A DNA stretch of 27,089 bases, from positions 1 to 27,089 of IMG/VR virus record IMGVR_UViG_3300035181_000084; one strand, written 5' to 3'. This stretch comes from a virus. The notes beneath the pieces are model-generated. The model had not been told where the DNA came from, ran no database searches, and worked only from the letters and a program-made list of their open reading frames with translations. Both the position numbers and the translations under genes were made by a program. Below, in pieces: positions 1-27,089 of the stretch. Position 1 is the stretch's first letter. The number at the start of each line of letters is the position of its first letter.

Positions 1-627
1 GCAGTCTGACCTTGACCAGAAGACTCAGTAGAGCTTAGAGAAGCACTGGAAGTACCAGAAGTAGTCTGACCTTGACTAGAAGACTCAGTAGAGCTTAGAG
101 AAGCATTAGTAATACCTGAAGTAGTCTGACCTTGACTAGAAGACTCAGTAGAGCTTAGAGAAGCATTAGCACTACTTGAAGTAGTCTGACCTTGACTAGA
201 AGACTCAGTAGAGCTTAGAGAAGCATTAGCACTACTTGAAGTAGTCTGACCTTGACTAGAAGACTCAGTAGAGCTTATAGAAGCATTAGCAATGCCAGAA
301 GTAGTCTGACCTTGACTAGAAGACTCAGTAGAGCTTAGAGAAGCATTAGCACTACTTGAAGTAGTCTGACCTTGACTAGAAGACTCAGTAAAGCTTCGAG
401 AGGCACTAGCAATACCAGAAGCAGTCTGACCTTGACTAGAACTAACAGATGCATTTACTGCAATCCCTGTTGACGCAGTAGCGGTTTGTCCCTGACTAGA
501 AGATTCTGTAGAATCAGCCAGTGTACCTATATATAAAGTAGAGGTGGACGTTTGTCCTTGACTAGAAGATTCAGTAGAGTCTATAGAAGAACTGGCAGTA
601 CCAGAAGCAGTCTGACCTTGACTAGAA
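1..627 (-). repeat. 60-bp in-frame tandem repeat array
   Basis: The core AGTCTGACCTTGACTAGA (plus strand) recurs at 3, 63, 123, 183, 243, 303, 363 and 423 with an exact 60-bp step. More diverged cores follow near 483, 549 and 609; one of these steps is 66 bp. The units at 121-180 and 181-240 are identical, and 301-360 matches them too. Units close to the gene start are the most diverged, so homogenisation seems to act on the distal part. Every unit is a multiple of three and keeps the minus-strand frame open. The array continues past the left edge. Confidence 0.95.
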
Positions 628-683
628 CTTACTGAGGAGCTTATAGTAGTGCTACTACCTACTAGAGCTAGTAGCAGTGACAT
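1..683 (-). CDS. Ser/Thr/Gln-rich 20-residue-repeat protein, partial (C-terminus beyond window)
   Basis: An open frame of 227 codons runs leftward off the window edge. It starts at the ATG at 683-681, preceded by an AAAGG Shine-Dalgarno about 6 nt upstream. The N-terminus reads MSLLLALVGSS and could pass for a short hydrophobic segment, but it is too short to call a signal peptide. The rest is a low-complexity repeat with a 20-residue period built round the core SSSQGQT, preceded by STE and followed by variable residues such as TSSSANASLSS or ASGIASAS. Eleven cores are visible. There is almost no charge apart from the Glu in the core, and no Cys. The gene follows a run of small structural genes, so a fibrous or stalk-like virion protein is a reasonable inference. 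I recognise no named family. Confidence 0.75.
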   Translation of the reverse strand, partial: MSLLLALVGSSTTISSSVSSSQGQTASGTASSSIDSTESSSQGQTSTSTLYIGTLADSTESSSQGQTATASTGIAVNASVSSSQGQTASGIASASRSFTESSSQGQTTSSSANASLSSTESSSQGQTTSGIANASISSTESSSQGQTTSSSANASLSSTESSSQGQTTSSSANASLSSTESSSQGQTTSGITNASLSSTESSSQGQTTSGTSSASLSSTESSGQGQT

Positions 684-708
684 ATATGACCTTTACTTTA
701 AATAGGTA

Positions 709-990
709 CTAACTTATTGTACCTTGTGACATAAGCCCTTTAGATACTAAATAGTTGTATACTGCTAATGATAAATCGTCTCGTCTAGTTAGTCCCACTG
801 TTGGATTAACATCTAATATCTGTGATACATCGCTAGGCTCTATAGTAAACGTTTGTTGACTTATCGGAGTAAACACATTAGATGAATCTGTATAACCTAT
901 TCTAGCTGTTACTGCTGCACTACCATCGTCATTTAGAACCAATGGAAGTAGCTTGGCTTGCATTTCTACATTACCGTAGGATATTGGCAT
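709..990 (-). CDS. Small phage protein of unknown function (93 aa)
   Basis: I place the start at the ATG at 990-988 (MPISYGNV), not at an ATG seven codons upstream. It follows a GAGG Shine-Dalgarno by 6 nt and begins one base after the stop codon of the preceding gene, whereas the longer form would overlap that gene and lacks a good ribosome site. The protein is soluble, with no membrane segment, no Cys and a mixed alpha/beta composition, ending in a helical stretch (SLAVYNYLVSKGLM). It is translationally linked to the long structural gene before it. I do not recognise a family; a virion or virion-assembly role is inferred from position only. Confidence 0.7.
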   Translation of the reverse strand: MPISYGNVEMQAKLLPLVLNDDGSAAVTARIGYTDSSNVFTPISQQTFTIEPSDVSQILDVNPTVGLTRRDDLSLAVYNYLVSKGLMSQGTIS

Positions 991-991
991 A

Positions 992-2458
992 TTAAACCTC
1001 GTAAGCGTCAAATGCTACGTTGAAGGTGATAACTCCAGCAGTAGTAACAACACCTAAGTTTTTGGCTGCAATAGCTACAAATTCACCTGGATTTACAACT
1101 ATTGGCGAGTTGAAAGCCATATACACACCTGTTCCTATTGCACCAACTGCGGCTGCTGCGGCATAAGTCTCAAAACCCAACATAAGTTTACGCGGAGCCT
1201 TTGAGGCTATACCCTCAGCAGTAGCAAGAGATACAGCAGTGTGACCGAAAGACAATGCATACTCATAGACTACAGGACCACCTGTTAAAGCAGTAGTTAC
1301 GGCACCTTGAACTCTAATGCCTGTAATTACTATGGAACGTGGCGGACTTGTTACAGAACCTAAGGGGTTTGCGTATGAACATACAATACCATCGGTACCT
1401 ACTGTGAGAGTAGGTAAAGCAGAAAACTGTCCACCCAAACCAGTACCTAAAGCTGCGGTAGTGTTGGTCATTGCAGCACCTGCACCTGCGACTAAGTTGT
1501 TCGTTGAAAGAGAAGTTGAACCCATTGTTGCACCATTCTGCCCTTGGTACGCCGTTAGTCCCGAGTGCGCCATTTGATGTGGCATAGGCATATTGGTGTT
1601 AATATCCAGCATTACTACGGCAATGTTAGATATCTTTAATTGTATTGCAGAACCAGCCACACCCGGTTGAGTATGACGTACAAATACAGGCGCTGCTATG
1701 GACTGGAAGGGAGTACCATTCCCACTTGGAACAACTAAGGTGCCTAATAGTTGTCCATCACCCCAGAAGTGGCAATTATCAGCATAAACATCTATGGAAT
1801 ATGTTACATTGGCGTTAGGCACAATGTTGGCAGCAGCCATCAACACACCAGTCGTAGTTTCAGAGCCGTTATAGTTTACAACACCAAACACACCTGCACT
1901 AGTAACTCGAAAAAATGCACCATCTGTTGGGGCGTAAGGAGCAGAAGTCGCAGTAAATCCAATACCTACTTCCATTTGAAAGTTGGCAGGCGGGATAGCA
2001 GTTAAAGCTCCCTCTATGTCAATTTGTAAACCTGAACTATTAAATAAAGGAAAGGTTTGGTAACTAAGGTTTACCGTTTGACCTGCAGCGGTACTATTAG
2101 CACCATTAAGGGTCATGTAGCCACCACCCCAAGTAGTAGTTAATGTAGTTGTGCGATACACCCACAAACCCGTGTTCTGAGCAGAGGCTACAAAGGCATC
2201 TGAAAATAGTAGTGTGTCTAAGCCAGTGCGAAGTCTTCTATTTCTTGACACTTTTGGGGACACTAGGTCGGCAGTACCAGTAACACCACCTGCATCATTT
2301 TCATAGAATGAACGAGTTGCGCCGACAGAATTAGGAACTGGTGTTGCACCACCTAAACGTTGGTTTACCTGAGGAGTAGTTGTTTGCAAGTTATTAGAAG
2401 CATCTACTTCTACTCCATTACCTGTAGTTTTGCCATTTAGTATTGTAGATAGTGACAT
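992..2458 (-). CDS. Putative virion structural protein with a beta-sandwich (lectin-like) middle region
   Basis: This 488-residue protein starts at the ATG at 2458, behind AAAGGA about 6 nt upstream. The N-terminal 75 residues are polar and include NGKTTGNGVEVDASNNLQ. Residues of about 80 to 280 alternate short hydrophobic strands with Gly/Asn turns and read like a concanavalin/LamG-type sandwich, for example FFRVTSAGVFGVVNYNGSET and CHFWGDGQLLGTLVV. The last 180 residues are Ala/Gly/Thr-rich strands ending in NPGEFVAIAAKNLG and VAFDAYEV, as in many phage surface proteins. No transmembrane segment is visible. Position within a run of small structural genes supports a head-decoration or tail-surface role, but the specific role is unknown. 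The lectin-like reading is inference from strand pattern. Confidence 0.7.
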   Translation of the reverse strand: MSLSTILNGKTTGNGVEVDASNNLQTTTPQVNQRLGGATPVPNSVGATRSFYENDAGGVTGTADLVSPKVSRNRRLRTGLDTLLFSDAFVASAQNTGLWVYRTTTLTTTWGGGYMTLNGANSTAAGQTVNLSYQTFPLFNSSGLQIDIEGALTAIPPANFQMEVGIGFTATSAPYAPTDGAFFRVTSAGVFGVVNYNGSETTTGVLMAAANIVPNANVTYSIDVYADNCHFWGDGQLLGTLVVPSGNGTPFQSIAAPVFVRHTQPGVAGSAIQLKISNIAVVMLDINTNMPMPHQMAHSGLTAYQGQNGATMGSTSLSTNNLVAGAGAAMTNTTAALGTGLGGQFSALPTLTVGTDGIVCSYANPLGSVTSPPRSIVITGIRVQGAVTTALTGGPVVYEYALSFGHTAVSLATAEGIASKAPRKLMLGFETYAAAAAVGAIGTGVYMAFNSPIVVNPGEFVAIAAKNLGVVTTAGVITFNVAFDAYEV

Positions 2459-2472
2459 ATATTTCCTTTAAA

Positions 2473-2766
2473 TTAATCCGCCCAAACCCATCTGACTTGG
2501 AAAGTTCCTTCTATTAAGTCTAGGCATGTACCATAAATAGTAAAGCCTACTCCCGTAGTAGGTGTCCCACAAGTAAGAGATATAAGGGAGTTAGCGTATC
2601 TGTGATCAGAAGAGGTATGATCTGTAGTAGAATCATCTCCCATTATGTAGGCCTCTGCTTTACTAGTGTTACTTATTGTAGTTAATCCGGTTACTCCTAG
2701 AGAGGCTTCATTAGACCCGGGAAAAGCCCCAAAGTCTAAGGTAGAAGTACCTTGCCCACTAGCCAT
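2473..2766 (-). CDS. Conserved small phage structural-region protein (97 aa)
   Basis: The protein opens MASGQGTSTLDFGAFPGSNEAS and ends GTFQVRWVWAD. I recognise this as a common type of small phage protein (LDFGAFPG near the start, then EAYIMGDDSTTDHTSSDHRY, then a closing strand with W-x-W), but the family has no established function that I can name. The predicted fold is all-beta. The start is the ATG at 2766; the ribosome site is weak, and the preceding gene ends only 4 bases upstream, so translational coupling is likely. It probably forms a structural set with the neighbouring 136-residue protein. Confidence 0.75.
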   Translation of the reverse strand: MASGQGTSTLDFGAFPGSNEASLGVTGLTTISNTSKAEAYIMGDDSTTDHTSSDHRYANSLISLTCGTPTTGVGFTIYGTCLDLIEGTFQVRWVWAD

Positions 2767-2770
2767 TTAA

Positions 2771-3181
2771 TTATAGACCAGTTGTAGCTTTGTTCACCGT
2801 ATGTGTAAAGCTAGAACAAGAAACCGTAGTACCTGAAGTAAACGCACCAATAGTTATGTTAGCACCAGAGGCTCCTGCAGAAACGTCCATAACTACAGTA
2901 GTACCATCAGACTTGAAAATACGCGCCCAAGTGGGAGTGATTGACGCTACCGCAGTACCAGATGTAATAGCATTAGCAGTTAGTACTCCGTTAACAGGTG
3001 CTCCAAAAGCTGTTGCACCAAAAGTTAATGTTACTCCTAAAACCTGAGTACCAATTGCAGTATCTGCGTTAGCAGGTTGAGTTCCGTCATAAAGCTTAAT
3101 TAAACCACTATTGCAAAGAGTAGATAGTGAAGTAGCCTGAGCATTGACAGTAGCATTTGCTATTTGAGTATTTAAAGCCAT
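2771..3181 (-). CDS. Conserved phage structural-region protein (136 aa)
   Basis: The sequence has the layout of a common phage protein family: an N-terminal helix (MALNTQIANATVNAQATSL), then LIKLYDGTQPANADTA, then TLTFGATAFG, and a strand pair WARIFKSDGTTVVMDVS, ending with an SSFTHTVNK strand. The family is frequent among head and tail genes of tailed phages and is usually left as hypothetical or structural. The start at 3181 has an AAGGA Shine-Dalgarno about 10 nt upstream. It has no membrane segment, and its one Cys pair (about residues 23 and 121) has no obvious motif. Function is unknown; a virion component is inferred. Confidence 0.75.
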   Translation of the reverse strand: MALNTQIANATVNAQATSLSTLCNSGLIKLYDGTQPANADTAIGTQVLGVTLTFGATAFGAPVNGVLTANAITSGTAVASITPTWARIFKSDGTTVVMDVSAGASGANITIGAFTSGTTVSCSSFTHTVNKATTGL

Positions 3182-3194
3182 GTTATATATTTCC

Positions 3195-3713
3195 TTATAG
3201 AATTATCGGTATTCCCGAAATGAAGTTCATTGTCGTAGCATCTACTGCAAAGCCGACTTGTTGTACGACACTTCCCGTTCCAGAGGCTGGAGTAGAGGAA
3301 GGTTTTCCTGGAATAGTTCCAGATAAAAATTGAGTTCCAGGAGTTAGCCCTGAACATCTATTATTTAACCCGTAAGGGTATACGGTTGCCATCGTCCCTG
3401 CTGTGACGCCTACTAAGACAAAGCCTTGAGCATCTTTGTTATAATTAGTGCCGTCTGCTTTCTGAACGCTAGCTACTTCCGCATTATTCCATACATTAAC
3501 TAAGTCTCCCTCTGACAAATTTTCAGAAGCAATAACAGAGTAGCTAGTTGTTCCCGGCAACCCCTGCACCCCTGGCAACCCCTGCGCCCCTGGAGGACCT
3601 TGTGTACCCTCCGAAACAATGCTAATGACAGACTCGGTATTAGTAATCGTGTTTTGGTCTAGAACCTCTATAATAGAAGTAATCTGACTGATAACCTCTA
3701 CCACATTACTCAT
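3195..3713 (-). CDS. Collagen-like repeat virion protein (172 aa)
   Basis: Residues 1-34 form a hydrophobic/polar heptad-like segment (VVEVISQITSIIEVL) that could be a trimeric coiled coil. It is followed at about 37-54 by a short Gly-X-Y tract, GPPGAQGLPGVQGLPG. The C-terminal 115 residues are a compact beta domain (SEGDLVNVWNNAEVASVQKADG, then GFVLVGVTAG) resembling the small beta-barrels of phage decoration or fibre proteins. The order coiled coil, collagen tract, globular tip is the classic design of a short trimeric surface fibre. Its ATG overlaps the stop of the preceding gene as ATGA, so the two are coupled. The exact location on the virion cannot be told from sequence. Confidence 0.75.
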   Translation of the reverse strand: MSNVVEVISQITSIIEVLDQNTITNTESVISIVSEGTQGPPGAQGLPGVQGLPGTTSYSVIASENLSEGDLVNVWNNAEVASVQKADGTNYNKDAQGFVLVGVTAGTMATVYPYGLNNRCSGLTPGTQFLSGTIPGKPSSTPASGTGSVVQQVGFAVDATTMNFISGIPIIL

Positions 3714-4054
3714 ACTGTCTGTCCGGGAGAAACACTAAAGCTACCTTCTAGAAGACGAACCACGGTTCCATCAGAGCCTGTCAAAGTCAAGTCATAAGGA
3801 GAATTAGTAAAGGTAAGAGTGCTAGTTATAACTGCTGGAACCGTTAGAGAGATTGTTCCGGCTGTACCCCCTAGGACTATTAATCCATTAAGCGTGGATA
3901 GATCTAGCAATAAAGTACCATATACATCCTTGACTTGCAAGTGTGCAGAATACCCAGTTAAATCTACTGGTATCTTAGTGTTGCTATAATACGTAAGTAC
4001 TTTCGTAAAAGTAGCATTTTGCTCTATTAGAAAGTCTAACTTTCCTGCTGACAT
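3710..4054 (-). CDS. Small phage protein, BppU-N-terminus-like beta domain (114 aa)
   Basis: The layout matches a widespread small phage family: LDFLIEQNATFTKVLTYY, then PVDLTGYSAHLQVKD, a variable loop, NGLIVLGGTAGTISLTVPA, then YDLTLTGSDGTVVRLLEGSF ending SVSP. It reads as one all-beta domain like the N-terminal part of siphophage baseplate upper proteins. The start at 4054 has AAAGG 7 nt upstream. It is the first gene after the terminator at 4091-4119 and carries a TTAAAATA element 25 nt before the ATG, so it probably opens a new transcription unit reading left. Function is unknown beyond a likely structural role. Confidence 0.75.
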   Translation of the reverse strand: MSAGKLDFLIEQNATFTKVLTYYSNTKIPVDLTGYSAHLQVKDVYGTLLLDLSTLNGLIVLGGTAGTISLTVPAVITSTLTFTNSPYDLTLTGSDGTVVRLLEGSFSVSPGQTV

Positions 4055-4079
4055 AGTAGTACCTTTATTTGTATGAATC

Positions 4080-4087
4080 TATTTTAA
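4080..4087 (-). promoter_or_regulatory. TTAAAATA element, candidate late promoter for the 4054 gene
   Basis: The minus strand reads TTAAAATA here, directly downstream of the terminator hairpin, with 25 nt between the element and the ATG at 4054; an AAAGG ribosome site lies in between. The same octamer precedes several other gene starts in the window. A -10 box at this position would give a leader of about 20 nt. Promoter activity is inference. Confidence 0.45.
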
Positions 4088-4090
4088 ACT

Positions 4091-4119
4091 AAAAAACCCA
4101 CGTTGATTAGACGTGGGTT
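4091..4119 (-). terminator. Rho-independent terminator, leftward
   Basis: On the minus strand AACCCACGT pairs with ACGTGGGTT across a 7-nt loop (positions 4119-4111 with 4103-4095). This perfect 9-bp stem runs straight into six T residues (4096-4091). It ends transcription arriving from the right. It lies 18 bp beyond the stop of the holin-like remnant, so it was probably the natural end of the lysis gene block before the endonuclease gene was inserted. Confidence 0.9.
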
Positions 4120-4137
4120 AGATGAGCGTATTACCAG

Positions 4138-4260
4138 TTAAGCCGAAGGCTCAGTTTTTGATTTCAAAGCAATGCCTAAACCACCACCAGCCAGTAACAT
4201 TCCGAAGCCTGTCCCAAAGTCAACAAAGCTTAAAGAATATGTTTGAATGATTACTACTAT
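4138..4260 (-). pseudogene. Orphan C-terminal fragment of a holin-like membrane protein
   Basis: Minus-strand frame 4260-4138 reads 40 codons and a stop, beginning IVVIIQTYSLSFVDFGTGFG and ending ALKSKTEPSA. It aligns with the C-terminal half of the holin-like protein at 5204-5431 (FGLGMGAVFTSLG...LKSDTEPS). I count 12 identities over the last 25 aligned residues before the end, including LKS-x-TEPS. No ATG opens the frame and an in-frame TAA stands at 4270-4272. It follows the endonuclease gene and directly precedes the terminator, which fits a displaced 3' end of the holin gene. Alternatively it is expressed from a non-standard start: an ATA codon at 4260 lies 5 nt after a TTAAAATA box. Confidence 0.8.
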
Positions 4261-4265
4261 AGACT

Positions 4266-4273
4266 TATTTTAA
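4266..4273 (-). promoter_or_regulatory. TTAAAATA element upstream of the holin-like remnant
   Basis: The minus strand reads TTAAAATA, then AGTCT, then ATA, the first codon of the remnant frame. Element plus 5 nt is the same spacing seen before the ATGs at 6115, 9995 and 22904. Here the codon is ATA instead of ATG, so the element may be a relic or may serve an unusual start. The element overlaps the upstream region of the plus-strand endonuclease gene. Confidence 0.3.
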
Positions 4274-4287
4274 GATGAAGAATATTA

Positions 4288-4302
4288 TGTTATAATCAAA
4301 GG
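4288..4302 (+). promoter_or_regulatory. Extended -10-like box and ribosome site before the HNH gene
   Basis: The plus strand has TGT followed by TATAAT (4288-4296), a full extended -10 motif. AAAGG (4298-4302) then comes 2 nt before the ATG at 4305. No good -35 hexamer is visible. A start 7 nt below the -10 would fall at about the ribosome site, so if this is the promoter the message is almost leaderless; otherwise it is a chance match in AT-rich DNA. Confidence 0.4.
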
Positions 4303-4304
4303 AT

Positions 4305-4305
4305 A
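4305..4305 (+). other. Insertion junction region of the HNH gene, left side
   Basis: The change from holin-like sequence (up to 4260 on the minus strand) to endonuclease-associated sequence lies between about 4261 and 4305. The 45 bp hold only the elements described above. I see no inverted or direct repeat of the kind a transposon would leave. Confidence 0.35.
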
Positions 4306-5171
4306 TGGGTACTAATGATAAAATATGCAGAAAGTGTGGAGGCAGTTTTAGTAAAGCTAGGTGTGGCCACTGTGCTAGAGAATACTACAAAAATAGAGTT
4401 TTAGACACTACAACCACACACACGTGTAATAAGTGCGGACTACTGTACACCGGGCCTACTTGTAAGCCGTGTAAATCTAACTACAGTAGCAATTTTAACG
4501 CCAAGACGGTAACCGTGCTTGTAAAAAAGTGTACGAAATGTTTAATAGAAAAAGAGTCTAGTAAGTTTACTAAGAACTTACAACATAAGGATGGGTTAAG
4601 CTCCCAATGCTTGACTTGTATTGCAGAGTGTTCAAAGGCATGGTACGAGAAAAACAGGGAAGCTTCTTTAGGGAAGAAGGCTGAGTATCATGCTCTAAAT
4701 AAGGATAAGATAAAAATTAGAAAGATTGCTTACTATAAAAGTAATCCGGATAAACTAATTAGACAATCTGAGATGTCTAGAACCTATAGAAAGAGAAATC
4801 CAGTAACCGCTAAGGCTAGTGCTAAGAGGTACTACTTAACTAATTTAAATAAGATAAAAGAGTATGGTAAAGCATGGACCGCATTAAATAGAGATAAGAA
4901 AAGAGTTTATAAGAATAATCGAAGATGTAGAGAGCAATCTGGTAGACTTAGCTCTGATATAGTACGTAGGCTTTTAGAATTACAAGAGGGCAAGTGCGTA
5001 TCTTGTAAATTACCACTAGGGGTAAACTATCACATAGATCATATTATACCTCTGGTGAGAGGGGGTTTAAATATTGATTCCAATGTACAGCTACTACACA
5101 GTACATGCAACTTACAAAAAGGTGGTAAAGACCCTATCCTTTATATGCAAGAATTAGGATACTTACTTTAA
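4305..5171 (+). CDS. HNH homing-type endonuclease with three N-terminal zinc ribbons
   Basis: This is the only plus-strand gene (288 aa). The N-terminus carries three four-Cys zinc modules: C8/C11/C20/C23, C41/C44/C53/C56 and C76/C79/C102/C105. Residues 110-215 are a Lys/Tyr/Asn-rich helical region of about six repeats of roughly 17 residues (YYKSNPDKL, YYLTNLNKIKEYGKAW and similar), probably DNA-binding. The C-terminus is an HNH/McrA domain: C231-x2-C234, the catalytic D245-H246 within HIDHIIPL, then GG, N260, and H265-x2-C268-N269 with K272. It is expected to nick or cut DNA at a specific site and spread its own gene. It stands alone and faces the surrounding operon, inserted between the holin-like gene and its terminator. 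No intron structure is evident. Confidence 0.9.
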   Translation: MGTNDKICRKCGGSFSKARCGHCAREYYKNRVLDTTTTHTCNKCGLLYTGPTCKPCKSNYSSNFNAKTVTVLVKKCTKCLIEKESSKFTKNLQHKDGLSSQCLTCIAECSKAWYEKNREASLGKKAEYHALNKDKIKIRKIAYYKSNPDKLIRQSEMSRTYRKRNPVTAKASAKRYYLTNLNKIKEYGKAWTALNRDKKRVYKNNRRCREQSGRLSSDIVRRLLELQEGKCVSCKLPLGVNYHIDHIIPLVRGGLNIDSNVQLLHSTCNLQKGGKDPILYMQELGYLL

Positions 5172-5209
5172 CTAGGATACTTACTTTAACTAGGATACTT
5201 ACTTTAACT
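5156..5209. repeat. Three perfect 18-bp tandem repeats at the facing gene ends
   Basis: AGGATACTTACTTTAACT occurs three times in a row (5156-5173, 5174-5191, 5192-5209), followed by a partial AGG. The first copy holds the last codons and stop of the HNH gene; the last copy holds the final Ser codon and stop of the holin-like gene. Both reading frames therefore end inside the array. Each plus-strand copy supplies TAA and each minus-strand copy supplies TAA, so copy number can change without altering either protein. Confidence 0.95.
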
Positions 5210-5431
5210 AGGCTCAGTGTCACTCTTAAGGTTAAGTGCGGCCCCAAGAGAGGTAAATACAGCCCCCATCCCTAATCCAAACTGTGTCAGATCAAATACT
5301 TGTTTAAGCCATACTATAACGTATATCTCTAGGCCTAACCCAATCAGCACAGATAGTACTCCAAGCCATCTTATAAAATCTTGAGTTTCATTATCCTTGC
5401 CGGTTAAGAGTTGTTTTAACATAGTTCTCAT
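5204..5431 (-). CDS. Holin-like small membrane protein (75 aa)
   Basis: The N-terminus is short and charged (MRTMLKQLLTGKDNETQD). Two hydrophobic segments follow, about residues 19-42 (FIRWLGVLSVLIGLGLEIYV) and 51-68 (FGLGMGAVFTSLGAALNL), then the polar tail KSDTEPS. Size, two-segment layout and position directly after a muramidase gene fit a class II-type holin; the FG-x-G-x-G...KS-x-TEP tail is typical of small membrane proteins beside phage endolysins. The ATG touches the TAG of the endolysin gene and uses a GGGAG inside that gene's last codons. The C-terminus has a second homologous copy at 4138-4260, beyond the inserted HNH gene. Holin function is inferred, not shown. Confidence 0.75.
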   Translation of the reverse strand: MRTMLKQLLTGKDNETQDFIRWLGVLSVLIGLGLEIYVIVWLKQVFDLTQFGLGMGAVFTSLGAALNLKSDTEPS

Positions 5432-6115
5432 CTATTTAACTCCCTGTAATTTAGTAACCCAAGCTCTACAAATACTAATGCCTTTAGTACTCCATGTAGC
5501 AGACTTAGTGTTAGATTTAATATTAACAGAAGCTTGCATTAATAAACTAGCTAGCTCTGAGTTACAACTCTTACTGACAACCTCTAGGTTGAAAGCTATT
5601 CTATTTGCCCAGCCTGCCCCAAAAGTAGGCCAAGTACTAAGCTTGGTAAAGAACAGAAGTCTCTCTGCATCAAACTTAATAGCTAAAATGTGTGGCTCTG
5701 CTGTAGCTAGTACTTTTCTTGTAATAGGTCCAATGTGTCCGTCGTCTGCAACACCTAGTGCTCTTTGGAGAAACCTAGAGGCATTACCTGGGCCATTATT
5801 CAGAGAAGTATCAAAGACTTGTAAGGCAATAGGGTCTTGTAATGCATCACATCCACAACCTTTCCAAAAGTCTCTCTCGTAGATGTCTTTAGCCTCTTGC
5901 ATGTTTAAGCTTTTGATGTCTACGTGAGGATATGACTTGGAAGATACGCCGAATTTAGTTTCACCTCCTGGGTCTTTTGGATTATTTACATACCCACACT
6001 TCTTTCGGTTTGTAGGAGTAGAAATATCTCCGTCAATTATAGCCAAGTCTTCAGGGTTGAAGTCTGGACCACACTCGGAGCTCATTGCATAAAGGAAGGC
6101 GTCGTTAAAGTTCAT
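5432..6115 (-). CDS. Endolysin, GH108-type N-acetylmuramidase with C-terminal peptidoglycan-binding region
   Basis: A 227-residue protein. Residues 1-90 carry the GH108 core: the likely catalytic E14 in MSSECG, then GYVNNPKDPGGETKFGVS at 41-58 and SLNMQEAKDIYERDFWKGCGCDAL. Residues 96-136 have the companion binding module (VFDTSLNNGPG, FLQRALGV, DDGHIGP). It should cleave the glycan strands of the host wall at lysis. Compared with the shortest family members there are about 25 extra residues between the Glu motif and GYVNNP, a form I have seen in other phage lysins. No signal peptide or N-terminal membrane anchor is visible, so release through a holin is expected; the next gene encodes a holin-like protein. 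The ATG has no Shine-Dalgarno and follows TTAAAATA by 5 nt. Confidence 0.9.
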   Translation of the reverse strand: MNFNDAFLYAMSSECGPDFNPEDLAIIDGDISTPTNRKKCGYVNNPKDPGGETKFGVSSKSYPHVDIKSLNMQEAKDIYERDFWKGCGCDALQDPIALQVFDTSLNNGPGNASRFLQRALGVADDGHIGPITRKVLATAEPHILAIKFDAERLLFFTKLSTWPTFGAGWANRIAFNLEVVSKSCNSELASLLMQASVNIKSNTKSATWSTKGISICRAWVTKLQGVK

Positions 6116-6120
6116 AGGGG

Positions 6121-6128
6121 TATTTTAA
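6121..6128 (-). promoter_or_regulatory. TTAAAATA element, candidate late promoter of the endolysin gene
   Basis: The minus strand reads TTAAAATA, CCCCT, ATG, so the element ends 5 nt before the endolysin start. There is no Shine-Dalgarno in the gap or before it. The element is in the 20-bp gap between two genes. If the octamer covers -13 to -6, as in T4-type late promoters, the A of ATG is +1 and the mRNA is leaderless. Confidence 0.5.
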
Positions 6129-6135
6129 CCGTTTA

Positions 6136-6573
6136 CTACAGCGTAGAAGGTAGTGGTGGTAGGTCGTGTTGGATTAGCAATTTACCTGTGGGTTTGAAGG
6201 CTTGTGCTTCAGCCATAGACTGCTTACCTCCGCCTATACGCACAAGTATATCTAGTTGAGCTAGGAAAGCTACAGATTCATCTCCCCAGTCCGTACCTAC
6301 AATTTGTTTACGTACAACTGGGTAGCACTTATACATTGCAGCCTTACTACAAGCTACACCGGCAGTAGACCAACCATAAGACTTAGCAAGGTTATATGCA
6401 ACTGCGGGTATACCTAAATCAGTAAGCCCGGAAACCAATTCAACATCTTTACCATACTTTTGTTGAATTGGTTTCAGTGAAGACTCTAGCAGACGTATAG
6501 CTTCTGCTATGTCAAACTTTTGTGCCGAGTATCCTATAACTCCTACCTTAATCAGGGGTAACCTTTCAGTCAT
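6136..6573 (-). CDS. SLOG/LOG-like Rossmann-fold protein (145 aa)
   Basis: The protein starts with a beta strand and turn, KVGVIGYSAQKFD (9-21). A helix and the strand VELVSGLTDLGIPAVAYNLAKSYG (44-67) follow, then STAGVACSKA and LDILVRIGGGKQSMAEAQAFK (107-127). The GGG-x-QS-x-x-E signature matches the PGGxGTxxE type loop of the SLOG superfamily (DprA/LOG-like), which binds nucleotides or nucleotide-derived ligands. No nuclease or TIR domain is fused. It lies between the tailspike candidate and the endolysin and begins with ATG at 6573 without a clear Shine-Dalgarno. Enzyme (LOG-type phosphoribohydrolase) or ligand-binding function are both possible; the substrate cannot be read from sequence. 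Confidence 0.75.
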   Translation of the reverse strand: MTERLPLIKVGVIGYSAQKFDIAEAIRLLESSLKPIQQKYGKDVELVSGLTDLGIPAVAYNLAKSYGWSTAGVACSKAAMYKCYPVVRKQIVGTDWGDESVAFLAQLDILVRIGGGKQSMAEAQAFKPTGKLLIQHDLPPLPSTL

Positions 6574-6603
6574 TATAAAGTTTTTAAATTAGCGCATACT
6601 TGG

Positions 6604-8394
6604 TCATAACCCAGCCCAAGCAGGTGAAAACACTTGAGCAGTACGCGCCACTTCAAGCGCACCAATACTTCTAGGTGAAAACCGAATAGTGCCGTGATAG
6701 TCGGTTTCTTGCGTTGTTGCTTGCAGCCCAGCACCAGCGGCAATTGATGATGGTGACAGTATTGCGGGCAAGCCGTTTACATAACCAATGTCATTACCTT
6801 TTAATACGCCAGATATATTTGTCGGGTAAGTAGCATCATAATTACCACCCGAAGATGCTTTGCTTACTTTTGGGTTAGTGCCGTAATTTCCAATTACGCA
6901 GTTGTTCTTGATAACTGGAGTTCCACCTGACATAATCGTATCATTGTATGTTCCTCTCGGTGTATATGAACTGTAATCCCCATTAAGGATTTGCAGGTTG
7001 TTATTACACTTAAATGCCGTGATCGGTACAGAACCGCTAGGATTAGATGCTGTAAATATATTGGCTGCTACTACGTTAGTTCCTCCCTCAGATGTTAGTC
7101 TATGAGCATCCCCTTTGTGGTATGTATTTGGTGATAGAGATGAGCTAAAAATATTTGAATCAAAGTTGTAGTTAGATGTCCCAACACTACCAGAGTCTGT
7201 TATGTAAAAATCTTTGCAACAATCAAAAGCAATATTATTTCTCCAGGTTGCGACAGCACCTGAGTTCTCTTGCCACGGCAAATAACTATGTGCGGCAACA
7301 TTCCTCTCCCACACTGTACCACTACTTCCTTCCTCGCCATAAAAACAGCAACCATCAAAAGTTCTGTCACCAATACCATTGGCAAAATACTCAGCGTACT
7401 CGTCATGTACATAAGATGTTTGCCCAGATATATTTGCTGCTTGCCAATGTATTGCTCCGCCAAAGCTCGTACAGAGATTGCCACGAAGGTATTTATTATT
7501 ATAGGATTCTCCCGACACAACACCATAAGGTTTAAGGCAGTCAGTCATGATGTTGGTGAAAACATTGTCATGGAATGTAAACGAAACAATACCTGTAGCT
7601 GATGGTGCTTGCGGGTTATATGCAGACGTTACATTATTCCCTGTGCAGTGGTGCATCACAAAACCTTTATAATCTGTTGTTGCTGCCCCGTATTGTGGGC
7701 AAAATCCACCACCCTCAAAATCAAAGTACGACACTTCCGTATAAGCCAATGCTCGGAATGCGTAAAATAACGCCCTTGGGTATATTACAAGATTGGAAGC
7801 TCCAAAGAACGTCGTCGGATCTGCTGCTGACGTTAAACCCCCACCAGCAATATACAAAGTTTTAGACCCAGTTGGTATCATAAACCGCAAGGTATTTGCA
7901 GTCAGTCCGTTAGTCCCTATGGTTGAGGTCAGTAAGCCAGGAACATCCGAACCTGCTGCAAAGTGCCCAATAAGCGGAATGTAAGCACCGTTTATAATTA
8001 AACCAAAACCGCCTACTGCAATGTTGTTAGTTGTGGTTAAATACCAGGCGCTGTTAGTTGCATCCCATACCCAGTCCCCTGCAGACGGTTGCATAGTATA
8101 TTTGAACTTAGGTAAAGGTAAGCTGGTAGAGCCATAGGCGGTCATGATTATAGGATTACCAGATGCGCCATTAACCAGCATGGATAAATCTATGTAGTTG
8201 TGAAGCACGATATTATCTACAATGGCAAACAAAGATCCTCTTGCAAAATACAGCGTAGACCCCGCAGGAAGCTGTGTAGATGTTAGATGCCCTGTGAAAT
8301 TGTTGTTAAGCATATTCAGAGTTGTAAAGGCATCTACTTGGCTTGTGCCATTATTAGCCCCTGTAGCATTACTATCGAAGTAATAAATAGCCAT
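6604..8394 (-). CDS. Tailspike candidate with right-handed beta-helix (pectate-lyase-like) fold
   Basis: A 596-residue protein. The start IYYFDSNATGANNGTS (3-18) is the standard opening of pectate-lyase-like beta-helix proteins, followed by AGSTLYFARGSLF and NPIIMTAYGS. The central 350 residues are repeated short strands with Asn/Gly turns (FTFHDNVFTNI, YNNKYLRGNLC, VWERNVAAHSYL, WRNNIAFDCCKDFYI). The end, DYHGTIRFSPRSIGALE, is the usual cap motif of such proteins. In a phage tail locus this suggests a spike that binds and may cleave a surface polysaccharide. No catalytic residues can be assigned with confidence. The N-terminal virion-attachment domain is missing or very short, so it may dock on the preceding gene product. 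GGAG lies 8 nt before the ATG; the preceding gene stops 2 nt before it. Confidence 0.8.
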   Translation of the reverse strand: MAIYYFDSNATGANNGTSQVDAFTTLNMLNNNFTGHLTSTQLPAGSTLYFARGSLFAIVDNIVLHNYIDLSMLVNGASGNPIIMTAYGSTSLPLPKFKYTMQPSAGDWVWDATNSAWYLTTTNNIAVGGFGLIINGAYIPLIGHFAAGSDVPGLLTSTIGTNGLTANTLRFMIPTGSKTLYIAGGGLTSAADPTTFFGASNLVIYPRALFYAFRALAYTEVSYFDFEGGGFCPQYGAATTDYKGFVMHHCTGNNVTSAYNPQAPSATGIVSFTFHDNVFTNIMTDCLKPYGVVSGESYNNKYLRGNLCTSFGGAIHWQAANISGQTSYVHDEYAEYFANGIGDRTFDGCCFYGEEGSSGTVWERNVAAHSYLPWQENSGAVATWRNNIAFDCCKDFYITDSGSVGTSNYNFDSNIFSSSLSPNTYHKGDAHRLTSEGGTNVVAANIFTASNPSGSVPITAFKCNNNLQILNGDYSSYTPRGTYNDTIMSGGTPVIKNNCVIGNYGTNPKVSKASSGGNYDATYPTNISGVLKGNDIGYVNGLPAILSPSSIAAGAGLQATTQETDYHGTIRFSPRSIGALEVARTAQVFSPAWAGL

Positions 8395-8396
8395 GT

Positions 8397-9128
8397 TTAA
8401 TACTCCAAAGCTGCAGTGTATCCAATTAAATCAAAAGCGTCTGCGGCGTTAGAAGCGGATATATCAAAAGATATATACATTACTGATGCCGTGTTTATGT
8501 TTGTTGTTTTCGTAGCAATCCCTGATACGCCTTGTCCTTGTGGTGCTAGCCAAAGGTCAGTCATAATGCTCGTTGAGTTAGTGATAAAGGCATTTGTATC
8601 AATACGAGCATCCTTCAAATCAGTCGCTGTAAGCTGAAGGTTAAATAAAAAAGAGTCAGTAGATGTGCCAGTTGTACCTAATCGAATATTGAGATTGGCA
8701 GTAGACGTCGCGCCTCTACGATGAACCCACGCTGCAACTTTCAATTGAATGCCTGGCGATAATACGTTAGCTTGTATTGATGGGTTACCACCTGATAAGG
8801 TTATAGCCCCTGCTGTTCCACCGGTGTATGTCCCTAATGGAGTTACCAGCGTACCGAAATTCCGTAGTATATTAACCCTACCATTAAGCGGATACCAATT
8901 TGTGCCGTTAGATTGCCACAAGCTGCCAAAGGATGATGTGCCAATGTCAGTAATGCGTATGATACTGCCAGCATTACCAGTTGCTGCCGTTGGCTTGCCA
9001 GCCCACGTGTAAGCTGGTGCTGTACCTGATACGGCTACACCTGCGTTGGTTTCAAGCCCGATTAAATTTCCGCTTACGTCATAGTTAAAGTATGCCGCAT
9101 TCGGATTAACCACATTTTCATTAGCCAT
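8397..9128 (-). CDS. Putative tail fibre or spike-base protein (243 aa)
   Basis: I use the ATG at 9128 (MANENVVNPN), which begins 2 nt after the stop of the small frame 9131-9214, in preference to an upstream TTG with no ribosome site. The N-terminal half is a typical phage-fibre opening (AAYFNYDVSGNLIGLETNAG, then SLWQSNGTNWYPLNGRVNIL). The C-terminal half alternates strands (IQLKVAAWVHRRGATSTANL, DSFLFNLQLTATDL, ASVMYISFDISA) like a jelly-roll carbohydrate-binding domain. It directly precedes the beta-helix gene and is likely part of the same adsorption structure, perhaps its anchor. No enzyme motif is seen. Confidence 0.7.
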   Translation of the reverse strand: MANENVVNPNAAYFNYDVSGNLIGLETNAGVAVSGTAPAYTWAGKPTAATGNAGSIIRITDIGTSSFGSLWQSNGTNWYPLNGRVNILRNFGTLVTPLGTYTGGTAGAITLSGGNPSIQANVLSPGIQLKVAAWVHRRGATSTANLNIRLGTTGTSTDSFLFNLQLTATDLKDARIDTNAFITNSTSIMTDLWLAPQGQGVSGIATKTTNINTASVMYISFDISASNAADAFDLIGYTAALEY

Positions 9129-9130
9129 AG

Positions 9131-9214
9131 TTAACCACACACCATAGAACAAGAAGTAGTCGAAGTGCCAGCAGAGCGCGTGACACTGACATGTAAGATA
9201 TTAAAAGTATTCAT
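9131..9214 (-). pseudogene. Short frame with a degenerate copy of the preceding gene's C-terminus
   Basis: A 27-codon frame from ATG 9214 to TAA 9131 reads MNTFNILHVSVTRSAGTSTTSCSMVCG. Its middle, HVSVTRSAGTST, mirrors HIRVTRSAGTSS near the end of the 111-residue protein at 9217-9552, and both finish with a Cys. It starts 2 nt after that gene's stop and stops 2 nt before the next gene. It is best read as the tail of a partly deleted tandem duplicate, though a tiny coupled peptide cannot be excluded. Confidence 0.6.
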
Positions 9215-9216
9215 AA

Positions 9217-9552
9217 TTAGCACACCGTAAAGTAAGATGCGGATGATGTTCCAGCGCTGCGGGTTACTCGGATATGCGTACAGCCCGAAGTAAGAATAAA
9301 GCCAGTATCAGCAATAGTTACTGCTCCTCCACTAGGTAAAGTAGCCCAAACGTTTCCACCGTCCCTGGACTGTTCCACTTTCAAAGTATCACCCGACATA
9401 GGATACAAGACTATAGTACACGGTAAAGGAGCACCCGTCATAGACACGGAAACTGGTGTTCCATCTAACAGATAGGAACGGTCTATCCAACCACCCGACA
9501 TAGTATCAGTTTCTCTGGCTACGCTAGGGTTTGTAAAAACTACTGTACTCAT
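9217..9552 (-). CDS. Small phage protein of unknown function (111 aa)
   Basis: An all-beta protein: DRSYLLDGTPVSVSMTGAPLPCTIVLYPMSGDTLKVEQSRDGGNVWATLPSG, then TIADTGFILTSGCTHIRVTRSAGTSS. The phrase VEQSRDGGNVWATLP resembles the bead-like beta domains of phage surface proteins that describe a measured amplitude on a strand, but I cannot name a family. The ATG overlaps the TGA of the nuclease gene before it by 4 bases (ATGA). Its C-terminal 20 residues are echoed in the small frame that follows, which suggests an old tandem duplication. A virion decoration or fibre-base role is a guess from position. Confidence 0.65.
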   Translation of the reverse strand: MSTVVFTNPSVARETDTMSGGWIDRSYLLDGTPVSVSMTGAPLPCTIVLYPMSGDTLKVEQSRDGGNVWATLPSGGAVTIADTGFILTSGCTHIRVTRSAGTSSASYFTVC

Positions 9553-9995
9553 TTACTTTCCTTATCTTTTATCTCATCTGGACAATACACAAAACCGTCC
9601 AATTTATATTTCTGCATATTCCAGATTGGCTCTGGAGTGAAATGTTTTCCATGAGGAGCTGGGCCTCTGTGATGCTTCTCACATAAAGGCTCTGTGTTGT
9701 ATACCGAGTCTACAAAGTCCTCAGGATTTTTGTAGTTAGCCCAGTCAAAATCTGGGTGAAATTTTTTAACCTTATCCCAATCCACGCCATCCGAGTCAGC
9801 CCACTCAATGAACTTGTGATGAATTTCTACTTTCTCAGTAGAGCCGCAGACGTTACAGGTAGCCTTCTCAGCGTGCCAATGTTTCTTAGTAGCAACAAAG
9901 ACAGGAGACTCTGTTCTAGGGGAGTGATCTGGATAGTAAATGTCTATTACTATAGTTTCGTGTAGCTCATGCTCGTTCTCAGGAATAGTTTTCAT
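9549..9995 (-). CDS. HNH-like zinc nuclease family protein (148 aa)
   Basis: C47-x2-C50 (TCNVCGSTEKVEIHHKFIEWA) and C105-x2-H108-H109 (EPLCEKHHRG) form a zinc-knuckle pair with the catalytic-type H59-H60 between them, followed by the conserved tail APHGKHFTPEPIWNMQKY. This is the layout of a compact HNH nuclease-like family common in phage genomes. The region between (DWDKVKKFHPDFDWANYKNPEDF) is an insertion relative to minimal HNH domains. It is co-oriented with and coupled to the structural genes, unlike the plus-strand HNH gene. It could be a DNA nuclease or a zinc-bound structural derivative; catalytic activity is not certain. TTAAAATA lies 5 nt before the ATG, which lacks a Shine-Dalgarno. 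Confidence 0.75.
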   Translation of the reverse strand: MKTIPENEHELHETIVIDIYYPDHSPRTESPVFVATKKHWHAEKATCNVCGSTEKVEIHHKFIEWADSDGVDWDKVKKFHPDFDWANYKNPEDFVDSVYNTEPLCEKHHRGPAPHGKHFTPEPIWNMQKYKLDGFVYCPDEIKDKESK

Positions 9996-10378
9996 AAGTC
10001 TATTTTAATCTTCGGAAACGGAGGATTGCAGTGTCGACCTGTAGGAGAAAATGGGTCTAGTAAAGTAGTACAAATAAAGAATGCAAGCTTCTCTCTCCAG
10101 CTGTCTGCAGTGTCAACATATTTGTGTCTGGAAACCCTGGTAGTAAATAGCCATTCCTTATTCTGGTATTGCGGAAGTTCAAGGAATAAGATTGAGCCGA
10201 CAATCATGTTTAGTAAAAAGTCAAAAATAAGACCTACTACTAGAGTAGGCCCTGCTAGCAACCAAGCTGCCCAGTTTAATCTATCTCTGTGTGCCATCAG
10301 GTTCATAAGAGCTAGGTAGAAGATCCACGTTGCTGTTATCAAAAATGGTATTGAGGCTAATAAGTAAACTGATTTCAT
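9992..10378 (-). CDS. Phage membrane protein (128 aa), unknown function
   Basis: The N-terminal half is strongly hydrophobic: about residues 4-28 (YLLASIPFLITATWIFYLAL) and 34-68 (two further spans, LNWAAWLLAGPTLVVGLIFD and LLNMIVGSILFLEL). The C-terminal half is soluble and holds a distinctive motif, EWLFTTRVSRHKYVDTADSW, then CTTLLDPFSPTGRHC. I recognise this tail motif from other phage membrane proteins of unknown function. Its stop overlaps the next gene by 4 bases. It is encoded directly after another polytopic membrane protein, and the two are likely to act together in the host inner membrane. Superinfection exclusion or lysis timing are possible but unsupported. Confidence 0.75.
   Translation of the reverse strand: MKSVYLLASIPFLITATWIFYLALMNLMAHRDRLNWAAWLLAGPTLVVGLIFDFLLNMIVGSILFLELPQYQNKEWLFTTRVSRHKYVDTADSWREKLAFFICTTLLDPFSPTGRHCNPPFPKIKIDL
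10001..10008 (-). promoter_or_regulatory. TTAAAATA element 5 nt before the 9995 ATG
   Basis: The minus strand reads TTAAAATA, GACTT, ATG. The octamer lies within the last codons (Ile-Lys-Ile) of the membrane-protein gene, so coding constraint could explain it in part. The spacing to the ATG equals that before 6115 and 22904, and there is no other ribosome site. Confidence 0.4.
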
Positions 10379-10381
10379 TTC

Positions 10382-10900
10382 TTAAACTCCTAGAGATTTA
10401 AAGTAAACGAATAAGGAAGCAGCAATAAAACCTCTAATAAATTCCATGTACTGCCAGTCTGACTTTAACCACTGTCTACTAATTAAAACAGCAGCAGGCA
10501 TCGCTACAGTGAAAGCTGGTAAAGCCCAAATCAAGGAATGGTCAAAGTATGTTAAAAGCGCAACAGGTACTCCCCACATTAATCCTCTAAAAGTTGTAGC
10601 CGATAAAGCGTTGGTTTTCATCCAGCCAAACTGCCACCACTCTAACTCATCTACAACCATAGGTCTACTACTGTTTAATGCGCCCAAGGGTTCTGACAAG
10701 CCTGAACTAGCACCTGCAACTAAAAGAAGAGCAATAGGTAAAGTGAGGTAGTCAAAAACGTGACCTGTTAATGCAGCAAATGTCCACCCTAATACTATAT
10801 ACGCAGACAGTCTATGGTTGAAATTGAATACTACTGGTTGAAAAGCATCACCTCGAATACGGTCTGCTACTGCGTACATTAGAATTAAATAATAAATCAT
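10382..10900 (-). CDS. Polytopic phage membrane protein (172 aa), unknown function
   Basis: Several hydrophobic segments are visible, near residues 32-50 (SAYIVLGWTFAALTGHVF), 52-66 (TLPIALLLVAGA), 104-120 (RGLMWGVPVALLTYF), 122-141 (SLIWALPAFTVAMPAAVLI) and 154-167. The N-terminal 12 residues are also hydrophobic. Conserved-looking polar features between segments are SEPLGALNSSRP and DELEWWQFGWMKTN. The start at 10900 has an AAAGGGA Shine-Dalgarno. It is followed 3 bp later by the second membrane gene. I recognise the pair as phage-type membrane proteins but cannot assign a function. Confidence 0.75.
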   Translation of the reverse strand: MIYYLILMYAVADRIRGDAFQPVVFNFNHRLSAYIVLGWTFAALTGHVFDYLTLPIALLLVAGASSGLSEPLGALNSSRPMVVDELEWWQFGWMKTNALSATTFRGLMWGVPVALLTYFDHSLIWALPAFTVAMPAAVLISRQWLKSDWQYMEFIRGFIAASLFVYFKSLGV

Positions 10901-10910
10901 TTAAGTCCCT

Positions 10911-11498
10911 TTACCAAACTATATCTGCTACGTCTGTTAGCGCAGTAGTGGATGTGTTGTCTATTGCATTTACCTGTCCTGCTAAAGTGTTGTTTTTAAC
11001 TAAGGCTGAAGCTATATAAGTATTTGCATCAGCACCTACTTGTTGTATTTGGGCAGCAGTGTGACTAACATAACCCCAAACCCCGCTTGTATCACAACAA
11101 AGAAAAGAGGTAGTCCAGCTAGCTGGAAGATTTGGGTACAAACTGCTAAGTACTCTAGCTGCTAGATTGGTCTGATCTTTATCATTAGCAGGGTAGGTGT
11201 ACGTTGAGCCTAAAGCGTTTGAGGTAAACCCTGCATAAATATAGTCTTGGCATGATTTAGACAAGGACGCAATTTTAGCAGCTTTAGTGCTATCTACTAT
11301 TTCTGCTATTGTTGGTGCTGGTGCTGGAATAACAGTCACCACTCCAGATACAACAGATAGCGTAGCCCCTTGAGGACGATTGACGCAGTTTTGGAATGTG
11401 GATTCGTCTGCGTCGATTAAGTCTGTTGGCAGATTGCTATAGTTTGATAAAAAGTCTACTGGGTAGAATGATTTAGTAGTGTCTGAGTATTTATACAT
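10911..11498 (-). CDS. Tail fibre assembly chaperone, DUF4376-like (third pair)
   Basis: I choose the ATG at 11498 (MYKYSDTTKSFYPVDFL), which lies 2 nt after the preceding gene's stop and behind AGGA, over a start 24 codons upstream that would overlap the fibre gene. The N-terminal 80 residues match the variable part of tail fibre assembly proteins (DATFQNCVNRPQG-like region). The C-terminal domain has the DUF4376 pattern: CQDYIYAGFTSNALGS, YPANDKDQTNLAARVL, FLCCDTSGVWGYVSHTAAQIQQVG, closing ALTDVADIVW. It should help fold or mount the adhesin encoded just upstream (11501-12457). Compared with the other two chaperones it is the most diverged. Confidence 0.85.
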   Translation of the reverse strand: MYKYSDTTKSFYPVDFLSNYSNLPTDLIDADESTFQNCVNRPQGATLSVVSGVVTVIPAPAPTIAEIVDSTKAAKIASLSKSCQDYIYAGFTSNALGSTYTYPANDKDQTNLAARVLSSLYPNLPASWTTSFLCCDTSGVWGYVSHTAAQIQQVGADANTYIASALVKNNTLAGQVNAIDNTSTTALTDVADIVW

Positions 11499-11500
11499 GG

Positions 11501-12457
11501 TTAATATCCTATTGAACGCCATTTTATAGTAACAGAAGATTGACCAGCTCCAGAGGTAGAGCAAGCCCATAACGTCAATTGACTGACGCTACCGTTGTCT
11601 GTCCCCACGATATACGGGGAATTTACCTGGCTCATGTACAAACTTCCCTCTTGCCATAAAACCGAATTTGGATATACAACTGGGCGATTAACAGTTACAG
11701 ATCCGCCTGCACCCGTTGTTCCATAACCCCACTGCTCAATAAAATACCCAGTTGGGCTGCTTGCGTCTGGGTATTTTTTCCAGCCGTTACTTCCTAGCGA
11801 GCTGAGGAACATACTAGACAGTAGAATAGATGCAGTTGCACTTACGGGCTGTACTAGCGTAGGACTAGACCAACCAGTACCGCTAGTCCATGTCGCGTTA
11901 ACTAAGCCAATGACTCGATACTGTGATGCTGTAGTAATTGCACTTGTGGAGTACCACACGTTTGAGGCAGTAGAACCTGATCCAATCGCAGTTGTAGTAA
12001 TCAGATTAGTTTCATCAAGTTGTAATCCACCAGATAGATTACAAACAGCTAATTGTGGTGCCCCTGCATTGTAAACAATTACGTAAATTAGAGATGCAGC
12101 AACTGCGGTTGTTGCACCTAATGAGGCAGATGTATTATTCATTGCCAGCGTTAATGTGCTTGTTACGTTGTACTCAACTGGTGTACCAGTAGTTAACACA
12201 GCATTACGAAAATCTACTTTACCAGTTCCGAGCGAGGCTGATATTAGATTTGAGGTAGTTGATGCGGTAAAGTTCGGCATCGAGCTGGAATATCTTATGT
12301 CGGCTTGACCTAGATTAACTACCTGACCACTTGCAGTTGCGGAAGGAGCTGTCAAAGGCTGTGCCACTGTTGCACTAGAACCTGTAAAGGTAATAGCATC
12401 TACTCCGTTAAGCTGTACTGCACAATCGCTAGTTCCTGATCTTATTGAGGTTGTCAT
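11501..12457 (-). CDS. Tail fibre adhesin (third pair), Gp53-like C-terminal tip
   Basis: A 318-residue protein. Residues 1-40 are a short N-terminal domain. Residues 41-205 are a beta-rich body nearly identical to residues 61-225 of the adhesin at 13022-14020. Residues 215-318 are a different tip: SNGWKKYPDASSPTGYFIEQWG, then VNRPVVYPNSVLW, ending IKWRSIGY, the pattern of the Gp53-like tail fibre C-terminal domain. It is expected to contact the host surface. AGGAC lies 7 nt before the ATG. Its dedicated chaperone follows directly. Shared body with a swapped tip indicates recombination or duplication between fibre genes. Confidence 0.85.
   Translation of the reverse strand: MTTSIRSGTSDCAVQLNGVDAITFTGSSATVAQPLTAPSATASGQVVNLGQADIRYSSSMPNFTASTTSNLISASLGTGKVDFRNAVLTTGTPVEYNVTSTLTLAMNNTSASLGATTAVAASLIYVIVYNAGAPQLAVCNLSGGLQLDETNLITTTAIGSGSTASNVWYSTSAITTASQYRVIGLVNATWTSGTGWSSPTLVQPVSATASILLSSMFLSSLGSNGWKKYPDASSPTGYFIEQWGYGTTGAGGSVTVNRPVVYPNSVLWQEGSLYMSQVNSPYIVGTDNGSVSQLTLWACSTSGAGQSSVTIKWRSIGY
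11843..12337 (-). repeat. Fibre-body duplication, copy A
   Basis: This 495-bp block encodes residues 41-205 of the adhesin and matches 13346-13840. I count about 23 amino-acid differences in 165 positions, and long DNA stretches are near identical. The match ends sharply at LVQPV, where the tips diverge. Confidence 0.9.
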
Positions 12458-12472
12458 TATTAAGTCCTGTAA

Positions 12473-13012
12473 TTACCAAACTATTTTAGTCACGGCTGTG
12501 ACCTTAGTCGCTGCACGTATTGCAGCTTTTAAATCTTGCTTATGAGTAAAAGCAGAATTGGCAATATTACCACTTGCTACATATAGGCCCTGCAACTGTT
12601 CTAAAGTCATTGGCACCTTAACGTTTGTAGTGTCCCACCAGCCAAAGTCTGCAGGAATAGTTTCTCCAATATCCACAATTGATTTTAGCCAGTTGATGGA
12701 TTTTAACATCGAGTCCTGACTATCCTTGTCAGCTTGAAAGGTCGTGGTCATGTACGTGACTGGTTGCGGTATAGCAGTGTCGTAGGCGCTATCTATTATG
12801 GCTAGTTGTGTTTGCTGTGCTGCTGTTAAAGTAACAGCTGCAACATAAGGAACTAAAACGCCACCTTTGAAGCATCTTTGTCCACTGTTGTTAATGCACT
12901 CAAGCCACTGGTCGTCTGTAATCTCAATAGCTACTTGTGGGATGGTTTTGTTAATATCATCTGAATAAAATGCAGTTGGTAGCCCGTTTGCATCTAATGT
13001 TGTGTATTTCAT
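12473..13012 (-). CDS. Tail fibre assembly chaperone, DUF4376-like (second pair)
   Basis: A 179-residue protein with the two-part layout of fibre chaperones. The N-terminal section is MKYTTLDANGLPTAFYSDD followed by TDDQWLECINNSGQRCFKGG. The C-terminal DUF4376 domain has IDSAYDTAIPQPVTYMTTTF, QADKDSQDSM, IPADFGWWDTTNVKVPMTLE, HKQDLKAAIRAAT and the ending VTAVTKIVW. This closely resembles the chaperone at 14038-14529. AAGGA stands about 8 nt before the ATG at 13012. It sits directly after the adhesin at 13022-14020 and is presumably specific for it. Confidence 0.85.
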   Translation of the reverse strand: MKYTTLDANGLPTAFYSDDINKTIPQVAIEITDDQWLECINNSGQRCFKGGVLVPYVAAVTLTAAQQTQLAIIDSAYDTAIPQPVTYMTTTFQADKDSQDSMLKSINWLKSIVDIGETIPADFGWWDTTNVKVPMTLEQLQGLYVASGNIANSAFTHKQDLKAAIRAATKVTAVTKIVW

Positions 13013-13021
13013 TGTTTATCC

Positions 13022-14020
13022 TTAATAGCCAATTGCGAACCAAAAAATATTTACTGGGAAATTAGAGATTCCACCATTCACTTGTAGAAATACTCCAATA
13101 CTTGACTGCGAAAGCGAATAAACTTGTGCCCAATAGTCATTATTGGCAGCCCCTGATGATATTAAGACTGTCGCGCTGGCATTTAAGCACACATTTGGGA
13201 AAGCTATGGGGAACGTAACTGTTTGTCCTGATTCACTGCTAAAAGATGCACTCTTACCCCACTGTATAATCAGACCACTAGGAAGTTTTTGATAACCACT
13301 GCTAGTTAATGAGTTGCTGAAGTTTTGCATAGCCTGGCCAACTCCAACTGGCTGCACCAGCGTAGGACTAGACCAACCAGTACCGCTAATCCATGTAGCG
13401 TCAACACGTCCGATAATCCGATACTGAGATGCTGTAGTAATTGCTGTCGTTGAGTACCACGCATTATTAGCCGTTGAGCCTGCGCCGATTGCAGTAGTGG
13501 TAATCAGATTAGTTTCATCTAGTTGTAATCCGCCAGATAGATTACAAACAGCTAATTGCGGATTACCTGCATTGTAAACAATTGCATAAATTAGAGATGT
13601 GGCTACTGCTGTGGTTGCACCTAATGACGCAGCAGCACTGTTCATTACCAGAGTTAATGCAGAGGTTATAGTATACTCAACAGGAGTACCAGTAGTTAAC
13701 ACAGCATTACGAAAATCTACTTTACCAGTTCCAAGTGTTGCGGATATTAGAGCTGATGCAGTTGATGCGGTGAAGTTCGGCATCGAGCTGGAATATCTTG
13801 TGTCAGCTTGACCTAAATTAACTACCTGACCAGTTGCAGTTGCGGCAGATACATTTAGTCCCCCACCTGTATCTATAGTGAATATATCCTGACTAGTGGC
13901 TCCAGCATTCCCACGAGCTAACTTAGCAGTGCCATCCACGTTTGTTTGAAGTACAAAGTTCTGTGTAGCTGTTGCACTATCACCGAGCTGTACTTGATTT
14001 ACTTTTATTTGTCCTGACAT
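13022..14020 (-). CDS. Tail fibre adhesin (second pair), Gp53-like C-terminal tip
   Basis: A 332-residue protein. The N-terminus, MSGQIKVNQVQLGDSATATQ followed by NVDGTAKLARG, is the common attachment segment of phage fibres. Residues 61-225 are the body shared with the adhesin at 11501-12457. The tip (about 235-332) has SSGYQKLPSGLIIQWG, TVTFPIAFPNV and the closing NIFWFAIGY, a textbook Gp53-like tail fibre C-terminal domain. GGGGA lies 9 nt before the ATG. It is the best preserved of the three adhesins, and its tip differs almost entirely from that of the third. Confidence 0.88.
   Translation of the reverse strand: MSGQIKVNQVQLGDSATATQNFVLQTNVDGTAKLARGNAGATSQDIFTIDTGGGLNVSAATATGQVVNLGQADTRYSSSMPNFTASTASALISATLGTGKVDFRNAVLTTGTPVEYTITSALTLVMNSAAASLGATTAVATSLIYAIVYNAGNPQLAVCNLSGGLQLDETNLITTTAIGAGSTANNAWYSTTAITTASQYRIIGRVDATWISGTGWSSPTLVQPVGVGQAMQNFSNSLTSSGYQKLPSGLIIQWGKSASFSSESGQTVTFPIAFPNVCLNASATVLISSGAANNDYWAQVYSLSQSSIGVFLQVNGGISNFPVNIFWFAIGY
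13346..13840 (-). repeat. Fibre-body duplication, copy B
   Basis: This block encodes residues 61-225 of the second adhesin and matches 11843-12337. The shared block is flanked on both sides by unrelated or only distantly related sequence, so the body has been duplicated or converted as a unit. Confidence 0.9.
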
Positions 14021-14037
14021 TTATTATATTCCCCTAA

Positions 14038-14529
14038 TCACCAAACTATTTTAGTCACGGCTGAAACGGTAGTTGCTGCACGTATTGCGGCTTTCTGCGT
14101 TTGCTTGTGGACGAATAGCGCATTTACGTTAGCCACACCAGTCGCAAATAATCCTTGGAGTTGTAACAGCGTCATTGTTACTGGCTGATTGTTTACATCG
14201 TACCAGGCAAAGTTTGCTGGTACTGTTCCACCTGTTGCAACAATAGCTTGCAACCCTGTGATTGCACGGTTCATCAAATCCTGACTATCTTTGTCCGCTT
14301 GAAATGTCGTGTTCATATACGCTACTGGCTGCTGCATTGCTGTGTCGTATGCACTGTCAATTACGGCCAGTTGCGTTTGCTGTGCTGCTGCTAACAACTG
14401 CGCTGCCGTGGGTGCAGGGAGGGTGTACGGCTGCAAAGTGGCTGGCGTGTTGGGAAACGCGTGAATATCCGTCACGTCGTCTTCAAATTGCCAGATATTG
14501 CCTGTTATGCTGTCTTTAAATGTTTGCAT
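14038..14529 (-). CDS. Tail fibre assembly chaperone, DUF4376-like (first pair)
   Basis: I choose the ATG at 14529 (MQTFKDSITGNIWQFEDDV), behind AAGGA, because a longer form starting at 14556 would overlap the preceding fibre gene and has no ribosome site. The N-terminal segment is short. The DUF4376 domain runs from AAQQTQLAVIDSAYDTAMQQ through TTFQADKDSQDLMNRAI and PANFAWYDVNNQPVTMTLLQ to HKQTQKAAIRAATTVSAVTKIVW. Its C-terminal half is close to the second chaperone, showing common origin. It should serve the short fibre protein at 14538-14981. Confidence 0.85.
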   Translation of the reverse strand: MQTFKDSITGNIWQFEDDVTDIHAFPNTPATLQPYTLPAPTAAQLLAAAQQTQLAVIDSAYDTAMQQPVAYMNTTFQADKDSQDLMNRAITGLQAIVATGGTVPANFAWYDVNNQPVTMTLLQLQGLFATGVANVNALFVHKQTQKAAIRAATTVSAVTKIVW

Positions 14530-14537
14530 GATTTTCC

Positions 14538-14981
14538 TTAGAGTATTTCTTGCCATGTGTTTAATGTTATGGTTCCCAAGTTACCACCAGCGACATAAGT
14601 AGCACCTGGCGGGACTATCCATATGCTGCCAACACCACCATTAGCCGTGAACGCAGAAGCCCCATAGACGAGAATGCCGTTAATTGTTAGCGTCGCAGTA
14701 AACGACGGACTAGACGACGACATATCAATATAAACAACGCGAGATTTTGATGTGCTGTTAGTGTATGTGATGCCAAGTGCCCTAGTTGGCGCTTGTAAAG
14801 TCTGCCCAATGCCAAAAGCCTGCCCCACATTTATGGCATCTGTATCCGCAACACCTGCTGCGACAGAAAATTTGTTGGCTGTGTTTCCTAGTAAGGCTGC
14901 ATAACGCGCGTCAAAAGCAGTTGAATCACCAATGCCTGTTACCTGACTTACCCCCGTTGTTCCATTTACTTGTACGCTCAT
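14538..14981 (-). CDS. Short tail fibre protein (first pair)
   Basis: I start it at the ATG at 14981 (MSVQVNGTTGVSQ), which shares one base with the stop of the preceding gene (TAATG) and has GGAG 9 nt upstream. The 146 residues begin like a fibre (GDSTAFDARYAALLGNTANK) and end in a compact beta domain (RVVYIDMSSSSPSFTATLTI, GSIWIVPPGATYVAGGNLG, TLNTWQEIL) like small receptor-binding tips. It has no repeated body domain. It may be a fibre tip or an alternative adhesin attached to the same adaptor; its chaperone follows. Confidence 0.75.
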   Translation of the reverse strand: MSVQVNGTTGVSQVTGIGDSTAFDARYAALLGNTANKFSVAAGVADTDAINVGQAFGIGQTLQAPTRALGITYTNSTSKSRVVYIDMSSSSPSFTATLTINGILVYGASAFTANGGVGSIWIVPPGATYVAGGNLGTITLNTWQEIL

Positions 14982-16060
14982 TATACAATACTCCATGTTG
15001 CGCCAGAAGGTACGGTAACTGTTACCCCTGTATTTATTGTTACTGGTCCAGCAGTCATAGCATTCTTATTAGCTGTCAATGTATAGTTAGCAGTTACCGT
15101 CATGTCATTTTCAAAGAAAACATAGTTGCCAATCGCCCCGGTTGCACCTCCACCCATAGGAGCCCAAGCCGTACCATTCCACCATTCCGTTTGAGTTAAG
15201 TCAGAGTTAGCACGAGTAGCGCCAAAGACGGGAGTGACATCACGTTGAGCTGTTGTACCTGCTGGAAGTAAGGCTGAACCTGTTGCAGAAGTTTCCTGTA
15301 CTGCTTTTGCATCAGCTGCTGCTCTAGTTGCAGACTCGGCTTTGAGTAAGCTAGCAGTATCTTCATATATCTCAAAAGTGTCTCCTACTAACGGAGCAGA
15401 AGGCATCGGAGTGGTCCAGGCTAGCACGTTTGAAGAAGACGTAGTTACCAACCTAGCCATACCTATTAGTGCGCCAGAAGTAAACTGAATTACATACTGG
15501 CCTGGTATTAAACCTACTAATGAAGTCCCAATAGCGGTGGAGGTTATTTGAGTAGTTGTACCTGTTCCAGTTACCGAGCCTACCACCACCACATTTGGAT
15601 GAGTAGAGAACCTCCAGGATGATACACTAGCCTCAAGAGCCAGTATAGGGTTGCCTGAAGTGTCTAAACTATAACAGACACAGGCAGGGAGTTCTAGTAC
15701 ATTAGGGGGTAATAGAGAATCAAGACTAGAAAAGGTTATTAAAGTTCCTGAAGCTGAAACTAGGCTATTTAACGTAGCTGCTGTTAGTCTACTCTCTACT
15801 GCTGCACCTACTGCAAAAGAAGCGGGTACCGTACCTTCCATACCTCTAGTATCTAAAGTAAGAGTGTCCCCGCTTCTAGAAGTACAGCGGACAATCTCTA
15901 CTACCCCCCCTAGTTCTAAAGTAACTATAAAGTATTCTTGTCCAGGAACTGGAAACGGGAAGCTTCCACCTGTCCCTGTGGCGACAGTGATAGCCATATC
16001 CGTAGAGGCTATAGATATTGCGGCGGTCGTTTTAGCGTTATTTATAAATAATTGTTTCAT
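14981..16060 (-). CDS. Proximal tail fibre / baseplate adaptor protein (359 aa)
   Basis: The N-terminal domain (residues 1-110: NNAKTTAAISIASTDMAITV, then SFPFPVPGQEYFIVTLEL, VEIVRCTSRSGDTLTLDTRG) is the usual baseplate-attachment domain of phage fibres. The middle has GTSLVGLIPGQYVIQFTSGA and an Ala-rich helix ESATRAAADAKAVQET. Then comes WWNGTAWAPMGGGATGAIGN, a common hinge, and a C-terminal FFENDMTVTANYTLTANKNA strand domain. It heads the fibre cluster and probably links the adhesins to the baseplate. The ATG is preceded by AAGAG, and TTAAAATA lies 8 nt upstream of the start. Confidence 0.8.
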   Translation of the reverse strand: MKQLFINNAKTTAAISIASTDMAITVATGTGGSFPFPVPGQEYFIVTLELGGVVEIVRCTSRSGDTLTLDTRGMEGTVPASFAVGAAVESRLTAATLNSLVSASGTLITFSSLDSLLPPNVLELPACVCYSLDTSGNPILALEASVSSWRFSTHPNVVVVGSVTGTGTTTQITSTAIGTSLVGLIPGQYVIQFTSGALIGMARLVTTSSSNVLAWTTPMPSAPLVGDTFEIYEDTASLLKAESATRAAADAKAVQETSATGSALLPAGTTAQRDVTPVFGATRANSDLTQTEWWNGTAWAPMGGGATGAIGNYVFFENDMTVTANYTLTANKNAMTAGPVTINTGVTVTVPSGATWSIV

Positions 16061-16068
16061 AGTACTCT

Positions 16069-16076
16069 TATTTTAA
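16069..16076 (-). promoter_or_regulatory. TTAAAATA element, candidate late promoter of the fibre cluster
   Basis: The minus strand reads TTAAAATA followed by 8 nt to the ATG at 16060, in a 49-bp gap between genes. The downstream AGAG gives this gene a weak ribosome site, unlike 6115 and 22904. The position marks the change from baseplate to fibre genes. Confidence 0.45.
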
Positions 16077-16109
16077 GGTGCTTGTTGTAGTATTCTAAAG
16101 CAAAACCCA

Positions 16110-16472
16110 TTAGGTTATTTGTACAATCCTAGAGGTTGTCTGAGCTGCTTTAAATGCCGTGCTCAAATTCTGAACAGAGGTTATAAGTATAGTTATTACT
16201 GAGTTTACGTCGACTGAAAGAGGAACGGGTATTATAGCTTGTGAATATCTGACATACCCATTTCCAAATACAGGTACTGCGGCACCAGTCCACACTTGTA
16301 ATCTCGGTAAGTCCAAAATAGACACTACTCCAAAATAGTCTCCAAGCGTCGTTGTCCCTGTATTGGTATACGTAAAAATGTCAGCTGGGAGAATACTGCC
16401 TGCTGCTAGAGACGCGGTAATTATATAGCCAGCATCTGTTAATTGTGTATTTATCTGTAAGCTACTTGCCAT
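16110..16472 (-). CDS. Small baseplate/fibre-associated protein (120 aa), unknown function
   Basis: Beta-rich and soluble: MASSLQINTQLTDAGYIITA, then DIFTYTNTGTTTLGDYFGVV, RLQVWTGAAVPVFGNGYVRYSQ and a final NLSTAFKAAQTTSRIVQIT. The ATG overlaps the stop of the preceding gene as TAATG. It sits between a conserved wedge-type gene and the fibre adaptor, so a fibre-attachment or wedge accessory role is inferred. I recognise no family. A 4-bp AACC/GGTT stem just after the stop is too weak to call a terminator. Confidence 0.65.
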   Translation of the reverse strand: MASSLQINTQLTDAGYIITASLAAGSILPADIFTYTNTGTTTLGDYFGVVSILDLPRLQVWTGAAVPVFGNGYVRYSQAIIPVPLSVDVNSVITILITSVQNLSTAFKAAQTTSRIVQIT

Positions 16473-16960
16473 TATGCGTACTTAATCGTCCATTCAAAGT
16501 GAATCGAGAACTCCGAAGTCTTAGGTATTGCAGGGAAGTTCTTTACGTTAAAGATTAACCCTGATGCTTTAAATAATCCAGCTTCTGTTATCAACGAGCC
16601 GTTAGCAGAAGACTGATCCACGTCAGCCAAGTATGTCACAGAGACATCTGAAGTACCTAGAATATAAGTTGTTGCCACAGAGTACACTTGGGTTATAAGC
16701 CCTGTTTGATTAGGATCCTCTTGTTTAGGGTATAATCCTTGAGGGTCAATCGCTCCACCAGTACCTACTCTAAACTGAGTAATAGGATCTGAGACTACTC
16801 CTGATAAGTATAGTACAGAAAGCAGGGCCTGTTTAGCAGGAGTTGTTATTAAGTTCTTCTCTTCAAAAAGCTTGTCTACTCTACCATCTTCATATATTGC
16901 GAAAGCGGCTAACGTACCTATTGGATATACTTGTTCTCTAGCACTAGTGTTTAATATCAT
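16472..16960 (-). CDS. Conserved baseplate-region protein (162 aa)
   Basis: The C-terminal half, GSLITEAGLFKASG followed by IFNVKNFPAIPKTSEFSIHF and EWTIKYA, is the hallmark of a conserved phage baseplate/fibre-region family in which LF...FPAIPKT is the most constant part. The N-terminal half has YEDGRVDKLFEEKNLITTPA and FRVGTGGAIDPQG. It has no membrane segment. Genes on both sides overlap it by one base (TAATG), indicating co-translation. It probably bridges the large baseplate wedge protein and the fibres. The specific structural role is inferred. Confidence 0.75.
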   Translation of the reverse strand: MILNTSAREQVYPIGTLAAFAIYEDGRVDKLFEEKNLITTPAKQALLSVLYLSGVVSDPITQFRVGTGGAIDPQGLYPKQEDPNQTGLITQVYSVATTYILGTSDVSVTYLADVDQSSANGSLITEAGLFKASGLIFNVKNFPAIPKTSEFSIHFEWTIKYA

Positions 16961-19158
16961 TATACGACTTCTTTTCTTAATATCAAGGTGGATCCTGCTC
17001 TATTCAAGGGTACTGCTGTGTTAACGTTATCCGTATAAGTAACGGTTATGCCAGTATCCGGTATTGATTCGTTTATGGCAGATGTATTTATCCCGCCTTC
17101 TGTACTATAGTTTAAGGTATCATTTGCACCACGAATCATGTACGCAGGACAGTCTGACGCTGCCATGCCCCGCATCATAGGAGCTGTTATATTTATTACT
17201 AAAGTATCTGAATCTTCTAACACAAAAAAGTTTGGAATTATATCAGAATCATTAGAAGTAATCCAGTATACTCCATAAGTATCCTCATACACTCGTACTA
17301 CTAGTAAATAATCAGTGCGCTTTAAATCAGTGACTAAGGGAGTATACGTAGTGTACCCAGGTTTGGGCATAAAGGGTCCTAAGTATAATGTTCCTGTTCT
17401 AACAAATAAGGTATTAAAGTTTGCAACTAATGCAGAAAAGAAATCTGTATTATAGGTAGAGTTTAGGGATGTGTAATTTATAGATTCAGAGTTTACAGAT
17501 CCATCGCTAGCTACCGGTTTAAATATAGTGAAGGAATCCGAAGCAGGAATCGTAAAATTTATAAGATTTAATCTAGCCTGTAATTCTGCCCCTGTTGTTG
17601 CGTACAAAGGTACCGCTCTAAGATTCTCATTAGCGTAAGTAGCTTGCGAGTATGGGATATAGCCTTGTCCGGAAATGTCAGTGTGTATTGCATTCCTGGA
17701 AAATACCATCTTATCCCTGTTTATTCTTACTTCAGAGAATCTGTTGAACGTAGCATTCAGCCACCCAAGCTCTACATCAGTCTCAGTTCTAAGCTGTTTA
17801 TTAACATCCACAAACCCTCTAACAAAGCCACCATCTATAGGCATTGGATATGAAGAGATGGGGCTGATATACCCAATAAGCTCTCCTACTTCTGTAGATA
17901 TATTACAGCGTATGAAGTTACCACACCCTCTGAAAATAGGAGAACTAGATCCTCTAGAAAATCTATGAACTGGAACAGATAAACCTTCACAAGCAGGCTT
18001 GTCTCTGCGCTGTGTAAGAGAAGATTCAGATAAAGTAAGTACCTCATCTGGAATAGGTACAGACCATATATATATTGGAGTGGTGTGAGTCGGCTTTATT
18101 CTATTAATTATAGAAGATATTTGCTCAAAATACTGTATGTTTTTGAAGTCTGCAACCTTGACGTTGACTAAAAAGGAATGTTTACTTAAGTAAGTACGCA
18201 TTACATAGTCGGCGTAAGAACCCGCAGATGCATATCTGTTGTCTTGACCATCCGGGATATAAGGTAGAATAGATGGAGGTATTTGTAAGTTTATCCACCA
18301 TTCCCCATCGTTAATGTAATCTTTTACTTCTATCCAAAAGGCCAGTTCCTGAGATAAGCTAAGCACCTCACCAACAATAACAGTAGGGGTTAACCCGTAA
18401 GGAATCAGATACGAATTAGTATCCGTAGATACTAGCCATTGGTCTGTATCCAGGTACTTTCGTATATCTAATACCGTCTCTACACCACGAGCTAAAGGTA
18501 TCCCTAAAGCTAGGTTTAAACCTTTGCGAATCTTATCTAAGTCTGGCCCGTTTATATATAAGTAATATAGTCCATACACGAAGTTCTTAAAGTTATCAGA
18601 AGACACTTCTGGTGTAACTTGAATAAGCTTGGCATAGTAGTCCGATACTAACTGCTCATCTACTTGGGCGTCAGCAACCCATAATGCATACTGTTTTGCA
18701 CCAGAAGCTAACCCTCTAGAAGGGAATCCAATCTTTGATATGTCTGAGTACAGGGAAAGCTGAGTACCGTCTGGAGATATGTTGTAGTGAACTCCCTCTT
18801 CTAAAGTGGAGGTTGGTAGGAACGGACGATTAGAAATATATCTACTAGATAATATCTTGTCTGAGATATAAAAAGTATTAGTTGTACCTGGAACAGCATC
18901 AATATCTGAGACCAGTAAAAGCTTAGTCTGGTACCCTATAGTAGATTGTATATTCTCCAAGCTAAGTGTGCTGGTAAGCTGTAAGAACTTGCTATACACG
19001 TCAGAACACTGGTATGACGTAGCTTCTAGAAGTAGATTTATCTTTTCACTATCTTCAAACATAACAGACCAGAAATCTGACATACCATATAAGTATGCTA
19101 GATTAGAATCTGCTTTTCCTAGGTCAAGCCCCGTTAAGGAGAAGGATGATAATGGCAT
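16960..19158 (-). CDS. Large baseplate wedge protein candidate (732 aa)
   Basis: The gene begins 3 nt after the stop of the baseplate J-like gene, with AGGTAG as ribosome site. The N-terminal 200 residues are helical and Tyr/Ser-rich (LGKADSNLAYLYGMSDFWSV, YSKFLQLTSTLSLENIQSTI). Later parts are mixed (LGIPLARGVETVLDIRKYL, WWINLQIPPSILPYIPDGQD, DFKNIQYFEQISSIINRIKP). The C-terminal 300 residues are beta-rich with several aromatic strands. The placement directly after a gpJ/gp6-type protein is where other myoviruses encode a second large wedge subunit (T4 gp7-like position). I cannot show homology to a named family from sequence alone, so the call rests on size and context. Confidence 0.7.
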   Translation of the reverse strand: MPLSSFSLTGLDLGKADSNLAYLYGMSDFWSVMFEDSEKINLLLEATSYQCSDVYSKFLQLTSTLSLENIQSTIGYQTKLLLVSDIDAVPGTTNTFYISDKILSSRYISNRPFLPTSTLEEGVHYNISPDGTQLSLYSDISKIGFPSRGLASGAKQYALWVADAQVDEQLVSDYYAKLIQVTPEVSSDNFKNFVYGLYYLYINGPDLDKIRKGLNLALGIPLARGVETVLDIRKYLDTDQWLVSTDTNSYLIPYGLTPTVIVGEVLSLSQELAFWIEVKDYINDGEWWINLQIPPSILPYIPDGQDNRYASAGSYADYVMRTYLSKHSFLVNVKVADFKNIQYFEQISSIINRIKPTHTTPIYIWSVPIPDEVLTLSESSLTQRRDKPACEGLSVPVHRFSRGSSSPIFRGCGNFIRCNISTEVGELIGYISPISSYPMPIDGGFVRGFVDVNKQLRTETDVELGWLNATFNRFSEVRINRDKMVFSRNAIHTDISGQGYIPYSQATYANENLRAVPLYATTGAELQARLNLINFTIPASDSFTIFKPVASDGSVNSESINYTSLNSTYNTDFFSALVANFNTLFVRTGTLYLGPFMPKPGYTTYTPLVTDLKRTDYLLVVRVYEDTYGVYWITSNDSDIIPNFFVLEDSDTLVINITAPMMRGMAASDCPAYMIRGANDTLNYSTEGGINTSAINESIPDTGITVTYTDNVNTAVPLNRAGSTLILRKEVV

Positions 19159-19161
19159 TTG

Positions 19162-21105
19162 TTAAACTACCTGGTTGTTTGTTACTAGGCTATTTAGTAA
19201 GAAAATAGAAGTTCTATCTGCAGGGTCTAAATAATCTGTTATTGTACCTGTTACTGGTGGCAGTAGATCTCTTGTGTACTGATTATAGGTTATTAGCACA
19301 GGGGTCTTAATCGTAGCAATACCTGCGGCATACAGCATAGCTAGTAAGTCAGCCATTATAAATATCTGTCCTGGCTTTAATCCTGCTAAGTATGTGTGTA
19401 AGGTAGTTGTACAAATCACTGGATCTGGTGCTGGGCCATTATAAGCAGTTATTGTAACATCTAGCCTATACATGTTAAAACCTCTTACTAATAAGTCTGC
19501 ACAGATAACTCTATTAGCCGGATCTTCTAAATAAGTCTGGAAGCTTTCTAAGTAATCGTAGTATTTAATAGTGAAACTGGCAGTCTTAGAAGAGTTACCA
19601 ACCCCCATAGAAATACTAAGGGATTGTCTTCCACTGAATCCCACATCAAGTATAGGATTTACTGAGGTGGCTATGATAACTCCAGTAGCGGGAGAGGTTA
19701 ACCCAGAGGCCACTGTAAAAGAGAACGTATCCTTTGTAGTAGCAGTAACAAGAAAGTTCCCATTGTATTCGCTCGGCGTACTACCAGAGATAGTCACGTA
19801 TCTACCTACGGGTATACCGTGGTTAGCCAAGGTAGCCGTGGATACTCCTGAAGAGCTAGACAAAGAGGTTAATGCCCTACTTATAACATTTGGGTTACTT
19901 ATAGTAAATGGTGTATCTATAGTTGCAGACAAAACTCCTGTTGCCGGAGAGGTTAGCGGCCCAACTACTGCATAAGTAAAGGTATTAGCATCTACTACCG
20001 TTATTGCAGCGGTTACATTATACCCTGCTACGTCTGCTCCAGATATAGTAACGCTCTGGCCGTTGAGGTAACCATGACTTGGTAAGATAACTGTTGCTAT
20101 ATTGCCAGAGCTGGTTATAGAACCTACAGAAGAAGAGACTGTTAGAGGTATAGTGTCAGCTACGCTAGACCCAGGAACAGTGCTTCTAGCTATAGAATAG
20201 ATAGGACCTGTTGCTAGTATATTGCCTGAGGTATCGGCGGTTAACTGTACTATAGTAGAAGATAGAGGAGTGTTACAATATACATCTGCCATACCACCTG
20301 TGTGTAATAACACTGGGGTCGCCATTCCTGGCACAGATACATCTACCATATCTCTTATCATCTCTGGATCGCCAAATCCTATTGGAGAAATATCAGTAAC
20401 GGTACTAAATGTAGCTTCTAAGTTAGAAACGATAGAAGGAACGTTTATTAAATTACGAGTTGATATAGCCGTACCTGCCCTAGTAATAAACTGAGTATTA
20501 GTCTCAGTATCATTAGCTGATTGAGATAAATAGTTAATCTCCGCACGTAAAAAATAAGGGTCAAAGTTAGAGAAGTATAACAAGCTACCAGAAGAGATGT
20601 TGTAGGAAGCCCCTGATTGCTCCGCTACGAGGTTTAAATCAATATAGTACTCATTGGTATAGGCGTCAAACGTTAACGCAGTAGAGGACAGGGAGACAGA
20701 GCTGGAGGGGTAGAACTTTAAGGAGTTATCCGTAGAAAAGAAGGTATTAGTACTAATACTTACACTCTTCTGTCTTGCAAAGAATAATCTAGCACTTATA
20801 ACTGCGTTAGTACCTTGCTTACGAGTCATAAACCAGTTAGACATAATTCCATCTAAGAAGTCTGTGGGGCTAGTATCATTTATTCCTTGTATAGTATTCT
20901 GGGCGAAGTAGTAGGCAGTGCCCTTATTAAGAATGGCCATAAGGGTTGCAGTTGGACGCAGCACTAAGTCACGAATAGCCGTACCTTCTCGAAGATCCAA
21001 GTCTGGATATTGAGCTTGCAGTATCTGTTGAGCAAATAACTCTGCTTCTAGAATCTCGTTAGCGGTAGGCTGTATGCCTGGTAAAACTTCGTATAAACTA
21101 CTCAT
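19162..21105 (-). CDS. Baseplate J-like / T4 gp6-type wedge protein with inserted beta repeats
   Basis: Residues 1-260 fit the baseplate J family: EILEAELFAQQILQAQYPDL, DLREGTAIRDLVLRPTATLM, then the typical TDFLDGIMSNWFMTRKQGT, AEQSGASYNISSGSL and NDTETNTQFITRAGTAISTR. The C-terminal third (about 485-647) has DVTITAYNGPAPDPVICTTT and GLKPGQIFIMADLLAMLYAA, as in gpJ-like proteins. Between them lie two tandem beta domains (about 326-394 and 413-480), each with an HG...VTISG...YN...F-T...LTSPATG pattern. Such domains are normally found in fibres and adhesins. The protein should form the inner wedge of the baseplate. AGGG stands 9 nt before the ATG. Confidence 0.88.
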   Translation of the reverse strand: MSSLYEVLPGIQPTANEILEAELFAQQILQAQYPDLDLREGTAIRDLVLRPTATLMAILNKGTAYYFAQNTIQGINDTSPTDFLDGIMSNWFMTRKQGTNAVISARLFFARQKSVSISTNTFFSTDNSLKFYPSSSVSLSSTALTFDAYTNEYYIDLNLVAEQSGASYNISSGSLLYFSNFDPYFLRAEINYLSQSANDTETNTQFITRAGTAISTRNLINVPSIVSNLEATFSTVTDISPIGFGDPEMIRDMVDVSVPGMATPVLLHTGGMADVYCNTPLSSTIVQLTADTSGNILATGPIYSIARSTVPGSSVADTIPLTVSSSVGSITSSGNIATVILPSHGYLNGQSVTISGADVAGYNVTAAITVVDANTFTYAVVGPLTSPATGVLSATIDTPFTISNPNVISRALTSLSSSSGVSTATLANHGIPVGRYVTISGSTPSEYNGNFLVTATTKDTFSFTVASGLTSPATGVIIATSVNPILDVGFSGRQSLSISMGVGNSSKTASFTIKYYDYLESFQTYLEDPANRVICADLLVRGFNMYRLDVTITAYNGPAPDPVICTTTLHTYLAGLKPGQIFIMADLLAMLYAAGIATIKTPVLITYNQYTRDLLPPVTGTITDYLDPADRTSIFLLNSLVTNNQVV

Positions 21106-21128
21106 TCATATACCCTAGTGGTTGTGTG

Positions 21129-21632
21129 TTAGCCGTTTTTAGACATAGCCATATCTAGCTGAGGGAAAGGTACAGATACGGATGCTTCTGCTCCGGCTAC
21201 AGTTAGCATTCTCATGTATAAAGAAACTGATTCTTTAGAACCGTCTACTCCTAGTACAGAAATACTGGCCAGCATGTTACTCGGATCGCCATCTGTGGTA
21301 TTCAGTATGTACTTTACTTGGCTCTCTGCAGATCTAACTTCAGCTATTAAATTATTATATAAGTCTATGTTAAGCCCTACTCTATTAGCGTTAATAGTGT
21401 AGTCTGTAAAGTTAGTCCCGAGAGTCAGGTATATTAAATCGGATCCTAACCTAGTGAATAGTATTTTAAGAAATAATTGAGCTACTTTCTGTAAGCCGGT
21501 TATTTTTCTAGGAGTGTTATCCAGGCTAAATACAAGCTTACCTTCTGGGAACCCATCCGGGAAAGTTATTAAGAGGACGTCATAGGAGGCCCCTTTTGGT
21601 AAGTTAGCAATAGTACCTAGTCTGTAAGTCAT
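21129..21632 (-). CDS. Baseplate wedge protein, gp25/gpW-like candidate (167 aa)
   Basis: Residues about 47-115 read KVAQLFLKILFTRLGSDLIY, LTLGTNFTDYTINANRVGLN, NNLIAEVRSAESQVKYILN. The ILFT-x-x-GSD...LGTNF step and the following EVRSAE helix fit the gp25/gpW lysozyme-like wedge initiator. A position directly before the J-like gene is the usual gp25 place. It is longer than T4 gp25 (132 aa), with an N-terminal beta part (SYDVLLITFPDGFPEGKLV) and a C-terminal strand SVSVPFPQLDMAMSKNG. The ATG overlaps the preceding stop by one base. The family assignment is moderate. Confidence 0.65.
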   Translation of the reverse strand: MTYRLGTIANLPKGASYDVLLITFPDGFPEGKLVFSLDNTPRKITGLQKVAQLFLKILFTRLGSDLIYLTLGTNFTDYTINANRVGLNIDLYNNLIAEVRSAESQVKYILNTTDGDPSNMLASISVLGVDGSKESVSLYMRMLTVAGAEASVSVPFPQLDMAMSKNG

Positions 21633-22018
21633 TATGTTTGTTCCGGTGACGTGCCCTTGAACAAGTTCAAGTTTTTAACATAGAAGGCATCATAGTAGTT
21701 AGCATCTAGAGTAGTATCAGAAATAGCATCTGAAAAATATGCAGATCTACCTTTTGTTCTTATTGTAAACTCTCTCTGCACAGCCATGATATCATGTACT
21801 GTATCTACTAGGGCGCCAGATATAAAGTTAGCAGAAGACCTCTTATTATCCAAAGCATGTCTAAGGATTTCAGAATAGTCGAAAGCCCCGACAACATCCT
21901 CAAACATAGGCAATGCATTAGACGACAAAGTCAGGTTAAGGCTAAGGGATGAATAGTAACCCTTCATTCCTTGGGCGAAAGTATTAAGCTGACCTAGGTA
22001 GTTTACGTCTAGAGCCAT
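21632..22018 (-). CDS. Small baseplate-cluster protein (128 aa), unknown function
   Basis: Largely helical: VNYLGQLNTFAQGMKGYYSS, FDYSEILRHALDNKRSSANF and DTVHDIMAVQREFTIRTKGR. It has no Cys, no membrane span and no known motif. It starts 2 nt after the sigma-like gene stops and ends one base into the gp25-like gene, so all three are translationally linked. Position inside the baseplate cluster suggests a hub or wedge component. I recognise no family. Confidence 0.65.
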   Translation of the reverse strand: MALDVNYLGQLNTFAQGMKGYYSSLSLNLTLSSNALPMFEDVVGAFDYSEILRHALDNKRSSANFISGALVDTVHDIMAVQREFTIRTKGRSAYFSDAISDTTLDANYYDAFYVKNLNLFKGTSPEQT

Positions 22019-22020
22019 TA

Positions 22021-22713
22021 TTACACCAATCCTACGTCTTGTTTAAGGGTTTTTATCTTTTCTATAAGCTTGGAGCTTAGGTAGTTAAGCCTATTAATAT
22101 TTACTCCTACCTTACTAGCCAATTCTGAAGCAGGCATTGTACCTTTATTATCGAATATCAACTTCTCTTCTGTTGTAAGCTGACCCATAATATAATCATA
22201 CAAAATTTTGTTATTATCAAACTGTTTGTATTCGGTCGGCTTCATTGCAGCAGACTCTACTAAGTCAGCGTATAACCCGCCCTTATACTTGACAGTGGCG
22301 GCCTTGGACCAGTTAAGTTCTTTAGCAATCTCTTCATCAGAAGGATCTCTATTTAATCTATCTGAAAGGTTAGTAACGGCTTGGTTGTAGTCATGATACT
22401 TTAGCTGCAAGTTCTCTGGTAATCTAACCATGTTTTGAAACTTGTAGTTCATACGACGAATCTTAGGTAAGTAGCCTACGACGTGCGTGGAAATAGATGC
22501 ACCCTTAGTCGGGTCATACGTCTGTATTGCTTTAACTGTCCATTTCTTGGCTTCAGCGGATAGTGCAGAAGTAGGCAGACTACCAGAGGCTCTTTTAACT
22601 TCCGAGTAGATTAAAGGATTCAGTTGATTAACTAATTCTCCTAAAGTCTTCTTGTCTCCCGTCTCTTTCCAAGATTCATATAGCTCTTGGTCGCGTCTTT
22701 TAACTTCACTCAT
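22021..22713 (-). CDS. Sigma-70-like RNA polymerase sigma factor (phage late sigma candidate)
   Basis: A 230-residue protein. Residues 55-100 resemble sigma region 2: KKWTVKAIQTYDPTKGASIS, THVVGYLPKIRRMNY, then NMVRLPEN, matching the bacterial pattern aFD..kG..FsTya...i......RlP. Residues 112-140 resemble region 3 (TNLSDRLNRDPSDEEIAKEL-NWS). Residues 178-224 resemble region 4, with a helix-turn-helix-like ASELASKVGVNINRLNYLSS and the ending KLIEKIKTLKQ. Region 1.1 is absent. It probably directs host polymerase to phage promoters, a role like T4 gp55. It is unusual in lying between a 64-residue structural-region gene (ATGA overlap) and baseplate genes, so it would be made together with virion parts. 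A structural reuse of the fold cannot be excluded. Confidence 0.8.
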   Translation of the reverse strand: MSEVKRRDQELYESWKETGDKKTLGELVNQLNPLIYSEVKRASGSLPTSALSAEAKKWTVKAIQTYDPTKGASISTHVVGYLPKIRRMNYKFQNMVRLPENLQLKYHDYNQAVTNLSDRLNRDPSDEEIAKELNWSKAATVKYKGGLYADLVESAAMKPTEYKQFDNNKILYDYIMGQLTTEEKLIFDNKGTMPASELASKVGVNINRLNYLSSKLIEKIKTLKQDVGLV

Positions 22714-22904
22714 TTGCCATATACCGAGTAGTAGCTAGATACGCTAATAACGTAGTTAACCATATACCCTTGCAGCTTGTTAGAAAACTGCTGTTGAGTA
22801 AAACAAGTTAATGCATCTGAAGTAGGAGACATTAAGTCCCTAGACAGGATATTTGTAGGGACGTTAAAACTTCGTGAGTCCTGTTGTAGGTTTATTTGTG
22901 CCAT
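22710..22904 (-). CDS. Small protein of the baseplate cluster (64 aa), unknown function
   Basis: The 64 residues (MAQINLQQDSRSFNVPTNIL, then CFTQQQFSNKLQGYMVNYVI, ending SVSSYYSVYGK) have no named motif. The stop overlaps the ATG of the sigma-like gene by 4 bases (ATGA), so the sigma-like protein is probably translated only when this gene is. The ATG has no Shine-Dalgarno, and TTAAAATA ends 5 nt upstream. It may be a small tail-hub or tail-completion protein. It is the first gene of the unit that carries the sigma-like gene. Confidence 0.65.
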   Translation of the reverse strand: MAQINLQQDSRSFNVPTNILSRDLMSPTSDALTCFTQQQFSNKLQGYMVNYVISVSSYYSVYGK

Positions 22905-22909
22905 AGCAG

Positions 22910-22917
22910 TATTTTAA
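22910..22917 (-). promoter_or_regulatory. TTAAAATA element, candidate late promoter of the sigma/baseplate unit
   Basis: In a 22-bp gap the minus strand reads TTAAAATA, CTGCT, ATG. This is the same 5-nt spacing as before 6115 and 9995, again without a Shine-Dalgarno. If it is a -10 box read by the sigma-like product two genes on, the unit could be self-activating. Confidence 0.5.
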
Positions 22918-22926
22918 TTTACCTAA

Positions 22927-25206
22927 TTATTTTGGTACTGGTGCGTAAGTCAAGAACTGGCTTTCCCCAGGCTCTAATTTATCTGTATCCTGAAGTGAGG
23001 AATCTGTGTATTCTACCGTAGTAGGATTATAATTACCAGGAGTCATATCAATAAATTTTATTCCTAATCTATTCTCAATCAAAGTTCTGGTCTCAATTGG
23101 TCTATACGCAAAAGATAGATTACCAACGGCAGTTAGGTTAGGGTTAATCTCAGCCCCTGTTGCAGACTTCTTACTAACTCCAGTTTTAACTCCTATTGGC
23201 TTCAGGTATCCATTAGTGAAATTAATTAAATCCTCCGGGGCTCTGGCAGATACTCCTAACGTTGGGTTGTAGAACTTATTAGCAATCTCTACAGCGTATG
23301 CGTTATCAAGTATCGAAGAGTGATACGTTCCAGTTTCATCCTGGTTTACAATACCCAACGCAGCCTGAAGCCAAGGGTGTATAAACTGTAAGTAATAGTT
23401 GGCTAGTTCCGTATAAGTTATTGCACTTACAAACCCTACTGAAGTTCCAATAGACCTACTTGTTATACTGTGAGTAACCGATGTACACATAGCGTGAAAA
23501 CTAGGCTCTACTGGAGAAGCTGCTATGATATCCATAGGGTAGCCTGAGATTATGTAAGGGTTGAACATACAGCTTACTGACCCGGCTTTAGAACTAGCTA
23601 CTTCCATTGTGTACTTATATTCAGCAGTAGCGAAAAGAATGCTTTCAAACGCACTAATCTTAGAATCTCTAGGTGACCATGGATTCATAGCAACTTGGTC
23701 CGCGGTATATCTTTCATTCCACGCTGCTACAATAATGTCTAGCCAAGTAGCGTCCTGAGAACCTGGATCCGGAGGGCTGGTGTCAGAGCTTGTAGCCTTA
23801 GCTTGATCTTCTGCGTAGTAGGCTAACCAGTTAGGCATCATTAAACGTCTATGTTTGATACCCCTACCTTGCTCGTAAATACCTATTCTTCCAAAGAAGC
23901 CCGTAGTACTAGCATTCAGATCATAGGTACCTCCTGAGTCCTTAGAACCTTGAGAGATAGCAGAACGTATTGAAGTTGGGGCACGGTAGTTCTTACCTAG
24001 CTTAGTAGTTCCCGGTATCAAATCCTGAGTTACACTAATGCGAGTTGGTATAGCAGCATCATTCTGGTTTACACTTAAGTCGGTGTACATGTTAGGTAGT
24101 ATAACATTACAAGCGGGACTATAGTAAAAAGGTAGTTGAGGCTTGGCAATTACGTCTAGTGCATACGTAGCGGGAACAGGAGATGCATCTGAAGGGTCTA
24201 TTGCTACTTCTGCTGGAGAAGATAATACTAATAGGTCATAGTCGAAAGATATTAGAAACTCCGTAAAGATACCCATAAGACTAGTAAACTCTCCGGTAAA
24301 CTGAGCCAAGCCATCCTTTACTAACTGTAGAGACATATCTATCTGCATCGCAGACTTGAGAAAAACTCTTACACTTGGAGGTACTATCTTTTTACTGGAG
24401 TCATCTTTAGTAGTTGTACCTGGACAAGGATCAGCCTTACCAATTTCTACTAAATGCTCAATATAGTAGTGGCCACCCATTCTCTCGAATAAGTGTAGAC
24501 CATTCTCAACTAAAGGTACATATAACTTATTTAAAGAATCATACCTAGGAATATCAGATAATCCCATCTTGACTAACTGATTCCAGAAGTTCATCATAAT
24601 TCCAGGCATACCTTCAAGACGAGTCTTGTACGGAGCCCATTGCGTTCTAAGTACTGATGGGTCTGAATCTGCTATAGTGCCTTTAGCTAGTGTGGCTTTA
24701 CTAACTTCTGTAAGAGGATCTATCTTGGTTATCCCAGACATGGATAGAAGAATAGACTCCTCTGAACCAAAGGTATTCATTTTAGCAACTGGAGCGCCAG
24801 CATCTGCTGCCAGTATAGAGCCAGTAGTGTCTCCGCTGTATCCAGTAAAGTCTAAGGTCAAGTCATTTAAAGCAGCATACTTATGTCCACAGTTAAAGAC
24901 AAGGGATGCACTTCCACTGCCGCGTACAGACTTACTATAGGAGGTTGATTCTATTGCTCCTGTAAATAGGAGACAGTCTTGGTCAGTGAATATGTCTCTA
25001 TAGAATATATGAACTTTAGGCTGGTAGTATCTGGCGATATCCATCAGCCCAGCTTGGATTGGTATCTGTATTGTCGCAGAAGGTAAAGAGCCCATGCTGG
25101 AACTAATGGATGCAGCCTCAAAGGGAACCTGTACACCCTCTACAAATACAGAGATATTTTGAAATATTACATCAGTGCTACCAATCTTTGAATCATACTT
25201 GGACAT
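22927..25206 (-). CDS. Baseplate hub protein, gp27/gpD-like candidate (759 aa)
   Basis: The N-terminal 120 residues are a beta domain typical of tail hubs: DVIFQNISVFVEGVQVPFEA, SISSSMGSLPSATIQIPIQA, then VHIFYRDIF, LLFTGAIESTSYSKS and SASLVFNCGHKYAALNDL. The middle is helical (LRTQWAPYKTRLEGMPGIMM, FERMGGHYYIEHLVEIGKAD). A later domain has YYSPACNVILPNMYTDLSVN and AFESILFATAEYKYTMEVAS. The C-terminal 150 residues are loops and beta, ending EPGESQFLTYAPVPK. The architecture fits a gp27-like hub at the base of the tail tube, and no lysozyme or peptidase motif is seen. The ATG lies within the last 14 bases of the preceding gene. Confidence 0.75.
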   Translation of the reverse strand: MSKYDSKIGSTDVIFQNISVFVEGVQVPFEAASISSSMGSLPSATIQIPIQAGLMDIARYYQPKVHIFYRDIFTDQDCLLFTGAIESTSYSKSVRGSGSASLVFNCGHKYAALNDLTLDFTGYSGDTTGSILAADAGAPVAKMNTFGSEESILLSMSGITKIDPLTEVSKATLAKGTIADSDPSVLRTQWAPYKTRLEGMPGIMMNFWNQLVKMGLSDIPRYDSLNKLYVPLVENGLHLFERMGGHYYIEHLVEIGKADPCPGTTTKDDSSKKIVPPSVRVFLKSAMQIDMSLQLVKDGLAQFTGEFTSLMGIFTEFLISFDYDLLVLSSPAEVAIDPSDASPVPATYALDVIAKPQLPFYYSPACNVILPNMYTDLSVNQNDAAIPTRISVTQDLIPGTTKLGKNYRAPTSIRSAISQGSKDSGGTYDLNASTTGFFGRIGIYEQGRGIKHRRLMMPNWLAYYAEDQAKATSSDTSPPDPGSQDATWLDIIVAAWNERYTADQVAMNPWSPRDSKISAFESILFATAEYKYTMEVASSKAGSVSCMFNPYIISGYPMDIIAASPVEPSFHAMCTSVTHSITSRSIGTSVGFVSAITYTELANYYLQFIHPWLQAALGIVNQDETGTYHSSILDNAYAVEIANKFYNPTLGVSARAPEDLINFTNGYLKPIGVKTGVSKKSATGAEINPNLTAVGNLSFAYRPIETRTLIENRLGIKFIDMTPGNYNPTTVEYTDSSLQDTDKLEPGESQFLTYAPVPK

Positions 25207-26050
25207 TACTATATATACCGAATAAGGCTATCATAAAAAGGGCCCGCTCTAGCGGATCCGATATTGTATCAGAGAAACTGATCTGAGATTCGGGAATAGC
25301 GTTATACTTTACTAATTCTCTCGAAATCATATCTAACTGAGTTGGGGTTATCATTGATTTTAACAACGATTCCCTTAGAACTATTGGAGAAGTAGGTAGA
25401 GGTTTCATACCAAGCAAGCTACCAGAGTAACTAGCTGCTAGATAATTTAAAAAAGGTTTAGCAGAGTCTGTGACGTATTTAATAACAATATTAGTACCAG
25501 CGACTGGGACATAAGTAAAGGTCAATACGTTGTCGGTAATAGAATAAGCAGTAGGTTGAACAAACACATCAGCCGCATAAACCAATACATTAGAATAAAA
25601 CCCATCAGGTACAGTAAGAGTATAGGATGGCTGAGTAACACCATCAGTTATATATACATCTTCTGTAAAGGTATATTCAGAAGGTATTTTAAGGATAGAG
25701 TTTATTTGGGGAATAGTATCATACGGGAAAGACCCTCTATAACATTCCTGACATATCCCTCCTATAGCCGTGCAGCTATGAAGATTTCTTAAAGCAATCT
25801 TATATATTCCTTGGCCCAACAGAGAGGTTATTCTAGTAGTTGTTATCGGTAAGTTAGTTGCTAGCTCTATGTAACCGACTGCTCCAAAGGTTAAATCCGA
25901 TACCTTACCTAGGGTTGTGCCACAATCTAACTCTGTAACTTCTACAGAGGGATTGAAAATACTATCCGCAAACTGAGATAACATCTGTGAAGTATTTGGC
26001 AGATAATCAAATAAGTCTTCTAACAATAAGTAGGAGGTATAATTTCTCAC
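25193..26050 (-). CDS. Baseplate-cluster protein with an RNA polymerase beta-prime-like zinc module (285 aa)
   Basis: The start is GTG at 26050, which overlaps the preceding stop (GTGA) and has GGGAG 7 nt upstream. Residues 23-110 parallel the second zinc site of bacterial RpoC: MLSQFADSIFNPSVEVTELD, DCGTTLG with C43, then RNLHSCTAIGGICQECYRG with C93, C100 and C103. The spacing C-x6-C-x2-CY and the preceding DCGT-x-x-G equal those of RpoC (E. coli VTEDDCGT and SCDTDFGVCAHCYG). No other polymerase motif is present; the NADFDGD loop is absent. Residues 125-200 form a beta domain (YTFTEDVYITDGVTQPSYTL, LTFTYVPVAGTNIVIKYV), and the rest is helical. It may be a structural reuse of the zinc fold in the tail hub or a transcription accessory. 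Confidence 0.75.
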   Translation of the reverse strand: MRNYTSYLLLEDLFDYLPNTSQMLSQFADSIFNPSVEVTELDCGTTLGKVSDLTFGAVGYIELATNLPITTTRITSLLGQGIYKIALRNLHSCTAIGGICQECYRGSFPYDTIPQINSILKIPSEYTFTEDVYITDGVTQPSYTLTVPDGFYSNVLVYAADVFVQPTAYSITDNVLTFTYVPVAGTNIVIKYVTDSAKPFLNYLAASYSGSLLGMKPLPTSPIVLRESLLKSMITPTQLDMISRELVKYNAIPESQISFSDTISDPLERALFMIALFGIYSNVQV

Positions 26051-27089
26051 AAGTATGCTCCCTTAGATGGAGTATATGGTGTGCCTGAACTTAGCAATGC
26101 TCTCTTGTCTCGGCCACTACTGCCAGAACGTAGGAATGGGGCAGAAGAGGATAAAGCTCCCGATTTAAATAGTCTATTAATGGATTCGGATACTGTCTCC
26201 GGCATTCTAGATATAGAGCCTGAGGTATTCTTAAGACTTACTAAGGTACTACGTATATCATTAATAAGTGATAATGGTTCATTGACAATAGCATTTACGC
26301 TATTCTCTACCATACTTACCAAGCCTATTGCTGCGGAACTTATAGAGCGAACATCTCTTAGAATACTCTTAATAGGATCTATGAAGCTATTTAGGATACT
26401 TGTTATATCTCCGGTTGTAGCATGTACTATCTTTGTTATATTACTTATTATCCCGTAGATAGGGGAGAACAGTCCTGAAGTTACTCCGAGTAAAGTAGAG
26501 GAGATGTTAGTGTACGCACCAATAGCATCAGCGAAACTGGCACCTGCTGACAGTAGAGAATTCTTAAGGTCTGTCGGAATTAAAGAATCTACACTAGAAG
26601 TCATTGATTCTATTGTAGTCTTTAAATTGTTTATACTATGTAAAGTTGCAAAACCTGTGAAACTGGACTCAGCTCTACCAAAATCGATAAGTACTGCGTT
26701 GTTAGTCAACGGTACTGAAGGAATTATCGTGGCTATAGGGGTTATTGTCTTAGCTAATATTGTTATGTTAAAAGGTATATCAGTATCTCTAGCAGCGTTC
26801 TGAGAATACCCTAAAGTCATTATAGTACCAACAATCTGCATATTAGGCAGATTTATCTGAACCAGTTGATGATTCTGAGCTAGCTGAGTACCTCGGAAGA
26901 TGTATTGATATGCTTGAATAAAGTCTACGAACCAGTTATTATCAACGCTGTCTATCAACAGGCCAGACAGACTAAAGGTTACCGGCGATTTACCGAAGTA
27001 ATAGACTACCTCTGTATCCCCAAACATTTCCGACACTTGAACTTTTTCAGATAACTGTGTTTGAATATCAGTTAACAAGAAGTTAGAAA
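26047..27089 (-). CDS. Tail/baseplate structural protein, N-terminus beyond window
   Basis: The frame stays open to the right edge (codons for Ser-Asn-Phe precede the internal TTG at 27078), so the true start lies outside. The visible N-terminal 115 residues include EVVYYFGKSPVTFSLSGLLI, DNNWFVDFIQAYQYIFRGTQ, NHQLVQINLPNMQIVGTIMT and QNAARDTDIPFNITILAKTI. This is a domain I associate with phage tail-tube-end or baseplate-tube junction proteins found near hub genes. The remaining 230 residues are helical and low-complexity (Ser/Ile/Leu, SSAAIGLVSMVENSVNAIV), possibly a coiled or rod-like extension, and end SSGTPYTPSKGAYL. Its stop overlaps the next gene's GTG by 4 bases. Confidence 0.7.
   Translation of the reverse strand, partial: SNFLLTDIQTQLSEKVQVSEMFGDTEVVYYFGKSPVTFSLSGLLIDSVDNNWFVDFIQAYQYIFRGTQLAQNHQLVQINLPNMQIVGTIMTLGYSQNAARDTDIPFNITILAKTITPIATIIPSVPLTNNAVLIDFGRAESSFTGFATLHSINNLKTTIESMTSSVDSLIPTDLKNSLLSAGASFADAIGAYTNISSTLLGVTSGLFSPIYGIISNITKIVHATTGDITSILNSFIDPIKSILRDVRSISSAAIGLVSMVENSVNAIVNEPLSLINDIRSTLVSLKNTSGSISRMPETVSESINRLFKSGALSSSAPFLRSGSSGRDKRALLSSGTPYTPSKGAYL

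Follow-up and report, generated by a model that had tools for sequence, protein, structure and literature searches.

Results

Organization of the lysis locus

The window, by which we mean the whole stretch of DNA analysed here, comprises 27,089 nt and corresponds to positions 1 to 27,089 of the IMG/VR virus record IMGVR_UViG_3300035181_000084. Its lysis operon lies on the minus strand. The endolysin gene (5432-6115) encodes a GH108/PG_binding_3 protein (PF05838, E 1e-19; PHROG 315, endolysin) and is adjoined by an intact gene for a hydrophobic, holin-like protein of 75 aa (5204-5431, minus strand). An HNH endonuclease gene encoding 288 aa comes next on the plus strand (4305-5171), antisense to the lysis operon. 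Beyond it lies, again on the minus strand, a second and truncated holin-like sequence, referred to below as the stub. The translation of minus strand 4138-4260 reads IVVIIQTYSLSFVDFGTGFGMLLAGGGLGIALKSKTEPSA*, and no ATG is present ahead of its internal Met. An 18-bp perfect tandem repeat of 3.2 copies, detected by TRF at 5155-5212, runs across both stop codons of the convergent pair formed by the HNH gene and the intact holin-like gene. Before this local 18-bp duplication took place, the stops of the two genes would have overlapped or lain directly next to each other.

No match for the 75-aa protein was found among the curated holin families of PHROG, Pfam and NCBIfam. Its size, its hydrophobicity and its endolysin neighbour indicate that holin is the likely role of this protein, and strongly hydrophobic relatives are encoded near lysis genes. 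A family profile built from ten members detected both copies in the window (intact gene, E 4e-35; stub, E 3e-10). Among 95 loci with a match to the family, the window is the only one that holds two copies.

The original prediction had placed the HNH gene between an intact holin-like gene and a fragment of 40 codons (4138-4260) homologous to the C-terminus of that gene, with a terminator beyond the fragment. This observation was confirmed. The open reading frames and their coordinates were as claimed, and the homology between the fragment and the C-terminus of the intact gene gave an alignment score of 62 against a best score of 55 in 2000 shuffles. The remnant is real but slightly longer than proposed, extending over about 4138-4272, which corresponds to the last ~42 codons and the stop codon of the resident holin-like gene. 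Within 4000-5600, only one terminator-like hairpin was reported, and it is located directly past the stub (4119-4095, minus strand); it consists of a 9-bp stem followed by a T-run, and it is the intrinsic terminator of the late/lysis operon in its ancestral position.

In the tail/baseplate region of the window, a 230-aa protein (22021-22713) matches a PHROG (E 2e-8) whose annotation is RNA polymerase sigma factor. This family could be mis-annotated or fused.

Relatives without the HNH gene

When the endolysin and the gene that lies downstream of the terminator were each used as a query, the same pair of IMG/VR contigs (L001 and L002) was retrieved at 96-99%. Over 20 kb these two sequences are 99.8% identical, and they are therefore treated as a single lineage. 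Apart from replaced segments, both are collinear to the window at an identity of about 95%. At the matching site they have no HNH gene; a single holin-like gene of 78 codons follows directly after the endolysin and ends before a terminator of nearly identical sequence. According to the original prediction, the holin gene of relatives that lack the HNH gene should run straight into the terminator and match the fragment at its 3' end. When this test was run, the holin-like gene of L001/L002 was found to do so, its 3' end matching 4138-4272. The HNH gene was also sought elsewhere in both relative contigs (G001 and G002), and no match was obtained.

The presence of two family members in the window could also reflect an old tandem pair or duplication, in which a later insertion of the HNH gene into the downstream copy deleted the 5' end of that copy, and the upstream copy disappeared from the L001 lineage. 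The relatives with two tandem holin genes that the original prediction had named as evidence for such a history were sought at the 95 loci bearing the family, and none was found. In addition, the single gene of L001 starts exactly where the foreign gene of the window does, so that the loss in L001 would need to have extended exactly from one start codon to the other. The copies in the window are also too diverged for a recent duplication. We therefore regard this history as very unlikely.

Breakpoints of the replaced segment

The homology between the window and L001/L002 halts at 5428, at the start codon of the intact holin-like gene, and resumes at about 4262-4273 (blastn); the identity outside these points is 95-96%. 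Between them, about 1,160 bp carrying the HNH gene and a complete, diverged holin-like gene (4263-5427) stand where the relatives have about 108 bp (L001 4689-4796). These 108 bp are the 5' part of the resident holin-like gene, from the start codon to about codon 36. The GC content of the incoming segment is 36.5%, compared with 41.2% in the window. The lost 5' part of the resident gene was searched for elsewhere in the window, and only chance matches of 11 bp were found. A chimeric assembly was considered for this contig and rejected, since both flanks are collinear with the relatives at about 95-96%. Taken together, an insertion-replacement scar at 4138-5431 is well supported.

The two junctions were also compared with the relatives. 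The endolysin, the conserved flank of the swap on its holin start side, is 96% identical to that of L001, and its divergence is not raised at the junction. At the right junction, only a short CTATA match precedes the point at which the homology resumes, so that a joining event independent of the nuclease is possible.

Wholesale differences between the window and its about 95% identical relative G001 were also noticed at 6117-9382, immediately upstream of the endolysin, and at 11322-14895, in a region that encodes tail-fibre-like proteins and has internal repeats. Neither of these replaced segments was seen to contain an HNH gene.

These features bear on an alternative in which the scar arose by ordinary module exchange, that is by homologous recombination within the endolysin and illegitimate joining within the resident holin gene, with the HNH gene as a mere passenger. 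The short CTATA match and the two further whole-segment replacements relative to G001 are what this explanation would lead one to expect. However, the HNH gene sits at the boundary of the exchange, where phage homing genes often occur (PMC10448857). We consider module exchange of this kind unlikely, although it deserves to be weighed seriously, and favour a replacement driven by the nuclease.

Origin of the intact holin-like gene

The intact 75-aa protein has full-length relatives in L142, L143, L145 and L147 at 55-62%, and shares 34% with the holin-like protein of L001. Its N-terminal half has 21-22 of 38 residues in common with L142/L147 and 11 of 38 with L001; the corresponding values for the C-terminal half are 19-20 of 37 and 14 of 36. 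The affinity to L142/L147 is alike in both halves (51-58%), and since both are equally close to these full-length proteins, the intact gene is not chimeric. For either half, L142, L143 and L147 are the nearest family members.

These results depart from the original prediction in one respect. It had held that the endonuclease arrived with a donor 3' end by which the holin gene is now completed, so that the 5' part of the gene would be resident and its 3' part would come from the donor. The shared ACTGAGCCT and KSxTEPS tail at the 3' ends of the intact gene and the stub could be read in this way. However, the 5' half of the intact gene is closer to L142/L147 than to L001, and DNA homology to the relatives ends at its start codon, so the gene is foreign from the start codon on and not merely at its 3' end. 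The tail is uninformative on displacement because K-x-x-TEP is also present in other full-length family members, such as L142, L143 and L147. We judge a fusion of this type highly improbable. A transfer of the C-terminal part alone is likewise ruled out by the identities of the separate halves and by the position of the breakpoint at the start codon, unless the 5' half of the ancestral gene differed from that of L001. The earlier interpretation of the locus is thus partly supported: the displaced resident end stands, and the hybrid holin does not. Instead, the complete holin-like gene appears to have come in together with the convergent HNH gene, as a single segment.

The displaced 3' end

Over 4138-4272, the stub and the last ~42 codons of the L001 holin-like gene are about 90% identical in nucleotide sequence. 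At the protein level, 35 of its 40 residues are identical to L001, compared with at most 16 for any other family member. Its relation to the intact gene is visible at the protein level, with almost no similarity in DNA.

The differences between the stub and L001 are unevenly distributed. In the distal 29-30 codons, six are synonymous and none is non-synonymous (P about 3e-4 if the sequence were unconstrained), whereas in the proximal 12 codons (4236-4272) six are non-synonymous and none is synonymous. The two parts differ with a Fisher P of 0.002, a value to be read with the fact that the split point was picked post hoc, after the data had been seen. Because the differences in the distal part are all synonymous, the truncation looks recent. 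Such a pattern would be unlikely unless the distal part had diverged mostly before the gene was truncated, or constraint still acts on the stub. The proximal patch may be a flank derived from the donor or a change associated with repair, and the data fit both.

A constrained stub might be functional, for instance as a short peptide or as an RNA that tunes lysis. The absence of non-synonymous change from its distal 29 codons would suit such a role, and it still lies within the predicted late transcript, ahead of the terminator. However, there is no ATG upstream of the internal Met, no Rfam match was found, and a recent truncation accounts equally well for the conservation. A function of the stub therefore seems hardly credible to us, and it is presumably a non-functional by-product of the replacement.

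The HNH endonuclease and the search for a donor

The HNH protein matches PF01844 (E 1e-8) and PHROG 1035, endonuclease VII (E 6e-22). It has N-terminal CxxC zinc-ribbon-like motifs, basic repeats and a C-terminal HNH domain, in which the HIDH...N...N active-site residues are conserved with L092/L093. The nuclease domain is intact and belongs to the HNH/endonuclease VII-like class, which is common in phages. No match to Rfam families, such as those of introns, was found around the gene.

The closest relatives of the HNH protein over long stretches share 24-38% with it, and none of those fetched lies near this holin family in the arrangement of the window. A donor with the holin-HNH pair was not found among viral contigs and phage records searched for the HNH and the holin-like protein, or among genome contigs searched for the HNH protein; the contig searches used short peptide patterns, which can miss moderately diverged relatives.

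A comparable insertion was observed in another group of phages that carry the same holin family. In L125, an endonuclease VII-like HNH gene (1883-2545) is inserted at the stop codon of the endolysin gene, likewise in L124, L177 and L178, and L118 and others are without it there. The difference between L125 and L118 is an independent parallel in phages of the same holin family. An endonuclease VII-like gene also adjoins lysin A in the Mycobacterium phages Optimus, Wanda, Baka and Minerva. Separately, a conserved HNH-like open reading frame of ~138 aa (CWVCGTKE..EVHHFHIEW..CEKHHRGVNHGIHMLPYPMWI) was noticed just upstream of the holin-like gene in many contigs of the family, overlapping the holin start (L103 3585-4001, L100 3573-3989, L125 2582-3004 and L158 2517-2993).

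Discussion

In this study, we conclude that a resident holin-like gene was partly replaced by a foreign segment carrying a holin-like gene and an HNH gene, most likely via intronless homing. We assign this overall reading a probability of roughly 0.68. The order endolysin, holin-like gene of 78 codons and terminator is present in L001/L002 and was probably that of the ancestor as well. The replacement itself is evident at the locus: the resident gene gave way to the segment between the start codon and about codon 36, and the last ~42 codons of the resident gene remain beyond the HNH gene. The donor would have been another phage, in which a complete, diverged holin-like gene was arranged tail-to-tail with a convergent HNH gene. 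During co-infection, the nuclease may have broken or nicked DNA in or around the resident holin gene. The phage with the nuclease gene would then have served as the template for repair, by which both the nuclease gene and the linked holin allele would have been copied in. The incoming allele would keep lysis working and would be without the target site. Homing by the HNH nuclease of the window is plausible but unproven.

Free-standing phage endonucleases such as the T4 seg and mob proteins move by intronless homing, with marker exclusion and co-conversion; their cut sites lie away from their own genes, and their mobility converts flanking sequence (PMC2988022). The window resembles these systems in that a free-standing nuclease gene between phage genes is present here and absent from a close collinear relative, that neighbouring resident sequence has been exchanged for nuclease-linked sequence, and that the nuclease domain of the HNH protein is intact and of a class known for homing. 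Unlike in T4 seg/mob homing, however, the window keeps a truncated resident gene beside the complete foreign allele, and the nuclease gene is antisense to the operon. A homing nuclease in the window would be expected to cleave or nick the allele without the nuclease gene and to be inherited with bias.

Nuclease genes often mark the boundaries of exchange between phages and may form HEG-islands (PMC10448857). The window shares with these a nuclease that borders an exchanged phage gene, but it has one nuclease, one cargo gene and a readable scar. Genes split by the insertion of a homing endonuclease gene are known as well, as with mobA in gene 39/60 of T4 (PMC2988022) and mobE in nrdA of Aeh1 (PMC5009743). 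There too an HNH gene lies within a phage gene; both pieces of those genes are expressed and reassemble, whereas the resident 5' piece is gone from the window and a complete foreign gene substitutes for it.

The arrangement in the window appears to resemble most closely the mORFs of fungal mitochondria, with a whole gene as cargo. These are described for atp6 of Allomyces and for atp6, atp9, cox2 and nad3 of Glomus. In these, a foreign C-terminus arrives with the nuclease and is joined in frame to the 5' part of the native host gene, and the native C-terminus remains downstream (PMC3630166). This displaced native 3' end shows mostly synonymous differences from its relatives and is far closer to them than the incoming copy is (PMC3630166). 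Similarly, the nuclease of the window travels with foreign coding sequence of a host gene, the native 3' end is left beyond the nuclease gene, and the stub differs from its relatives mainly synonymously and is much closer to them than the incoming copy is. However, the window gained a complete gene and no hybrid. We tested for the in-phase fusion that defines mORFs and found none, and the locus is therefore not filed as one. The nucleases of mORFs are LAGLIDADG or GIY-YIG proteins, whereas that of the window is an HNH protein encoded on the opposite strand.

A stronger version of the homing explanation is that the HNH gene and the complete holin-like gene form a self-contained cassette, in which the nuclease cuts the resident holin gene and the linked holin gene serves as both replacement and resistance allele. 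We hold this version only tentatively, as a possibility with the odds against it. If it is true, such a two-gene cassette would be the counterpart in bacterial viruses of the mitochondrial mORFs, swapping a whole lysis gene. In a literature search of partial coverage, we found no described phage case in which a complete lysis gene had been swapped as in the window. The locus is nevertheless a variant of an already known process of gene swapping between phages.

Here the displaced end, both breakpoints and the uninvaded site are all legible, so that the locus documents cleanly how homing genes of phages may take important neighbouring genes along with them. The homing explanation predicts that the cut site of the nuclease lies in or near a lysis gene. 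It also suggests that linked replacement alleles may allow such nucleases to enter important genes without killing the phage.
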